NCBI GenBank assembly: GCA_017397765.1
Contig: JAFQIB010000020.1
Location: 1-58,428, forward strand
Reading direction: 5' to 3'
DNA length: 58,428 bases
Origin: Clostridia bacterium
Lineage (GTDB): Bacteria > Bacillota > Clostridia > Christensenellales > Aristaeellaceae
Position numbers and translations under genes: made by a program. Within the stretch, counting starts at the first letter, position 1; each line of letters begins with the position of its first letter. This document shows positions 1 through 58,428 of this stretch, one piece after another. The notes beneath the pieces were generated by a model that saw nothing but the letters and a program-made list of their open reading frames with translations, had not been told where the DNA came from and ran no database searches.

Positions 1-32
1 CGCTCTTCTATGGTAAGATGATGGTAGTTCAT
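1..32 (-). CDS. IS30-family transposase, N-terminal fragment
   Basis: Only the first codons are inside the window. They read MNYHHLTIEER, which is the typical opening of IS30-family transposases (the helix-turn-helix follows directly in full-length members). An AAAGGAGA ribosome binding site precedes the ATG at the usual distance. The gene continues beyond the left edge, so it is partial by truncation of the window and not necessarily broken in the genome. Confidence 0.65.
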   Translation of the reverse strand, partial: MNYHHLTIEE

Positions 33-138
33 ACAGTTCTCCTTTCGGTATTCTGGTGTGTGGTAACTCTATTATACCAGAGATCTGTATGAACTTCTTT
101 TATTTCCTATTGTGTTGCACTTGATAGTATAATTCACC
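1..138 (-). mobile_element. 5' end of an IS30-family insertion sequence (partial)
   Basis: The left edge of the window holds the beginning of a transposase gene (see the CDS at 1-32) plus its upstream DNA. On the minus strand a TATAAT box lies at 76-71 and the sequence near 110-137 (GTGCAACAC next to an AT-rich block) resembles the terminal region of clostridial IS30-like elements. The exact inverted-repeat boundary cannot be fixed because the other end is outside the window, so 138 is approximate. Confidence 0.5.
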
Positions 139-141
139 GGC

Positions 142-175
142 ATGCAAAAGGCTCCGGACATGAGTCCGGAGCCGG
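142..175 (-). terminator. Rho-independent terminator of glgP
   Basis: An 11-bp GC-rich stem (GGCTCCGGACT pairing across 173-150) followed on the minus strand by CTTTTG. It lies 28 bases beyond the glgP stop codon and ends the malQ-glgP transcript. Confidence 0.8.
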
Positions 176-200
176 GGCTGCTTTTGTTCGGAAAATGATA

Positions 201-2540
201 TCAGACGTGCCAGATCTCATCCGCATACTGCCGGATGGTGCGGTCGGAGGAGAACTTGCCGGCACTGGCAACGTTCATCAGGCACTTCTTGGCGAAGCCG
301 ATGCGGTCGCGATAATCGCGGTTGCACTGCAGCTTTGCATCCATGTAGGAGGTGAAGTCATGCAGGACGAAGTAGTGATCGGGCTGATGCCAGGAGGCGC
401 CCACGAGGATCGCGGAGGCCAGCTCCTTGAGCATGCCGTCCTCATCCGGGAAGGTGCCGTCCACCAGGGCGTCCAGCACGCGGGCGACGTCAGTGTCCGC
501 CTTGTAGATGGCCCGGGGATCGTAATTTGCCTTAATCGCGTTGATCTCGTCCACCGTGGCGCCGAAGATGTAGTTGTTCTCCCGGCCTGCCTGTTCGACG
601 ATCTCAATATTTGCGCCGTCGAAGGTGCCCAGGGTCACCGCGCCGTTGAGCATCAGCTTCATGTTGCCGGTGCCGGAGGCCTCGGTGCCGGCAGGGGAGA
701 TCTGCTCGGACACGTCCGCCGCAGGGATGATCTTCTCCGCCCAGGAGCAGTTGTAATTCTGCACGAACACCACCTTCAGCAGATGGGAGGTCTGGGGATC
801 GTTATTGACCATGTCGGCGATCATGTTGATCAGCTTGATGACGGCTTTGGCACGGGCGTAGCCGGCGGCGGCCTTTGCGCCGAAGATGTAGGCGGTGGGG
901 GTGAAATCGGTCAGGCTGCCGTCCTTGAGCTTGTAGTAGATATTCAGGATGGACAGCGCGTTCATGAACTGACGCTTGTACTCGTGCAGACGCTTGACCT
1001 GGATATCAAAGATCATATCGGGATCAAGCTTCACGCCCTCCTTGCGGAGGATCTCGGCGGCCAGCTGCTCCTTCTTTTCACGCTTGACGGCGATGAAATC
1101 CTGGGCCAGGCTGTCGTCGATCAGGGGCTTGAGCTCCTCCAGCTTGTACAGGTCGGTCAGGAAGCCCTCGCCGATCCTGGAGGAGATCAGCTTGGTCAGC
1201 TCCGGATTGCACAGGCCCAGCCAGCGGCGCTGGGTGATGCCGTTGGTCTTGTTCTGGAAGCGCTCGGGATACACCGCATACCAGTCGGCGAACACGTCGT
1301 CCTTGAGGATCTCGGAGTGAATGGCGGCCACGCCGTTGGTGGCGTAGGAGGCATACACGGCCAGCTGCGCCATATGGATCTGGTTGTCCCAGAGGATGCA
1401 GCGGGTCTTCTTGACCTCAAAGCCCATATCTGCCATATCCTGCTTGAACTTGTCGTTGATCATGTGGACGATCTCAACGATCTCCGGGCAGACGGAGGCC
1501 ATCAGATCGGCGTCCCACTTCTCCAGGGCTTCCTGCATGACGGTGTGGTTGGTGTAGGCGAAGGTTTCCCGAGCGATCTGGAAAGCGGCCTCGAAGGTGA
1601 AATCGTCCTCCATCAGCAGCCGGATCAGCTCGGGGATCGCCATCACGGGATGGGTGTCGTTGAGCTGAACGGCATGCTCCTCCACGAACCAGGCGTAATC
1701 GTCGCCGTGGCGCTCCTTGTAAGCGCGCAGCATATCCTGCAGGGAGGCGCTCACCAGCACATACTGCTGCTTGATGCGCATCTGCTTGCCCTCGCGGCGG
1801 GAGTCGTTGGGGTAGAGGAACTTGACGATATCCTCTGCACGGTTGCGGTCAGCGGCCGCTTGCTCGTACCGCTGCTCGTTGAACTGGAAGAAATCGACGG
1901 CCTTGATGGGCTCAGTCTGCCACAGGCGCAGGGTGCCGATGTTCTTTGCGCCGTAGCCGACGATGGGCATGTCATAGGGCACGGCGCGCACGTCGCCGGT
2001 GGCCATCTTGACGATGACGGACTGATCCAGCCGGCGGATGGACCAGGGATCGCCGAAGCGGGCCCAGTCATCGGGGGATTCGACCTGACGGCCATCCTCA
2101 AAGCTCTGCTTGAACAGGCCGTACTTGTAGCGCAAGCCGTAGCCGGTCAGCGGCACGTCAATGGTGACGGCGGAGTCCAGGAAGCAGGCAGCCAGGCGGC
2201 CCAGACCGCCGTTGCCAAAGGCGTCGTCCTCAATGTCCTCCATCACGGCGATGTCCACGCCGCGCTCGGCCAGCAGCGCCTTGAGCTCATCCAGATAGCC
2301 CAGGCAGTACAGGTTATTGTACACCATGCGGCCCATCAGATACTCAGAGGACATGTAGTAGGCCTGGCGCTTGCCCGCACGGGCTTCCTCGCAGGCGGTC
2401 CAGACAGGGGAGAGGGCGATCATCGCTGCAGTGGACACCGCGTTGTGCAGCTGGGTGGCGCTGGCTTTTTCCAGCGTGGTGTGATCGTTCATCATCAGCA
2501 GGGCTTCTGCCTGCTGAAGCAGTTCCTTGGCACTTATCAT
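201..2540 (-). CDS. glgP: Glycogen/maltodextrin phosphorylase
   Basis: A 779-residue GT35 alpha-glucan phosphorylase that releases glucose-1-phosphate from glycogen or maltodextrins in the cytoplasm with pyridoxal phosphate. The pyridoxal-binding segment GTGNMKLMLNGA is intact near residue 625, followed by the conserved TLGTFDGANIEI. Earlier family signatures include YMSSEYLMGR near the N terminus and FGNGGLGRLAACFLDS. The length is slightly short of the usual 800-850, typical of clostridial members. The start has GGAGG seven bases upstream. It lies 130 bases downstream of malQ on the same strand, so the two probably share a transcript: MalQ disproportionates maltodextrins and GlgP phosphorolyses the longer products. 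Its substrate preference (glycogen or maltodextrin) cannot be told from sequence. Confidence 0.95.
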   Translation of the reverse strand: MISAKELLQQAEALLMMNDHTTLEKASATQLHNAVSTAAMIALSPVWTACEEARAGKRQAYYMSSEYLMGRMVYNNLYCLGYLDELKALLAERGVDIAVMEDIEDDAFGNGGLGRLAACFLDSAVTIDVPLTGYGLRYKYGLFKQSFEDGRQVESPDDWARFGDPWSIRRLDQSVIVKMATGDVRAVPYDMPIVGYGAKNIGTLRLWQTEPIKAVDFFQFNEQRYEQAAADRNRAEDIVKFLYPNDSRREGKQMRIKQQYVLVSASLQDMLRAYKERHGDDYAWFVEEHAVQLNDTHPVMAIPELIRLLMEDDFTFEAAFQIARETFAYTNHTVMQEALEKWDADLMASVCPEIVEIVHMINDKFKQDMADMGFEVKKTRCILWDNQIHMAQLAVYASYATNGVAAIHSEILKDDVFADWYAVYPERFQNKTNGITQRRWLGLCNPELTKLISSRIGEGFLTDLYKLEELKPLIDDSLAQDFIAVKREKKEQLAAEILRKEGVKLDPDMIFDIQVKRLHEYKRQFMNALSILNIYYKLKDGSLTDFTPTAYIFGAKAAAGYARAKAVIKLINMIADMVNNDPQTSHLLKVVFVQNYNCSWAEKIIPAADVSEQISPAGTEASGTGNMKLMLNGAVTLGTFDGANIEIVEQAGRENNYIFGATVDEINAIKANYDPRAIYKADTDVARVLDALVDGTFPDEDGMLKELASAILVGASWHQPDHYFVLHDFTSYMDAKLQCNRDYRDRIGFAKKCLMNVASAGKFSSDRTIRQYADEIWHV

Positions 2541-2568
2541 AAGAAAACCTCCGGGGGTTATTTCAAAT

Positions 2569-2668
2569 TATGAATGATGAATTAGGAATGATGAATTTAG
2601 CTACTGAAGCAAAGCTGGCATGTGTCCACACTATACATTCATAATTCATAATTCCTAATTCCTAATTA
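2569..2668. repeat. AT-rich GAATTAGGAAT-type intergenic repeat (copy 1)
   Basis: The gap between malQ and glgP holds two arrays of short near-repeats (ATGATGAATTAGGAATGATGAATT at about 2575-2599 and its approximate inverse ending CCTAATTCCTAATTAA at about 2637-2668). The arrays are mutually complementary and could fold into a long imperfect hairpin. Related strings occur at 11968-12000 and 29253-29297. Function unknown. Confidence 0.6.
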
Positions 2669-2670
2669 AC

Positions 2671-4155
2671 TCAAGCTCGTTCTGCCTTGACGTTCAGCGC
2701 ATGCAGGTGCGCAGCGAGCGCCTCGTCGGCAGCGCCGGGCTTCATGCGCCAGGCCCAGTTGCCGCCGGCACAGCCGGGCAGGTTCATGCGGGCCTCACCG
2801 CCCAGATGGAGCACATCCTGCATGGGGATCACAGCGATCTTGCAGGGGCTGTTCAGCACGCAGGCGATGAAGAGCTCCACGCCCTCCTCGGCGGTTTCAA
2901 AGTCACCCAGATAGTCCTTGGCGGACTGGATGGTTTCTTCGTCCATCGTGTTCAGCCAGCCGATGGTGGTGTCGTTGTCGTGGGTGCCGGTGTAGGCGAC
3001 GTAGTTCTCCGTCCAGGTGCCGGGGAAATGCTGGTTCTCGTCATCCTCACCGCCGCCGCCGAAGCCGAAGGTGGCTACCTTCATGCCCGGATAGCCCACA
3101 AACTTGAGCAGATCTCGGACGCACTGATTCTGCACGCCCAGATCCTCGGCGATGATGTTCAGACCGGGCAGCTCCTTGCGGAAGGTCTGGAACAGCTTCT
3201 TGCCGGGGCCGGGAATCCATTTGCCTTCCTTGGCAGTAGCTGCGCCGTAGGGGATGGAATAGTAGTTGGCAAAGCCGATGAAATGATCCACGCGCACCAG
3301 GTCGTACATTTTACCCATCGCGCGCATGCGCTCCACCCACCAGCCGTAGTTGCTCTTGCTCAGGCGGTCCCAGTCATAGAGGGGGTTGCCCCAGAGCTGG
3401 CCGTCCTCGGAGAAGCAGTCCGGCGGCACGCCCGCAACCCGGGTGGAGATGCGGTTCTTGTCCAGCTGGAACACCTCGGGATGCGTCCAGGTATCCGCGC
3501 TGTCCTCTGCGCAGTAGATGGGCATATCGCCGAAGAGCTCGATGCCCAGCTCATTGCAGTACTTCTTCAGCGCAAACCACTGACGGAAGAAAATGTACTG
3601 GCAGAAGATGTGGTAGCGCACCTCCACGTCCAGCTCGGCGCGGTACTTTTTGACGGCCTCTTCTTCCCGCATGCGGATGGCCTTGTCGGGCCATTTGGTC
3701 CACATATTGTTGCCGAAGGAGCGCTTCACGGCGGTGAAGAGCGCAAAGTCCTCCGCCCAGTCGTTCTCCTTGACAAAGGCAGCCAGCTCGTCCGCCAGCT
3801 TTGCTTCGCTCTCCTCAAAGGCACGGCGGAGCAGCATCTCCTTGTTCAGGCGCACCGCTTCAAATTCCACCTTCTCTGCCTGGGCGGGGGTGTACAGATC
3901 GCCGGGATTCAGGGTCAGCAGCCCTTCCTCCGCCAGCGCTTCCAGGGAGATCAGCATGGGGTTGCCTGCGAACACGCTGGAGGACTGATAGGGGCTCTCG
4001 CCGTAGCCGGTGGGGCCCATGGGCAGCACCTGCCAGATCTTCATGCCGCTCTTCTTGAGGAAATCGGCGAAGGCATAGGCCTCCTTGCCGAGGGTGCCGA
4101 TGCCGCCTGCGCCGGGCAGGGAAGAGATGTGCAGCAGCAAACCGCTCTTACGCAT
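2671..4155 (-). CDS. malQ: 4-alpha-glucanotransferase (amylomaltase)
   Basis: A 494-residue GH77 amylomaltase that transfers alpha-1,4-glucan chains between maltodextrins and releases glucose. The opening MRKSGLLLHISSLPG, then YQSSSVFAGNPMLISLE, the substrate-binding DMPIYCAEDSADTW, the catalytic nucleophile segment VRVDHFIGF, the acid/base segment IIAEDLG and the TGTHDNDT segment are all intact. The chosen ATG at 4155 has AAGGAAGG nine bases upstream; an in-frame ATG at 4239 would add 28 residues that run through the operator and have no ribosome binding site. A perfect LacI-type palindrome lies 27-38 bases upstream of this ATG. It works with glgP downstream and with the malEFG importer. Confidence 0.95.
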   Translation of the reverse strand: MRKSGLLLHISSLPGAGGIGTLGKEAYAFADFLKKSGMKIWQVLPMGPTGYGESPYQSSSVFAGNPMLISLEALAEEGLLTLNPGDLYTPAQAEKVEFEAVRLNKEMLLRRAFEESEAKLADELAAFVKENDWAEDFALFTAVKRSFGNNMWTKWPDKAIRMREEEAVKKYRAELDVEVRYHIFCQYIFFRQWFALKKYCNELGIELFGDMPIYCAEDSADTWTHPEVFQLDKNRISTRVAGVPPDCFSEDGQLWGNPLYDWDRLSKSNYGWWVERMRAMGKMYDLVRVDHFIGFANYYSIPYGAATAKEGKWIPGPGKKLFQTFRKELPGLNIIAEDLGVQNQCVRDLLKFVGYPGMKVATFGFGGGGEDDENQHFPGTWTENYVAYTGTHDNDTTIGWLNTMDEETIQSAKDYLGDFETAEEGVELFIACVLNSPCKIAVIPMQDVLHLGGEARMNLPGCAGGNWAWRMKPGAADEALAAHLHALNVKAERA

Positions 4156-4181
4156 TTGTATCCTTCCTTTCAAACATCTAT

Positions 4182-4193
4182 GGAAACGTTTCC
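4182..4193. promoter_or_regulatory. LacI-family operator upstream of malQ
   Basis: GGAAACGTTTCC is a perfect 12-bp palindrome with the central CG typical of LacI/GalR-family operators. It sits between the probable promoter and the ribosome binding site of malQ. A degenerate copy, GGAAACGCTCCC, lies in the leader of the adjacent lacI-type gene (8998-9009), which links regulator and target. CcpA is an alternative binder because catabolite-responsive elements have related sequences. Confidence 0.7.
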
Positions 4194-4374
4194 GAAAACC
4201 TGTGAAAGAAATGCGGGACAGAGTACCCGCTTTATTCAATTATTCTGCATTTATCGGGAAAATCCTGCTGTATTCCCAAATAAGTAGTAAAAAAAGATGC
4301 GAAAATCCTGTGTTGTCTTGGGCTGCCGAAGGCTGGGGGCGCTGCGGCGGAAAATGCGGTGATTGCAGCGGGCT

Positions 4375-5223
4375 TCAGCCCTTCACAGAGCCACCGGTGA
4401 TGCCCTCCACATAGAACTTCTGCATGATGATGAACAGGACGGAGATGGGCATGGAGACGATGACGCCGCCTGCGCAGAACTGGGCGAAATAGCGGTTCCG
4501 GTTTACCTTATCCACCAGGGAAAAAAGACCCAGGGCAACGGTTTTGTCCATCGCTATGCCGGAGGACATGATGATGGAGGCATACACGAAGTCCATCCAG
4601 GGGTAGAGAAAGGAGCTGATGACCGTATAGACCACAATGGGCCTGGCAAGGGGAAGGATGATCCGGCGGAAGACAATCCATTCGTTGGCGCCCTCCAGCC
4701 AGGCAGCTTCCCGGAGCGACCGGCTGACGGTATCGAAGAAGCCCTTGGCAATCAGGTAGTCCACTGCCGCGCCGCCGCTGTAGACGATCACAAGTCCGGC
4801 AAGCGTGTTGGTCAGTCCGGCCTCCCGAAGGATGAAATACACCGCGATCATGCCAAGAAAGCCGGGAAACAGATTCAGGAGCACGGCGGCCTTCATCAGG
4901 ACCTTTCTGCCGCGGAAGCGCAGGAAGCTCATGGCGTAGGCGGTGGACAAAACGGAGACGGTGGACAGCAGGCAGGTGAAGACTGCCACGATCAGCGTAT
5001 TGGTAAACCAGGCGGGGAAGCTGCTGACGCTGCCGGAGGAGGATAGCAGCTCCCGGTAGTGGCGAAGCGTCAGGGCCTGGGGGAAAAACGTGCGGAGGTT
5101 GGGCCCCTCGTCCACGCCGAAGGAGGTCAGAACCAGCCAGAGGATGGGCGTCAGCCAAAGGGCAGCCAAAATGAGCAGCAGCCCGTGGTGGAGGATTCCG
5201 GGGAGAAGGGCGCGGCGCTTCAC
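4375..5223 (-). CDS. malG: Maltodextrin ABC transporter permease (MalG-like)
   Basis: A 282-residue integral membrane subunit of a carbohydrate uptake ABC transporter of the MalG family. About six hydrophobic segments are visible and the cytoplasmic EAA loop (EAAWLEGANEWIVFRRIILP) that contacts the ATPase is near residues 175-195. The C terminus MQKFYVEGITGGSVKG is the classic MalG ending. The start is a GTG that overlaps the malF stop (GTGA), so translation is coupled. A longer in-frame reading upstream runs through malF out of frame and is not real. It pairs with MalF to form the channel; no ATPase is encoded here. Confidence 0.93.
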   Translation of the reverse strand: MKRRALLPGILHHGLLLILAALWLTPILWLVLTSFGVDEGPNLRTFFPQALTLRHYRELLSSSGSVSSFPAWFTNTLIVAVFTCLLSTVSVLSTAYAMSFLRFRGRKVLMKAAVLLNLFPGFLGMIAVYFILREAGLTNTLAGLVIVYSGGAAVDYLIAKGFFDTVSRSLREAAWLEGANEWIVFRRIILPLARPIVVYTVISSFLYPWMDFVYASIIMSSGIAMDKTVALGLFSLVDKVNRNRYFAQFCAGGVIVSMPISVLFIIMQKFYVEGITGGSVKG

Positions 5224-6629
5224 TGGAATGCTTCCTCCCTTCCGCGTCCGGTGATCCGGCTGAAGGTCACCAGGGTGAGCGCGCTGCAGACGAGGAAGAC
5301 CAGCAAGCCGATCACCGAAGCCATCTTGTAATTGCTCTGATCCTGGGTTAGCCGGTAAAGCCAGGTGACCAGCAGATCCACCTCGGTGGCGCCGGCAGCA
5401 GCCAGCTGCTGATCGGTGGTGACGTACACATCCCGGCTCAGCAGCCAGATGACGTTGAAGTTGTTGACATTTGCCACCATGCCGGAGATGAGGCTGGGGC
5501 CGGTGATATGCAGGATGTAGGGCAATGTGATGCGCCGGAAAACCTGCAGGGCATTTGCGCCGTCGATACGGGCCGCCTCGGTCAACTCGCGGGGGATGTT
5601 GATCAGCACGCCGGTTGCGATGAGCATCTGATAGGGGACGCCCACCCAGAAGTTGATGAGCAAAATCATGGGCCTTGCCCAGCTGGGGTGGGTCAGGAAG
5701 GGAATGACGCCGGCGGTGGGGATTGCCCCGATGCGGTAAAGCCAGTCGGTGACGCCCCACTGTTTGCAAAGCGTATTGATGATGCCAACATCCGCAAACA
5801 GGTTGCGCACAAGCAGCAGGGAAACAAACTGCGGCACCGCCATGGCGACCATGAAGCAGGTGCGCCAGAAGGGCTTGGCGACGGTTCGGCGGTGATTGAC
5901 CAGCATCGCCATCAGGATGCCGCCGAAATAGCAGGAAAGCGTGGCGCTGACTGCCCAGAGGAGCGTCCATCCCAGCACCCTGGGAAAAGCATAGGCAAAG
6001 GCGCTGCTGTTTGCAAGGCTGGTCAGCAGCCGGAAATTGTCCAGCCCGACCCAGGTGAACAGATTTGTGGGTACCAGATGGCTGCGGTCATAGTTGGTAA
6101 ATGCAATCAGGATCATCACCAGCAGTGGAATCGCCATCACCAGCGTGACGCCTGCAACAGGCAGGAAAAGCAGCGTACGGTGGAAATCCTGATGCAGCAG
6201 CCGGCCCGCATCCTGCCTGAGCGTCGGCAGCTGTCCGCCGACGGCGGCAGTCTGTTCCGCCTGCCGGGCAGCCTTCACCATCTGCAGGGTTTTCAGCAGA
6301 TAGAGGCCGATCAGCAGCAGGCAGATCACGCCAAACAGCAGGATAAGAAAGGAGTTGTCATAGTCGTTCCAGACGTTTCTGCGGGCGACGGGGTCCCAGA
6401 TGCGCTCGGCCTGCACGGTGCCCAGAGTCGGGAGCTTGCGGAGGAAGGGCAGCGTCAGCAGCACACAAAGCAGAAGGACTGTCTGCTCCAGCAGGAGGAG
6501 CAGCCCCTTGCCGGTCTGTCGCCGGACGAGGCAGCCTGCGCCCCAGAATAGGGCGGTGAGCTTTACGCCGGCATCGCCGCGGGTAAAGGCCTGGAAGAAG
6601 CTCTCTTTGGTGGCAGCGGTGCGCTTCAC
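5220..6629 (-). CDS. malF: Maltodextrin ABC transporter permease (MalF-like)
   Basis: A 469-residue membrane subunit. Two or three hydrophobic segments fill the first 120 residues, followed by a cytoplasmic linker and then the binding-protein-dependent permease core with the motif NFRLLTSL and the EAA loop (TEAARIDGANALQVFRRITL). The extended N-terminal half is usual for MalF and MdxF-type proteins. The GTG start overlaps the malE stop codon by the GTGA arrangement also seen at malF/malG, so the three genes are one translationally coupled operon. The predicted import substrate is maltose or maltodextrins, inferred from the adjacent malQ and glgP. Confidence 0.92.
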   Translation of the reverse strand: MKRTAATKESFFQAFTRGDAGVKLTALFWGAGCLVRRQTGKGLLLLLEQTVLLLCVLLTLPFLRKLPTLGTVQAERIWDPVARRNVWNDYDNSFLILLFGVICLLLIGLYLLKTLQMVKAARQAEQTAAVGGQLPTLRQDAGRLLHQDFHRTLLFLPVAGVTLVMAIPLLVMILIAFTNYDRSHLVPTNLFTWVGLDNFRLLTSLANSSAFAYAFPRVLGWTLLWAVSATLSCYFGGILMAMLVNHRRTVAKPFWRTCFMVAMAVPQFVSLLLVRNLFADVGIINTLCKQWGVTDWLYRIGAIPTAGVIPFLTHPSWARPMILLINFWVGVPYQMLIATGVLINIPRELTEAARIDGANALQVFRRITLPYILHITGPSLISGMVANVNNFNVIWLLSRDVYVTTDQQLAAAGATEVDLLVTWLYRLTQDQSNYKMASVIGLLVFLVCSALTLVTFSRITGRGREEAFQ

Positions 6630-7846
6630 TGATCTGCCGGGGCGGTGATCCCCGCAACACAATTGTCCAGCAGCGTCTGAAGGTCCTGATTGTCCGGATT
6701 ACCGCTGACGATGATCTTGCCCAGCGCTGCAGCCGCATCCCAGTATTTGGGCCCGACCCGCTGCACATCTGCATAGGGCGCCTGGGCTATGATGGCGGCA
6801 ATGGCAGGCTCGGCCTGGATCTGCGGGTCGGAGAGCGCAGCGATATTGCTGGGGCCCTGACGGCGCAGGCGGAAGCGATCCACCTGGGCGTCGTGGGCGG
6901 TCATGAAGGCGGCCAGATCCATGGCGTCTCCGACATGCTCGGAATACGCATTCACGCCTACCAGCTTGAAGCCGGAAAAGGAAGCCATCTGCACCGCCTG
7001 ATCTGCCGCCTGATAGGTGGGCAGCTTGGCGGCGGCGTAGTCATCGCCCCATGCCTGGGCGGCAACGGCGGCGTTCCAGGTGCCGCTGACGCCGGCGATG
7101 ATGCTGCCGTCCTTCAGACCGGCGACAAAGGCGTCGCTGTCTGCATCCACAAAGCCGGGATGGGCCGCGAGCTTCAGCAGAGCTTCAAGCACCTTCACCC
7201 CAGGGATGGGCGCGTCCGTGGCATTCCAGGTACAGCGGTTGGTGACGCCGTCCTCACGCAGCTGCATTTGAAGCCCTGCGCCCCGGAAAAAGCTGTACAG
7301 ATACCAGGCGTTGGTCATGGGGAAGGCAACCTTTTTGCCGTTTTGGGCGGCACGATCCAACAGCCCCTCCAGGGTTGTTGCGTCGGCAGGGGAGATCAGG
7401 GCGCTGTTGTAAAACAGAAAATAGCCGTTATCTGCGGTGGCCGGATACGCATAGAGCTGACCGTCCGGGCCGGTGGCGGCCTCAACGGATTCGGGCGTGT
7501 TGGCGCTGCGGACAGCGTCCGCCCCCTCGGTGACGGGCATCAGCGCGCCGCCGATGAGCAGGGAGTTCAGCTGATCGTCGGCGAAGGTGAACACGTCGGC
7601 GGCGGCCTCCACATCCGTCAGAACGACTTTTGCGGCGTCGCCCTCGTTCTGCACGCCGATGCGGATATCATAGCTTCTGTCCGGGTGCGCGGCGCGAAAC
7701 TCGCGGAGCACCTGCTCCATCCAGGGGATATCGGCCTGATCGCCCACCCAGACCCGCAGGGGGACGGCAGCAGGGTTCTCTGCGGCGTCCTTGCTGCAGC
7801 CTCCCAGGACCGTCAGACACAGCAGCAGAGCAGCGAATCGCTTCAT
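6626..7846 (-). CDS. malE: Maltodextrin-binding lipoprotein
   Basis: A 406-residue extracellular solute-binding protein, family 1. The first 20 residues form a lipoprotein signal peptide with lipobox LGGC, so the mature protein is anchored to the outer face of the membrane by Cys18. The body has typical features: PLRVWVG and the VLREFRAAHPD opening, ADVFTFADDQL, FPMTNAWYLYSFFRG and AGVSGTWNA. The start at 7846 has GGGAGG nine bases upstream; an ATG six codons earlier precedes that site and is rejected. It is the first structural gene after the regulator and delivers sugar to MalF/MalG. Confidence 0.9.
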   Translation of the reverse strand: MKRFAALLLCLTVLGGCSKDAAENPAAVPLRVWVGDQADIPWMEQVLREFRAAHPDRSYDIRIGVQNEGDAAKVVLTDVEAAADVFTFADDQLNSLLIGGALMPVTEGADAVRSANTPESVEAATGPDGQLYAYPATADNGYFLFYNSALISPADATTLEGLLDRAAQNGKKVAFPMTNAWYLYSFFRGAGLQMQLREDGVTNRCTWNATDAPIPGVKVLEALLKLAAHPGFVDADSDAFVAGLKDGSIIAGVSGTWNAAVAAQAWGDDYAAAKLPTYQAADQAVQMASFSGFKLVGVNAYSEHVGDAMDLAAFMTAHDAQVDRFRLRRQGPSNIAALSDPQIQAEPAIAAIIAQAPYADVQRVGPKYWDAAAALGKIIVSGNPDNQDLQTLLDNCVAGITAPADQ

Positions 7847-7916
7847 CAAAAGACCTCCCAGCATGCAATGTTCTGGAAGGAGTATGACCCATGCGGCACC
7901 GGCATATGCATCAGAA

Positions 7917-7945
7917 AAGACCTGTCCTGAAGACAGACAGGTCTT
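7917..7945 (-). terminator. Weak terminator after the lacI-type gene
   Basis: A 10-bp perfect stem (AAGACCTGTC / GACAGGTCTT) followed on the minus strand by a short TTTTC tract. The weak T tract suggests partial readthrough from the regulator into malE; I see no clear separate promoter or operator in the 70 bases before malE. Confidence 0.55.
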
Positions 7946-7959
7946 GAAGAAGCGAAGAA

Positions 7960-8976
7960 TTACGCTTTGGCAGGGCCGACGGATTCCCGCAGGATCAACT
8001 CTGCATCCACGGTGATGTGGCGCGGCTCCTCGTGCTGCTCCAGCATCTCCATGAGCATGGCCACGCTTTCCCGGGCGATCTCCTGAATGGGCTGTGCAAC
8101 GGTGGTCAGGCGGGGGATGTAGAACTTGCCCATCTCAATGCCGTCGTAGCCGATGACGCTGACGTCCCTGGGGACGTTGCGGCCCATATCCTGCAGGGCG
8201 CGGATCACGCCCATGGCAACGGTATCCGACATGGCAAAGACGGCAGTGGTATCCGGCTTGGCCTCGAAGAAGGTGCGGGCGGTCTCATAGGCGCCGCGCA
8301 GGGAGAATCGGGTGTCCACATAGCGCTCCTCATCAAAGGGAACGCCGGCAGCTTCAAGGGCCTCCATGGCGCCCCGGTAACGCAGCGCGAAGCCGTCGTC
8401 GCCCTGCCGTACGCCGCCGAATATTGCAATCCGGGTGTGTCCGGCCTGCAGCAGCGTCTCCATAGCCGCGCGGCCCATCATCCGGTCATCGATAAACACG
8501 CTGCCGGCCCGGGTCAGCTCGGCGTTGCGGGCGCTGTTGGTAGCGAAGACCATGGGGATATCCAGCTGCTGGAGCACCTGCGCACGCTCGTCGATGTGGC
8601 CGCCCAGGAAGATGCACCCGGTCAGCCGCTTTTCGCGGTACAAGCGGGCGGCGGTCTGGAACTCATCGCCCTTTTCATCCACATACTCCACCAGGAAGGA
8701 CGCCTCCAGCCCGTTGGTGAACTGCAGCACAGCCTCTGCCAGGGCATTGAGGAAGGGGTTCTCGCGGCCGCGCAGGATGATGGCGACATTCTCGCCGTCT
8801 GTCTGCTTCAGGCTGCGGGCGTTGGCATTGCCGACGAAATGGCATTCCGCCATCACGCGTTCGACCCGTTCGCGGGTGGCCTGGTTCACGTCCGGGCGCT
8901 TGTTGAGCACGCGCGATACGGTCGTGACGCTGACGCCTGCCTTGCGGGCGATATCCTTGATGGTATATATCTTCAC
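7960..8976 (-). CDS. LacI-family transcriptional regulator of maltodextrin genes
   Basis: A 338-residue repressor. Residues 3-25 are a textbook LacI helix-turn-helix (TIKDIARKAGVSVTTVSRVL), followed by the hinge and a periplasmic-binding-like sugar sensor ending at RESVGPAKA. The start is GTG at 8976, with GGAGAGGAG upstream; a longer reading from 9129 would begin upstream of the promoter and is rejected. Operator-like sequences GGAAACGG and GGAAACGCTCCC lie 16-33 bases upstream of the start codon, downstream of the promoter, so autoregulation by roadblock is likely. The same half-site forms a perfect palindrome before malQ. The inducer is probably a maltodextrin, by context only. Confidence 0.93.
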   Translation of the reverse strand: MKIYTIKDIARKAGVSVTTVSRVLNKRPDVNQATRERVERVMAECHFVGNANARSLKQTDGENVAIILRGRENPFLNALAEAVLQFTNGLEASFLVEYVDEKGDEFQTAARLYREKRLTGCIFLGGHIDERAQVLQQLDIPMVFATNSARNAELTRAGSVFIDDRMMGRAAMETLLQAGHTRIAIFGGVRQGDDGFALRYRGAMEALEAAGVPFDEERYVDTRFSLRGAYETARTFFEAKPDTTAVFAMSDTVAMGVIRALQDMGRNVPRDVSVIGYDGIEMGKFYIPRLTTVAQPIQEIARESVAMLMEMLEQHEEPRHITVDAELILRESVGPAKA

Positions 8977-8991
8977 AGGGTGCTCCTCTCC

Positions 8992-9009
8992 GGAAACGGA
9001 AACGCTCCC
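8992..9009. promoter_or_regulatory. Autoregulatory LacI-type operator
   Basis: Two overlapping copies of the half-site GGAAACG (8992 and 8998), the second extending to GGAAACGCTCCC, which matches 10 of 12 positions of the malQ operator. It lies about 25-35 bases downstream of the -10 box of the lacI-type gene. Confidence 0.55.
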
Positions 9010-9036
9010 GGTACCGATTTCGATGATCTCTAGCCC

Positions 9037-9065
9037 ATCATAGCACAAAGCAAGGGGACTGTCAA
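9037..9065 (-). promoter_or_regulatory. Promoter of the lacI-type gene
   Basis: On the minus strand TTGACA (9065-9060), a 17-base spacer and TATGAT (9042-9037), followed about 30 bases later by the operator and then the ribosome binding site. Confidence 0.8.
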
Positions 9066-9158
9066 GGTGAAGATGGGAGATTTGTTGCGCATATGGCACA
9101 AATAACACATGTTTGCGCTTGGAATGCATGAGAGTTCCATTAGAAATTGCCGGAACCT

Positions 9159-9187
9159 TTGCGCTTTGGGACGATTCATGCTATAAT
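9159..9187 (+). promoter_or_regulatory. Promoter of the 9230 gene
   Basis: TTGCGC, a 17-base spacer and a perfect TATAAT at 9182-9187, placed 43 bases before the start codon and divergent from the lacI-type promoter. Confidence 0.75.
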
Positions 9188-9229
9188 GAGCACATTACAG
9201 GCACATGCCTTGGGACAGGAGTGAAATGC

Positions 9230-9661
9230 ATGACGCTTTCAACGGAAGATAAGGCCGCAAAGCCTTCTATCTGGAATCAGGCCCTCAAGGTGGTCAAGGG
9301 CGATACGACCAGCGATCTGGTGGAGCAGTTCACCCAGGAGATGACGCTGGTGGCGGAAGGCCTGTGCGAGGATCAGGCACGGCTGAGGAAGGCTGTGGAC
9401 GGGCTGATCCGGGAATCGGAAGGCCAGAGAAACAAAGCTGAGCAGGATTATGACGATCTGCTCCGCCGCCTGGAAGCGGGGCAGAAGGAAACCAGCAAGC
9501 GGCTGGACGAGCTGGGGAAGCGGCTATCCGCCCTGGAGAAGCCGGCAGCCAAGCCCAAAAGGGGCTGGTTCGGCCCGGATATGATCGGCCGCATCACGCT
9601 GCTGGCGGCAATCGTTTGCGGCACCTGGGTGCTGGTGACGCTCCTGAAGCTCTTTGCATAA
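9230..9661 (+). CDS. Small coiled-coil protein with C-terminal membrane anchor
   Basis: A 143-residue protein that I do not recognise. Residues about 25-105 are highly charged with heptad character (RRLEAGQKETSKRLDELGKR), predicting a long coiled coil. A basic PKRGW stretch is followed by one hydrophobic helix at the extreme C terminus (about residues 120-140), giving a tail-anchored topology with the bulk in the cytoplasm. The ATG at 9230 is preceded by AGGAG at eight bases; a strong promoter lies just upstream. The next gene starts 82 bases downstream and also encodes an unknown membrane-associated protein, so the two may act together. Confidence 0.75.
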   Translation: MTLSTEDKAAKPSIWNQALKVVKGDTTSDLVEQFTQEMTLVAEGLCEDQARLRKAVDGLIRESEGQRNKAEQDYDDLLRRLEAGQKETSKRLDELGKRLSALEKPAAKPKRGWFGPDMIGRITLLAAIVCGTWVLVTLLKLFA

Positions 9662-9743
9662 GCCGGATGATCTGGAATACAGTGGGCGGATATCCGGCAG
9701 ACAAGGGCTGATGAACCCGCGAAAGCCTGAAAAGGAGGCACAG

Positions 9744-10268
9744 ATGAAAACCTATCAGGAAATGCTGGAGACCTATCGCAAGCGTCAGCGCAGCACGGTG
9801 GTGGATGCGATTGCAACCGGGCTGACATATGTGGACGAGATTGCGGTGGATACCGGCTTGTTGGAGGAAACGGGCCTGCTGGCGGAGCTGACCGGCTCCG
9901 TGTGCAGTGCGCTGCCCTTTGCCATCATTGCCGTGCAGGAGGGCTCGAAGGCGATCCTTGGCCTGAAGCCTGCGGCCAATGGCGTGCAGGACAGCGCCTT
10001 CCGCATGGTCAAGACCGGCGCTGCCATGGGTGTGGGTGCTGCAGTGGCGGCAGGCGCAGGCTTCTGGGCTGCCATTCCGGTGACGATGGGCGTGCGCGCC
10101 CTGTTTGACCGCTATCGCTCCAAAACGCTTACCGGCATGCGCGTGCAGGGCCGGATCAACCGCCTGAAGGAGCTCAACAGCCAGCTGCGCGACGCCCAGG
10201 AGGCGCTGCAGGTGGAGACGCCTGTGACCCTGGAGGAGCCGCAGCTGCTGGCGGTACTGCCGAACTGA
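9744..10268 (+). CDS. Unknown membrane-associated protein with Gly/Ala-rich segment
   Basis: A 174-residue protein of unknown function. The N terminus is hydrophilic (MKTYQEMLETYRKRQRSTVV); the middle, about residues 60-125, contains Ala/Gly-rich hydrophobic stretches such as GAAMGVGAAVAAGAGFWAA, which could insert in the membrane as a hairpin; the C terminus is a charged helix (INRLKELNSQLRDAQEALQ). The start has AAAGGAGG six bases upstream, which excludes the upstream in-frame ATG at 9654. It follows the tail-anchored coiled-coil gene and precedes a polysaccharide deacetylase, hinting at a cell-envelope role, which is inference only. Confidence 0.75.
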   Translation: MKTYQEMLETYRKRQRSTVVDAIATGLTYVDEIAVDTGLLEETGLLAELTGSVCSALPFAIIAVQEGSKAILGLKPAANGVQDSAFRMVKTGAAMGVGAAVAAGAGFWAAIPVTMGVRALFDRYRSKTLTGMRVQGRINRLKELNSQLRDAQEALQVETPVTLEEPQLLAVLPN

Positions 10269-10303
10269 GCATAGCCAGGGATGAGGCACGAAAGGAAATC
10301 ATC

Positions 10304-10999
10304 ATGAATCATGCGCTGTTGACGATCGACGATGTGCCCTCGAAGAACACACCGGCGATCGTGGATTATCTGCTGGAAAAGGGCATCCGCGCCATTCTGT
10401 TTGCGCAGGGCGACAAGATCGAGCAGTATTATGAGGAAGCGATCTATGCGCTGCGCAGGGGCATGATCGTAGGCAATCACAGCTATGCCCACCGGGCCTT
10501 TTCATCCATGACGGCAGAGGCGGGCATTGAGGACATTGAGCGGTGCGAAGCGCTGCTTGACCGGCTCTACCGGGATGCGGGCGTGGAACGGCGCTTTCGA
10601 CCCTTCCGCTTTCCCTATGGGGACAAGGGCGGCAGGAGCAAGGCTGAATTGCAGGAGTATCTGGCAAGGCGCGGCTTTGACAAGGTGGACGATACCCGGC
10701 TGCCCTACGCCTGGTGGCGGGAAAACGGCCTGCATACGGATATCGACACCTTCTGGACCTTCGATTTTGAGGAGTACAGGCTGCAGTACGATCAGACGTT
10801 TTCCTATGAAGCCATCCGGGAAAAGATGCACAGCTGCTCCCCGAAGACAGGCGCGGCGCTGTACGGAGCAGGAAACCGGCATATCCTGCTGCTCCATGCC
10901 CATGATGAAACCGATGCGGTCCTGCCCGGGTATTACAGGCGTTTCCTTGACGAGCTGTTGGAAAACGGCGTAATCTTCGATGAACCAAGCTTTCTTTGA
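10304..10999 (+). CDS. Polysaccharide deacetylase (NodB-homology) protein
   Basis: A 231-residue CE4-type deacetylase. The metal-binding motifs are visible: TIDDVP with Asp9 and Asp10, then H59-x3-H63 in NHSYAHRAF, the RPFRFPYG motif near residue 100, a DIDTFWTFDF segment, and the closing LLHAHDE with the catalytic His. There is no signal peptide or membrane segment, so it is either cytoplasmic or exported otherwise, which is unusual for enzymes acting on peptidoglycan; a small-sugar substrate is possible. It is 35 bases downstream of the unknown membrane gene and ends before a strong terminator. Confidence 0.88.
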   Translation: MNHALLTIDDVPSKNTPAIVDYLLEKGIRAILFAQGDKIEQYYEEAIYALRRGMIVGNHSYAHRAFSSMTAEAGIEDIERCEALLDRLYRDAGVERRFRPFRFPYGDKGGRSKAELQEYLARRGFDKVDDTRLPYAWWRENGLHTDIDTFWTFDFEEYRLQYDQTFSYEAIREKMHSCSPKTGAALYGAGNRHILLLHAHDETDAVLPGYYRRFLDELLENGVIFDEPSFL

Positions 11000-11013
11000 G
11001 CTGCATTGCAACC

Positions 11014-11042
11014 GGCTGCCGGCGCATTCCGGCGGCCTTTTT
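11014..11042 (+). terminator. Terminator after the polysaccharide deacetylase gene
   Basis: Stem GGCTGCCGG / CCGGCGGCC with a six-base loop and TTTTT directly after it, 15 bases past the stop codon. Confidence 0.85.
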
Positions 11043-11070
11043 GCTGCCTGCATTTTTTCTGTATAGCCGG

Positions 11071-11099
11071 TTGACGAACGGGAGAAAATCCGATATCAT
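11071..11099 (+). promoter_or_regulatory. dapF promoter
   Basis: TTGACG, a 17-base spacer and TATCAT, 29 bases before the dapF start codon. Confidence 0.75.
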
Positions 11100-11127
11100 G
11101 TGCCGTGTACTGAAGGAGGAGGAAGCC

Positions 11128-11964
11128 ATGAAATTCACCAAAATGCAGGGCATCGGCAACGATTATGTGTATGTGAACTGCTTTGAGGAGCATGTGGAGA
11201 ACCCTGCCGCGCTGGCGGTGGAGATCAGCCGCGCCCATTATGGCGTGGGCAGCGACGGTCTGATTATGATCTGCCCCAGCGAGGTGGCGGATTTTGAGAT
11301 GAAGATGTACAATTCGGACGGCAGCGAAAGCGAGATGTGCGGCAATGGCACCCGCTGCGTGGGCAAATATGTATATGACCGGGGCCTGACGGACAAGACC
11401 ACCGTGAGCCTGATGACCGGGGCGGGGCTGAAGATACTGCGCCTGAACGTCAGGGACGGCAAGGTGGCATCCGTCCGGGTGGACATGGGCGCGCCGGAGC
11501 TGCGCCCGGAGCTGATTCCGGTCGATCTGACTGGTGAAACCGTGATGGGTCACCGGCTGCACGCCGGCAGCAGCGTATATGAGATCCATTGCGTATCCAT
11601 GGGCAATCCCCATTGCGTGATCTTCGTCAATGATCCGGATCAGGTGGACGTGGAGCAGGTGGGAAGACTGCTGGAGAATCATCCTGTTTTCCCCAAAAGG
11701 GCCAACATCGAATTCGTGCAGGTCGTCAGCAGGGATCACCTGCGGATGCGGGTCTGGGAGCGGGGCTCCGGCGAGACGCTCGCCTGCGGCACCGGCGCCT
11801 GTGCATCGCTGGTTGCAGCCGTGCTGACCGGCCGTGCCGACCGTCAGGTAACGATGGATCTGCTGGGCGGAAGCCTTGAACTGGACTGGTCCTTTGAGGA
11901 CGGACATGTGTACCAGGAGGGCCCGGCGAAGTTTGTTTTCGACGGCGAATGGATCGGAGAGTAA
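11128..11964 (+). CDS. dapF: Diaminopimelate epimerase
   Basis: A 278-residue cytoplasmic enzyme that converts LL- to meso-diaminopimelate for lysine and peptidoglycan synthesis. The two catalytic cysteines are in place: Cys71 in MCGNGTRC and Cys220 in ACGTGACAS. The N-terminal KMQGIGNDYVYVN and the mid-protein SMGNPHCVIFV are also typical. The ATG at 11128 has GGAGGAGG seven bases upstream. It is transcribed alone from its own promoter and ends in a strong terminator, with no other dap gene in the window. Confidence 0.97.
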   Translation: MKFTKMQGIGNDYVYVNCFEEHVENPAALAVEISRAHYGVGSDGLIMICPSEVADFEMKMYNSDGSESEMCGNGTRCVGKYVYDRGLTDKTTVSLMTGAGLKILRLNVRDGKVASVRVDMGAPELRPELIPVDLTGETVMGHRLHAGSSVYEIHCVSMGNPHCVIFVNDPDQVDVEQVGRLLENHPVFPKRANIEFVQVVSRDHLRMRVWERGSGETLACGTGACASLVAAVLTGRADRQVTMDLLGGSLELDWSFEDGHVYQEGPAKFVFDGEWIGE

Positions 11965-11967
11965 TCG

Positions 11968-12000
11968 GAAATTAGGAATTATGAATTATGAATTAGGAAT
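11968..12000. repeat. AT-rich GAATTAGGAAT-type intergenic repeat (copy 2)
   Basis: A short run built from AATTAGGAATT and ATGAATT units directly after dapF, matching the arrays at 2569-2668. It precedes the dapF terminator. No function can be assigned. Confidence 0.6.
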
Positions 12001-12012
12001 TGCGTGTGTGGA

Positions 12013-12056
12013 ACAGCGCTGGGGCGGCCTGTGGAGGGAGCCAGCGCTGTTTTTTG
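12013..12056 (+). terminator. dapF terminator
   Basis: Stem ACAGCGCTGG / CCAGCGCTGT closed by an 18-base loop and followed by a run of T. Confidence 0.85.
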
Positions 12057-12173
12057 TTGGCATGTTTCCAGAAGAATGGGAGGAATACGATGGTGAAGAG
12101 GGGGATGGATGCTGTACAAGGATTTTTCGCAGAAGTATGGAATGAAATGGCATGAAAAAATGTGAAAAAGTCT

Positions 12174-12201
12174 TTTACATACCGAATTTGTGTGGTATAA
12201 T
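12174..12201 (+). promoter_or_regulatory. Promoter of the GGDEF gene
   Basis: TTTACA, 16-base spacer and a perfect TATAAT at 12196-12201. The leader to the TTG start codon is about 75 bases. Confidence 0.65.
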
Positions 12202-12282
12202 AGACATAATAAATGCTGAAAGTGAATGCCATGAAGCCCCTGGCGTGGGGGCTGGAATCATTGTGGAAAAGGAGCGTTTGCT

Positions 12283-14226
12283 TTGATTACTGACAAGCGA
12301 AAAACCCTGGGCGTATTTATGAATAAAGCGGACCACATTTTCCAGACAATGGTGCAGACGGTGACGCGTCAGTGTGCCCGCAGGATGGGCTATGATGTGT
12401 TCTACTTCTTTACTGTGGGCTATCGGGAAAGCACCAATGCTTATGACGAGCAGGAAAAAAGCATGTTCACCTTTGTGCCCATGGAAAAGCTGGATGGTGC
12501 GCTTGTGGTGCCGGATACCTATGACATGCACGGTTTCCGGGAGAGCCTGTTCGATATGCTGGATAAGCGCGCCCATTGTCCCATCGTCTGTATCCGCGAC
12601 CACCGCAGCCAGTATGACAGCTTCTATACCGATGAGTCCGTGGCCATCAGGCCGCTGCTGAAGCATCTGCTGGAGGATCACGGCTTCAGGAAAATCTGCT
12701 TCCTGGCGGGCTATCCGGAGCATCCTGACAGCAATGACCGCCTGAAGTGCTACATCGATGAAATGGAAAAGCACGGCGTGGCGCTTCCCCCCAATGCGGT
12801 GTACCATGGCAGCATGTGGAGCCGGAACATTGACAAGGCCTATGACTATTTCTTCAGTGATCCTGCGAACTGGCCCGAAGCGGTGGTCTGTGCCAACGAT
12901 TATATGGCGCATGCGCTGGTGGAGGAGCTGATCAGCCATGGCTACAGCGTCCCCGGGGATACGGTGGTGACCGGCTTTGACGATATCGAAGCGTCCGGGC
13001 GCTCTGTCCCGACCATGACGACCATCGGACAGGATTATGTGCGGATGATCCACCAGGCCATGGAGCTGCTGCATCAGCGGATTCAGGACCAGGAGCAGGG
13101 GATCATCCACAAAACATATTATCATCAGGGAATCCCGGGCAGGCTTGCCCTTCGGGAAAGCTGCGGCTGCGGTCAGCGGCCGGACAGCAAAACGCTGACC
13201 AACACAGTGCACCAGCAGGCGCTGCACAACCGGCTGATGGAGACACGGGAGATCAGTCAGACCTATTTTGCCATTGAAATGAATGGCGCGGACAGCTATG
13301 AGCAGGTGCATGCAACCATTCTGCGGAAGCTGGAGGATATTCCGACGGTTCGGGACATCTATCTGTGCCTCTTCCGGGATGAGCACGGCTTTGCCAGCCA
13401 CATCACGCCGCAGGTGCAGCTGATCTCCGCCATCACGGACAGGCAGGACGCCGGCATGCCGATGCTCTGCTTTGAGCGGGAGAAGCTGCTCCCCAGCATC
13501 GCGGAGCGGCCGGATGAGCCCCAGGCCTTCTATGTGCATCTGCTGCATCAGCGCAACAATACCTATGGCTATACGGTCATGCAGTATAAGGACGATCAGA
13601 CGCCCAGCCAGTTTTACCTGCACTGGAACATCATCGTTTCCATTGCGCTGCGAAATCTGGACGATCAGGGCAAGCTGAGAGCGCTGTATGAGGAGCGCCG
13701 CCGTTCCTCCGTTACGGATTCGCTGACCGGCCTGTTCAACCGCCGCGGGGTGAATGAGCATCTTGATCCGATCTGGGAAGAGATGTGCAGGGAACACCGT
13801 ACGGTCTGCTTTGCCTCGCTGGACATGGACAACATGAAGCCCATCAACGATACATTCGGCCATCAGGGTGGTGACGAGGCGCTGTGCTCCATCGCAGACG
13901 GCATCCGTGCCGCCATCCCGGAGGGCGCCATTGCGGCCCGCATCGGCGGTGACGAGTATCTCGTCTTCATCCCGGATTATGACGAGGACGATGCAGCTGC
14001 CTTTGTGGGACGGTTTGAATCCTTCCTGGCGATGCGCAACCTGAATGCCCGGTTCCCGGTGGGCGCATCTGTGGGCACCAGCGTCTTCCATCTGGAGCCC
14101 GGCATGACCTATGACCACTGCGTCAATGAAAGTGATGAAAGCATGTACCGGGTAAAGCGCAGCCGCCATGAGGCGCTGGAGCAGCATGCCCGGATCTTCG
14201 GCAAAACCAGGCGCAGGTCGCTGTGA
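12283..14226 (+). CDS. Diguanylate cyclase with LacI-type ligand-binding sensor domain
   Basis: A 647-residue cytoplasmic protein. Residues 1 to about 285 follow the fold of LacI/GalR sugar-binding domains (KTLGVFMNKADHIFQTM, DGALVVPDTYD, VVCANDYMAHALVEEL, VVTGFDDIEASGRSVP, TTIGQDYVRM) but no helix-turn-helix precedes them. A linker domain of about 180 residues follows, then a GGDEF domain from about 480. The GGDEY active site is intact near residue 557, as is SVTDSLTGLFNRRG at its start; the RxxD inhibitory site is absent. It should make cyclic di-GMP in response to a small ligand, probably a sugar. The start is TTG with GGAG eight bases upstream. It is monocistronic. Confidence 0.9.
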   Translation: MITDKRKTLGVFMNKADHIFQTMVQTVTRQCARRMGYDVFYFFTVGYRESTNAYDEQEKSMFTFVPMEKLDGALVVPDTYDMHGFRESLFDMLDKRAHCPIVCIRDHRSQYDSFYTDESVAIRPLLKHLLEDHGFRKICFLAGYPEHPDSNDRLKCYIDEMEKHGVALPPNAVYHGSMWSRNIDKAYDYFFSDPANWPEAVVCANDYMAHALVEELISHGYSVPGDTVVTGFDDIEASGRSVPTMTTIGQDYVRMIHQAMELLHQRIQDQEQGIIHKTYYHQGIPGRLALRESCGCGQRPDSKTLTNTVHQQALHNRLMETREISQTYFAIEMNGADSYEQVHATILRKLEDIPTVRDIYLCLFRDEHGFASHITPQVQLISAITDRQDAGMPMLCFEREKLLPSIAERPDEPQAFYVHLLHQRNNTYGYTVMQYKDDQTPSQFYLHWNIIVSIALRNLDDQGKLRALYEERRRSSVTDSLTGLFNRRGVNEHLDPIWEEMCREHRTVCFASLDMDNMKPINDTFGHQGGDEALCSIADGIRAAIPEGAIAARIGGDEYLVFIPDYDEDDAAAFVGRFESFLAMRNLNARFPVGASVGTSVFHLEPGMTYDHCVNESDESMYRVKRSRHEALEQHARIFGKTRRRSL

Positions 14227-14252
14227 CGTTTTGCAGAAAAATGAAATTGGTA

Positions 14253-14347
14253 CGGCCCGGAGCGGTGATGAACTGCTCCGGGCCGTCGGTCTGTCATTCC
14301 ATGGCCCCGGAGGGCGTCGGGAAAGAGAATTCCCTGACGCTTTCCGG
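14253..14347. terminator. Two strong hairpins between convergent genes
   Basis: An 11-bp perfect stem (CGGCCCGGAGC / GCTCCGGGCCG, 14253-14285) and a second nested stem at about 14303-14347 (GGGAA / TTCCC core inside CCCCGGA / TTCCGGGG). Neither has a good T tract on the plus strand, but on the minus strand the first is followed by an AT-rich stretch. They probably act as a bidirectional terminator for the GGDEF gene and the anti-sigma gene. Confidence 0.5.
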
Positions 14348-14378
14348 GGCTTGCTTTGCTGTGATTGTGGAATGGGGG

Positions 14379-15326
14379 TTATTCGAGGAGGAAGCTGCTG
14401 TACTTTTCCAGATCGCTGGGGCCGATCGTGCCGCTTAAGGGCAATCCGTTCTGATCCAGCCGATCAGCGGAGACATTGGGAATTTCGTCGTTCTTCCAGG
14501 CGGCATAGATCGTGCGGGTCTCCTTGCCGTCGGAGAGGCGCACCTCATACACCGGCGTGCCCGGCTGGGGGATCAGCAGCGTGCGCCCCGTGGTGGTCTG
14601 AACGGAATCCCAGCCGTCGATCAGGTAAAGCTGACCGTCGTCCATGCAAAGGGCGTCAAATTCCAGCGTGGAGGTGAAGCGGTAATCCGAGGTCCAGCCT
14701 GTGGCGCCGGCAAGCACTGATCCCTCCTGCACAAGTGGAGCTTCTACGCCCATGGGCTTGAAGACGACAAGTCCGGCAGGCGTGTCGTTCTTCATTCCAC
14801 CGGCAATCTTCCTGTGCCGGTAGGGGAACCAGTGCACGGTGTAGGTGAGGATGACGGCATCCTTGTTTGTATCGGTCAGGGTCATGTAATACTCGTCCCG
14901 GTGGAAGCCGTCATACACCTGCTCGTAGAAGCTGCCGGACAGCACGGTGCTGACCAGCGCGTCGTTGCGGAAAATGTTGACGGTGTACATATCCAGCGGG
15001 GCGGCCTCGGTGTAATGCATGAACAGCTGATTCACCCCTGCTGCCGTCAGCAGCAGCACGAAGGCACAGACCAGCGCCGTCAGGGTGATCCACAGCGCCC
15101 TGTAGCGTTTGCCCATCTGGCGCAGGCTCTTCTTCAGGGATTTCGACTCCTGGGTGGGTTCCATCTGGATGTTGAGCATGCCGGTCTTCATGCCCGCAAA
15201 GTAGTCCCGGCAGGGCTGGCAGTCCGCCAGATGCTCGTCCAGAAATCGCTGGCTGCCCTCTGAACACACCCCGTCCACGGACAGGGGCATCAGGTCACGG
15301 GCCATATCGCAATTGCGCTGGTTCAT
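14379..15326 (-). CDS. Zinc-finger anti-sigma factor, membrane-anchored
   Basis: A 315-residue anti-sigma factor. The N-terminal zf-HC2-type domain shows His32-x3-Cys36-x2-Cys39 (EHLADCQPC), which normally binds zinc and the partner sigma factor. One transmembrane helix lies at about residues 75-97 (TLTALVCAFVLLLTAAG) and about 215 extracellular residues follow, with no domain I recognise; they presumably sense an envelope signal. The ATG overlaps the stop codon of the sigma gene (ATGA), so the pair is translationally coupled and stoichiometric. Confidence 0.85.
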   Translation of the reverse strand: MNQRNCDMARDLMPLSVDGVCSEGSQRFLDEHLADCQPCRDYFAGMKTGMLNIQMEPTQESKSLKKSLRQMGKRYRALWITLTALVCAFVLLLTAAGVNQLFMHYTEAAPLDMYTVNIFRNDALVSTVLSGSFYEQVYDGFHRDEYYMTLTDTNKDAVILTYTVHWFPYRHRKIAGGMKNDTPAGLVVFKPMGVEAPLVQEGSVLAGATGWTSDYRFTSTLEFDALCMDDGQLYLIDGWDSVQTTTGRTLLIPQPGTPVYEVRLSDGKETRTIYAAWKNDEIPNVSADRLDQNGLPLSGTIGPSDLEKYSSFLLE

Positions 15327-15808
15327 AGGCTTCCCTCCTTGGTCATGCGTTGTGTCAGCAGCAAACGGGCCCGGTGGTAGGTCACCCGCGCCCAGCTTTC
15401 GCTCTTGCCGAAGAGCGCGGCGATCTGCGGATATCCCACATCGCCCAGGGCACGGAGGGTAAAGACCTCCTTGTAGGGATCATCCAGGGTGTGCAGGGCC
15501 CGGAGCACATGCAGCGCCTGATCCTGCCGGGTGAGCTGATCTTCCACGTCAACGCCGGATGGTACCATGTCCAGCGGAGCGTCACCGACCTCCTTTTGCC
15601 GCTTGCGGAGGCGGCTGATATGAACATTCCGGGCGACCCGGAAGAGCCAGGCATCCAGGTTGTCCTCGGGGAGCCTGGCAGCATGCTGCATGGCCCGCAG
15701 GAAGGTCTCCTGCACGATTTCCTCTGCCTCGGCTTCGCTGCGGCTCAGGTTCAGCGCAAACCGGTACAGCTTGTGGAAGCAGGCTGTATAGAGGGCCTCA
15801 AAGTTCAT
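15323..15808 (-). CDS. ECF RNA polymerase sigma factor
   Basis: A 161-residue sigma-70 family ECF factor. Region 2 (LYRFALNLSRSEAEAEEIVQ, ETFLRAM, WLFRVARNVHISRLRKR) and region 4 (LHTLDDPYKEVFTLRALGDV, then SESWARVTYHRARLLL) are both complete. It is coupled to the anti-sigma gene downstream. An ECF-type promoter lies 20 bases upstream of its start, so positive autoregulation is likely. AAAGGAGGTG provides the ribosome binding site. The regulon is unknown. Confidence 0.93.
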   Translation of the reverse strand: MNFEALYTACFHKLYRFALNLSRSEAEAEEIVQETFLRAMQHAARLPEDNLDAWLFRVARNVHISRLRKRQKEVGDAPLDMVPSGVDVEDQLTRQDQALHVLRALHTLDDPYKEVFTLRALGDVGYPQIAALFGKSESWARVTYHRARLLLTQRMTKEGSL

Positions 15809-15828
15809 TCATCCACCTCCTTTCACCT

Positions 15829-15858
15829 ATATAACGCATGAGCTGTCCTCATGTTACA
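15829..15858 (-). promoter_or_regulatory. ECF-type promoter of the sigma/anti-sigma operon
   Basis: On the minus strand TGTAAC (15858-15853), a 16-base spacer and CGTTAT (15836-15831). The TGTAAC/CGT pair with this spacing is the usual ECF promoter shape and does not resemble a housekeeping promoter, which supports autoregulation by the adjacent sigma factor. Confidence 0.6.
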
Positions 15859-15885
15859 ATAATTCTTTCCAAAATGCAAATCAAT

Positions 15886-15912
15886 GGGGAGACGTCGCGC
15901 AGGCGTCTCCCC
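15886..15912 (-). terminator. Hairpin after the ABC exporter operon
   Basis: A 9-bp perfect stem GGGGAGACG / CGTCTCCCC with a nine-base loop, 51 bases past the stop of the second ABC gene. The T tract is weak in both directions. Confidence 0.5.
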
Positions 15913-15962
15913 AAAACAGTTCAATGCTCATGGCATCTGCTTTCCCAAAGCAGACGATTTCA

Positions 15963-17867
15963 TCATGCCTGAATGGCATTGCCCGTATAGAGCTGATAAT
16001 ACTTGCCCTTCTGTTCGATCAGGTCGTCATGGGTGCCGCGTTCGATGATCCGGCCCTGCTCCAGCACCATGATGCAGTCAGAATTCTTGACCGTGGACAG
16101 GCGGTGAGCGATGACGAAGGTGGTGCGCCCGTGCATGAGGGCGTCCATGCCGCGCTGCACCAGGGTCTCGGTGCGGGTGTCGATGGAGGAGGTGGCCTCG
16201 TCCAGGATCAGGCAGGGCGGATCGGCCACAGCGGCGCGGGCAATGGCCAGCAGCTGGCGCTGCCCCTGGGAGAGGTTTGCGCCATCGCCGGTCAGCATGG
16301 TGTGATAGCCCTCGGGCAGCTTGCGGATGAAGCCATCGGCGTTGGCCAGCTTGGCGGCGGCGATGCATTCCTCGTCCGTGGCATCCAGCTTGCCGTAGCG
16401 GATGTTGTCCAGCACCGTGCCGGTGAACAGGTGGGTCTCCTGCAGCACCATGCCCAGGGAGCGGCGCAGATCGTCCTTGCGGATCTTGTTGATGTTGATG
16501 CCGTCGTAGCGGATCTTGCCGTCCTGGATGTCGTAGAAGCGGTTGATCAAATTGGTGATCGTGGTCTTGCCGGCGCCGGTTCCGCCCACAAAAGCGATCT
16601 TCTGACCGGGCATGGCGTACATGTCGATGTTGAACAGCACCTGCTTCTCCTCATTGTAGCCGAAGTCCACATCGGAGAAGACCACGCCGCCTTCCAGTCT
16701 GGTCAGCGTAACGCTGCCGTCCTGATGGGGATGCTTCCAGGCCCAGAGACCGGTACGGGCGTCGGATTCGGTCAGGTTGCCCTGTTCATCTTCCTTCGCA
16801 TAGACCAGCTCCACATAGCCGTCGTCCTTTTCCGGCTCGGCGTCCATCAGGTCGAACACGCGGCGCGCACCGGCCAGGGCCATGATGATGGCGTTCATCT
16901 GCTGGGTCACCTGGGTGATGGGCTGGGTGAAATTGCGGTTCAGCGTCAGATAGGTGACCAGCTTGCCCAGGGTCATCAGGGCGCCGCCGGAAAGGATGGC
17001 CAGCGCGGAGCCGACCATGGCGCAGATGACGTAGGAAATGTGGCCGAGGTTGTTGTTGATGGGGCCCATGGTGTTGGACCAGCGGTTGGCCTCGTGGGCG
17101 GAGGTGCGCAGCGCCTCGTTCAGCGCATCGAAGCCTTCCTGAGCCTTGTCCTCGTGGCAGAAGACCTTCACGACCTTCTGGCCGGTGGTCATCTCTTCAA
17201 TGTAGCCGTTGAGCTTGCCCAGATTCTGCTGCTGGGCGACAAAGAACTTGCCGCACATCCCAACCAGCTTGCCGGAGATCAACATGGTCAAAGTGACCAG
17301 CACGATGGACAGGATCGTCATATGCCAGGAGAGGGTGATCATGCTGACGAAGGTGACGACCAGCGTCACGGAGGAATTGACCAGCTGGGTCAGGCTCTGG
17401 CCGATCAGCATGCGCATGGCGTCCACGTCGTTGGTGTAGACGGACATGATATCGCCGTGGGCGTGGGTATCGAAATACTTGATGGGCAGCTCCTGCATCT
17501 TGGAGAAGAGCTCGTTGCGGATCTTCAGCATGGAGCCCTGGGTCACGATGACCATGATGCGCTGCTGCAGGTAGGAGCAGGCGATGCCCAGGGCAAGGAC
17601 GCCTGCCAGGCGCAGCAGCCGTGCGCCCAGATCAGCAAAGGTTTTGGTGCCCGCCAGGATGCCCTTGATGTAGGTGTCGATCAGCTCCTCGGTGAAGAGC
17701 GTGCCCTGCAAGGTGCACATGGCGGTGATGAGGATGCAGGCCAGCACGAGGATGAAGTGCAGACCGTAGTTTTTCATGATGAATTTCAGCACGCGCGTCA
17801 GCAGCTGACCCTGTCCCTTCAGGGACATGGCAGGCATGGGCGCGCCTCTGCGTCCGGGACCCATCAT
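15963..17867 (-). CDS. ABC exporter subunit with catalytic ATPase site (heterodimer partner B)
   Basis: A 634-residue half-transporter: a basic N terminus, six membrane helices (about residues 30-330) and an ATPase domain. Walker A is GGTGAGKTT, the signature is LSQGQRQLLAIARAA, Walker B ends LILDEATSS with the catalytic Glu, and the switch His is present in VIAHRLSTV. An insertion between membrane and ATPase domains (EPEKDDGYVELVYAKEDEQG) is typical of this subfamily. Its ATG overlaps the stop codon of the upstream ABC gene by ATGA, so the two subunits form one heterodimeric exporter. The substrate is probably a drug or peptide, judging only from the marR gene in the operon. Confidence 0.93.
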   Translation of the reverse strand: MMGPGRRGAPMPAMSLKGQGQLLTRVLKFIMKNYGLHFILVLACILITAMCTLQGTLFTEELIDTYIKGILAGTKTFADLGARLLRLAGVLALGIACSYLQQRIMVIVTQGSMLKIRNELFSKMQELPIKYFDTHAHGDIMSVYTNDVDAMRMLIGQSLTQLVNSSVTLVVTFVSMITLSWHMTILSIVLVTLTMLISGKLVGMCGKFFVAQQQNLGKLNGYIEEMTTGQKVVKVFCHEDKAQEGFDALNEALRTSAHEANRWSNTMGPINNNLGHISYVICAMVGSALAILSGGALMTLGKLVTYLTLNRNFTQPITQVTQQMNAIIMALAGARRVFDLMDAEPEKDDGYVELVYAKEDEQGNLTESDARTGLWAWKHPHQDGSVTLTRLEGGVVFSDVDFGYNEEKQVLFNIDMYAMPGQKIAFVGGTGAGKTTITNLINRFYDIQDGKIRYDGININKIRKDDLRRSLGMVLQETHLFTGTVLDNIRYGKLDATDEECIAAAKLANADGFIRKLPEGYHTMLTGDGANLSQGQRQLLAIARAAVADPPCLILDEATSSIDTRTETLVQRGMDALMHGRTTFVIAHRLSTVKNSDCIMVLEQGRIIERGTHDDLIEQKGKYYQLYTGNAIQA

Positions 17868-19747
17868 TGCCGGCTCACCTCCTTGCGCATGAGGGCTTTG
17901 CGTTCCTTGCGGAGCGCGGGCGGGAAGGGGGGCATGCCGGGAATTTTCGCCCTGGCAGCCTCCTTGTTGACGTCGTACACCTCGATGTCCTTGTCCGAGT
18001 CGGTTTCGTCAAAGTCGCCTGCGCCGCTGGTCTGGGTTTCGTAGATTTCCCGGTAGATTTCGCTCGTCTCCAGCAGACGGTCATGGGTATCGAAGGCGGT
18101 GACCTTGCCGTCCTCCATGACGATGATGCGGTCTGCATCCTGGACGGAGGCGATGCGCTGGGCGATGATGAGCTTGGTGGTGCCGGGGATCGCCTCGCGG
18201 AAGGCCTGGCGGATCTTTGCGTCCGTTGCCGTATCGACGGCGGAGGTGGAATCGTCCAGGATGAGGATGCGGGGCTTCTTCAGCAGGGCGCGGGCAATGC
18301 ACAGGCGCTGCTTCTGGCCGCCGGACACATTGGTGCCGCCCTGCTCGATCATGGTGTCGTACTTGTCGGGCATCTTCTCGATAAATTCATCCGCGCAGGC
18401 CTGACGGCAGACCGCCTGGCATTCCTCCAGGGTGGCGTCCGCCTTGCCCCAGCGCAGGTTTTCCAGGATTGTACCGGAGAACAGCACATTCTTCTGCAGC
18501 ACCACGGCGACCTGGTCGCGCAGGGCCTCGATATCATATTGGCGCACATCGTGGCCGCCGACGCTGACGGAGCCCTCCGTCACGTCATACAGACGGCTGA
18601 TCAGGCTCACCAGCGTGGTCTTGCCGCAGCCGGTGCCGCCGATGATGCCGACGGTTTCCCCGGAATGGATGTGCAGGTTGACGTCCTCCAGAATATCATC
18701 GCCGGAGCCCTCGGTATGGTACTTGAAATGCACGCCGGTGAAGTCGATGGTGCCGTCTGCGACCTGGGTGAGGGGCGCGTCCGGGCTGGTGATGGAGGGC
18801 TCCTCGTCCAGCACCTCGACGATGCGCTTGCCGGCCGCTGCGGACATGGTCAGATTGACGAAGATCATCGACAGCATCATCAGGTTCATCAGGATGGACA
18901 TGACGTAGGAGAACATGGCGCTCAGATCGCCCACCAGCATGTCAGAGCCCGGTGCGCAGACCATCTTCGCGCCAAACCAGCTCAGCAGCAGGATGACGGT
19001 ATACACGGTGCCCATCATGATCGGGCCGTTGAGCGCAATGATGTTCTCCGCCTTGACGAAGAGCTTATACACGCCGCCGGAGGCCTCGCGGAACTTCTCG
19101 CTTTCGTGCTCCTCGCGCACAAAGGCCTTCACCACGCGGATGCCCTTGACATTCTCCTGCACGGAGGCATTGAGGGCGTCGTATTTCTTGAACACCTGGC
19201 TGAAGAGCTTGGATACCTTGCCGATGATCAGCGGCAGGGCGATGCCCAGGAACGCCAGCGCGATCAGGAAGATGATGGACAGCCGCCAGCTTTTGGAGAT
19301 CGCCGCGATGAGCGAGAAGATCAGCGTCAGCGGCGCACGCACAGCGATGCGGGTGATCATCTGGAAGGTGTTCTGGATGTTGGTCACGTCCGTCGTCAGG
19401 CGGGTAACAAGGCCTGCGGTGGAGAATTTGTCGATGTTGGCAAAGGAGAAGCGCTGGATGTTCTGGTACATGGCCTGACGCAGGTTTGCGCCGAAGCCGG
19501 TGGAGGCATGGCTGGCCAGATGGGCGCAGGCCACGCCGAAGAACAGGCTCACCAGCGCCAGGAGCATCATCAGCAGGCCGTACTTGATCAGAGCGTTCAT
19601 ATTGCTCTGCTCAATGCCCTGGTTAATCAGCTCTGCCATGACCAGCGGGATCAGCACCTCCATCACCACCTCGCCTGCAGCGCACAGGGGGGTGAGGAAT
19701 GCGGACCGTTTGTACTGCTTCACATAGGAAGCCAGCTTCCTAATCAT
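17864..19747 (-). CDS. ABC exporter subunit with degenerate ATPase site (heterodimer partner A)
   Basis: A 627-residue half-transporter with six membrane helices and an ATPase domain. Walker A GGTGCGKTT and the signature VSGGQKQRLCIARALL are normal, but Walker B reads LILDDSTSAVD, with Asp in place of the catalytic Glu, and the switch reads IIAQRIASV, with Gln in place of His. These are the replacements known in one half of asymmetric exporters such as TM287/288, so one of the two nucleotide sites should be non-hydrolytic. A charged C-terminal tail of about 45 residues follows the ATPase domain. It is cotranscribed with marR 41 bases upstream. Confidence 0.93.
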   Translation of the reverse strand: MIRKLASYVKQYKRSAFLTPLCAAGEVVMEVLIPLVMAELINQGIEQSNMNALIKYGLLMMLLALVSLFFGVACAHLASHASTGFGANLRQAMYQNIQRFSFANIDKFSTAGLVTRLTTDVTNIQNTFQMITRIAVRAPLTLIFSLIAAISKSWRLSIIFLIALAFLGIALPLIIGKVSKLFSQVFKKYDALNASVQENVKGIRVVKAFVREEHESEKFREASGGVYKLFVKAENIIALNGPIMMGTVYTVILLLSWFGAKMVCAPGSDMLVGDLSAMFSYVMSILMNLMMLSMIFVNLTMSAAAGKRIVEVLDEEPSITSPDAPLTQVADGTIDFTGVHFKYHTEGSGDDILEDVNLHIHSGETVGIIGGTGCGKTTLVSLISRLYDVTEGSVSVGGHDVRQYDIEALRDQVAVVLQKNVLFSGTILENLRWGKADATLEECQAVCRQACADEFIEKMPDKYDTMIEQGGTNVSGGQKQRLCIARALLKKPRILILDDSTSAVDTATDAKIRQAFREAIPGTTKLIIAQRIASVQDADRIIVMEDGKVTAFDTHDRLLETSEIYREIYETQTSGAGDFDETDSDKDIEVYDVNKEAARAKIPGMPPFPPALRKERKALMRKEVSRQ

Positions 19748-19788
19748 AGGTTCCGATCATTTCCTTTCATCATCAATTGTTGCCGGGA

Positions 19789-20217
19789 TCATTTGACCGC
19801 TTCATAAACCTTCCTGAGGCAGGAGAGGAGCTGGGCCTTTTCCTCTTCTGTGAGCAGGGCGGTCAGCCGGGCCTCGGAGTCCACCACCATCTGATGGCTC
19901 TGGGCGTGCAGCTGCATGCCCTTTGTCGTCAGCTTTACCAGCTTGACGCGTTTGTCAGCCGGATCGGTGACCGCCTGGACGAGCCCCTTCTTTTCCAGCC
20001 GGGAAACCAGCCCTGCCACCGTCGACTGGGCGGCGCAGAACTGCTCCTCCAGGCTTTTCAGGGACAGCATCTGCTTTTCTGTATGGGCCAGCAGGATCAG
20101 GACACGGTTCTGCTGCATGGTCAGGTTGAGGGTCTGCAGGTTCTGGTTGGCTTCCTTCTCCAGCGCATTGTCGATGCGCTTGATAAACCAGCCGTAGCCC
20201 GCAATCGGTTTATCCAT
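19789..20217 (-). CDS. MarR-family transcriptional regulator
   Basis: A 142-residue winged-helix repressor. The recognition region (LKSLEEQFCAAQSTVAGLVS, then RLEKKGLVQAV) and the wing (DPADKRVKLVKLTTKG) are complete. It is the first gene of an operon with two ABC exporter subunits, an arrangement in which the MarR protein usually represses its own operon until a toxic ligand binds. A consensus promoter with an inverted repeat inside it lies just upstream. GGAGGA provides the ribosome binding site. Confidence 0.93.
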   Translation of the reverse strand: MDKPIAGYGWFIKRIDNALEKEANQNLQTLNLTMQQNRVLILLAHTEKQMLSLKSLEEQFCAAQSTVAGLVSRLEKKGLVQAVTDPADKRVKLVKLTTKGMQLHAQSHQMVVDSEARLTALLTEEEKAQLLSCLRKVYEAVK

Positions 20218-20247
20218 GGTCGTCCTCCTTCCTCCATATCAAGGTGC

Positions 20248-20283
20248 ATTATACAAGCTCGATTGCATGCTGTCAATAGCTTG
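20248..20283 (-). promoter_or_regulatory. Consensus promoter with embedded operator for the marR-ABC operon
   Basis: On the minus strand TTGACA (20276-20271), a 17-base spacer and TATAAT (20253-20248): a perfect housekeeping promoter. An inverted repeat overlaps it: CAAGCTATTG (20283-20274) against CAATCGAGCTTG (20265-20254), matching except for two extra bases in one arm. The position, covering -35 and spacer, fits autorepression by MarR. Confidence 0.8.
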
Positions 20284-20314
20284 CGATTGATTTCATACTG
20301 TGTTCACAAAACAG

Positions 20315-20336
20315 AAAATCCGCCCCGAAGGACGGA
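20315..20336 (-). terminator. Terminator of the vanW-sfsA-CHAP-pyrophosphatase operon
   Basis: On the minus strand ATCCGTCC, a TTCG loop, GGGGCGGAT and TTTT, located 27 bases past the pyrophosphatase stop codon. Confidence 0.75.
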
Positions 20337-20362
20337 TGAAATATGCAGCTTTGCTTGGCCAA

Positions 20363-21982
20363 TCAGCCCCACAGCGCAGCCAGCGCCGGGACGATCTGCT
20401 TCTTTCGGCTGACGACGTCCTGCAGGAAAACAGGCTGACCGGAGACGGCTTTGACGTCGAAGGCCTGGCGGATGCTCTCCTCCTCGCCCAGGAAAACCAG
20501 CTCCGTGCCGCAGCGCAGCACGTCGGTGAGCATCACCAGCACCAGATCGTAGCCGCGCAGGGCCTTGAGCTTCTCCATGGCCGGCAGCAGCTCGTCCAGC
20601 CGGGCCAGTATGCTGTCGGTGTCCAGGCAGGTGATCTGGCTGATGCCCAGCGCATGGCCGGCAATGTGGAATTCCTTGAAGTCGGTGTTCAGCAGGGCCT
20701 CAATGGGCTTGTCGGCGCTGGAGGCAGCGGAGAACATCTCCCGGCCCAGGGTGTCCAGATCCAGCCCGGCAATGCGCGCCAGACGCTCTGCCATGCGCTT
20801 GTCCCGGGCGGTGCAGGTGGGGGATTTGAACAGCACCGTGTCCGACAGGATGGCCGCCGCCATCAATCCGGCCAGCTTCTCAGAGGGCTGGAGGCCCCGC
20901 TCCTGGAACATGGTTGCCACGATGGTCGTGGTGGAGCCGACGGGCTCGTTGCGCATGAACACGGGATGCCCGGTCTGCACGTCTGCCAGGCGGTGATGGT
21001 CAATGATGGCGATGATCTCCGCCTGATCCAGCCCGGGGATGGACTGGCTCTTTTCGTTGTGATCCATCAGCACCACGCGCTTGCGGCGGGGACGCAGCAG
21101 GTGATAGCGGCTCAGCGTGCCGACCACCCGGTTGCGGTGGTCCAGGATGGGATAGGCGCGGTAGCGGCTCTGCAGCACGGTTTCACGAACGTCGTCGATG
21201 AAATCGTTCAGATGGAAATAGACCAGATCCTCCGTCTGGGCAATGCGGCTGACGGGAATGGACTGATAGATCAAACGGGCTGCACGGTATGCATCACAGG
21301 GGCTGACGATGATACAGCTGTCAGAATGGATACCCAGATACTTTTCCGGCGCCTTGCCCTGGCAGATGATGATGCAGCTGGCCTTTTTGCGGAGGGCTTC
21401 GTCGATCACGTCCTCCTGCTCGCCGCAGAGGATAATGCTGCCCTCCTTTACGCCGCGCAGTGCTTCACCGGTATGGGGGAGGGCAATCACCACTTCGCCG
21501 GAGACGGCGTCGAACATGTCCTCCTCCGTGTTGACGATATGCCCCTCCAGCGCGGAGAGCAGATTGAATACGGGCACATTCTGCACGCTGGGGTTGGTGA
21601 TGGATTCCATGTCGCTTTCCGCCACGCTGCCGGCGGTGATCATGCCGTAGAGCGTGCCGTCCTCCCGGGTGACGGGAATGGCGGAGAGGTTCCTGTGATC
21701 GTGCAGGATCTGCCAGGCATGGCTGACGGAGACCTGCTCGCCGACGGTGGGCGGCGTGTCAAACTCAATGTCCCGCACCTGCGTGCGCACGGTGGAGAGC
21801 AGCAGCGGCGGCTCAAAGCCGAAGCGTTCCAGCAGGAAGCGGCATTCGTCATTGGGCTGGCCGAGCATGGCGGCGACATAGTTATGGTCGCCCAGCGCAT
21901 TGTTCAGCGCCGCATAGGCCATGGCGGATACGATGGAATCAGTATCCGGGTTCCGGTGACCGCATACATAGATCGGGTTCAT
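20363..21982 (-). CDS. Manganese-dependent inorganic pyrophosphatase with CBS and DRTGG domains
   Basis: A 539-residue family II (DHH-type) pyrophosphatase that hydrolyses pyrophosphate to phosphate. The opening GHRNPDTDS and the later IIDHHRLAD carry the metal ligands; GSTTTIVATMF and the C-terminal DHHA2 region follow. Residues about 75-300 are a regulatory insert: a CBS motif, a DRTGG-like domain and a second CBS, the layout of CBS-pyrophosphatases that are inhibited by AMP/ADP and activated by ATP or diadenosine polyphosphates. The usual length without this insert is about 310. It is the last gene of a four-gene operon, 24 bases after the CHAP gene. Confidence 0.93.
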   Translation of the reverse strand: MNPIYVCGHRNPDTDSIVSAMAYAALNNALGDHNYVAAMLGQPNDECRFLLERFGFEPPLLLSTVRTQVRDIEFDTPPTVGEQVSVSHAWQILHDHRNLSAIPVTREDGTLYGMITAGSVAESDMESITNPSVQNVPVFNLLSALEGHIVNTEEDMFDAVSGEVVIALPHTGEALRGVKEGSIILCGEQEDVIDEALRKKASCIIICQGKAPEKYLGIHSDSCIIVSPCDAYRAARLIYQSIPVSRIAQTEDLVYFHLNDFIDDVRETVLQSRYRAYPILDHRNRVVGTLSRYHLLRPRRKRVVLMDHNEKSQSIPGLDQAEIIAIIDHHRLADVQTGHPVFMRNEPVGSTTTIVATMFQERGLQPSEKLAGLMAAAILSDTVLFKSPTCTARDKRMAERLARIAGLDLDTLGREMFSAASSADKPIEALLNTDFKEFHIAGHALGISQITCLDTDSILARLDELLPAMEKLKALRGYDLVLVMLTDVLRCGTELVFLGEEESIRQAFDVKAVSGQPVFLQDVVSRKKQIVPALAALWG

Positions 21983-22006
21983 GCATGTCCCTCCGTATCA
22001 TGTGTA

Positions 22007-22924
22007 TCAATCAAAATAGTCGTCGTCTTCTTCTGCGACGGTCCAGGCCAGCGGGTCCTTGTACTTCTTTTCCTCGACCTGACGGTTGAGGAGCGTCTGG
22101 GTCTCAATGTTGGCGATGCCCAGCACCTTCAGTCCGTGCTGGGTCTGATAGCGGGTGATGGCGTCCTGGGTATTGATGCCGAAATGACCGGTGATGTTGT
22201 CCGGCGTCAGCCAGCCCAGGTAAACCAGCTTTTCCTGCAGCTCAGTCACCTTTTTGCCGGTGTTGCCAAAGCGCATCGTCCAGTCCGCCACGTCGTGCAC
22301 GGTGCCGTAGCCCAGGATCTTCTTGTCGCCGGTGGAGTAGGTGACGCGGGCCACGGAGGAGGGGTTATTGCCCTCGATGCAGTGGATGGTGACGCTGCCG
22401 TCCTGATTCCGGGTGGCATATTCCACCATGGCCACATGGGAGGTGTTGCCGTCGCCGGTCCAGGAGAAGAAGACCCAGTCGCCGGGCTGGGGAACATATT
22501 CCCCGGCGGTGATGAACTGATCCTCACCCTTGAACCACTGGTAGCCCCAGTCGGGCAGATTGCCGTTGCGGGCGATCCAGCGGCCTTCCTTGATGAACCA
22601 GCGCATGCCGGTGTTCTGGCCGGAATAGCGGGGATATACCACCGTCAGCAGCTTGGTGCCGTCCTGCTTGTCCACCTGATCGACGGACCAGCACAGGAAC
22701 TCTGCGCACCACTGGGCATAAGCGTCGCCCCAGTATTCGCCGTATTTGGAATAGCCGTGCGCGCCCTCCTTGTAGCCGACTTCGCCGGAGGCGACCTCCA
22801 GCAGCCGGGTCACATAATCGGGCACAGGCCACAGCGGCCGCAGGGCCGACGGTGGGTTTTCTTCCGCGCAGGCCGTGCTGAGCAGCAGGGCCTGCAGCAG
22901 GACAAGGGCGATGATTCGCTTCAT
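22007..22924 (-). CDS. Secreted CHAP-domain peptidase/amidase with peptidoglycan-binding domain
   Basis: A 305-residue exported protein. Residues 1-19 are a signal peptide (cleavage near ACA-EE). A CHAP-type papain-like domain follows with the probable catalytic Cys in QWCAEFLCWS and His in SHVAMVEY. Residues about 225-285 match a peptidoglycan-binding type 1 domain (GKKVTELQEKLVYLGWL, then GINTQDAITRYQTQHGL). It likely cuts peptide bonds of the cell wall. The start at 22924 has AAGGAGAG upstream; an earlier in-frame ATG is rejected because the signal peptide would be internal. Confidence 0.88.
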   Translation of the reverse strand: MKRIIALVLLQALLLSTACAEENPPSALRPLWPVPDYVTRLLEVASGEVGYKEGAHGYSKYGEYWGDAYAQWCAEFLCWSVDQVDKQDGTKLLTVVYPRYSGQNTGMRWFIKEGRWIARNGNLPDWGYQWFKGEDQFITAGEYVPQPGDWVFFSWTGDGNTSHVAMVEYATRNQDGSVTIHCIEGNNPSSVARVTYSTGDKKILGYGTVHDVADWTMRFGNTGKKVTELQEKLVYLGWLTPDNITGHFGINTQDAITRYQTQHGLKVLGIANIETQTLLNRQVEEKKYKDPLAWTVAEEDDDYFD

Positions 22925-22968
22925 TGTTACTCTCCTTGTTGGTTCAGTTGCGGGTGCTTTGCGTGCCG

Positions 22969-23667
22969 TCAAAGCAGGATGGGCACGGTGCGGACGATCT
23001 CTGCCGAATCGGCGGTGACATGGCATGCGGCGGCTTCGATGCGCACGCCTGCCGCCTTTGCCTGACGCAGCGCAGCGGAAAAGGCCGGGTCGGTGCTGTC
23101 GTTGGGGATCAGTCCGACGGCGTCTTCATTCATAATAACGAAGCAGACGCCTGCTTCCATCCCAGCCTGCACCGCCTGGATCAGCCCGTGCAGATGCTTG
23201 GCGCCGCGGGCGGTGGGCGCATCGGGAAAGCAGGCTGTGCCGGCCTCGTCGAAAAGCGTCACGCCCTTGACCTCGATAAGGGCGTCCGGCTTGCCGTCGG
23301 CGTCTTCATGCGTCCAGCAGGCCAGATCAAAGCGGGAATCCCCGAAAGTCACTTCGCTCTGCACCCGGTGAAAGGCTCCCCAGCCACCCTTTTCGACCCA
23401 TTCCCGGGCGATCAGGTTGGGGGCCTGGCTGTCGATGTTGATGATCCGTCCGTCCTTTTCCACGGCGACCAGATCATACAGCGTTTTCCTTGCGGGATTG
23501 CCGGACTTCTCCAGCCAGCAATGGGCACCGGGGACAAGCAGCTCCCGCAGGCGGCCGGTATTTTTGACGTGGACGGTGGCTTCCGCGCCGTCCACCAGAC
23601 AGTTCGCAATAAAGCGATTGACCCGGCACAGAAAGCTGCACTGGGTCAAATCGTGATAGAGTTTCAT
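22969..23667 (-). CDS. sfsA: SfsA-family protein (putative DNA-binding/nuclease-like)
   Basis: A 232-residue member of the sugar fermentation stimulation protein family. The N-terminal OB-like part (VDGAEATVHVKNTGRLRELL, PGAHCWLE) and the nuclease-like core with RFDLACW, ALIEVKGVTLF and FPDAPTARGAKHL are typical, including the Asp and E-x-K residues of a PD-(D/E)XK-like site. The biochemical role is not firmly established in the family. It sits four bases after vanW and 44 before the CHAP gene, so it is cotranscribed with envelope genes by position only. Confidence 0.93.
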   Translation of the reverse strand: MKLYHDLTQCSFLCRVNRFIANCLVDGAEATVHVKNTGRLRELLVPGAHCWLEKSGNPARKTLYDLVAVEKDGRIINIDSQAPNLIAREWVEKGGWGAFHRVQSEVTFGDSRFDLACWTHEDADGKPDALIEVKGVTLFDEAGTACFPDAPTARGAKHLHGLIQAVQAGMEAGVCFVIMNEDAVGLIPNDSTDPAFSAALRQAKAAGVRIEAAACHVTADSAEIVRTVPILL

Positions 23668-23671
23668 GGGA

Positions 23672-24982
23672 TCATTCCTCGAAGACGCGGTAGATCAGCC
23701 AGCATAGCGCGCCGTCATAGTTGGTGTGACCCTCCAGGCGGATGGGGAAGTCGTAATCGTTGCGGAAGATCAGGTTCAGTTCGCTGTTGCCGACAGCAGC
23801 ATCCTGGCCCATGGGGAGGTAGGGGGCGCCGTTGTCGCCGTGGGCACGGCGGTGGAGGATGGTGATCTTGGGCAGCTGCAGCAGCACGTTGTACAGCGTG
23901 GAGGACACCTGGCAGGTGCCGCCGCCGGGAGACTGGATGGTTGTGCCTTCGGCCAGTGCACCGGCCTCCAGATATCCGTTTGCCAGGGAATAGGGGCCCA
24001 TGGTGTCATTGGCGTCCAGCTCCTGGCCGGGCTTCAGCACAACGCTCATACGCTGGATGCCCACGTCGATGTTGTGCATGCGGTTCTGAATGATCTCGGT
24101 GCTGTTATACTTGTAATAGGAAGTATAGGCGGCGATGGGCGTATCGTCATTCAGCGCCTGATCGGTGGGGGAAACGGTGCGGATGTCGGTCAGGTCGCTG
24201 ATGTGGATGTAGCCGTAGGTACGCCAGTAGTTGACCACGGCCCATTCGCCGTCGAACTGCCAGATGCTCAGGGTGGTGCCGGGCTTGAGGATCGCCCAGC
24301 AGTAATCCTCGTGGCTCTTGCTGACGCGAACCTCGGCGGTATCGGCAGTCACTGCCACATACTGATGCTTCTGTACGCCGTAGGGCGGCGTGTTCACGGG
24401 ATCAACAGGCTTCACATCCACAATGCGGTGACGCTTGACGTAGCCGATCTGACCGCGGAAGCGAACGATGGCCCACAGCGGGTCCAGATAGAGCACATCC
24501 ACCTTGGTTTTGCCGCCCACCTTGAAGAGGCGGTCAACATAGATGGAGCGCACGTTATAGGCGGAGGTGCCTTCCTTCAGATAGCAGGTGTACAGGGCGG
24601 GGGATTTCTTGTCGAAGTCCTCCACGGTTTTGAGCGCATACTGCTCGCCCATGGGCTCGGGCAGGGCGTACTCGTTGAACTGTACACGGTCCTCCACGAC
24701 GTAGGTGGGGCGCTTGTAATTGCCGTTGGGAAGGGGCTCGACCTCCGTGTAATACCATTTGTACCATTCGTCAAGGTTCATTTCCATGCCGTTGGCTTTG
24801 TTGGGCAGCGGGGTAGGCGCTGCATCGCTGGGCGGAAATACGGGAATGGTCGGCACGGGCGTAGCCGTCGGCCGGGGCGTTGGGGTCGGGGTGGGCTTGG
24901 CGGCAAGCGCCGGTTCTGCCGCCATGGCGAGCAGCAGCATAAGCATCAGCGTGAGCGCAAGCATACGCTTGAAAAACATCAT
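23672..24982 (-). CDS. Secreted VanW-family protein with SH3-like domains
   Basis: A 436-residue exported protein. Residues 1-28 form a signal peptide (ending PALAA), followed by a Pro/Thr stalk (TPTPTPRPTATPVPT). The middle (about 115-260) has two SH3-like segments (TSAYNVRSIYVDRLFKVGGK; TAEVRVSKSHEDYCWAI). The C-terminal 165 residues are a VanW domain with the hallmark PGGGTCQVSSTLYNVLLQL and NDYDFPIRL. VanW domains are associated with cell-wall proteins; their activity is not settled. The start has GGGAGG upstream, and the much longer open frame continuing over the promoter is not used. First gene of a four-gene operon. Confidence 0.9.
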   Translation of the reverse strand: MMFFKRMLALTLMLMLLLAMAAEPALAAKPTPTPTPRPTATPVPTIPVFPPSDAAPTPLPNKANGMEMNLDEWYKWYYTEVEPLPNGNYKRPTYVVEDRVQFNEYALPEPMGEQYALKTVEDFDKKSPALYTCYLKEGTSAYNVRSIYVDRLFKVGGKTKVDVLYLDPLWAIVRFRGQIGYVKRHRIVDVKPVDPVNTPPYGVQKHQYVAVTADTAEVRVSKSHEDYCWAILKPGTTLSIWQFDGEWAVVNYWRTYGYIHISDLTDIRTVSPTDQALNDDTPIAAYTSYYKYNSTEIIQNRMHNIDVGIQRMSVVLKPGQELDANDTMGPYSLANGYLEAGALAEGTTIQSPGGGTCQVSSTLYNVLLQLPKITILHRRAHGDNGAPYLPMGQDAAVGNSELNLIFRNDYDFPIRLEGHTNYDGALCWLIYRVFEE

Positions 24983-25042
24983 ACGAGGTTCCTCCCGTTT
25001 TTGACAAAAGCCGTCCAGTGCGGCCATAATAAACCATGATTG

Positions 25043-25071
25043 ATTATACCACCCGCGGCCCTTTGCCGCAA
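25043..25071 (-). promoter_or_regulatory. Promoter of the vanW operon
   Basis: On the minus strand TTGCGG (25071-25066), 17-base spacer and TATAAT (25048-25043), 60 bases before the vanW start. Confidence 0.7.
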
Positions 25072-25142
25072 GGGGAAATGCACATCTTTTACAATTTGTC
25101 AACATCCCTTCACGGTTTGTAGGGAAATGCGTACTTTTCCCC

Positions 25143-25171
25143 TTGATTTTGCATTCGCGTTCGGATATAAT
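25143..25171 (+). promoter_or_regulatory. fhs promoter
   Basis: TTGATT, 17-base spacer and a perfect TATAAT, 60 bases before the fhs start codon and divergent from the vanW promoter. Confidence 0.8.
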
Positions 25172-25231
25172 GATCTTTGGACGTTGATTTGACGTGCCCG
25201 AAGAACGATTTTTCAGCAAAGGAGAATCCCT

Positions 25232-26899
25232 ATGCCTACTGATATTCAGATTGCCCAGGCGGCTTCGCCCCGCCGCATTGACGAAATTGCTGCTGCGGCC
25301 AACATCCCCGAGGATGCGCTCTTCCCCTACGGCCGCTATGTGGCCAAGGTGGACCCGCTGAAGATCACCGGCGAAAAGAAGGCCAAGCTGATTCTGGTCA
25401 CCGCCATCAACCCCACGCCCGCGGGCGAGGGCAAGACCACGGTGTCCGTTGGCCTGGCGGACGGCATGACCAAGATCGGCAAGAAGGCCATGCTGGCCCT
25501 TCGCGAGCCCTCTCTGGGCCCGGTCTTCGGCGTCAAGGGCGGCGCAACCGGCGGCGGCTATGCCCAGGTGCTGCCCATGGAATCCATCAATCTGCATTTC
25601 ACCGGCGACCTGCATGCCATCACCGCGGCCAACAACCTGCTGGCTGCCATGGTGGACAACCATATCCAGCAGGGCAACAAGCTGGGCATCGATCCCCGCC
25701 AGGTGTCTTGGCGCCGCTGCCTGGACGTGAATGACCGTCAGCTGCGCTCCGTGGTCTCCGGCCTGGGCGGCAAGATGAACGGCATGCCCCGCGAGGACGG
25801 CTTTGATATCACCGCTGCCTCCGAGGTCATGGCGGTGTTCTGCCTGTCCAAGGATCTGACTGACCTGAAGGCCCGCCTGGCCCGCCTGCAGGTGGCCCGT
25901 ACCTTTGCCGGCACCCCTGTCACCGCCGGCGATCTGAACGCCCAGGGTGCTATGGCGGCCCTGCTGCGCGACGCCATCCAGCCCAATCTGGTGCAGACCA
26001 TCGACGGCACGCCCTGCCTGATGCATGGCGGCCCCTTCGCCAACATCGCCCATGGCTGCAACTCCGTTATCGCCACCACCACCGCCATGAAGCTGGCGGA
26101 TTATATGGTCACCGAGGCGGGCTTCGGCGCGGATCTGGGCGCGGAGAAGTTCCTGGACATCAAGTGCCGCATGTCCGGCCTGTGGCCTGACGCGGTGGTT
26201 GTCGTGGCAACCGTCCGTGCGCTCAAGTCCCACGGCGGCGTGCTGAAGGCGGACCTGGGCACGGAGAATGTGGCTGCCGTCGAAAAGGGCATGGAGAACC
26301 TGCTGGCCCATATCGACCATGTGCGCAATGTGTGGAAGCGCCCTGTGATCGTGGCGATGAACCGCTTCATCACCGACACCGAGGCGGAGCTGGCGGTCAT
26401 CCGTGCGGCCTGCGAAAAGGCCGGCGCGCCCGTGGAGCTGTGTGACGGCTGGGCCAAGGGCGGCGAGGGTGTGAAGGAGCTGGCTGCGCTGGTCTGCGAT
26501 ACCGTGGACGCACAGGAGAAGACCGAGCCCTCCTTCACCTACACCGACGATCTGTCCCTGGCGGACAAGATCCGTGCGGTGGCCACCAAGATCTACGGCG
26601 CGAAGGACGTAGCCTTCAACGGCAGCACCCTCAAGCAGCTGGCCAACTTCGAGGCCGAGGGCTGGGCGAAGGCGCCTGTCTGCATTGCCAAGACCCAGTA
26701 TTCCTTCTCTGACAACCCCAAGGCGCTGGGTGCGCCCAAGGGCTTTACCCTCAATATCCGTCAGGTTCGCCTGAATGCCGGCGCGGGCTTCATCGTGGCT
26801 TTTGCGGGCGATATCATCGCCATGCCCGGCCTGCCCAAGGTGCCCGCCGCCGAAGGCATCGACGTGACCGAGGACGGCGTGATCACCGGTTTGTTCTAA
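25232..26899 (+). CDS. fhs: Formate-tetrahydrofolate ligase
   Basis: A 555-residue enzyme that uses ATP, formate and tetrahydrofolate to make 10-formyltetrahydrofolate, in one-carbon metabolism or the methyl branch of the Wood-Ljungdahl pathway. The P-loop TPAGEGKTT is near residue 62; [42 protein letters not shown] and the C-terminal [15 protein letters not shown] are all intact. Length matches the family. AAAGGAGAA precedes the start. Codon use is strongly biased, consistent with high expression. No other folate or acetogenesis gene is nearby, so acetogenesis is not implied. Confidence 0.98.
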
Positions 26900-26931
26900 A
26901 TTTATATATGGTGGGAAAGGGAAGCGTCGCT

Positions 26932-28932
26932 ATGAAGAAAATCAAGTTCTTGTTGCTGCTTGTGCTCATGAGTATGACCATGGCTTCTAACGCAAAAGCA
27001 GATATGGCGACGCTTCCTGATGGTGTGAAGACGATTGAAGACTATGCTTTTTATCAATGTGCCAATCTGTTTGGGGAATTTGTTATTCCAGACAGTGTGA
27101 CAATGATTGGTGCTCATGCCTTTGATGGATGCAGTGGGTTAACGATGATTATCCTGCCTGATGACGACATAATAGTTGATGACACTGCATTCTTGAATAC
27201 ATCGGCTGAAATTGTGCATTCTTCTGAATACCTGCAATCAAACTACGAGTACACGATTTCAGATGAAGAGGTAACGATTGAACGCTACATTGGTAAATCG
27301 CAGAATAATTTGATTATTCCATCATACATTGAAGGATATCCTGTCAAAGCTATTGCTGACAATGCATTTGGCAGTGTGGTGCTGAATGGAAAACTTACGC
27401 TGCCGTCCCAGCTGCGAGAAATTGGCGACCATGCTTTTTACAATCAGTCTGGCCTTACGGATATACTTGAATTGCCTGCATCCCTCAAAATGATCGGTGA
27501 TTATGCATTCCGGTACACAGGTTTTTCCGGCGATTTGATTTTACCTGACTCAGTGGAAAAAATAGGCGATAAAGCGTTCGAATACTGTATTAACATGGAA
27601 GGTATTTCGATGTCTGCGAATATCATGGAGCTTGGTGACATGGTGTTCAGAGGGTGTCCGATGATGAAGGGCGAGTTTGTTATGCCCACATCATTGAAGA
27701 AGTGCGGCAACGATCTGTTTTGGGGTACCGACGTAACGGTTGTTTGGGAACATGGCGCATTGGATTACGATGTTATTGACCAGGAAGTTAAGATTACTTC
27801 TTATCATGGCATTGCAGATGCAGCAACCATCATTCCATCTCACATTGAAGGATATCCCGTTACTGTGATTGGTGCTAATGCTTTCTATGGATTAGCGAAT
27901 GAAAATCGGACGATAAGTGGTACACTCGTTCTTCCTGAAACAATACGGACAGTTGAATCAATGGCATTTGCATATTGCGATCAGTTGACAGGAGACTTGT
28001 TATTGCCAGATGCGATAGAGACAATAGAACGCTATGCATTTGCCTACTGTAGCAATCTGGACGGCATGTTGGTGCTGCCTTCGCAGCTGAAGATTCTTGG
28101 CGAAGCTGCATTTGATCGATCAGATAAACTGAAATGTGATGGGTTAGTCATCCCTTCAGGCGTGAAAGCAATAGGTGATTCGGCATTTTATAGGTGTGTA
28201 AACCTTACTGGTGAATTGATACTGCCAGAGGGACTAAAGTCAGTTGGGGCGTATGCATTTTATTTCACTAACTTGAATGGAGAACTGAAGCTTCCCTCAA
28301 CATTGGAGTATATCTATCATGATGCGTTTGCTTTTTCATCGTTTGATGGAACAGTGAAACTGCCAGAGGACATCAGATACCTTGGAAGCTCGGCTTTTCA
28401 AGCTACGATGATCAGTGGTGATGTGGTTGTTCCCGAATCGGTAGAATATGTGGGTATGGATGTATTTGACACCTGGTTTGGTATGAATGCAACATATCTT
28501 TGCGAGCTGAAGGCAGGATTTGAATACAGTGTTTACAATGGGGACAATCCTATTGTTTGGCTGGATGGTTACAACAATATACCGGTGGAGAATATACAAC
28601 TGCCTACAGAGTATCAGGGAAACCCTATATACGGCATTAAGGCGTTTGCAATGTTGGAGTGCGACCAGATTACTGGGAAACTGTGCATTCCGGAAGGGTA
28701 TGTGGAGATACAGGATTGCTCCTTCCAAGGATGTACAGGCCTGTGGGGAGTGCCAGAACTCCCATCAACACTTAAGTACATTGGTAATAGTGCATTTGCG
28801 AATTGTACTGGTTTATCCGGAACGCTGGAAGTGGCCGGTGATGTACGTATCGATGTGGAGCCGTTTGTTGGCACAAATTTGACTGTGATTCAGAATGGGG
28901 AGATTATTTACGCGCCGGAAAATGCGGAGTGA
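26932..28932 (+). CDS. BspA-type leucine-rich-repeat surface protein
   Basis: A 666-residue secreted protein. Residues 1-24 are a signal peptide (KKIKFLLLLVLMSMTM core). The rest is built of BspA-like leucine-rich repeats of about 23 residues (pattern LPDGVKTIEDYAFYQC, LPDSVEKIGDKAFEYC, LPSTLEYIYHDAFAF). A larger module recurs: EEVTIERYIGKSQN followed by IIPSYIEGYPVKAIADNAF, again with VKITSYHG and IIPSHIEGYPVTVIGANAF, and a third degenerate copy near 28555. There is no LPXTG or other C-terminal anchor. The DNA is visibly more AT-rich and uses rarer codons than fhs or thrS on either side, suggesting transfer. It starts 32 bases after fhs. Confidence 0.9.
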   Translation: MKKIKFLLLLVLMSMTMASNAKADMATLPDGVKTIEDYAFYQCANLFGEFVIPDSVTMIGAHAFDGCSGLTMIILPDDDIIVDDTAFLNTSAEIVHSSEYLQSNYEYTISDEEVTIERYIGKSQNNLIIPSYIEGYPVKAIADNAFGSVVLNGKLTLPSQLREIGDHAFYNQSGLTDILELPASLKMIGDYAFRYTGFSGDLILPDSVEKIGDKAFEYCINMEGISMSANIMELGDMVFRGCPMMKGEFVMPTSLKKCGNDLFWGTDVTVVWEHGALDYDVIDQEVKITSYHGIADAATIIPSHIEGYPVTVIGANAFYGLANENRTISGTLVLPETIRTVESMAFAYCDQLTGDLLLPDAIETIERYAFAYCSNLDGMLVLPSQLKILGEAAFDRSDKLKCDGLVIPSGVKAIGDSAFYRCVNLTGELILPEGLKSVGAYAFYFTNLNGELKLPSTLEYIYHDAFAFSSFDGTVKLPEDIRYLGSSAFQATMISGDVVVPESVEYVGMDVFDTWFGMNATYLCELKAGFEYSVYNGDNPIVWLDGYNNIPVENIQLPTEYQGNPIYGIKAFAMLECDQITGKLCIPEGYVEIQDCSFQGCTGLWGVPELPSTLKYIGNSAFANCTGLSGTLEVAGDVRIDVEPFVGTNLTVIQNGEIIYAPENAE

Positions 28933-28983
28933 ATTGGTGGTTGAATATCGGTATATTGTGCATCGATAAATAAGTGCATAGGC

Positions 28984-29012
28984 TTGACAAATGTGCATGA
29001 CCAGGTTATACT
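28984..29012 (+). promoter_or_regulatory. thrS promoter
   Basis: TTGACA, 17-base spacer and TATACT at 29007-29012, followed by the T-box leader. Confidence 0.85.
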
Positions 29013-29018
29013 AACTCC

Positions 29019-29242
29019 ATCGTCCGAAATGACGGAGAAGAGTACCCTTGTCGGAAGGCCTGACAGAGAGATGCATCATCGGCTGAAAGTGCATCGGCGG
29101 AGTAGACAGGACGAAGACCACCTCCCGATCAGACCGCGGGCTGCGCGTTACAGCGGCAAAGAGAACCAATCAGGGTGGAACCACGGGTATGATGTATATC
29201 AGCTCGTCCCTCGAATAACAAGCGCGAGGGATGGGCTTTTTT
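29019..29242 (+). promoter_or_regulatory. T-box riboswitch (threonine) controlling thrS
   Basis: A tRNA-sensing leader. Stem I base pairs CGGAG (29033-29037) with CTCCCG; the loop-E strand AGTA is at 29041-29044 and its partner GAA at 29113-29115, followed by the specifier ACC (Thr) at 29117-29119. CCCTTGTC (29045) pairs with GACAGG (29105). The T-box AGGGTGGAACCACGG is at 29172-29186, with TGGA (29176-29179) to pair with the tRNA 3' end. The terminator stem is GCTCGTCCCTCG (29202-29213) with CGAGGGATGGGC (29225-29236) and six T. Uncharged tRNA-Thr should stabilise the antiterminator and allow thrS transcription. Confidence 0.9.
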
Positions 29243-29252
29243 CTATCCCGCC

Positions 29253-29297
29253 GCATTCTCAATTCCGAATTCTGAATTCCGCATTCCGAATTCGGAA
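29253..29297. repeat. AT-rich GAATTCNGAATT-type intergenic repeat (copy 3)
   Basis: Between the T-box terminator and the thrS ribosome binding site lies a run of TTCCGAATTCTGAATTCC-type units, similar in style to the arrays at 2569-2668 and 11968-12000 but more diverged. It lengthens the leader without apparent coding or regulatory content. Confidence 0.5.
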
Positions 29298-29320
29298 AAC
29301 GACAGAAGGAGGTTTCCCAC

Positions 29321-31123
29321 ATGAAGGTCATCTACAACGACGGTCACGTTGCAGAATGCGCTCCCGAGGAGGAGCTGCATATTCTGCGCCACAGCGCGGC
29401 GCACATCCTGGCGCAGGCTGTGAAGAATCTGTATCCCCAGGCCCACTTCGCCTACGGCCCCGCCACCGAAAACGGCTTCTACTATGACATCGATCTGGGC
29501 GAGGTGAAGCTCACCGAGGAAGACCTGCCCGCCATTGAAAAGGAAATGCAGGCGATCGTCAAGAAGAACCTGCCCATCAAGCCCTTCGCCCTTTCCCGGG
29601 ATGAAGCGATCAAGCTGATGGAGGAGCGCGGCGAAAACTACAAGGTCGAGCATATCGCGGATCTGGATGCGGAGGTCACGCTGACCTTCTACCAGCAGGG
29701 CGATTACATTGACATGTGCGTCGGCCCCCACCTGTGCTACACCAAGGCGCTCAAGGCCTTCAAGCTGACGGCCATCTCCGGCGCTTACTGGAAGAACGAC
29801 AAGAACAACAAGATGCTCACCCGTATCCGCGGCACGGCCTTTGCCACAAAGGATGAGCTGGAAGCCTTTGTCCAGCAGCAGGAGGAGGCCCGCAAGCGCG
29901 ATCATAACAAGCTGGGCCGCGAGCTGGAGTATTTCACCACGGTGGACGCCATCGGCCAGGGCCTGCCGGTTCTGCTGCCCAAGGGCGCCCGCGTTATCCA
30001 GACGCTGCAGCGCTGGGTGGAGGACGAGGAGCAGAAGCGCGGCTATCTGCTGACCAAAACGCCCCTGATGGCCAAGTCCGATCTGTATAAGATCTCCGGC
30101 CACTGGGATCATTATCTGGACGGCATGTTCGTCCTGGGCGATCCTGCGGACGAGACGAAGGAATGCTTCGCCCTGCGTCCCATGACCTGCCCCTTCCAGT
30201 ATCAGGTGTACCTGAACCGTGCCCGTTCCTACCGTGATCTGCCCATGCGTTTGGGTGAGACGTCCACGCTGTTCCGCAACGAGGATTCCGGCGAAATGCA
30301 CGGCCTGATCCGCGTGCGTCAGTTTACGATCTCCGAGGGCCATCTGGTGCTGCGTCCCGAGCAGCTGGAGGAGGAGTTCCGCGGCTGTCTGGAGCTGGCC
30401 AAGCACATGCTGGGCACGGTCGGCATGCTGGAGAACTGCACCTTCCGCTTCAGCCAGTGGGACCCTGCCCGTGCCGGCATCAAGTATGAGGGTACGGCAG
30501 AGCAGTGGGAGGAAGCGCAGCGCATCATGGGCGAGATCCTGGACAAGCTGGGCGTGGAGTACGAGGTAGGCATCGACGAGGCTGCCTTCTATGGCCCCAA
30601 GCTGGACATCCAGTATCACAATGTATACGGCAAGGAAGACACCATCGTCACCATCCAGATCGATATGCTGCTGGCGGAGAAGTTCGGCATGGAATACACC
30701 GACTCCGACGGCAAGAAGAAGACGCCTTACATCATCCACCGTACGAGCCTTGGCTGCTACGAGCGTACGCTGGCCTACCTGATCGAGCGCTACGCCGGTG
30801 CGCTGCCCCTGTGGATGGCGCCGGAGCAGGTGCGCATCCTGACCATCACCGAGCGCAGCGACGACTGGGCCTGGGAGCTCAAGGCGAAGCTGGAGGCCGA
30901 GGGTATGCGCGTGGAGGTCGATACCCGCAATGAGAAGATCGGCTTCAAGATCCGTGAGGCCCAGATGCAGAAGGTGCCTTACATGATCGTCCTGGGCGAC
31001 AAGGAAGTTGAGGACAAGGTGGTTGCCCTGCGCGACCGCAAGGGCGGCAACTTCGGCGTGATGAGCGTGGAAGACATGATCGCCAAGCTGCAGCAGGAAA
31101 TCGCCGACAAGGTGCATGACTGA
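29321..31123 (+). CDS. thrS: Threonine-tRNA ligase lacking the TGS domain
   Basis: A 600-residue class II synthetase that charges tRNA-Thr. The editing domain is present (HSAAHILAQAV, later CVGPHLCYT), as are the zinc/catalytic core (LRPMTCPFQYQVYL), motif 2 area and the C-terminal anticodon-binding domain (PEQVRILTITE). About 40-60 residues are missing at the N terminus: only MKVIYNDGHVAE of the TGS domain remains before the editing domain, and no in-frame coding lies upstream because the T-box terminator is there. The motif 2 region reads FTISEGHL instead of the common FTQDDAHIF. AAGGAGGT precedes the start. Confidence 0.97.
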   Translation: MKVIYNDGHVAECAPEEELHILRHSAAHILAQAVKNLYPQAHFAYGPATENGFYYDIDLGEVKLTEEDLPAIEKEMQAIVKKNLPIKPFALSRDEAIKLMEERGENYKVEHIADLDAEVTLTFYQQGDYIDMCVGPHLCYTKALKAFKLTAISGAYWKNDKNNKMLTRIRGTAFATKDELEAFVQQQEEARKRDHNKLGRELEYFTTVDAIGQGLPVLLPKGARVIQTLQRWVEDEEQKRGYLLTKTPLMAKSDLYKISGHWDHYLDGMFVLGDPADETKECFALRPMTCPFQYQVYLNRARSYRDLPMRLGETSTLFRNEDSGEMHGLIRVRQFTISEGHLVLRPEQLEEEFRGCLELAKHMLGTVGMLENCTFRFSQWDPARAGIKYEGTAEQWEEAQRIMGEILDKLGVEYEVGIDEAAFYGPKLDIQYHNVYGKEDTIVTIQIDMLLAEKFGMEYTDSDGKKKTPYIIHRTSLGCYERTLAYLIERYAGALPLWMAPEQVRILTITERSDDWAWELKAKLEAEGMRVEVDTRNEKIGFKIREAQMQKVPYMIVLGDKEVEDKVVALRDRKGGNFGVMSVEDMIAKLQQEIADKVHD

Positions 31124-31135
31124 TCCCAAACATTG

Positions 31136-31166
31136 GCGCGGAGCAAATGAGCTCCGCGCTGTTTTT
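31136..31166 (+). terminator. thrS terminator
   Basis: Perfect 9-bp stem GCGCGGAGC / GCTCCGCGC with a short loop and TTTTT, 13 bases after the stop codon. Confidence 0.9.
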
Positions 31167-31202
31167 GTCCGTCAATTCAAATAAAATCCGTCATGTTCCC
31201 CC

Positions 31203-31231
31203 TTGCAAAGCGGCTGTGATGAAGGTATAAT
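31203..31231 (+). promoter_or_regulatory. Promoter of the DUF2461 gene
   Basis: TTGCAA, 17-base spacer and a perfect TATAAT at 31226-31231. Confidence 0.8.
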
Positions 31232-31281
31232 ATATGGTGAGATTACTGTAGGGAAATCCCCCTGCAAAAGCGAGGTGCGTT

Positions 31282-31977
31282 ATGTTCGCCGGGTTTCCGG
31301 AAGAAACGCTGCAGTTTTTCCTCGATATCCGTTTCCACAATGACAAGGCGTACTTCGCCGAACATAAGCCCCGGTACGAAAAGGACGTGAAGGCTGTTTT
31401 CCATGCCTTCATTGAAGACCTTGCGCCGGACATGCAGAAGATCGATCCGATGATGGAGATCCGCCCGTACAAATGTCTGGCGCGCATCCATCGGGATACC
31501 CGCTTCTCCAAGGACAAGTCGCCCTTCCGGGATCACCTGTGGCTGTGCTTCCGGCGGGCTGCCGAGCCGAGGGAGGAAAGCGTGAACTTCTTCTTCGAGC
31601 TGGGCCCGACCACCCTGGGCTGGGGCATGGGCACCTGGGGCGAAAACCGTCCGATGATGGACGCCTTCCGCCGCCGGATGGCTGCAGACCCCAAACGGTA
31701 CGCGAAGATCATCGACGGCTGCCATCTGACGGAGAACGACTTCACCGTCTGGAATCAGACCTGGAAGCGGATGGAGGTGCCGCCCGGCATCCCACTGGGG
31801 CTGAAGGGCTGGTATTGCTCCCGGGAGGTCTACGTCGGCAGAGCGCACCCGGACATGAGCAAGATCGGCACACGGGAGATCCTCGACATTGTCCGCGAGG
31901 ACTTCAAGACCCTTGCCCCCCTCTACCAGCTCCTGCGCGGCGCCTATGAGGAAGCAGCCGACGATCAGCGCATATAA
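31282..31977 (+). CDS. DUF2461 domain-containing protein
   Basis: A 231-residue protein of the DUF2461 family (unknown function, widespread in bacteria). Typical segments are the opening FPEETLQFFLDIRFHNDK, then FAEHKPRYEKDVK, IHRDTRFSKDKSPFRDH and the C-terminal FKTLAPLYQLL. No signal peptide, so cytoplasmic. It has its own promoter and is separated from the phosphomutase by 154 bases containing small hairpins (about 32005-32024 and 32093-32117). The family has no established biochemical activity. Confidence 0.9.
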   Translation: MFAGFPEETLQFFLDIRFHNDKAYFAEHKPRYEKDVKAVFHAFIEDLAPDMQKIDPMMEIRPYKCLARIHRDTRFSKDKSPFRDHLWLCFRRAAEPREESVNFFFELGPTTLGWGMGTWGENRPMMDAFRRRMAADPKRYAKIIDGCHLTENDFTVWNQTWKRMEVPPGIPLGLKGWYCSREVYVGRAHPDMSKIGTREILDIVREDFKTLAPLYQLLRGAYEEAADDQRI

Positions 31978-32131
31978 CCTGGCATCAGTTAACCATGCAG
32001 CCCGCGCGATGCGCGCGCGGACGCTAAACCCCGGTACACGCCCAATCAACACGCGTATGTACCATGATAAATTGTCAACTCAATCGCGAGCCGGGGGCAG
32101 CGGCACGCTGCCCCTGGGAAGGAGGAACAAT

Positions 32132-33643
32132 ATGGATTGGATGAAACTGAAGAGCGGCTCCGACGTGCGCGGTACGGCCGTAGGCGAGAATGCGACGCTG
32201 ACGCCCCATGTGGCGATGTGCCTGGGCATGGCCTTTGCCCGTTTTGTTGCGGAAAAGAAGAAGAAGCCCATTGCGCAGGTGACCATCGCGCTGGGCCGCG
32301 ACAGCCGTATTTCCGGCCCTGCTCTGCTGCAGGCCGCGGCGGAAGGCGTTGCCAAGGCGGGCGCAAACGTGCTGTCCTTCGGCATGTGCTCCACGCCTGC
32401 CATGTATATGTCCATCATCACCCCCGGCTTCCAGCCGGACGCCTCTGTGATGATCACCGCCAGCCATCATCCCTATGACAAGAATGGCCTGAAGTTCTTC
32501 GTGGAGGAGGGCGGCCTGGACGGCAAGCAGGTGGCGACGCTGATCGAGATGGCCTCCGGGTATGAGCCGGAAGAAATGGCCATGGCGGGCACCATCACCG
32601 AGAAGCCCTTCCTGCCCACCTACAAGGAGCTGCTGGCCAACCGCATCCGCAAGGGCCTGAACACCGACGTGCCCAAGCCCCTGCTGGGCCTGCATGTGGT
32701 GGTCGACGCGGGCAACGGCGCAGGCGGCTTCTATGCCGAGCTGATGGAAGAGCTGGGCGCCTGGATCGAGGGCAGCCAGTTCCTGGAGCCGGACGGCATG
32801 TTCCCCAACCATGTGCCGAATCCTGAAAATGCGCAGGCCATGGCCTCCATTTCCGAGGCGGTCAAGAAGGCCGGCGCGGATCTGGGCGTGATCTTTGATA
32901 CCGACTGTGACCGTGCCGCCGTGGTGGATGCGGACGGCAGCGAGATCAACCGCAACCGCCTGATCGCCCTGATCTCCGCGATCCTGCTGGACGAGAAGCC
33001 CGGCCAGACCATCGTGACTGACTCCGTGACCAGCGCCGGCCTGAAGAAGTTCATCAACGACTGGGGCGGAGAGCACTATCGCTACAAGCGCGGCTACCGC
33101 AACGTCATCGACGAAGCCATCCGCCTGAACAACGAGGGCATTTCCTGCCCCCTGGCCATCGAGACCAGCGGCCATGCAGCCCTGAAGGAGAATTATTTCC
33201 TGGATGACGGCATGTACCTGGTGACGGTGCTGATCGTTCGTGCGATGAAGCTCAAGCAGGAGGGCAAGACCCTGGGCAGCCTGATTGCTGATCTGCAGGA
33301 GCCTGTGGAGAGCAAGGAGATCCGCCTGAACATCACCGCGGAGGATTTCCGCGAGGCCGGCAAGGTGGCCATCCAGAAGGTGCTGGACTACGCCAATGCC
33401 GCGGACGCCTGGCATATCGCGCCGGACAACCGCGAGGGCGTGCGCATCTCCTTTGACCTGGAGGACGGCCTGGATAACGGCTGGTTCCTGCTGCGTCTGT
33501 CCGTGCATGACCCGGTGCTGCCCCTGAATGTGGAAAGCGACGTGCCCGGCGGCGTGAAGACCATGCTGAGCGCGCTGTACAGCGTCCTCAAGGATTGCGA
33601 GGGCATCAACTTTGATGCGCTGATCAAGGCTATCGAGGGCTGA
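32132..33643 (+). CDS. Phosphomannomutase/phosphoglucomutase
   Basis: A 503-residue alpha-D-phosphohexomutase. The catalytic serine loop is ITASHHPYDKNG near residue 110, the metal-binding loop DTDCDRA near residue 270, the sugar-specificity loop ETSGHAALKE near 345 and a phosphate-binding C-terminal domain (PDNREGVRISF). It should interconvert hexose 1- and 6-phosphates, which would connect glucose-1-phosphate from GlgP to glycolysis or to sugar-nucleotide synthesis. The N terminus (SGSDVRGTAVG) is family-like. GGAAGGAGGA precedes ATG 32132. A GGGGCAGC/GCTGCCCC hairpin ends just before that site. Mannose or glucose preference is unclear. Confidence 0.92.
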   Translation: MDWMKLKSGSDVRGTAVGENATLTPHVAMCLGMAFARFVAEKKKKPIAQVTIALGRDSRISGPALLQAAAEGVAKAGANVLSFGMCSTPAMYMSIITPGFQPDASVMITASHHPYDKNGLKFFVEEGGLDGKQVATLIEMASGYEPEEMAMAGTITEKPFLPTYKELLANRIRKGLNTDVPKPLLGLHVVVDAGNGAGGFYAELMEELGAWIEGSQFLEPDGMFPNHVPNPENAQAMASISEAVKKAGADLGVIFDTDCDRAAVVDADGSEINRNRLIALISAILLDEKPGQTIVTDSVTSAGLKKFINDWGGEHYRYKRGYRNVIDEAIRLNNEGISCPLAIETSGHAALKENYFLDDGMYLVTVLIVRAMKLKQEGKTLGSLIADLQEPVESKEIRLNITAEDFREAGKVAIQKVLDYANAADAWHIAPDNREGVRISFDLEDGLDNGWFLLRLSVHDPVLPLNVESDVPGGVKTMLSALYSVLKDCEGINFDALIKAIEG

Positions 33644-33659
33644 TAAAAGAAGTGGAACA

Positions 33660-33683
33660 GGGGCGCAGACGGACATGCGCCCC
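33660..33683 (+). terminator. Hairpin after the phosphohexomutase gene (T tract displaced)
   Basis: Stem GGGGCGCA / TGCGCCCC with an eight-base loop, 16 bases past the stop codon. It lacks a T tract: the repeat element starts at its last base. An almost identical hairpin with TGTTTT follows on the other side of the element (33901-33930). Confidence 0.6.
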
Positions 33684-33901
33684 TCAGGGTGTCGAAAAAG
33701 TGCTTTAGGCACTTTTTCGAGGGTTTGCACTCGCGCACTGGTCGAGCCATAAATGGCTCTCCCGGCCGTTTGCTCGTGTAAGGAAGTGATTTTGCAAGCA
33801 AAATCGCGCGAAAATCGCCGCGCATGTCGCCGATTTTCGATCTAAAATCGGAGGGCTTGCGAGCCCTCCGATGCCACCCATAGGTTTTTTGACAGTCTGA
33901 G
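33683..33901. mobile_element. MITE-like repeat element, copy 1
   Basis: A 219-bp non-coding element. Its ends form imperfect terminal inverted repeats: CTCAGGGTGTCGAAAAA at 33683-33699 against CTCAGACTGTCAAAAAA (inverse of 33885-33901), 13 of 17 matching. Inside are several hairpins: AAAAAGTGC/GCACTTTTT (33695-33717), GATTTTGC/GCAAAATC (33790-33807), and GGAGGGCTTGCGAGCCCTCC (33850-33869). It is flanked by near-identical terminator hairpins. A related inverted copy with different internal hairpins lies at 58267-58428. No ORF, so any movement would need a transposase elsewhere. Confidence 0.75.
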
Positions 33902-33930
33902 GGGCGCAGACAGACTTGCGCCCCTGTTTT
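33901..33930 (+). terminator. Terminator hairpin, duplicate of 33660-33683
   Basis: Stem GGGGCGCA / TGCGCCCC followed by TGTTTTC. It shares its stem and all but two loop bases with the hairpin left of the repeat element, so the element is bracketed by duplicated terminators. Confidence 0.75.
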
Positions 33931-33947
33931 CGTACGGAGGAGTATAT

Positions 33948-34280
33948 ATGAAAGTCAATGACTATCAGAAGGAAGCCATGACGCTGCTCAATCCCGCGCT
34001 CGGAGAGCAGGATGTGCTGATGAATGCGCTGATGGGGCTTTGCGGAGAATCGGGCGAAGCCATCGATCTGATGAAGAAGCACCTGTATCAGGGGCATGCG
34101 CTGGATCGGGACAAGCTGATCAAGGAACTGGGCGACATCGCCTGGTATCTGGCGGAGGCAGCGACCGGGCTGAAGATCGACCTGAGCGAGGTGCTGCAGC
34201 GCAACCTGGACAAGCTCCATGCGCGCTATCCCCAGGGCTTTGATACCCTCCGCAGCCAGAACCGGGAACAGGAAGGCTGA
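33948..34280 (+). CDS. MazG-like nucleotide pyrophosphohydrolase
   Basis: A 110-residue all-alpha NTP pyrophosphohydrolase of the MazG-like type. The metal-binding residues are visible in GLCGESGEAIDLMKK (E-x2-E) and KELGDIAWYLAEAA (E-x2-D). Proteins of this size clean abnormal nucleotides or hydrolyse nucleotide alarmones; the exact substrate is not determinable. GGAGGAG precedes the ATG. Four bases after its stop comes the ASCH-GNAT gene, so the two are cotranscribed. Confidence 0.9.
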   Translation: MKVNDYQKEAMTLLNPALGEQDVLMNALMGLCGESGEAIDLMKKHLYQGHALDRDKLIKELGDIAWYLAEAATGLKIDLSEVLQRNLDKLHARYPQGFDTLRSQNREQEG

Positions 34281-34284
34281 AGCA

Positions 34285-35127
34285 ATGCATCATGAAATGT
34301 CCCTGCGTCCCGGGCCGTTCGGAAAGATTGCCGACGGCTCCAAGCGCTACGAGCTGAGATTGTATGATGAAAAGCGGCAGCTGATCCAGGTCGGGGATAC
34401 GATCACCTTCACCTGCACGTCGGATGAAAGAAGCGTGATGGTCCGTGTCGTCTCTCTGCAGCGCTTTGACAATTTCGCAGCGCTTTATGCCGCGCTGCCG
34501 TTGACGGCGTGCGGCTATACGGAGGAAACGGCAAAAAATGCAGACCCGCGGGATATGGCGCAGTATTACCCGTTGGAGAAGCAGGCAAGGTACGGCGTGC
34601 TGGCCATCGGCGTGGCGCGCGTCCGGTATGCGATTGACACGCTGGCAGGTGCTTTTGCCGTCCGGGCGCTGACGTCGGCAGACGCGCCGGAAATGCTGCG
34701 CCTTGCCGGAAGCAATCCGCTGTACTACCGCTACATGAAGATTACGCCGACAGAAGAGAATCTGACGGCAGACCTGATCGCGCTGCCGCCGAAGAGAACG
34801 ATGGCGGACAAGCATTTCTTCGGCTGGTTCGAGGGAGATCGCCTGGTCGCCATGATGGATCTGATTGCCCACCATCCGCAGCCGGACATGGCCTTCATCG
34901 GCTGGTTCATGGTGGATGGAGAAAGGCAGCATCAGGGCCTTGGCAGGCGGCTTGTCCATGAAGTGCTTTCGATGCTGAAGCAGGAAGGCGTGCGGGAGGT
35001 TCGCCTGGGCCGGATCGCCGGGAATCCGCAGAGCGAGCATTTCTGGCAGCTGTGCGGATTTGCGGACAACGGACTGGGATATGATACACCGGAATACCAT
35101 GTTGCTGTCATGGCGAAGGTTTTGTAA
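34285..35127 (+). CDS. ASCH domain-GNAT acetyltransferase fusion protein
   Basis: A 280-residue two-domain protein. Residues 1-110 are an ASCH domain (MSLRPGPFGKIADGSKRYEL, IQVGDTITFT, PLEKQARYGVLAIGV), a beta-barrel related to PUA that is thought to bind RNA or modified nucleosides. Residues about 125-280 are a GNAT N-acetyltransferase with acetyl-CoA-binding HQGLGRRLVHEVL and the C-terminal FWQLCGFADNGLGY. The ATG at 34285 follows AGGAAGG; an upstream in-frame start lies inside mazG. The fusion suggests acetylation of an RNA or nucleoside, which is inference. It ends at a bidirectional terminator. Confidence 0.85.
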   Translation: MHHEMSLRPGPFGKIADGSKRYELRLYDEKRQLIQVGDTITFTCTSDERSVMVRVVSLQRFDNFAALYAALPLTACGYTEETAKNADPRDMAQYYPLEKQARYGVLAIGVARVRYAIDTLAGAFAVRALTSADAPEMLRLAGSNPLYYRYMKITPTEENLTADLIALPPKRTMADKHFFGWFEGDRLVAMMDLIAHHPQPDMAFIGWFMVDGERQHQGLGRRLVHEVLSMLKQEGVREVRLGRIAGNPQSEHFWQLCGFADNGLGYDTPEYHVAVMAKVL

Positions 35128-35151
35128 AAGCTTGAAATCGAACAATGCAAA

Positions 35152-35189
35152 AACAGGTGCGGCCCACCATAAAAGGGCTGCACCTGTTT
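35152..35189. terminator. Bidirectional terminator between ASCH-GNAT and tmcAL
   Basis: A 14-bp stem with one mismatch (AACAGGTGCGGCCC / GGGCTGCACCTGTT). T-rich tracts follow it on both strands, the better one on the minus strand (GTTTTTGC), between convergent genes. Confidence 0.85.
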
Positions 35190-35205
35190 ACTTGTTTGCT
35201 CCCGC

Positions 35206-36387
35206 CTATATCACAGCCACGCCCTGCGTCAGGGCAAGACCGGCGGGAAGGCCGGCGCCCAAAGCCCAGATATCATAGGCTTTGAGCTCAGCGGCGATGG
35301 CTGGATCATGGCGGTTCAGATCGGCGGCTTTCCCGAGGATGGGGAGGCGGCCTTTTTCCTTGAAGTGGGCAAATATGCCCTGTGAATCCCGGCGGAAGCC
35401 CAGGAGCCAGGCAAATTGCGGCATCGGCTGGAGCGTCAGCTGCTGAGTGGTCATTCCAAGCAGCGCGTGGGCTGCCAGGCGGGAAAGGCGGGCGTAGGGA
35501 TATCGGCGGGTTTTGGCGGCTTGCAGCAGCGCCTCCCGGGAAACGGCGCTTTGAGCGGCAGCCATCAGGCGATGCTCAATGCCTTCGGAGAGGTCGGGCA
35601 AGGCGGCATATTCCGCTGTCGTCATGGTGCGCAGCCGGTAGAGAAGCGCGCTGTCCAGCGCATCCGGGCGGTGGAGGCGGCCGCCGGCGGCAGCGTCGCG
35701 AAGGATGGCGAAGGCTTCTTGCGGCATGGCGTCGCGTACGTTCTGCCAGTCCCCACGCAGGATCGCACCGCGCAGGGCGGTGGCGGAAGGCATGGGCACG
35801 TCCATGGCGGAATCATGATATCCGCCGATCCGCCGGACAGGGACAGCCTCCATCTCAGCGCCGAGCCGGAGCAGGGCGCGAAGATAGCATACGGCCAGGG
35901 TGCTGTTGGGGGCTTCCAGGAGTGCGCCGCAGCCGGGCAGCGCCTGCTCCATTGCGGCGGACATGGCAGCCGGATAGGGGATACCCGCTGCCAAACGACT
36001 CTGGATATCTGCTTGGAAAGCCTCGTCCGGCTGCTCCAGCAGCGCGGCTGCTTGCTTCAGGCCGTGCAGATCCGTCTGCTCCGTGCCAAAGGAGATGGCA
36101 TCGCAGCCAAGGCCGGAAAGGATCGCTGCGCCGCCCAGCGCAAAATGCTCTGCATCCCGGACAGCCCAGGCGGCTGGCAGGGCAAAAACTGCATCAGCCC
36201 CGGCATGCAGCGCCATGCGGGCCCGCTCGGCAGGCGAAAGCAGGGCGGCCTCGCCCCGCTGGGTGAAAACGGAGGACATGACAACCACGACGGCGTCGGC
36301 GTGGGCCTGAAGGCGCGCCTGCTCCAGCTGGTGTGCATGGCCGCGGTGAAAGGGATTGTATTCTGCGATCACGCCCACAACGCGCAT
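35206..36387 (-). CDS. tmcAL: tRNA(Met) cytidine acetate ligase
   Basis: A 393-residue nucleotidyltransferase-like protein (formerly YlbM) that uses ATP and acetate to form N4-acetylcytidine at the wobble position of elongator tRNA-Met. The N-terminal GVIAEYNPFHRGHAHQLEQA contains the HxGH nucleotide-binding motif, followed by VVVMSSVFTQRGEAALLS and DAVFALPAAWAV. Length matches the family. It follows the thioesterase gene by 19 bases on the minus strand, with its own AAGGAGG site. Confidence 0.94.
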   Translation of the reverse strand: MRVVGVIAEYNPFHRGHAHQLEQARLQAHADAVVVVMSSVFTQRGEAALLSPAERARMALHAGADAVFALPAAWAVRDAEHFALGGAAILSGLGCDAISFGTEQTDLHGLKQAAALLEQPDEAFQADIQSRLAAGIPYPAAMSAAMEQALPGCGALLEAPNSTLAVCYLRALLRLGAEMEAVPVRRIGGYHDSAMDVPMPSATALRGAILRGDWQNVRDAMPQEAFAILRDAAAGGRLHRPDALDSALLYRLRTMTTAEYAALPDLSEGIEHRLMAAAQSAVSREALLQAAKTRRYPYARLSRLAAHALLGMTTQQLTLQPMPQFAWLLGFRRDSQGIFAHFKEKGRLPILGKAADLNRHDPAIAAELKAYDIWALGAGLPAGLALTQGVAVI

Positions 36388-36406
36388 GGCGGGCCTCCTT
36401 TCTGCA

Positions 36407-37138
36407 TTATGCCTGGGTCAGGACGCCGCCTACGTCAAAGTGCCGCTTCTCCTCCTCAAAGCCGGAGAAGGAGAATGCGCTGCCGCTGCGGCGAAGGACG
36501 GTGCGGAGCTGCTGACCGGGCAGGATCTCCTGATGGTAGTTGACGGCAAAGCTGCTGAGCACATGGCTGCGCATCGTGTCGATGCCCAGCTCGTTGCAGC
36601 ACCAGTCCAGATAGCGGGTATTGTTGACGTGGCCGTTCATATCCAGATCGGTATAGACGGGTGTGCGGGCGCTTTCAAAGGCATCCGCATCGACCTCATC
36701 GACTGTGGCGGGCATGCCGAAGGGGGCGGTCAGATCGCTGTTGTCGGGCAGGGAAGCGGCAATTTCAGCGGCATTGGCCATTTTGCGGGTGGTGATATCC
36801 AGTACGACCCAAAGCGTGCCTGCGCAGCCGATCCGGCGGCCAGATGCATCCCTGAAAATAAAATACCGGGGGAAGAAGACACGCCGGTTGGGCATGGGGA
36901 AGGTTTCGATGGTGATGGTTTCTCCGGAGAGTGGGTAGCGATCCATTTTGACCTCGACTCGGGTGAGCACCCAGGCCAGATTCATGGGCAGCAGCCGGGA
37001 ACGGCCGACGTTCAGCTTTTCGGCGTGGGCGCCTGCCATCTCCTGCATGAGCTCCAGAACCGCGCTGGGCTTCATGCGTGCAGATACGTCAGTCTGGTAG
37101 GAAGCGATGCGGAAATCCTGCGTATAGGTCTTGAGCAT
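36407..37138 (-). CDS. Acyl-ACP thioesterase
   Basis: A 243-residue hot-dog fold thioesterase of the acyl-ACP thioesterase family that releases free fatty acids from acyl carrier protein. The N-terminal half carries NLAWVLTRVEVKMDRYP and PRYFIFRDASGRRIGCA; the second hot-dog contains DLDMNGHVNNTRYLDW with the catalytic Asp/Asn/His residues. Start choice: ATG 37138 (MLKTYTQDFRIA) rather than ATG 37150, because GAAGGG abuts the latter with no spacing; four residues would be added. It leads an operon with tmcAL. A consensus promoter with an internal palindrome lies upstream. Confidence 0.92.
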   Translation of the reverse strand: MLKTYTQDFRIASYQTDVSARMKPSAVLELMQEMAGAHAEKLNVGRSRLLPMNLAWVLTRVEVKMDRYPLSGETITIETFPMPNRRVFFPRYFIFRDASGRRIGCAGTLWVVLDITTRKMANAAEIAASLPDNSDLTAPFGMPATVDEVDADAFESARTPVYTDLDMNGHVNNTRYLDWCCNELGIDTMRSHVLSSFAVNYHQEILPGQQLRTVLRRSGSAFSFSGFEEEKRHFDVGGVLTQA

Positions 37139-37172
37139 GAGGTATCTCATCCCTTCAATTTACATCATTGCC

Positions 37173-37201
37173 ATTATACATCAACGGAAACGGTGATGCA
37201 A
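37173..37201 (-). promoter_or_regulatory. Thioesterase promoter with operator palindrome in the spacer
   Basis: On the minus strand TTGCAT (37201-37196), 17-base spacer and TATAAT (37178-37173). The spacer holds the 20-bp imperfect palindrome CATCAACGGAAACGGTGATG (37179-37198), with CATCA/TGATG arms and an inner CG/CG pair, so a dimeric repressor could block the promoter. The regulator is not identified. Confidence 0.75.
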
Positions 37202-37250
37202 GTTTATGCGCCGATTTTGGGAGGACATGAAAGCGGACGGATGCGCATAG

Positions 37251-37278
37251 AAAAAAAGCGAACGTTAAAAACGCTCGC
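37251..37278 (-). terminator. Terminator of the AbrB-like gene
   Basis: On the minus strand GCGAGCGTT, TTT loop, AACGTTCGC, then seven T. Confidence 0.85.
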
Positions 37279-37309
37279 CAATAAACCGGGGAAAAATGGG
37301 ATAAAAGCC

Positions 37310-37558
37310 TTACTTGCCAGCCAGCTCTTTTCTGCAGGACTTGCATACCAGCTTGCCCATGTAGGGGGAAACGTCCCTGGCATCGCCGCAGAAAATGCAG
37401 GCAGGGTGATACTTCTTCAGGATGATCCGATCATCCTCGACGAAGATCTCAACCATGTCCTTTACGCCGATATCCATCGTTCTGCGCAGTTCAATAGGGA
37501 GGACAATACGTCCCAACGTGTCCAGCTGACGAACCACACCGGTAGATTTCATAGCCAT
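37310..37558 (-). CDS. AbrB/SpoVT-type transition-state regulator with C-terminal zinc ribbon
   Basis: An 82-residue DNA-binding protein. Residues 1-50 form the swapped-hairpin AbrB domain (STGVVRQLDTLGRIVLPIEL, RRTMDIGVKDMVEIFVEDD). The C terminus has four cysteines as C-x2-C and C-x2-C (ACIFCGD, VCKSC), probably a zinc ribbon; ordinary AbrB lacks it, but similar short proteins exist in Clostridia. AGGAGG precedes the start. A consensus promoter with a perfect inverted repeat across its -10 box suggests autoregulation, as known for AbrB. Confidence 0.92.
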   Translation of the reverse strand: MAMKSTGVVRQLDTLGRIVLPIELRRTMDIGVKDMVEIFVEDDRIILKKYHPACIFCGDARDVSPYMGKLVCKSCRKELAGK

Positions 37559-37608
37559 TACAGCCTCCTGATTCAGCGGTCAGGTATCCCTGACAGTTAT
37601 TAATTATC

Positions 37609-37648
37609 ATTCAAGTCATATTCTACTTGAATCGACGGAAGTTGTCAA
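37609..37648 (-). promoter_or_regulatory. Promoter and operator of the AbrB-like gene
   Basis: On the minus strand TTGACA (37648-37643), 17-base spacer and TAGAAT (37625-37620). ATTCAAGT (37632-37625) and ACTTGAAT (37616-37609) form a perfect 8-bp inverted repeat with an 8-base centre that covers the -10 box. Confidence 0.8.
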
Positions 37649-37758
37649 GAAAAAATTATGTATTGATACAAGAAAATATGATAAATAACATAATAAATCA
37701 AGAACGTGTGTTCTAAAATGTAAGTGTTTACCAGATTGTGTGAAAAGCAGGTGAAAGA

Positions 37759-38400
37759 TTGTCAAAAATCTGGTCAATTCTGATGCTGGGGGCCGGTGCG
37801 GCTGCTTTGCTGAGCGGCCGTGCCGGGCAGGCGGCAAAGGCGCTGTTGGACAGCGGAAATCGGGCGGTAACGCTGCTGATGACACTGCTTGTATCCATGA
37901 CGATGTGGAGCGGACTGATGGAAATCCTGAGCCGGAGCGGCGATGCAAACCGGCTCGGACGGGTGTTCCGCAGATGGATGAGGCCTCTTTTCCCGGCCCT
38001 TGCGGACGAGCAGGCCTGGAACGCCATGACGGTCAATCTGTCCGCCAATCTGCTGGGGCTTGGCAACGCCGCAACGCCTGCGGGGATTGAAGCGGCAAAG
38101 CGGCTGTCCAGGCTTGGAGAACCGGGGATGCGTGCGCTGGCCATGCTGCTGGTGATGGATCAGGCCAGCCTGCAGCTGATCCCGACAACGGTCATTACGC
38201 TGCGGCAGACCTATGGTGCGCAGGACCCGGCGGATATATGGGGCATGACGCTGCTGGTCAGCGGGGTATCCATGGCTTTGGCCGTGCTGCTGATGTGGCT
38301 TTGTCAGCGAGGAGGGAAGGCATATGAACGGATGGACAGGCGCAGCCATTGCAGGCCTGGTGATATTCATCATTCTCCGGGGCGTCATGACGGGCAGTGA
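37759..38400 (+). CDS. spmA: Spore maturation protein A
   Basis: A 213-residue membrane protein with a nucleoside-recognition (Gate) domain. Hydrophobic helices and the segment NLSANLLGLGNAATPAGIEA (family signature) followed by MLLVMDQASLQLIPTTVI are clear. SpmA and SpmB are needed for spore core dehydration in Bacillus; the transported species is unknown. The start is TTG at 37759 with AGGTGA upstream. The last 26 codons overlap the spmB start in another frame, giving a hydrophilic tail (YERMDRRSHCRPG) not typical of the family. Confidence 0.9.
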   Translation: MSKIWSILMLGAGAAALLSGRAGQAAKALLDSGNRAVTLLMTLLVSMTMWSGLMEILSRSGDANRLGRVFRRWMRPLFPALADEQAWNAMTVNLSANLLGLGNAATPAGIEAAKRLSRLGEPGMRALAMLLVMDQASLQLIPTTVITLRQTYGAQDPADIWGMTLLVSGVSMALAVLLMWLCQRGGKAYERMDRRSHCRPGDIHHSPGRHDGQ

Positions 38401-38830
38401 TCCCTATGACGCCTTTCTCACCGGTGCGGAAAAGGGGATGAAAAGTGCGGTGTCCCTGCTGCCGGCGCTGTGCGGCATGCTGATGATGCTGGCGCTGGTC
38501 AATGCATCCGGGTTGACGGAACTGGTGGGACGGGCCGTCGCTCCGGTCGTACGCCTTCTGCGTTTGCCGGAGGAAACCGTGCCGCTGCTGCTGCTGCGCC
38601 CGCTGACCGGGGCGGGAAGCCTGGCGGCGCTGGAGACGATCTATGAAAGCTGCGGCGTGGACAGCCGGCCGGCACGGATTGCTTCTGTCCTCATGGGCTC
38701 CAGCGAAACGATCTTCTATACCATGACGATCTATCTGGGAGCAGCCGGCGTCAAAAGGCTTCCGTGGGTGCTGGGCGTCTCCCTGGCGTCTTACCTGTTC
38801 GGCGCAGCGCTGTGCGGATGGCTGATGTAG
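38324..38830 (+). CDS. spmB: Spore maturation protein B
   Basis: A 168-residue membrane protein of the Gate family, partner of SpmA. Characteristic segments are DPYDAFLTGAEKGMKSAVSL, RPLTGAGSLAALETIYESCG and MGSSETIFYTMTIYLGAAGV, with four or five hydrophobic helices. It starts inside the end of spmA (77-base overlap) with GGAGGGAAGG upstream, so translation is coupled. Together they support the ability to form spores. Confidence 0.93.
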   Translation: MNGWTGAAIAGLVIFIILRGVMTGSDPYDAFLTGAEKGMKSAVSLLPALCGMLMMLALVNASGLTELVGRAVAPVVRLLRLPEETVPLLLLRPLTGAGSLAALETIYESCGVDSRPARIASVLMGSSETIFYTMTIYLGAAGVKRLPWVLGVSLASYLFGAALCGWLM

Positions 38831-38840
38831 GAAAATAGGC

Positions 38841-38869
38841 TTGAAACAGCGCTGCAAATCATGTATAAT
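38841..38869 (+). promoter_or_regulatory. Promoter of the hutP-cmk-plsC operon
   Basis: TTGAAA, 17-base spacer and a perfect TATAAT at 38864-38869. Confidence 0.8.
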
Positions 38870-38913
38870 AAGGAGTAACAACGATCAGGACAGGAAAGGG
38901 GAGCTGCTTCTCC

Positions 38914-39333
38914 ATGACACAGAAGGTGCCTGACAGCCGGGATGTTGCCCGGGCTGCAATCATGCTGGCGCTCAGTACATCCCGGGAGGATGAAGCTGCC
39001 CATAAGCAGCAGCTGGCTGGGTCGCATATCCGGTCCGCAGCGTCGGACTTTGGCGGAGATTTCTCCGGTTCGGTGATGAAGATCATCGAGCGGGCGGTGG
39101 TCATTGCCAAGCGCGAGGGGCTCATCAGCGATAAAGCTCATGAGGAAGGCGCAGTAGCCGGCGCGGCCCATGACGCTGTCATTCAGCTGGCTGACAAGGC
39201 ATTGGGGCTGAATGTCGGCGGCAAGATCGGCGTGGCCAGGGCTGACGGCCATGTGGCGGTTGCCATCTTTTTCACCGTTGGCCTGGTGCATCTCAATGAG
39301 GTGTGCGTGGGCCTTGGCCATCGGGCTGTATAA
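38914..39333 (+). CDS. hutP: HutP-family RNA-binding protein
   Basis: A 139-residue member of the HutP family. In Bacillus HutP binds histidine and magnesium and prevents termination in the histidine-utilisation leader. The clostridial signatures are visible: SRDVARAAIMLALSTSRE, IIERAVVIAKREGLI, HEEGAVAGAAHDAV and NVGGKIGVARADGHVAVA, ending HLNEVCVGLGHRAV. There is no hut gene in the window; instead it leads an operon with cmk and plsC, so its RNA target and ligand are open. GGAAAGGGGAG lies upstream, somewhat far from the ATG. Confidence 0.85.
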   Translation: MTQKVPDSRDVARAAIMLALSTSREDEAAHKQQLAGSHIRSAASDFGGDFSGSVMKIIERAVVIAKREGLISDKAHEEGAVAGAAHDAVIQLADKALGLNVGGKIGVARADGHVAVAIFFTVGLVHLNEVCVGLGHRAV

Positions 39334-39354
39334 CACAACAGAGGAGAATGGGCT

Positions 39355-40026
39355 ATGATTTTGAATATTGCCATGGACGGCCCTGTCGGTGCGGGCAAGT
39401 CCTCCATTGCAAGGGCGGTGGCGGACAGGCTTGGGATCTTGCACTTGGATACCGGCGCGATGTACCGGGCGGTTGGCCTCTCCGCCATCCGGGCAGGCGT
39501 TGATCTGCAGGATGAAGCGGCGGTCACGGCGCATACCCGCGCCATCGACGTGGCCGTTGCCCACAGCGAGAACGGTCAGCGCACCATCGTCAACGGGGAG
39601 GACCTGACGGATTATATCCGGACGCCGGAGGTTTCGATGGCGGCGTCCACGGTCGGACGCTATCAGGGGGTTCGCCGGGAGATGGTGGCTATCCAGCAGC
39701 GGCTGGCGGCGACGACGCCCATGCTGGTGGACGGCCGGGATATCTGCGTACGGGTGCTGCCCAATGCGCCGGTGAAGCTCTTCCTGACGGCTTCTGCCGA
39801 GGAGCGTGCCCGCCGTCGCTGGCTGGAGATGTGCCAGAAGGGTGACACGACGCCCTATGAGGAAGTGCTCAAGGATCTGCGGGCCCGCGACGAGCAGGAC
39901 ATGAACCGGGCGGTCGATCCGCTGCGTCCGACGGAGGATGCGGTCATTGTGGATTCCACGGAAATGAACTTTGACCAGGTGGTCGAATACATCCTCGGCA
40001 TTGTGAAGGAGAAGACGAATGAGTGA
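39355..40026 (+). CDS. cmk: Cytidylate kinase
   Basis: A 223-residue kinase that phosphorylates CMP and dCMP with ATP. The P-loop MDGPVGAGKSSIARAVA starts at residue 7, followed by LDTGAMYRAVG, the substrate-binding TPEVSMAASTVG and VDGRDICVRVLPNA and the lid ARDEQDMNRAVDPL. Length matches the family. It is 21 bases after hutP and overlaps plsC by eight bases, the common clostridial order cmk-plsC-ispH/S1. Confidence 0.97.
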   Translation: MILNIAMDGPVGAGKSSIARAVADRLGILHLDTGAMYRAVGLSAIRAGVDLQDEAAVTAHTRAIDVAVAHSENGQRTIVNGEDLTDYIRTPEVSMAASTVGRYQGVRREMVAIQQRLAATTPMLVDGRDICVRVLPNAPVKLFLTASAEERARRRWLEMCQKGDTTPYEEVLKDLRARDEQDMNRAVDPLRPTEDAVIVDSTEMNFDQVVEYILGIVKEKTNE

Positions 40027-40684
40027 GCTGAAGAAGCAGGATAAGGCACTGAAGAAGCCGGAAAAGAAAAGGCCTGAGAAATCCTGGGTGTACTCGGTTG
40101 TTCTGCCGGTGATCCGGGTGCTGCTCAAGACGATCCTGCCGGTGAAGTATCATGGGCTGGAGAATGTCAGCGGCATGGAGGCGCCCTATATCCTGATGGC
40201 CAATCACACCTCGATGCTGGACCCCTTCATGATGGCGGCGGCAGTGCCGAAGTATCAGATCCGCTTTATCGGCAAGAAGGAGCTGTGGAAGTTCCCGCCC
40301 TTTGCCTGGTTTGCCAACAATATCAACGCCATTCCGGTGGATCGCCACAATACGGATATGGAGGCCATGCGCGCCTGCATGCGCGTCACCCGCGAAGGCC
40401 ATGTGCTGGGCATCTTCCCCGAGGGAACCAGGCATCATCAGGGATTGATGACAGAGCTGGAAAGCGGCGTGGCCATGATCGCCCTGCGCGCGAAGGTGCC
40501 GCTGGTGCCCGTCTACATTGCCGGCAAGCTCGGCCTGTTCCGTACGCTCCATGTGTATGTGGGGCAGCCCATCGCCATGGAGGATCTCCGGGAAATGGGC
40601 ATCAACACGGAGTCCTGCGGGCTGCTGCTGGGCCGGATCACCGATACCTACAAGACGCTGAGCGGGACACGCCCGGAGGCGTGA
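40019..40684 (+). CDS. plsC: 1-acyl-sn-glycerol-3-phosphate acyltransferase
   Basis: A 221-residue membrane-associated acyltransferase that makes phosphatidic acid from lysophosphatidic acid. The H-x4-D catalytic motif is NHTSMLD and the glycerophosphate-binding motif is FPEGTR; a hydrophobic segment near residues 25-45 anchors it. The charged N terminus (KKQDKALKKPEKKRPEK) is an extension. The start overlaps the cmk stop, so translation is coupled. A terminator follows. Confidence 0.95.
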   Translation: MSELKKQDKALKKPEKKRPEKSWVYSVVLPVIRVLLKTILPVKYHGLENVSGMEAPYILMANHTSMLDPFMMAAAVPKYQIRFIGKKELWKFPPFAWFANNINAIPVDRHNTDMEAMRACMRVTREGHVLGIFPEGTRHHQGLMTELESGVAMIALRAKVPLVPVYIAGKLGLFRTLHVYVGQPIAMEDLREMGINTESCGLLLGRITDTYKTLSGTRPEA

Positions 40685-40695
40685 TGCATCTGAAA

Positions 40696-40731
40696 CAGAC
40701 CACCGCCCAAGACAGCGGAGGTCTGTTTGCT
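40696..40731 (+). terminator. Terminator of the cmk-plsC operon
   Basis: Stem CAGACCACCGC / GCGGAGGTCTG with one internal mismatch, followed by TTTG. Moderate strength. Confidence 0.6.
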
Positions 40732-40757
40732 TATGACGAAAAAATTTTTTGAAAAAA

Positions 40758-40784
40758 TTGCGTAAACAAGCAGGAATTACGCAA
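40758..40784. repeat. Inverted repeat upstream of ispH-S1
   Basis: TTGCGTAA and TTACGCAA form a perfect 8-bp inverted repeat with an 11-base centre, about 50 bases before the ispH start. It could be a repressor operator or an RNA hairpin. A convincing promoter around it is not visible. Confidence 0.5.
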
Positions 40785-40833
40785 TTCGCATCGAATATGA
40801 GTCTAACAGCAAATTTGCGAAAGGAAGCTGTCC

Positions 40834-42798
40834 ATGCCGCTTGAGGTTGCAGCACATGCAGGATTTTGTATGGGGGTACGCCGCGCCGTTGAAGCAGCCA
40901 TGAAGGTTGCTGACGGAGATGTGCCTTCCTGTACCCTGGGTGCGCTGATCCATAATCCAACAGTGGTTGAAATGCTCCGGGCGCACGGCGTGCCGGCCAT
41001 TTCCAGCCCGGAGGAGGCAGAGGGCCGACAGGTGCTGATCCGCAGCCACGGCGTTTCTCCCGATGTGCTCGCAGCGCTGGAAAGCCGAGGCTGCCGCGTG
41101 CTGGATCTGACCTGTCCCTTTGTGGACAAGCTGCACCGCATCGTTGCGGACGGCACGGCAGACGGTACACCCGTCATTATGGTGGGCGAGCGGGAGCATC
41201 CCGAGGTCAAGGGAACCTGCGGCTGGGCCAAGGGTAACGTTTATGTTGTTGCCGCGCCGGAGGAGGCGCAGGCGCTTCCGGAGCTGCCCAAAGCCATCGC
41301 TGCAGCCCAGACGACCTTTCCGCCCGACCGGTGGGAGGCCATCACGGCGGTGCTTCGTTCCCGGGTAGGGGAGCTGAAGGAGCACAACACCATCTGCAAC
41401 GCCACGGCCACAAGGCAGCGGGAAGCTCGCGAGCTGGCCGCCCGGGCGGATGCAATGATCGTTGTCGGCGGCCGGGAGAGCGCCAATACGCAAAAGCTGT
41501 ACGCGGCCTGCAAAGCCCTGTGTCCGCGAACCATTCTGGTAGAGCGCGCGGCGGAGATTCCGCCTGCCTTTGCAAATATAAATTCCGAATTCATAGGAAT
41601 TACCGCCGGTGCATCCACGCCGGACGGTTCACTTAAGGAGGTTGTAACCCAAATGACCGACATGCAGAACACCGAGTTTACCATGGACGCCGTCGTCGCG
41701 AGCCTGACCCGCATCCGCGCCGGCCAGACCGTCACCGGCAAGGTCGTGCAGATCACCGAGGACGAAGTCTGCGTCAACATCGGCTACAAGGCTGATGGCA
41801 TCATCAAGCGCGCCGACCTGACCCAGGAAGACGTCAAGCTCGATGACGAGATCGAAGCCGAGATCGTCAAGGTCAACGACGGCGAGGGCAACGTGGTTCT
41901 GTCCCAGCGCAACATCGTCAACCGGAAGGCCTGGGAGGCCCTGCTGGCCAAGCACGAGAACGGCGAGTACGTTGTCGGCACCGGCAAGGAAGCCGTCAAG
42001 GGCGGCCTGATCTGCGACGTGGAGGGCGTCCGTGCCTTCGTGCCCGCTTCCCAGCTGGCGCAGCACTATGTCGAGAAGATCGGTGATTTTGTCGGCAAGG
42101 AAATGAAGCTGAAGATCATTGAGGTCGACAAGCAGAAGAAGCGTATCGTTGCTTCCCGCAAGCAGGTCATCGCGGAAGAGACCGCTGCCCGCGAAGAGGA
42201 AGCCTGGGGCCGTCTGGAAGAGGGCATCATCATCCACGGTATCGTCCGTCGTCTGTCCGCCTTTGGCGCGTTCGTCGACGTGGGCGGCGTGGACGGCCTG
42301 ATCCACATCACCGACCTGAGCTGGGGCCGCATCTCCCATCCCAACGAGGTCGTCAAGCCCAACCAGGAAGTCGACGTCAAGATCCTGTCCCTGGACCGCG
42401 AGCGCAAGCGCATCCAGCTGGGCTACAAGCAGCTGATGCCCCGTCCTTGGGACAATGCTGCCGAGATGTATCCCGAAGGCGCGATCGTTGAGGGCAAGGT
42501 TGTCCGCATCACCGATTTCGGCGCTTTCGTCGAGCTGCAGCCCGGTCTGGACGGCCTGGTGCACATCTCCCAGTGCGCTCCCACCCGCGTGAACAAGGTC
42601 GAGGACGCTGTCCAGGTCGGCCAGGTTGTGCGCGTGAAGGTGCTGTCCGTCGATACCGAGAAGAAGCGTATCTCCCTGTCCATCCGTCAGGCTGTGGAAG
42701 AGGAGTTCACCTTTGAAGAGGTTGACGAGCTGGAGCCCGTGGCCGTGGACGTCGAGGCTGTTGCCGAGGCGGAAGCTGCTGAGACCGTTGAGGAATAA
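40834..42798 (+). CDS. ispH: Fused 4-hydroxy-3-methylbut-2-enyl diphosphate reductase / S1 RNA-binding protein
   Basis: A 654-residue fusion. Residues 1 to about 272 are IspH, the iron-sulfur enzyme that makes isopentenyl and dimethylallyl diphosphate; the cluster cysteines lie in [21 protein letters not shown] and [12 protein letters not shown]. Residues about 288-630 hold four S1 domains, the last two strongly canonical ([39 protein letters not shown]), followed by an acidic Glu/Ala/Val tail. This fusion is known in Clostridia. AAGGAGG at 41635-41641 followed by ATG 41653 (Met274) would allow internal initiation of a free S1 protein. A terminator follows. Confidence 0.96.
41635..41655 (+). 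promoter_or_regulatory. Internal ribosome binding site at the IspH/S1 junction
   Basis: A perfect AAGGAGG followed 11 bases later by an in-frame ATG (Met274), exactly between the two domains. It would yield a 381-residue S1 protein from the same mRNA. The spacer is slightly long. Confidence 0.55.
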
Positions 42799-42812
42799 TT
42801 TCCTGCTCAATC

Positions 42813-42844
42813 AGGAGACTGGCTGTTGCCGGTCTCCTTTTTTT
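42813..42844 (+). terminator. Terminator of ispH-S1
   Basis: Stem GGAGACTGGC / GCCGGTCTCC followed by a run of seven T. Confidence 0.9.
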
Positions 42845-42997
42845 GCTGCTGTTTTTGCGATGTATGAAAAGGCTTGATTATGCGCAAAATGCCCAAAGGA
42901 GAATATTTCTGATACCATATATTCCTGCTGGTAAGGGGATGACGTAAAACGTTTTCGTGAACTTTCAACAAAAACATGATAAACGCACGATTTCCTC

Positions 42998-43026
42998 TTG
43001 TAGGAGGCTGAAAAAGATGGTAGAAT
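42998..43026 (+). promoter_or_regulatory. Putative purC promoter
   Basis: TTGTAG, 17-base spacer and TAGAAT at 43021-43026. The remaining part of the 305-base gap before it (42845-42997) shows no gene or clear signal. Confidence 0.55.
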
Positions 43027-43043
43027 AGGATATTATCCGACAT

Positions 43044-43067
43044 AAAGCGAAGATCGTTCGCTTTTTG
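43044..43067 (+). terminator. Possible leader terminator before purC
   Basis: AAAGCGAA and TTCGCTTT form an 8-bp stem with a five-base loop, followed by TTG. It lies between the putative purC promoter and the purC ribosome binding site, so it could attenuate purC. No aptamer or leader ORF is apparent in the short leader. Confidence 0.4.
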
Positions 43068-43103
43068 CCGGAGCAGCAATCGAAATAAGGGGAGCGTGCC
43101 AGC

Positions 43104-43817
43104 ATGGTGGAAATCGGCAAGCTGCTGTCTGAAGGCAAGGGAAAACGGGTGTATGCCACGGATGATCCCAAAACTGCGGTGGTCTATTTCAAGGACGAAG
43201 CATTGGCCTATCATGGGCTGAAGCGGGGCCGTATTCTGGGCAAGGGTGAGGTCAACAATTCCGTGTGCGCCCATCTGTATCGGATGCTGGCCGAAAAGGG
43301 GATCGAAAACCATTTTATCGAGCAGCTGGACGCCCGCCAGTCGCTGGTCAAGCGGTGTGAGATCATCCCGATCACCATCAAGGTGCGCAATCGGGTGGCA
43401 GGTATGCTCGGCGCCCGCATCGGCCTGGAAACCGGTACCAAGCTGGATTCCACGATCATTGAGATTGTGCTGCGCGATGAATATCTGGATAACCCGGTGA
43501 TTAATGAAACGCATATCATGGCGCTGCATCTGGCCACGAAGGAGGAGATCAATTTTATGATCGAGACCTCCCTGAAGATCAATGAGATCCTCACGGAGTA
43601 TATGGCAGATATCGGCGTTGAGCTGGTGGATTTCAAGCTGGAATACGGCCGCTATGAGGGCCGTGTGCTGCTGGTGGATGAGATCGACGCAGACACCTCC
43701 CGCTTCTGGGATGCCCGTACCCATGAGCCCATGGATATTGACCGATTCCGCCGGGATCTGGGCAATGTGGAGCAGGCCTATCAGGATCTGCTGAAGCGCA
43801 TGATGGGAGAAAGATAA
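43104..43817 (+). CDS. purC: Phosphoribosylaminoimidazole-succinocarboxamide synthase
   Basis: A 237-residue ATP-dependent enzyme of de novo purine synthesis (joins aspartate to CAIR). Family motifs: LLSEGKGKRVYAT at the N terminus, GKGEVNNSVC, IPITIKVRNRVAG, LEYGRYEGRVLLVDEIDADTSRFWD and FRRDLGNVEQAY. Length is typical. It stands alone, with its own promoter and terminator, away from other pur genes. AAGGGGAGCG precedes the start. Confidence 0.98.
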   Translation: MVEIGKLLSEGKGKRVYATDDPKTAVVYFKDEALAYHGLKRGRILGKGEVNNSVCAHLYRMLAEKGIENHFIEQLDARQSLVKRCEIIPITIKVRNRVAGMLGARIGLETGTKLDSTIIEIVLRDEYLDNPVINETHIMALHLATKEEINFMIETSLKINEILTEYMADIGVELVDFKLEYGRYEGRVLLVDEIDADTSRFWDARTHEPMDIDRFRRDLGNVEQAYQDLLKRMMGER

Positions 43818-43828
43818 GGAAGATAAAG

Positions 43829-43860
43829 TGCCGCAGGCTGAGCGTCCTGCGGCATTTTTT
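43829..43860 (+). terminator. purC terminator
   Basis: Perfect 9-bp stem TGCCGCAGG / CCTGCGGCA followed by six T. Confidence 0.92.
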
Positions 43861-43988
43861 GTATGCTGCAGCTTTGGCTTTCAATGCCAGGCAATACAGG
43901 CCATGCTGCTTCAGCTATTGTACATGTCACAAAATGGAGCTTGACGGCATTGATAAAGGGAGGATATGGCAGAAAAATTTCTGGAAAC

Positions 43989-44014
43989 GAAAACCATTTG
44001 AGTCTGTTATGCGT
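43989..44014 (+). promoter_or_regulatory. Possible ECF-type promoter of the second sigma operon
   Basis: GAAAAC, 17-base spacer and CGT(TAG) at 44012, resembling ECF promoters and lacking a housekeeping alternative nearby. Weak evidence; the rest of 43861-44100 shows nothing else. Confidence 0.3.
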
Positions 44015-44100
44015 TAGATAAGTGAACCGCTAATCAAATGGCGCGTTCAAACTGCCATGCAGGCCTGCTGACAGACACTCAACCAAAGGGGACGGATATT

Positions 44101-44583
44101 GTGGATGCTTTGACGTTTCAAGCGGAGGTCAGGCGAATTGAGAAACTGATGTACCGTGTGAGCATGTCATACCTAGGTAATGTCGAGGATGCCGCTGACG
44201 CTGTACAGGATACGCTTGCAAAAGCCTGGGAAAAGCGAAACAGCCTCTCCCGGCCGGAGCAGTTCAAGCCCTGGACCATGAGGATACTCGCAAACCAGTG
44301 CAAGGATGTACTGCGCAAACGCAGAAAAAAGAGCTTCTATCCGCTGGAAGAAAACACGGCAGCTGTTGAGATGCCGTTGCCCCAGCCGCCGGTCATGGAA
44401 GCCATTGGGAAGCTGAAACCCGAATGGCGGATCGTGATGCTTCTGCACTATGTGGATGGTTGGACGATTCAGAAGATTGCCGACAGCCTGGGGATGCCTC
44501 TGAGCACCGTAAAAACACGCATGAGATGCGCCAGAAAGCGTCTGAAGCAGACACTCCTCGTGGAATGGGAGGAAGAAGAATGA
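44101..44583 (+). CDS. ECF RNA polymerase sigma factor (second)
   Basis: A 160-residue ECF sigma factor. Region 2 is seen in LMYRVSMSYLGNVEDAADAV, QDTLAKAWEKR and PWTMRILANQCKDVLRKRRK; region 4 in LKPEWRIVMLLHYVDGWTIQ and KIADSLGMPLSTVKTRMRCA. The start is GTG at 44101, with AAGGGG nine bases upstream, chosen over an in-frame ATG at 44038 that lacks a site. Its stop overlaps the ATG of the next gene (ATGA), the usual sigma/anti-sigma coupling. Confidence 0.92.
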   Translation: MDALTFQAEVRRIEKLMYRVSMSYLGNVEDAADAVQDTLAKAWEKRNSLSRPEQFKPWTMRILANQCKDVLRKRRKKSFYPLEENTAAVEMPLPQPPVMEAIGKLKPEWRIVMLLHYVDGWTIQKIADSLGMPLSTVKTRMRCARKRLKQTLLVEWEEEE

Positions 44584-45788
44584 AACAGGAAACCTTTCGC
44601 CGCGAACTGCAAAATCTGACCCTTGACGTGCCGGAGGGGTTCCACTGTCGTGTGGAAGCCTTCCTGCAGGAGAAAGTCGATCAGGAGGTCAATATGAAAG
44701 ATTCTACGAAACGCGCCCTGTACATGGGCGGACGCTTCAGCAGCCGCGTGCTGCTCTTCGCGCTCGTTGCCGTACTTGCGCTCGGTACGGCAGCCGTTGC
44801 TGCGACGCAGTGGGGCATCTTCGATACGCTGACTTGGCTTGGCACGCAGCCTCCTACTGCAGATAGTGTGATGCAGGGCAAGCTGCACAGTGAGACGGTT
44901 AATGGCGTTGAGATCACCATTGAAGAAGCCGGTTACGACGGCAGAACCCTGTTCCTTCAATACAGCTATCGTTTTCCCGGCATGACAGAGCTGCTGGGGG
45001 AAGCGATGGGCGGAAAGGGTATCCGTATGCTGACCGAGGAAGACCTGGCCCTCTTTGACCGGTACAATGTCGGCTGGTGGATTGATGCTTTCTGGATCAA
45101 CGGACAGTGCATGGATATGGCCGGCGGCTCCGGCAGCGAAGATCGCCCCGGAGATAAACCTGGCGAGATTGTCCATACCGAATACTGGCGTCTGGACAAC
45201 CTGGATGTGGGACTAAACGGTGAGGTTGAAATTGCGCTGCCGATCGGTGAACGGCAGCCGCTGAGCGAATACTCCTTGCGGGATCATCCGGAAAAGTACG
45301 ATGCGGACAAAAACCTCATCAAGCCTGACAAGGGGCTTGTTACCTTCACTTTTGATGCGAAAGATACGCTCAGCCGCGTGGTGGAGGCAAAACCCGACAT
45401 TCCAACTGTCACGCCCGATGTGACGGTGCGGGTTACCGAGGTTGCTTATACGCCTCTGATGACCTATATCCATCTGGCGATGGAGCCGAACCCGGACAGC
45501 ATCGCTGCGTATAAGGCTGAACACGGGGAGGGCTGGCTTGATGAAGACGGCAATCTGCTGTGGGCATATACCGGTATGGATGTGTACGGCGGTTGGATTT
45601 CAGGTCTGCAGCTCGTGGATGGTAAGGGCAATGTGATCTTCAGGGATCATGGCGGCTGCAGCAGCAGTGAGGTTTGGGCTGAGTTCACCTATCCATATAT
45701 GGAACCGGCCCAACTTCCTGAACAGCTGTGGCTTGCGCCTGTGAAGGATGGTGCTGCCGACATGACCTATGCGATCCGTGTCAAATGA
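44580..45788 (+). CDS. Membrane-anchored putative anti-sigma factor (DUF4179-like)
   Basis: A 402-residue protein coupled by ATGA to the ECF sigma gene. Residues 1-55 are cytoplasmic and charged, with no zinc-finger cysteines; a single membrane helix lies at about residues 57-78 (VLLFALVAVLALGTAAVAAT). The following 320 residues are extracellular and include the DUF4179-like opening (QWGIFDTLTWLG, VNGVEITIEEAGYDG, TLFLQYSYRFPG). The role as anti-sigma factor is inferred from topology and position. The extracellular part presumably senses envelope conditions. Confidence 0.8.
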   Translation: MKQETFRRELQNLTLDVPEGFHCRVEAFLQEKVDQEVNMKDSTKRALYMGGRFSSRVLLFALVAVLALGTAAVAATQWGIFDTLTWLGTQPPTADSVMQGKLHSETVNGVEITIEEAGYDGRTLFLQYSYRFPGMTELLGEAMGGKGIRMLTEEDLALFDRYNVGWWIDAFWINGQCMDMAGGSGSEDRPGDKPGEIVHTEYWRLDNLDVGLNGEVEIALPIGERQPLSEYSLRDHPEKYDADKNLIKPDKGLVTFTFDAKDTLSRVVEAKPDIPTVTPDVTVRVTEVAYTPLMTYIHLAMEPNPDSIAAYKAEHGEGWLDEDGNLLWAYTGMDVYGGWISGLQLVDGKGNVIFRDHGGCSSSEVWAEFTYPYMEPAQLPEQLWLAPVKDGAADMTYAIRVK

Positions 45789-45793
45789 ACAGA

Positions 45794-45822
45794 GGGGAAG
45801 CTGCGCAAGCAGCTTCCCCCCA
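45794..45822 (+). terminator. Hairpin after the second anti-sigma gene
   Basis: Stem GGGGAAGCTGC / GCAGCTTCCCC with a GCAA tetraloop directly after the stop; no T tract. Confidence 0.55.
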
Positions 45823-45865
45823 ACTTGTCAATAAGTTCTTTTCCGTACCTTGTTTTGAGAAATGA

Positions 45866-45901
45866 AGCCCCGCTCTCTATGCAGGAATAGAAGGCGGGGC
45901 T
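45866..45901 (-). terminator. Terminator of the alpha-galactosidase operon
   Basis: Stem AGCCCCGC / GCGGGGCT with a 20-base loop; on the minus strand it is followed by TCATTTC. It lies 118 bases past the DUF1349 stop; the DNA in between shows no gene. Confidence 0.5.
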
Positions 45902-46018
45902 ATATCGGTGTTGTTAAGTGAGTTATGCTTCTCTCGGTTTGCTGCCTTTGAAGGACTGGACAGCGCAGCCGGAAGGCTTCAGGGGAAAACAACGGGTCGC
46001 ATTTTGCGGTGCATTTGC

Positions 46019-46627
46019 TTATTCCTCGTCCGGCGCCTGGCCGTCATGGGGCAGCCATTGGCATTCCGTCAGCTCCAGATTGGTAAAGACAGCTTTGAAG
46101 GCGGAGTTTTCCGGGCTGCAGGCATAAATGCCAAAGGAAACGGTCTTTTCCGCGTTGAACATGTGACAAATGCGCATCTGCTTGTAGGCAACGCCGTCGG
46201 CAGAGTTTTCCACGCAGAAATCCTGACTGCGGCGGCTGAGGCGGAACCACATGGACTTGATAGACGCATCCACATCCACGCTGGCCCAGTCGGAATAGCC
46301 GTTGTTGGTGACTACGCTGCCCAGCCGCTGGATCTGGCCGTTCTCATATTCCATCGATGCCTTGAGCCAGTTGTCGCTGTCCAGATACAGCACCACGCCG
46401 CTCTGATCAAAGCGCACCCGGCTGTCAAAATCCGTTTTGAAGGAAAAGGAGAAATATTCCTCGTCTGTTTCCAGCTGCAGCACCGGGGCATTGTCGTTGC
46501 GGAAGTGATAATAGGTCCGCTGCCAAAGGTCGGTGCCGGGCTCAGTGATGATCTCGATCCGATCTTCCGTCACGCTGTATGTCTTGGGGGCGCGGGTCCA
46601 TTTCATTTCAGCTGTATTGATCTTCAT
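46019..46627 (-). CDS. DUF1349 (concanavalin-like) domain protein
   Basis: A 202-residue protein of the DUF1349 family, a beta-sandwich of concanavalin/LamG type. Recognisable segments are TDLWQRTYYHFRNDNAPVLQ, FDSRVRFDQSGVVLYLDSDN and FGIYACSPENSAFKAVFTNL. No signal peptide, so it acts in the cytoplasm. Members often sit beside glycoside hydrolases and may bind or process sugars, but the activity is unproven. It follows the alpha-galactosidase by 16 bases. Confidence 0.88.
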   Translation of the reverse strand: MKINTAEMKWTRAPKTYSVTEDRIEIITEPGTDLWQRTYYHFRNDNAPVLQLETDEEYFSFSFKTDFDSRVRFDQSGVVLYLDSDNWLKASMEYENGQIQRLGSVVTNNGYSDWASVDVDASIKSMWFRLSRRSQDFCVENSADGVAYKQMRICHMFNAEKTVSFGIYACSPENSAFKAVFTNLELTECQWLPHDGQAPDEE

Positions 46628-46643
46628 GCGGATACCTCCCGGA

Positions 46644-48833
46644 TCAGGCTTCCACGATGTGGATCAGCTTGCCCTTGAAGTCGCCCCACAGATTGCCCAC
46701 GAGGACGCCGGCCTGCATCAGCGTGCTGCCCAGGTAGGTGCGCTCCTCGCCCTCGATGCGGTAGGTTTTGTCCGGGCACAGGCCCTTGAGCAGGATGCGG
46801 CGGGAATGGGCGTTGGCGCGGCCCATCACCTGGATGAAGGTGACCAGCGCTTCAGAGCGATCCTTCTTCACCACCATCCAGCAATCGTACATGTGGTTCT
46901 GCTGGTAGGAGGCCACACGGTAGTAATCGCCGGTGCGCACCAGATCGTTGTACTTGTGGTACATGGCAACCTGCTCGGGGATCATGTTCCGGTCTGCCTC
47001 GGGGATCTTCGTCACATCCAGCTCGTAGCCGAAGGTGCCGGCCAGGGCTACATAGCCGCGGGTTTCAAAGGGCGTCGTGCGGCCGACGGTATGGTTGGGA
47101 CAATCGCTGACGTGGGCGCCCATGGCAGAAAGGGGATAGATCAGCGCGGTGCCCTCCTGGATGGCCAGGCGCTCAATGGCGTCGGTATCGTCAGAGCACC
47201 AGATCTGCGGGCTGTAATACAGCATGCCGGCGTCAAAGCGGGCGCCGCCGCCGGAGCAGTTCTCCAGCAGGATATGGGGGAACTCGCTCGTCAGCCGCTC
47301 CTGCAGGCGGTACATGCCCAGCACATACCGGTGGTACAGCTCGCCCTGGCGTTCTGCGGACAGGCTATAGCTGCCCAGGTCGGAGAGGGGACGGTTCATG
47401 TCCCACTTTACATATTCGATATTGGCGCTGCGCAGCACCCCGGCGATCATGTCAAAGACGTGATCCTGAACCTCCCGGCGGGACATGTCCAGCACCAGCT
47501 GATTGCGGGCCAGGCCGGCGGTTCTGCCGGGGACCTGGATAGCCCAGTCGGGGTGGGCACGATACAGCTCGGAATCCGGGCTGATCATCTCCGGCTCCAC
47601 CCAGATGCCGAACTTCATGCCCAGCTTGTTCACCTCGTCCACCAGATACTTCAGTCCGCCGGGAAGCTTCTCCTCGTTGACGAACCAGTCGCCCAGGGCG
47701 CGGTTGTCGTCGAAGCGGTTGCCGAACCAGCCGTCATCCATCACCAGCATTTCAATGCCCAGCTTGGATGCCTGACGGGCAATGTCCAGGAGCTTTTCAG
47801 TGTTGAAGTTGAAATAGGTGGCTTCCCAGTTGTTGATGAGGATGGGGCGCTTGCGATCCCGGTACTGGCCGCGGATCAGGTGCTCGCGGTACAGATCGTG
47901 GAAGGCGTGGCTCATGCCGTTGAGGCCCTCGGCGGAGTACACCAGAACTGCCTCGGGGGCCTGGAAGCACTCGCCGGGGTTCAGCTTCCAGCAGAAGCCC
48001 TCGGGATTGATGCCGGTCATCACGCGCACAGTATCGAACTGCCCCCGGTCGGCCAGCGTCAGGAAGTTGCCGGAGTAGACCAGATTGACGCCGTAGACGT
48101 CGCCGGCGTCCTCGGTGGCGGTTCTGTCCAGCAGTGCCATAAAGGGATGGGTCTGATGGCCCTCCTCGCCGCGCAGGGAGGACATGCCCTGAATGCCGTA
48201 GTTGACCGGCGTGCGGTCGATGCGGCGTTCCCGGGCCCAGGAGCCGGTGAGCAGGATCTTGTCGTAATCCCGGTTGTCCATATCCATGGAAGCGGACATG
48301 ATGCGGTCGATGAACACCGGCGCATCGCTTTCGTTGATGAGCTTCACGCTCCGGACGACTGCGTCAATGCCCTCGAAGATGCTGTAGGAAAGGATCGCCT
48401 TGACCTTCAGCACCTTGTCGGTGAGCACCAGCTCAAGGGTCTCGGTGTCCTCCTCGCTGCCCCAGGTGGCGGGGAGCCCCTCCAGGGGCTTCTTGCCCTT
48501 GAAGATCTCATAGCTGTCCAGCGTCAGCTGCAGGGCGCGGTGACCGCCGCTGCTGCGCACGACGATGGCGCTCTCGCGGAAATCGCCGATGCCGCCGGTG
48601 GGATACTCCATGGGGAAGCTGTCCAGGAAGGAAAGCCTGTCACGGGCGTTGGTTTCCGGGGTATAAGGGCCTTCGCCGGTGCGCATGAGATAGGTCACGT
48701 CATCCTCGCCCAGCTTTTTGCCGAAGTACGCATGGCCCACAAAGCCCTCCGCATCCACCACGCCGATGACGTAGGACGCAGCTTTGGTATCCAGCTGGAA
48801 GCTCCGGCTGCTTTCGTTGTAACGGATCGCCAT
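46644..48833 (-). CDS. Alpha-galactosidase, GH36
   Basis: A 729-residue GH36 alpha-galactosidase that removes terminal alpha-galactosyl residues from raffinose, melibiose or galactomannan oligosaccharides. The catalytic nucleophile is the Asp in YVKWDMNRPLSD and the acid/base is in the CSDDTDAIERL segment; LVMDDGWFGNRFDDNRALGD and ENCSGGGARFDAGMLYY are also conserved. No signal peptide, so substrates must be imported. The start at 48833 has CAGGAGTGAGG upstream; an earlier in-frame ATG at 48857 has no site. It is divergent from an AraC regulator and cotranscribed with a DUF1349 gene. Confidence 0.95.
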   Translation of the reverse strand: MAIRYNESSRSFQLDTKAASYVIGVVDAEGFVGHAYFGKKLGEDDVTYLMRTGEGPYTPETNARDRLSFLDSFPMEYPTGGIGDFRESAIVVRSSGGHRALQLTLDSYEIFKGKKPLEGLPATWGSEEDTETLELVLTDKVLKVKAILSYSIFEGIDAVVRSVKLINESDAPVFIDRIMSASMDMDNRDYDKILLTGSWARERRIDRTPVNYGIQGMSSLRGEEGHQTHPFMALLDRTATEDAGDVYGVNLVYSGNFLTLADRGQFDTVRVMTGINPEGFCWKLNPGECFQAPEAVLVYSAEGLNGMSHAFHDLYREHLIRGQYRDRKRPILINNWEATYFNFNTEKLLDIARQASKLGIEMLVMDDGWFGNRFDDNRALGDWFVNEEKLPGGLKYLVDEVNKLGMKFGIWVEPEMISPDSELYRAHPDWAIQVPGRTAGLARNQLVLDMSRREVQDHVFDMIAGVLRSANIEYVKWDMNRPLSDLGSYSLSAERQGELYHRYVLGMYRLQERLTSEFPHILLENCSGGGARFDAGMLYYSPQIWCSDDTDAIERLAIQEGTALIYPLSAMGAHVSDCPNHTVGRTTPFETRGYVALAGTFGYELDVTKIPEADRNMIPEQVAMYHKYNDLVRTGDYYRVASYQQNHMYDCWMVVKKDRSEALVTFIQVMGRANAHSRRILLKGLCPDKTYRIEGEERTYLGSTLMQAGVLVGNLWGDFKGKLIHIVEA

Positions 48834-48895
48834 ATCCTCACTCCTGTTCTTTGCCAAATGATTCAGGACGGTATAAAAGTCCTTCTGCTGTCTCT

Positions 48896-48924
48896 ATTGT
48901 ACCGGATGCAGGCATGTTTTTCCA
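48896..48924 (-). promoter_or_regulatory. Promoter of the alpha-galactosidase operon
   Basis: On the minus strand TGGAAA (48924-48919), 17-base spacer and TACAAT (48901-48896). The -35 box is weak, as expected for a promoter needing an activator such as the adjacent AraC protein. Confidence 0.6.
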
Positions 48925-48956
48925 TACCCTACAGCAACTTGTTTCGCATTAGGTAG

Positions 48957-48985
48957 TTGTTATTTTTAACATCCTGTGCTATGAT
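48957..48985 (+). promoter_or_regulatory. Promoter of the AraC-family gene
   Basis: TTGTTA, 17-base spacer and TATGAT. The two divergent promoters are 33 bases apart and could share operator sites. Confidence 0.7.
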
Positions 48986-49006
48986 GGGAGCAAGGGAGGT
49001 CTGCCT

Positions 49007-49873
49007 GTGAACATTGAAGCGCTGCCCAATCTGCCGCTGTATGCGGATATGGCCTATATCAACGGTAACTGGAAATACTATACCATGGACAGGCACCGGC
49101 ATGGCCTGCTGGAGTGCAACTATATCGCCGAAGGCAGCTGCGTGTATGAGATCGGCGGCGTGCCGTACCGGCTGACGAAAAGAAACCTGATCCTGCTGGA
49201 TTCCTCTGTGCTGCACAAGGTGATATTCAATCATGAGCACCCCTGCACGGTGATGGGCATGTCGCTCTCTTTTACAAACGGGAGCAGCCCGGCGGATATG
49301 CCGCGCCTGCAGGATCTGCTATCGCATGCGCCGGAGCTTCGGGGGCTTCTTCAGTCCCTGGACCGGGCACTGGTCTTTCCGGATGCGCGCGCGCTGCAGG
49401 GAGACGTCCTGCGGCTGGCCCGGGAATATGAGGGCAAGCGGGACGCCTTCTATCTCAACAGCATGAGCTACCATCTGCTCTCTGAGATCGCACGGCTTCC
49501 GCAGACGGCGCAGTCTACCGTGCAGGCGTATGTGGCCAAAGCGCAGGAGTATATCCGGGAGGCGTTCTACCTGATCCGCAGCAATGAGCAGATTGCGGCC
49601 TATATCGGGCTGAATGTCACCTATCTGGAGCGCATCTACAAAAAGGCAACGGGGCGGACGCTCTGGGAGAGCGTGACCGCCTGCCGTCTGGCTGCTGCGG
49701 AGGAGCTGCTGGCCCAACCCGGCATTCCGATCAACGAGATTGATAATATGATCGGCTTTGCCAACCGGCAGACCTTCTATCTGCAGTTCAGAAAGAAGCA
49801 CGGGATGTCGCCCTCCGAATTCAGAAAGCAGCGGCTGCAGGAGAAAGATGCAGCCGGAAAAGTGCTGGTTTGA
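49007..49873 (+). CDS. AraC-family transcriptional regulator
   Basis: A 288-residue regulator with an N-terminal cupin-like sugar-sensing domain (RHRHGLLECNYIAEGSCVYE; RNLILLDSSVLHKV) and a C-terminal double helix-turn-helix (IAAYIGLNVTYLERIYKKAT; EIDNMIGFANRQTFYLQFRK, then HGMSPSEFRK). The start is GTG with GGGAGG eight bases upstream. Divergent placement suggests it activates the alpha-galactosidase operon in response to a galactoside. Confidence 0.93.
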   Translation: MNIEALPNLPLYADMAYINGNWKYYTMDRHRHGLLECNYIAEGSCVYEIGGVPYRLTKRNLILLDSSVLHKVIFNHEHPCTVMGMSLSFTNGSSPADMPRLQDLLSHAPELRGLLQSLDRALVFPDARALQGDVLRLAREYEGKRDAFYLNSMSYHLLSEIARLPQTAQSTVQAYVAKAQEYIREAFYLIRSNEQIAAYIGLNVTYLERIYKKATGRTLWESVTACRLAAAEELLAQPGIPINEIDNMIGFANRQTFYLQFRKKHGMSPSEFRKQRLQEKDAAGKVLV

Positions 49874-49892
49874 ATATCCGGCTCAGCGAAAC

Positions 49893-49921
49893 TTGCATTT
49901 TTGGCCGAGCTGATGTATACT
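49893..49921 (+). promoter_or_regulatory. Promoter of the darA-holB-ricT operon
   Basis: TTGCAT, 17-base spacer and TATACT, 42 bases before the darA start. Confidence 0.8.
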
Positions 49922-49962
49922 GTACAAGTAAAAATCTGCCCCGAACATGAGGAGGTTCTTAT

Positions 49963-50301
49963 ATGAAGCTGATTATCTCCATTGTCCAGGACGAAGATGC
50001 ATCCCGCCTTGTCAACCAGCTGATGAAAAACGGCTATGGCGTGACCAAGCTGGCCACCACCGGCGGCTTCCTGCGCGCCGGCAACACGACGCTGCTCATT
50101 GGCGTGGATGACGAGAAGCTTCATGCGGTGATGGAAATCATTGAGCATGTGTGCAAGTCCCGCAAGCAGATGACAACTGCGCCCTCCAACCTGGGCAGCA
50201 TGGGCGGTATGCCCGGCGCTGCTGCGTCCTATCCGGTGGAGGTCACCGTGGGCGGCGCGACGGTGTTCGTTCTGTCCGTGGACCAGTTTGTGAAGCTGTA
50301 A
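49963..50301 (+). CDS. darA: Cyclic di-AMP receptor protein
   Basis: A 112-residue PII-like protein (PstA/DarA, formerly YaaQ) that binds cyclic di-AMP. Family signatures: the opening MKLIISIVQDEDASRLVNQL, the ligand-loop TTGGFLRAGNTTLLIGVDDE and the C-terminal VTVGGATVFVLSVDQF. GAGGAGG precedes the start. It is 12 bases before holB and in the same operon as ricT, the gene order found in many Firmicutes (yaaQ-yaaR-holB-yaaT) but here without yaaR. Downstream partners of DarA are unknown. Confidence 0.95.
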   Translation: MKLIISIVQDEDASRLVNQLMKNGYGVTKLATTGGFLRAGNTTLLIGVDDEKLHAVMEIIEHVCKSRKQMTTAPSNLGSMGGMPGAAASYPVEVTVGGATVFVLSVDQFVKL

Positions 50302-50313
50302 GGAGCTGTCAAG

Positions 50314-51363
50314 ATGCCTGCTGCAGATGCGCAGAACAGGGTGCCCATGCCAGTCCTGTCCGATTTCAAGGGGCAGGGCGCGCTTTATGATGGCCTGCTC
50401 CGGACGCTGGAGGCGGGCACCTATGTGCATGCCTATCTGATCAGCGGCGCCTCCGGCATGGGCAAGCGGACGCTGGCCCGGCTGCTGGCGCAAAGGCTGC
50501 TGTGCACGGGGGAGAATAAGCCCTGCGGTGCATGCCCTGCCTGCATCCAGGTGCAGGAGGGGAATCATCCGGACGTTATCACCGTCACGCCGGGCAAGCC
50601 GGTATCGCCGGAGGTGAAGGCCGGGCTGGCGGGCATCCCGGTGGATGAGATCCGCTATGTGATCGGGCTGGTCGGCCAGCATACCTTTGTCGGCGGCCAG
50701 CGTGTGGTGATCATCGAAAGGGCGGAGAAAATGAATCAGCAGGCCCAGAATGCGCTGCTGAAGACCCTGGAGGAACCGCTGGCGGGGACGGTGTTCCTGC
50801 TGCTGACAGAATCGCCGGAGCTGCTCTTGCCCACCATTGTCAGCCGCTGCCGGGCGCTGAAGCTGCATCCCTGGCCGGACGAAACGGTGCTCCGGGCGCT
50901 GAAGCTGCGGGGCGTGGATGAGGCGATGGCCCGTCAGGCGCTGCACGTCAGCGGCGGCAGCATTGGCCGCGCGATTGCAGTGGCTGCGGATGAGGCCTAT
51001 TGGCAGCGCCGCCGGGATGTGATGCAGGATTTCTTCGGCATCAATGCCCGGGTGGAGGTGCTGAAGGTATCCTCGGCCTGGAAGGACCGCAAGGAGGAGG
51101 CTGAGGCCCTGCTTTGCGACGTGGAGGAGCTGCTGCGCACGCTGCTGCTGGTGCGCTGCGGCAGGCAGGACGAAAGCCTGCTTGCAGATTATCCCGAGCC
51201 CTGGCAGCGCTTTGCCAGGGAAGGGGAGCTGAGCGCGTTCATGCGCTTGATGGACGCGGTGAGCGAGGCGCGGAAGCTTCGCATGAATCAAGTCACATGG
51301 CAGGCGGTGGTGGAACAGCTGCTGCTGAGCCTGATGGAGGAAAAGAGTAAATGGTCAATGTGA
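50314..51363 (+). CDS. holB: DNA polymerase III delta-prime subunit
   Basis: A 349-residue clamp-loader subunit of the AAA+ superfamily. Walker A is SGASGMGKRTLARLL near residue 43, the zinc-binding cluster is CGACPAC near 69-75, and the sensor region ALLKTLEEPLAGTVFLLLTE with SRCRALKL follows. The family is about 330 residues. It overlaps ricT by 13 bases, consistent with the conserved holB-ricT pairing. Confidence 0.93.
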   Translation: MPAADAQNRVPMPVLSDFKGQGALYDGLLRTLEAGTYVHAYLISGASGMGKRTLARLLAQRLLCTGENKPCGACPACIQVQEGNHPDVITVTPGKPVSPEVKAGLAGIPVDEIRYVIGLVGQHTFVGGQRVVIIERAEKMNQQAQNALLKTLEEPLAGTVFLLLTESPELLLPTIVSRCRALKLHPWPDETVLRALKLRGVDEAMARQALHVSGGSIGRAIAVAADEAYWQRRRDVMQDFFGINARVEVLKVSSAWKDRKEEAEALLCDVEELLRTLLLVRCGRQDESLLADYPEPWQRFAREGELSAFMRLMDAVSEARKLRMNQVTWQAVVEQLLLSLMEEKSKWSM

Positions 51364-52517
51364 TTGGCGTTCGCTTTGAGAATGCCGGTAAGCTGTATTT
51401 TTTTGATCCGGGCGAGCTGTGGCCCACGCCCGGCAACTATGTGCTGGTGGAGACCTCCCGCGGGGTCGAGTTCGGCGAGGTGGTGACCGGCGTCAAGGAG
51501 ATCGATGACGCCATGCTGCAGAGTCCGCTCAAGCCCGTCGTACGGATCGCTACGGCGGAGGATCTGCAGCACAACAAGGACAACAAGGCAGCGGAAAAGG
51601 AAGCCTATCAGGTCTGCCAGAAGAAGATCGCTGAGCATAAGCTGGATATGAAGCTGGTCAGCGTGGAATACACCTTCGATAATTCCAAGATCCTCTTCTA
51701 TTTCACCGCCAACGGCCGTGTGGACTTCCGCAGCCTGGTCAAGGATCTGGCCGGCGTGTTCAAGACCCGCATTGAGCTGCGCCAGATCGGCGTGCGCGAT
51801 GAGGCGAAGATGCTGGGCGGCCTGGGCGTCTGCGGCCGGCCCATCTGCTGCGGCGCCTTCCTGGGGGACTTCCAGCCGGTGTCCATCAAGATGGCCAAGG
51901 AGCAGAATCTCTCCCTGAACCCCACCAAGATTTCCGGCGTCTGCGGCCGCCTGATGTGCTGCCTGAAGTATGAGCAGGATCAGTATGAGCAGACCCGCAA
52001 GAAGATGCCCAAGATCGGCAAGGAGGTCATCACCCCTGACGGCCCCGGCGTGGTGTGGGATCTGAACATCATCAAGGAAACGGTGCGGGTGCGCATCCAG
52101 AAGGGCGATTCCAGCGAGCTGAAGGATTTCCCGATGGAGGAGGTGCAGCGCCCCGGCGCAGCCAATGTCCGCCGGGAGGAGCCGGAGGAGGCAAGAAAGG
52201 CGGAGGACAAGCCTGAAGTGCAGGAGGCTGCCCAGCAGATGCCTGCCCCTGTCCGCCGGGAGCGTCCGAACCGGGAAGATCGCAAGAATTGCCGTGAGGA
52301 AGGGGAGAAGCCGGTGCAGCGCCGCGAAGAGCAGCGCGCGCAGGAGGCTGCGGCCGAAGCGGTCAAGCCTGCGGCCAGGACGGAGGAGAAGCCTGCCGTC
52401 AAGCCTGCTGAGACGGTGAAGCCTGCGGAACCGGAAACCACAGCTGCCCCCGCAGCAGACGGCTGGAAGGCTGCGCTGGAAAGGGCAATGAAGGAAGCCG
52501 GGAACGCCGGAAAATAA
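51351..52517 (+). CDS. ricT: Cell-fate regulator RicT (PSP1 domain) with extended C terminus
   Basis: A 388-residue PSP1-domain protein (YaaT/RicT), part of the Fe-S complex that in Bacillus controls sporulation, competence and mRNA processing by RNase Y. Signatures: VIGVRFENAGKLYFFDPGEL, RGVEFGEVVTG, RIELRQIGVRDEAKMLGG and the cysteine-rich GVCGRPICCGAF plus GVCGRLMCCLKYEQ, whose cysteines bind the cluster. From about residue 265 the protein carries a 120-residue Glu/Arg/Ala/Pro-rich tail not needed for the family fold and probably disordered. It overlaps holB. Confidence 0.94.
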   Translation: MVNVIGVRFENAGKLYFFDPGELWPTPGNYVLVETSRGVEFGEVVTGVKEIDDAMLQSPLKPVVRIATAEDLQHNKDNKAAEKEAYQVCQKKIAEHKLDMKLVSVEYTFDNSKILFYFTANGRVDFRSLVKDLAGVFKTRIELRQIGVRDEAKMLGGLGVCGRPICCGAFLGDFQPVSIKMAKEQNLSLNPTKISGVCGRLMCCLKYEQDQYEQTRKKMPKIGKEVITPDGPGVVWDLNIIKETVRVRIQKGDSSELKDFPMEEVQRPGAANVRREEPEEARKAEDKPEVQEAAQQMPAPVRRERPNREDRKNCREEGEKPVQRREEQRAQEAAAEAVKPAARTEEKPAVKPAETVKPAEPETTAAPAADGWKAALERAMKEAGNAGK

Positions 52518-52538
52518 AAAAATGTACAACAGTAAGTG

Positions 52539-52568
52539 TTGACTAACAACAGGCTGTAGGTGTATGAT
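52539..52568 (+). promoter_or_regulatory. Ferredoxin promoter
   Basis: TTGACT, 18-base spacer and TATGAT. The transcript would begin near 52575, directly before a hairpin with perfect 7-bp arms (TTTCGAC / GTCGAAA, 52578-52595) that could protect the 5' end. Confidence 0.65.
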
Positions 52569-52617
52569 TACAACAACTTTCGACGCATGTCGAAAATATT
52601 GAAGGAGGTAACTGACC

Positions 52618-52785
52618 ATGGCTTACAAGATTACTGACGCCTGCATCGCTTGCGGTGCCTGTGCTGACGGCTGCCCCGTGAACGCGATCACCGAGGGTGA
52701 CGGCAAGTACGAGATCAATGCTGATCTGTGCATCGACTGCGGCGCTTGCGCTGATGTCTGCCCCGTGTCTGCTCCCGAAGCTTAA
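52618..52785 (+). CDS. 2[4Fe-4S] ferredoxin
   Basis: A 55-residue clostridial-type ferredoxin. Two cluster motifs are present: CIACGACADGCP and CIDCGACADVCP, each C-x2-C-x2-C-x3-C-P, and the short ends MAYKITDA and VSAPEA match the family. It carries electrons for anaerobic metabolism in the cytoplasm (pyruvate:ferredoxin oxidoreductase, hydrogenase). GAAGGAGGT gives a near-perfect ribosome binding site and codons are those of highly expressed genes. It is monocistronic. Confidence 0.97.
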   Translation: MAYKITDACIACGACADGCPVNAITEGDGKYEINADLCIDCGACADVCPVSAPEA

Positions 52786-52798
52786 TCGGCAGCAGCTG

Positions 52799-52829
52799 CA
52801 GCTCCCCGGGCTTTATGTCCGGGGAGCTG
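52799..52829 (+). terminator. Hairpin after the ferredoxin gene
   Basis: Perfect 11-bp stem CAGCTCCCCGG / CCGGGGAGCTG, 13 bases after the stop; no clear T tract. Confidence 0.6.
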
Positions 52830-52876
52830 TGCATTGAAAAAGATTGCAAAAAATTTGGGGAATTTTCAAAAAAGTA

Positions 52877-52904
52877 TTGACATTTCTCCAAAACGCGGTA
52901 TAAT
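52877..52904 (+). promoter_or_regulatory. Promoter of the tRNA-Lys cluster
   Basis: TTGACA, 16-base spacer and TATAAT, 35 bases before the first tRNA. Confidence 0.85.
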
Positions 52905-52939
52905 ACCATCTGTTGACCGCTTCAAGCGGAAAACGATGT

Positions 52940-53015
52940 GCACCTTTAGCTCAGTTGGTAGAGCACCTGACTCTTAATCAGGGTGTCCAGGGTTCGAGTC
53001 CCTGAAGGTGTACCA
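52940..53015 (+). tRNA. tRNA-Lys (anticodon CTT), copy 1
   Basis: Cloverleaf: acceptor GCACCTT / AAGGTGT (first pair G-U), D-arm GCTCAGTTGGTAGAGC, anticodon arm CTGA-CTCTTAA-TCAG with anticodon CTT, T-arm CAGGG-TTCGAGT-CCCTG, discriminator A and encoded CCA. 76 bases. Confidence 0.97.
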
Positions 53016-53034
53016 TAGGTCCGGATCTTCATAT

Positions 53035-53110
53035 GCACCTTTAGCTCAGTTGGTAGAGCACCTGACTCTTAATCAGGGTGTCCAGGGTTCGAGTCCCTGA
53101 AGGTGTACCA
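53035..53110 (+). tRNA. tRNA-Lys (anticodon CTT), copy 2
   Basis: Identical in sequence to copy 1, including the encoded CCA. The spacer of 19 bases before it (TAGGTCCGGATCTTC-) resembles the next spacer, indicating tandem duplication of a unit of about 95 bases. Confidence 0.97.
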
Positions 53111-53128
53111 TAGATCCGGATCTCCTAT

Positions 53129-53201
53129 GCACCTTTAGCTCAGTTGGTAGAGCACCTGACTCTTAATCAGGGTGTCCAGGGTTCGAGTCCCTGAAGGTGT
53201 A
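53129..53201 (+). tRNA. tRNA-Lys (anticodon CTT), copy 3, without encoded CCA
   Basis: Identical to the other two through the discriminator A but followed by CGAA instead of CCA, so a CCA-adding enzyme would be needed. It is directly followed by the terminator of the cluster. Confidence 0.95.
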
Positions 53202-53206
53202 CGAAG

Positions 53207-53232
53207 CCTCGCATGAAAGTGCGAGGTTTTTT
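53207..53232 (+). terminator. Terminator of the tRNA-Lys cluster
   Basis: Perfect 7-bp stem CCTCGCA / TGCGAGG with a six-base loop and six T. Confidence 0.92.
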
Positions 53233-53270
53233 GTTGTTTGTGAAAATATCATGTAAACCTGATTTTGGTG

Positions 53271-53299
53271 TTGCTGTTCCAGAAGGCTTGTGGTATAAT
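53271..53299 (+). promoter_or_regulatory. Promoter of the mrnC-thyX-rlmB-rae1-sigH operon
   Basis: TTGCTG, 17-base spacer and a perfect TATAAT at 53294-53299. Confidence 0.8.
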
Positions 53300-53366
53300 G
53301 CACTATGTATACATATGTAATCGGGAAGGTGAGAGGAATCGCATTCCCAGCAAGGAGGCGAATCGC

Positions 53367-53786
53367 TTGACCCTTCGTGAGTCAGCGCCGATGGAGGAAA
53401 GCCGCGCGCGGATGCTCAACCCGCTCCAGCTGGCGTATATCGGCGACGGCGTCTGGGAGCTGTTGGTGCGCTCCCGGCTGATTTACAAAGGCTGCAGCGC
53501 CCGGCACATCCACAAGGAAGCGGTCACCTGCGTCAATGCGGGCGCACAGGCAGAGGCGTTCAGACGCATCGAGCCGCTGCTGACGGAGCCAGAGGCCGAC
53601 GTTGCCCGCAGGGGCCGCAACGCCCATGCCCATCATGCCGCACCGAAGAATCAGGAGGCGGCGGATTATCGGGCGGCTACGGCACTGGAGGCCCTGATCG
53701 GCTATCTGTATCTGATCGGGCAGGAGGAGCGGCTGCTGACCCTGTTCCGGCACAGTCAGGAGGAAGAGAACGATGCCCAGAAGTGA
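53367..53786 (+). CDS. mrnC: Mini-ribonuclease 3
   Basis: A 139-residue RNase III-like enzyme without double-stranded RNA-binding domain, which matures 23S rRNA ends. The catalytic region is LQLAYIGDGVWELLVR (metal ligand Asp) and ATALEALIGYLYL (second acidic position). YKGCSARHIHKEAV and RRGRNAHAHHAAPKNQEAAD are family typical. The start is TTG at 53367, nine bases after AAGGAGG; the ATG at 53391 lacks a site, and upstream in-frame ATGs lie before that site. It overlaps thyX by 14 bases. Confidence 0.92.
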   Translation: MTLRESAPMEESRARMLNPLQLAYIGDGVWELLVRSRLIYKGCSARHIHKEAVTCVNAGAQAEAFRRIEPLLTEPEADVARRGRNAHAHHAAPKNQEAADYRAATALEALIGYLYLIGQEERLLTLFRHSQEEENDAQK

Positions 53787-54525
53787 AATGAAGGTGGCGC
53801 TTATCCGCCATACGCTCAGCCCGGAAGAGGTCGTAGCGCTCGGCGCAAGGCTTTGCTACTCCAAAGCCCGGGTCGATGATCTGCTGCAGCGGGTGTCTGC
53901 CAGGGATCAGAGTGATTTTGTCCATAAGATCATGGGCATGGGCCATGATTCCGTGCTGGAGCATGCGTCCTTTACCTTTGGCATTGAAGGCGTGAGCCGC
54001 GTGCTGCTGGCGCAGATCACCCGGCACCGTCTGGCGAGCTTTTCTGTCCAAAGCCAGCGCTATGTGAGCTACGAGAACGGCTTCGGCTATATCGTGCCGC
54101 CCAAGATCGAAGCGCTGGGCGAGGAGGCTGTGGCAGAATTCGAGCGGCAGATGGATACCATGCATGCATGGTATACCAACTGGCAGCAGAAGCTCGGTAC
54201 CGGCGAGGGGGGCAATGAGGACGCACGCTTTGTGCTGCCCGGCGCCTGCGAGACCCGTATGATGCTCACCATGAATGTGCGTGAGCTGAGGCACTTCTTC
54301 AGCCTGCGCATGTGCTCCCGCGCCCAGTGGGAGATCCGCGCCCTGGCAACGGAGATGCACAGGCTTTGCATGGAGGTAGCCCCTGCGCTCTTTGAGAACG
54401 CTGGCCCCGGCTGCCTGCGCGGCGCCTGTCCGGAAGGGGAGAAGACCTGCGGCAAGCTCCTTGAAATGCGGGCAAAGCGCAAGGAATGGCTGGCATCTTT
54501 GCAGACTGACAACAGCGAACAGTGA
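53773..54525 (+). CDS. thyX: Flavin-dependent thymidylate synthase
   Basis: A 250-residue ThyX, which methylates dUMP using methylenetetrahydrofolate and FAD. The hallmark RHRLASFSVQSQRYV lies near residue 80 and HDSVLEHASFTFGIEG before it. ACETRMMLTMNVRELRHFF is also typical. The start overlaps mrnC; AGGAGGAAGAG precedes it (an ATG five codons later is possible). Its presence instead of ThyA fits an anaerobe. Part of a five-gene operon conserved in Firmicutes around mrnC and sigH. Confidence 0.96.
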   Translation: MPRSEMKVALIRHTLSPEEVVALGARLCYSKARVDDLLQRVSARDQSDFVHKIMGMGHDSVLEHASFTFGIEGVSRVLLAQITRHRLASFSVQSQRYVSYENGFGYIVPPKIEALGEEAVAEFERQMDTMHAWYTNWQQKLGTGEGGNEDARFVLPGACETRMMLTMNVRELRHFFSLRMCSRAQWEIRALATEMHRLCMEVAPALFENAGPGCLRGACPEGEKTCGKLLEMRAKRKEWLASLQTDNSEQ

Positions 54526-54543
54526 GGATAGAGGAGAAAGAAT

Positions 54544-55695
54544 ATGGCATTCTACAATGACGCACCGGGCCGCAAGCCCCAGAAGAAGAACCATGCAGGC
54601 GGCTCCTGGGCCGACGAAGGCAGCCAGTACTCCGGCGCACGCCGCTTCGGCCCCCGCCGGGAGGAGGAGCGCGGCGACCGCCCCTATGGCAAGCGGGAGG
54701 ATCGCTCCTTTGGCGAGCGCAAGCCCTACCGACAGGATGACCGCCGCCCGGCCCGCGGCGACAGCCGGGACAACAACCGCTTTGAGAAGCGTGACTTCCA
54801 CAAGGATGACCGCCGCGATTTCCGCCGGGATGACCGGAGGGACTTCCGCCGGGAGGATCGCCGGGACTTCAAGCCCGCCGAGCCCAAGCCCGCACCCAGC
54901 TACCGCGATGCTGAGTATCGTCCTGCCGCGCCTGCGCCCTCTGCGCTGGAAGTGATGGAGACCATGGTCAACGAGAACCTGCTGGCGGGCCGCAACCCCA
55001 TCCGCGAAGCTCTGCGCGCAGGCCGGGATATCGAGAAGCTGCTGGTCCTCAAGGGCGAGCTGTCCGGCTCTGCCCGCGAGATCGTGCAGATGGCCCGTGA
55101 GGCCCATATCGTGGTGCAGGAGGTCGAGAAGGTCCGTCTGGACGAGCTGGCTCACAATCATCAGGGCCTGATCGCCTTTGCCTCCGCCTATCAGTATTCC
55201 ACGGTGGATGCCATGCTGGAGGAAGCGGCGCAGAAGGGGGAGGACCCCTTCCTGGTGCTGCTGGACGGCGTGACCGATCCCCACAACCTGGGCGCGATCA
55301 TCCGCAGCGCCGAATGCGTGGGCGCTCATGGCGTGATCGTCCCCGAGCGCCGCAGCGTCGGACTGACCCCGGCGGCTGTGAAGGCTTCTGCCGGTGCGGT
55401 GGAGCATATGAAGGTGGCCCGCGTGACCAACCTGACCCGGCTCATTGATGAGCTGAAGGAGAAGAACGTCTGGACCTATGCGCTGGATATGGACGGCGTG
55501 GACTACGAGAAGGTCAACTTCAAGGGCGGCGTGGCGCTGGTCGTGGGCAGCGAAGGCGAGGGCGTGAGCCGTCTGGTGGCTGATCACTGCGACCAGAAGG
55601 TCAGCCTGCCCATGGCGGGCCACATCGACAGCCTGAATGCCTCCGTGGCCGCGGGCGTCATGATGTACCGCGTGCTGTCCTCCCGCAAGGCATGA
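54544..55695 (+). CDS. rlmB: 23S rRNA (guanosine-2'-O-)-methyltransferase RlmB with Arg/Asp-rich N terminus
   Basis: A 383-residue SPOUT methyltransferase of the TrmH/RlmB family. From about residue 145: GRNPIREALRAGRDIEKL (substrate-binding domain), then the knotted catalytic domain with LLDGVTDPHNLGAIIRSAEC, GVIVPERRSVGLTPAAVKAS, VVGSEGEGVSRLV and MAGHIDSLNASVAAG. The first 140 residues are a low-complexity extension of Arg, Asp and Phe repeats (DDRRDFRRDDRRDFRREDRR near residue 90), several times longer than in ordinary RlmB and probably an RNA-binding disordered region. Its stop overlaps the next start (ATGA). Confidence 0.94.
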   Translation: MAFYNDAPGRKPQKKNHAGGSWADEGSQYSGARRFGPRREEERGDRPYGKREDRSFGERKPYRQDDRRPARGDSRDNNRFEKRDFHKDDRRDFRRDDRRDFRREDRRDFKPAEPKPAPSYRDAEYRPAAPAPSALEVMETMVNENLLAGRNPIREALRAGRDIEKLLVLKGELSGSAREIVQMAREAHIVVQEVEKVRLDELAHNHQGLIAFASAYQYSTVDAMLEEAAQKGEDPFLVLLDGVTDPHNLGAIIRSAECVGAHGVIVPERRSVGLTPAAVKASAGAVEHMKVARVTNLTRLIDELKEKNVWTYALDMDGVDYEKVNFKGGVALVVGSEGEGVSRLVADHCDQKVSLPMAGHIDSLNASVAAGVMMYRVLSSRKA

Positions 55696-56201
55696 AGCCG
55701 TTGCTGATCGTCGATGGCTACAATGTCATCGGCGCATGGAAGGATGCAGAAAAAAAGGGCTGGACGATGGACGAGGCCCGTGACCGCCTGCAGCATCTGC
55801 TGATGGACTACAGCGGCTATACGGGCGAGGAAATCGTGCTGGTGTTTGACGGCTATCAGTCGGACAAGCGCCTGACCACCGAGGAAAAGCAGGGGGATCT
55901 GACGCTGGTATTCACCCGGCACGGCGAAACGGCGGATTCCTACATTGAGCGCCTGGTGGCGCAAAAGCCCAGATACCGCACAGCCCGCGTTGCAACCAAC
56001 GATGGCGCGGAGCAGGCGATGGTGCTGGGCTCCGGCGCGACGAGGCTGACCGCCCGGGAGCTGCTGCGGGAGCTGCGACAGATGCGGCAGGCAGGGTTTG
56101 ACGAGCATGCCAGCCCCAGAACTCTGAACCGTTCCTCCCTTGCTTCCCGGCTGCCCCGGGAGGTGCAGGAGGCCCTGGAACGTCTCCGCAGGGGACAATA
56201 A
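55692..56201 (+). CDS. rae1: NYN-domain ribosome-associated endoribonuclease (Rae1/YacP family)
   Basis: A 169-residue NYN/PIN-like nuclease. The N-terminal LLIVDGYNVIGAWKDAEKKG with Asp8 and Asn11, VLVFDGYQSD, FTRHGETADSYIERLV and VATNDGAEQAMVLGSGA supply the acidic active site. In Bacillus Rae1 cuts mRNA in the ribosomal A site. It is translationally coupled to rlmB (ATGA) and is followed 23 bases later by sigH, the conserved Firmicutes gene order. Confidence 0.93.
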   Translation: MKPLLIVDGYNVIGAWKDAEKKGWTMDEARDRLQHLLMDYSGYTGEEIVLVFDGYQSDKRLTTEEKQGDLTLVFTRHGETADSYIERLVAQKPRYRTARVATNDGAEQAMVLGSGATRLTARELLRELRQMRQAGFDEHASPRTLNRSSLASRLPREVQEALERLRRGQ

Positions 56202-56224
56202 TCAAAAAGAGCAGGCTGATCAAC

Positions 56225-56929
56225 ATGGAAGAGCGAATGGACTATCCCGAGCTGAATCCCGAAGCGGAGCTGGAAGCGGCTGCCGCTGCGCTTGAAATGC
56301 CGGAAACGCCGGACGCCTATCAGGAGATGGCGGACGAGGATGTGGTGGCGCTGTGCCGCACGGGCGACACGGTGGCGGTGGAGTATCTGCTGAACAAGTA
56401 CAAGAACTTTGTGCGCTCCAAGGCACGCAGCTATTTCCTCATCGGCGCGGATCATGAGGATATCGTGCAGGAGGGGATGATCGGCCTGTACAAGGCCATC
56501 CGCGATTTCCGGCCGGAAAAGCTCAGCTCCTTCCGCGCTTTTGCGGAATTGTGCATCACCCGGCAGATCATCACGGCCATCAAGACGGCCACCCGGCAGA
56601 AGCATATCCCGCTCAACAGCTATGTGTCCCTCAATAAGCCTTTGTACGACGAGGAGAGCGACAGGACGCTGCTGGACGTATGCGCCGAAGGGCACAGCGC
56701 CAATCCCGAGGAGCTGCTGATCTCCCAGGAGGATCTGCGCGGCATTCATCAGAAGATCGACGAGGTGCTTTCCGGGCTGGAGCAGGAAGTGCTGGCCGCC
56801 TATCTGGACGGGAAAAGCTATCAGGAGATTGCAGATATGCTGGGCCGGCATGTCAAGTCCATCGACAATGCGCTGCAGCGCGTCAAGCGCAAGCTGGAAA
56901 AATATCTGGAGGATACCCGGGACGATTGA
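56225..56929 (+). CDS. sigH: RNA polymerase sporulation sigma factor SigH
   Basis: A 234-residue sigma factor. Region 2 is complete (VEYLLNKYKNFVRSKARSYF; GADHEDIVQEGMIGLYKAIR; DFRPEKLSSFRAFAELCITR), as is region 4 (LSGLEQEVLAAYLDGKSYQE; IADMLGRHVKSIDNALQRVK). It directs early sporulation and stationary-phase transcription. An N-terminal extension of about 30 acidic residues precedes the usual start. The ribosome binding site is weak. Position after rae1 confirms the identity. Confidence 0.95.
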   Translation: MEERMDYPELNPEAELEAAAAALEMPETPDAYQEMADEDVVALCRTGDTVAVEYLLNKYKNFVRSKARSYFLIGADHEDIVQEGMIGLYKAIRDFRPEKLSSFRAFAELCITRQIITAIKTATRQKHIPLNSYVSLNKPLYDEESDRTLLDVCAEGHSANPEELLISQEDLRGIHQKIDEVLSGLEQEVLAAYLDGKSYQEIADMLGRHVKSIDNALQRVKRKLEKYLEDTRDD

Positions 56930-56953
56930 TACACAGGAAGAACAATCCGGGGC

Positions 56954-56982
56954 TTGAAAATCAGCTGCGGAAGGTGTATCAT
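56954..56982 (+). promoter_or_regulatory. aroF promoter
   Basis: TTGAAA, 17-base spacer and TATCAT. Transcription would begin near 56989, giving a leader of about 180 bases before aroF. Confidence 0.75.
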
Positions 56983-57015
56983 GAGCATAGTTCAAATAAG
57001 GGGAGGAAGCGCAGC

Positions 57016-57075
57016 ATGCTGACCGTTCTGTACGGGAAGGTCTATTACGCACTGTATATGCACTGCAGGGCGTGA
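57016..57075 (+). CDS. aroF leader peptide (Tyr-rich)
   Basis: A 19-codon ORF, MLTVLYGKVYYALYMHCRA, with GGGGAGG ten bases upstream. Four of its codons are Tyr (positions 6, 10, 11 and 14), far above expectation. Its last codons and stop lie on the 5' arm of an antiterminator stem. It sits between the aroF promoter and a terminator. This is the layout of a translation-coupled attenuator: ribosomes starved for tyrosyl-tRNA would stall on the Tyr codons. Confidence 0.75.
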   Translation: MLTVLYGKVYYALYMHCRA

Positions 57076-57136
57076 TTTTCTGCGCATGGACTCCATGACC
57101 GCCCTGCAAGGCCATTCCGGCCGGCGGGGCGTTTTT
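57064..57136 (+). promoter_or_regulatory. Attenuator: antiterminator and terminator before aroF
   Basis: Antiterminator: TGCAGGGCG (57064-57072, overlapping the leader stop) pairs with CGCCCTGCA (57100-57108), 9 bp perfect. Terminator: CGCCC (57100-57104) pairs with GGGCG (57127-57131), with GGCC/GGCC inside, followed by TTTTT (57132-57136). Both use CGCCC, so they exclude each other. A ribosome at the stop codon covers TGCAGGGCG and permits termination; a ribosome stalled upstream at Tyr codons leaves it free and allows readthrough into aroF. Confidence 0.75.
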
Positions 57137-57170
57137 GTATGCAGAACCAAGTAGACGGAGGGAAATCGCT

Positions 57171-58175
57171 ATGATCGTTATTCTCAAACATCAGGCAAAG
57201 CAGGAACAGATCGACAAGCTGAAAGTGTTTCTGACCAATCTGGGCCTTCGCATTGATGAATCCCGGGGCGATCATTCCACGATCCTGGGCCTGGTTGGCG
57301 ATACCACCCGGGTGGATGCGGATCTTATTGCATCGCTGGATGCGGTGGAGGCGGTTCGCCGGGTTCAGGAACCCTATAAGAAGGCCAACCGCAAGTTTCA
57401 TCCTGAGGATTCTGTGATCGACTGCTCCGGCGTTCCTGTGGGCGGCGGGTTGTTCCAGATCATTGCCGGCCCTTGCTCGGTGGAGACGGAGGAGCAGATC
57501 ATTACCGTAGCCAAAGCGGTCAAGGAGGCCGGCGCAACGCTGCTGCGCGGCGGCGCCTTCAAGCCGCGCACGTCCCCCTATGCCTTCCAGGGCCTCCATG
57601 GAGACGGGCTGCGCTTGCTCAAGCTGGCCAAGCAGGAGACAGGGCTGCCTATCGTGACGGAGATCATGGATGCGGCCCATCTGGATCTGTTTGAGGATGT
57701 GGATGTGATCCAGGTCGGTGCGCGCAACATGCAGAACTTTGAGCTGCTGAAGGTGCTGGGCCGGACGGACAAACCCATCCTGCTCAAGCGCGGACTGGCC
57801 AATACCATCCAGGAATGGCTGATGTCGGCAGAGTATATCATGGCCGGCGGCAATGACAAGGTGATCCTGTGCGAGCGCGGCATCCGTACCTATGAGACGG
57901 CGACCCGCAATACCCTGGATCTGTCCAGTGTGCCGGTGCTCAAGGAGAAAACGCATCTGCCGGTGCTGATCGATCCCAGCCATGCCACCGGCGTGGCGAA
58001 GCTGGTCAAGCCCATGGCCATGGCAGCGACTGCCTGCGGGGCTGACGGCCTGATGATCGAGGTGCACAATGATCCCAAGAACGCTCTGTGTGATGGCGCG
58101 CAGTCGCTGACACCGGAACAGTTTGCCGATGTGGTGCGCCGCGTGAAGATCATCCGGGATGTTGTGCAGGGATAA
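57171..58175 (+). CDS. aroF: 3-deoxy-7-phosphoheptulonate synthase (DAHP synthase)
   Basis: A 334-residue type I-beta DAHP synthase, the first enzyme of aromatic amino-acid synthesis (phosphoenolpyruvate plus erythrose-4-phosphate). Residues 1-65 are a ferredoxin-like regulatory domain ([20 protein letters not shown]) as in Thermotoga, which usually confers feedback inhibition by Tyr or Phe. The barrel contains [47 protein letters not shown] and [14 protein letters not shown] 57171 has GGAGGG upstream; an earlier in-frame ATG lies in the attenuator. It is transcribed alone in this window behind a Tyr-rich attenuator. Confidence 0.96.
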
Positions 58176-58238
58176 TGACAAAACCGACCGAAGTACAACT
58201 GCGATTATTTACTGACAATCAAGTGCTCGAACAAGAAT

Positions 58239-58267
58239 GCGCCCTCCGGTGTAAGACCGGAGGGCGC
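58239..58267 (+). terminator. Hairpin after aroF
   Basis: Perfect 12-bp stem GCGCCCTCCGGT / ACCGGAGGGCGC; the T tract is missing because the repeat element begins at its last base. Confidence 0.65.
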
Positions 58268-58428
58268 TCAGACCATCAACAAACCCTGGGAGGTGTCGGA
58301 GGGCTCGCAAGCCCTCTGACTTTAGATCGGAAATCGGCGAGCCCCTTCGGGGCGGTTAAACGGGGCGAAGCCCCTGCGCGGCGATTTTCGTGCTTTTCCG
58401 TCAGGAAAAGCTTCCTTACACGAACGAA
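58267..58428. mobile_element. MITE-like repeat element, copy 2 (inverted, truncated by window end)
   Basis: Starts CTCAGACCATCAACAAACC, which matches the inverse of the right end of copy 1 (33885-33901 and inward), followed by the shared GGAGGGCTCGCAAGCCCTC hairpin, TAGATCGG.AATCGGCGA, GCGCGGCGATTTTCG and CTTCCTTACACGA blocks. Between shared blocks it differs: a GGGGCTTCGCCCC-type pair of hairpins (58342-58375) is inserted and a TTTTCC/GGAAAA hairpin (58393-58410) replaces the GATTTTGC/GCAAAATC hairpin. The element continues beyond the window. Confidence 0.75.

Follow-up and report, generated by a model that had tools for sequence, protein, structure and literature searches.

A candidate tyrosine-reading leader-peptide attenuator before a DAHP synthase gene of Clostridia, and a phenylalanine-richer counterpart before its sister isozyme

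The DAHP synthase gene aroF1 of a Clostridia bacterium of the family Aristaeellaceae is preceded by a short leader which, judged from sequence and fold modelling, is very probably a trp-type, ribosome-mediated transcription attenuator reading tyrosine. Its parts and their mutual exclusion can be read directly from the window, i.e., the whole 58,428-nucleotide stretch of contig JAFQIB010000020.1 that we analysed. The mechanism is known already from trp and from C. glutamicum aroR-aroF, and has been predicted in Acholeplasma; what appears to be new is the breadth of aroF leaders in Clostridia, the Phe-richer sister switch of aroF2, and the split between Tyr and Phe codons. A first-pass annotation of this DNA had proposed a Tyr-codon attenuator for aroF; the present analysis adds a blocking 1:2 hairpin, a pairing of the leader Shine-Dalgarno (SD) sequence with a complementary segment (SD/anti-SD), the aroF2 sister switch and the wide occurrence.

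Organization of the aroF1 leader

The switch region lies on the forward strand between the sigH gene (56225-56929) and aroF1 (57171-58175). The latter encodes a 3-deoxy-7-phosphoheptulonate synthase of 334 aa, which scores above the cut-offs of NF006421 and TIGR01361 and aligns over its full length with 1rzm, 3pg9 and 4grs, which are enzymes of the Thermotoga type carrying a regulatory domain at the N-terminus. The first-pass annotation had placed a promoter before the leader, and a candidate sigma-70-type site, TTGAAA-17-TATCAT at 56954-56982, indeed matches the consensus at 10 of 12 positions; the call is a consensus match only, and with two promoter-like sites on both strands of 1.9 kb against a mean of 0.7 (sd 0.9) in shuffles it is a weak signal by itself. 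The 19-codon ORF with four Tyr codons and a good ribosome binding site claimed earlier was confirmed at 57016-57075: MLTVLYGKVYYALYMHCRA runs from the ATG at 57016 to the TGA at 57073-57075, its Tyr codons are codons 6, 10, 11 and 14 (57031, 57043, 57046 and 57055), and its SD region (57000-57014) forms a duplex of -11.2 kcal/mol. All four aromatic codons are Tyr and none is Phe.

Among the 958 ORFs of 10-30 aa with ATG or GTG starts on both strands of the whole window, 40 have an SD duplex of -8 or better, and a single one of these 40, the aroF1 leader, contains at least four Tyr. Counted as local density, the leader has 4 Tyr/Phe per 10 codons and stays under the bar of 5 applied in the wider survey below. 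On average, 15.5 of 108 shuffled aroF upstream regions reach this density, which is not rare by itself, so the case rests on comparison.

Past the Tyr codons, TGCAGGGCG (57064-57072) can pair with CGCCCTGCA (57100-57108) to give the antiterminator, whose fold over 57062-57108 reaches -19.8 (2/200 shuffles equally good). The latter strand, segment 3, is at the same time the 5' arm of a predicted intrinsic terminator hairpin at 57100-57131 formed with segment 4; the fold of 57098-57136 reaches -25.0 (z -3.8, 0/200 shuffles). The two mutually exclusive stems and the five T after the second one (57132-57136) were thus recovered as annotated. The sharing of CGCCC at 57100-57104 also holds, though the overlap is longer than these five bases and covers 57100-57107. 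The stop codon had been placed on the antiterminator 5' arm itself; instead it adjoins the arm, which ends at 57072, and falls inside the 1:2 hairpin described next. When 57060-57136 is folded whole, the terminator forms and the antiterminator does not (-34.9, z -2.15, 6/200), so the switch must be kinetic, with the order of synthesis favouring the antiterminator.

Two further pairings would keep the antiterminator from forming. Segment 1 (57044-57056), made of partial codons of Tyr10-Tyr11-Ala-Leu-Tyr, is predicted to fold with segment 2 (57064-57076), of which 57064-57072 is the stretch that alternatively pairs with segment 3; the fold model gives -12.4 kcal/mol for 57044-57076. This 1:2 hairpin contains Tyr codons, and its segment 2 side includes both the stop codon and the antiterminator arm. 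According to the model, it blocks the antiterminator when the leader is untranslated and thereby completes the trp-type set. The second pairing is likely, though less certain than the other parts: the leader SD region would pair with a complementary segment just past the stop codon, at 57080-57094 within the antiterminator loop, with -16.5 kcal/mol in the window (5.6% of loop shuffles equally good). Across 14 orthologues, cognate partners reach -16.1 against -13.7 kcal/mol for permuted ones, and 0/2000 permutations are equally good; within clades the figures are 92/2000 for clade A, which is weak, and 392/2000 for clade B, which shows no advantage. Ten of the 14 orthologues rank within the top 3% of loop shuffles, and one (L017) lies at 72%.

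Proposed switching

In the mechanism we propose, RNA polymerase would initiate near 56990 and a ribosome would then initiate on the leader ORF. With ample Tyr-tRNA, the ribosome at the stop codon would mask segment 2, to about 57085, leaving segments 3 and 4 to form the terminator, and the transcript would end at about 57136. With scarce Tyr-tRNA, the ribosome would stall at codons 10-11 (or 6) and open the 1:2 hairpin; 57064-57072 would remain free, segments 2 and 3 would pair first, and this pairing would preclude the terminator, so that aroF1 is transcribed. If no ribosome loads, the 1:2 hairpin and the SD/anti-SD pairing would occupy segment 2, making termination the default.

The placement of the codons was assessed with a ribosome model in which the ribosome edge lies 12 nt beyond the first A-site base and the remainder is folded up to the 3' arm. 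In all 14 orthologues the fold model has the antiterminator 5' arm covered when the ribosome is at the stop codon and free when it stalls at Tyr. Where a Tyr codon lies clear of the arm, the modelled antiterminator pairing is 0.75-1.0, the exception being an early single Tyr at codon 6 in L007 (0.29). It drops to 0.22-0.62 at a last Tyr codon overlapping the arm, which 11 of the 14 have, to 0 at the stop codon in 14/14, and to at most 0.07 without a ribosome in 14/14. These values suggest that the Tyr run is placed where stalling would work and that the modelled default is termination.

aroF1 leaders within the genus

Eighteen genomes of the genus (68-96% complete) were searched, and 17 carry an aroF1 of the window type. 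Of these 17 copies, 14 are preceded by a leader containing 3-5 Tyr and by the antiterminator and terminator arms, which bears out the expectation from the first-pass annotation that the Tyr-rich ORF would be conserved among orthologues. Leader and terminator are absent from the other three (L004 in G010, L005 in G006 and L010 in G016), and there the sigH-like gene ends within about 50 nt of the aroF1 start, as though the switch had been deleted.

Compensatory changes had been expected in both stems, and a preference for cognate partners was found in one. For the terminator, halves paired with their own partner reach -23.2 against -19.7 kcal/mol for swapped halves, with 0/2000 permutations equally good over the 14 orthologues (202/2000 within clade A, 10/2000 within clade B). 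The antiterminator arms are nearly invariant across the 14 orthologues and therefore show almost no covariation: cognate arms are equalled in 264/2000 permutations over all, 1646 in clade A and 27 in clade B, which gives neither compensatory proof of the pairing nor evidence against it.

aroF leaders beyond the genus

The wider set comprised 108 of 110 aroF loci, the genus included (L031 and L032 were dropped as duplicates). At 83 of the 108, an upstream ORF carries 5 or more Tyr/Phe within 10 codons, compared with a mean of 3.85 and a maximum of 7 in 20 rounds of shuffling and with 4 on the reverse strand. When 20 amino acid groups were compared, a large excess over shuffles appeared only with Tyr or Phe (3.76 for Tyr/Phe, at most 0.46 for the others). 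A terminator of -10 or better follows 85 of 91 looser candidate leaders (5, 4 and 8 in shuffled sequence); L007 is below the entry bar of this count, and its terminator was detected separately. An order-wide draw of genomes requested at 90% completeness yielded AroF in 85 of 151, and leader plus terminator were found at 56 of its 82 aroF copies, a count that has no shuffle control and leaves aside the copies gathered earlier and six fragments (G035:C51, two in G056, G059:C40, G078:C17 and one in G130).

When only the 5' arm of the terminator was taken as partner for the leader end, loci outside the genus showed no excess of pairing (8/75 vs 6/75 in the control). Since the pairing often extends into the terminator loop, the loop was added to the target; arm plus loop then gave 29/75 at p<0.05 and 14/75 at p<0.01 against 5 and 0 for a control of loop plus 3' arm, and this excess should be weighed with the fact that the target was picked after the arm-alone test had failed. 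The same kind of aroF leader was seen in bins assigned to Oligosphaeraceae, Treponema, a planctomycete and Thermoguttaceae (L042, L051, L084 and L094), which could reflect either transfer or wrong binning.

Two isozymes with different leader codes

The window's own genome carries a second aroF (G000:C5), followed by aroB; four Phe codons and a single Tyr codon occur in its leader, MLHSSYFAFTFPAAFATGSVDVT. Expression of aroF2-aroB would be under a Phe-richer switch of this same kind, and the two DAHP synthase isozymes would thus be induced by different shortages. Within the genus, a leader precedes 16 of 17 aroF2 copies, and a terminator comes after every one of these leaders; Phe outnumbers Tyr in 14 of the 16; the exceptions are L122 (4 Tyr, 3 Phe) and L124 (3 and 3). 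The Tyr share of Tyr plus Phe is 0.86 for aroF1 (0.60-1.0, n 14), 0.28 for aroF2 (0-0.57, n 16) and 0.47 for the other leaders (n 74). It is higher for aroF1 than for aroF2 in 14/14 genomes of the genus having both leaders; since these genomes are related, the 14 pairs amount to only one or a few events.

The split recurs in other genera, sharply in G054 (Tyr 4/Phe 0 vs Tyr 2/Phe 6) and less so in G081 (4/3 vs 2/6), where the 'Tyr' leader is mixed. Three genomes weaken the split or run counter to it: at the aroF1-side copy of G050 (L203) the best upstream ORF, which has a TTG start and a weak SD, contains Phe and zero Tyr; that of L190 in G125 is mixed (Tyr share 0.56); and G067 has a Tyr share of 0.5 and a leaderless second copy. 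In genomes with one fetched aroF copy, the leader Tyr share spans 0.2-1.0 and averages 0.50 (n 44). AroF trees were rooted at the midpoint, one with 89 rows, of which 55 lie outside aroF1/aroF2, and the other with 53 hand-picked rows. In the smaller tree, the Phe-coded copies of G050, G054, G081 and G101 group with aroF2, and a 100/99 split parts the aroF2 side from aroF1 and the Tyr-labelled copies of G054, G081 and G045, the last labelled from an inner ATG (4 Tyr, 1 Phe) where a longer TTG-start ORF gives 0.62. A birth of the duplication within the genus was considered and is unsupported, as aroF1 and aroF2 form separate well-supported branches with other genera on both. We lean slightly towards an old Clostridial pair of DAHP synthases whose leaders are mainly Tyr at aroF1 where both are present, mainly Phe at aroF2, and mixed at a lone aroF; the counter-cases and the relatedness of the 14 pairs keep our confidence at this level.

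The TrpE-N and TrpA models have no match in 17 of the 18 genus genomes (68-96% complete) and match only in G011, which suggests that Trp synthesis has been lost in the rest of the genus. With Trp synthesis seemingly lost, two aromatic products remain, for which two sensors would suffice.

Some further arrangements were seen around these genes. In five genomes (G050, G101, G070, G087 and G125) two aroF copies stand back to back with about 0.55 kb between them, and one copy of each pair has a Phe-rich leader; the other copy in G050 (L230) and G101 (L231) carries a common stretch, CAATATAATGTTCCTCCAGTA, ahead of a terminator-like hairpin. The leaderless second aroF copies of other families gave zero Rfam hits, and so no T-box. 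In the window's own genome, near-identical reading frames flank tyrA (L238, 16-399 and 1880-2230), perhaps a dispersed repeat.

Alternative readings

The same attenuator could instead sense a general aromatic shortage, of Phe plus Tyr, in the way expected of the mixed leaders found in many relatives. Such mixing prevails outside the genus, one or two Phe occur in 9 of the 14 aroF1 leaders within it, and the C. glutamicum AroR leader reads Phe-Tyr-Phe with a reported response to Phe and not Tyr, according to the available part of PMC11802643. We nevertheless regard this as unlikely for aroF1, given that the four aromatic codons of the window leader include no Phe and that the sister leader has four Phe and one Tyr. 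A nascent-peptide sensor, in which the peptide would make the ribosome stall or let go in response to free tyrosine instead of uncharged tRNA, is a good deal less probable still; TnaC is the comparison here. Most leaders of the genus do share a Y-A/V-L-Y ... C-R-A pattern, i.e., YALY or YVLY and CRA before the stop, but the codons of YALY/YVLY pair in the 1:2 hairpin, so that the recurring residues can be explained at least partly by the RNA, and peptides outside the genus, compared by eye, share little beyond richness in Tyr/Phe.

The least credible reading makes the ORF a bystander of a known RNA that senses tRNA or a ligand (T-box or riboswitch): the T-box model does match in 18/18 genus genomes (17 over the curated cut-off; 16 matches in the window's own genome), but a T-box (RF00230) or other known RNA upstream of aroF1 was rejected because Rfam at its gathering score finds only three tRNAs in the window, 20 further sources, leaderless copies included, gave no hit, and the Tyr/Phe richness of the leaders is far over that of shuffles. 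The window contains three head-to-tail tRNA-Lys(CTT) genes at 52940-53202, identical across the bases compared.

Relation to known systems

A trp-type attenuator reading tyrosine has familiar counterparts in the leader attenuators of the E. coli trp, pheA and his operons. With these the aroF1 leader shares a short ORF that follows an SD and in which cognate codons cluster, the 1:2, 2:3 and 3:4 segments, and a terminator before the first structural gene; unlike them, it carries Tyr codons before a DAHP synthase gene, and its SD is complementary to a segment past the stop codon. In E. coli, aroF is under TyrR, and isozyme-specific sensing is achieved by feedback inhibition together with TyrR.

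The nearest described case found, as far as the accessible parts of the sources go, is the C. glutamicum aroR-aroF attenuator, which was predicted in PMC4046766 and is reported to answer Phe, not Tyr (Neshat et al. 2014, cited in PMC11802643, where the trpL and pheL leader attenuators are also treated). By analogy, it appears to share with aroF1 an aromatic-codon leader before a DAHP synthase gene and transcription attenuation; it differs in belonging to an Actinobacterium and in its Phe-Tyr-Phe leader and Phe response. The motif uORFC-13-1, predicted upstream of aroF in Acholeplasma with 24 representatives (PMC8632094), likewise combines a predicted aromatic leader ORF and a terminator before aroF. 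In the excerpted description it differs in that at least one Phe codon is named, the representatives come only from Acholeplasma and unassigned environmental sequences, and neither a Tyr code nor a second isozyme is mentioned.

Classical attenuation in Gram-positive bacteria has been predicted or shown, in the portions of the reports at hand, for hisS/hisZ in bacilli (PMC2965389), for his operons of the Bacillus cereus group, Eubacteriales and Erysipelotrichales (PMC9413887) and for ilv-leu in Staphylococcus aureus (PMC5794164). These leaders resemble that of aroF1 in mechanism and differ in having His or Leu codons and other operons. In the parts of the surveys that could be consulted, classical attenuation was stated in 2010 to have been known only in Proteobacteria and Actinobacteria until bacilli were added (PMC2965389), and no Phe or Tyr attenuators were found in Actinobacteria (PMC1262725). 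Neither Clostridial aroF leaders nor a Tyr/Phe split between isozymes was recognised among the literature matches listed, which mostly leave subscription papers outside, and this silence is weak evidence of absence.

If the proposed attenuation is true, the leaders provide a readable rule for how these Clostridia control entry into the shikimate pathway, and classical attenuation would extend to a central gene of bacteria in which T-boxes abound. Isozyme-specific sensing would then be written in the leader codons, and the codon make-up of a leader would predict the amino acid answered by each isozyme. The pairs of aroF1 and aroF2 would also offer a natural experiment on how a leader code shifts where the gene has a sister isozyme.
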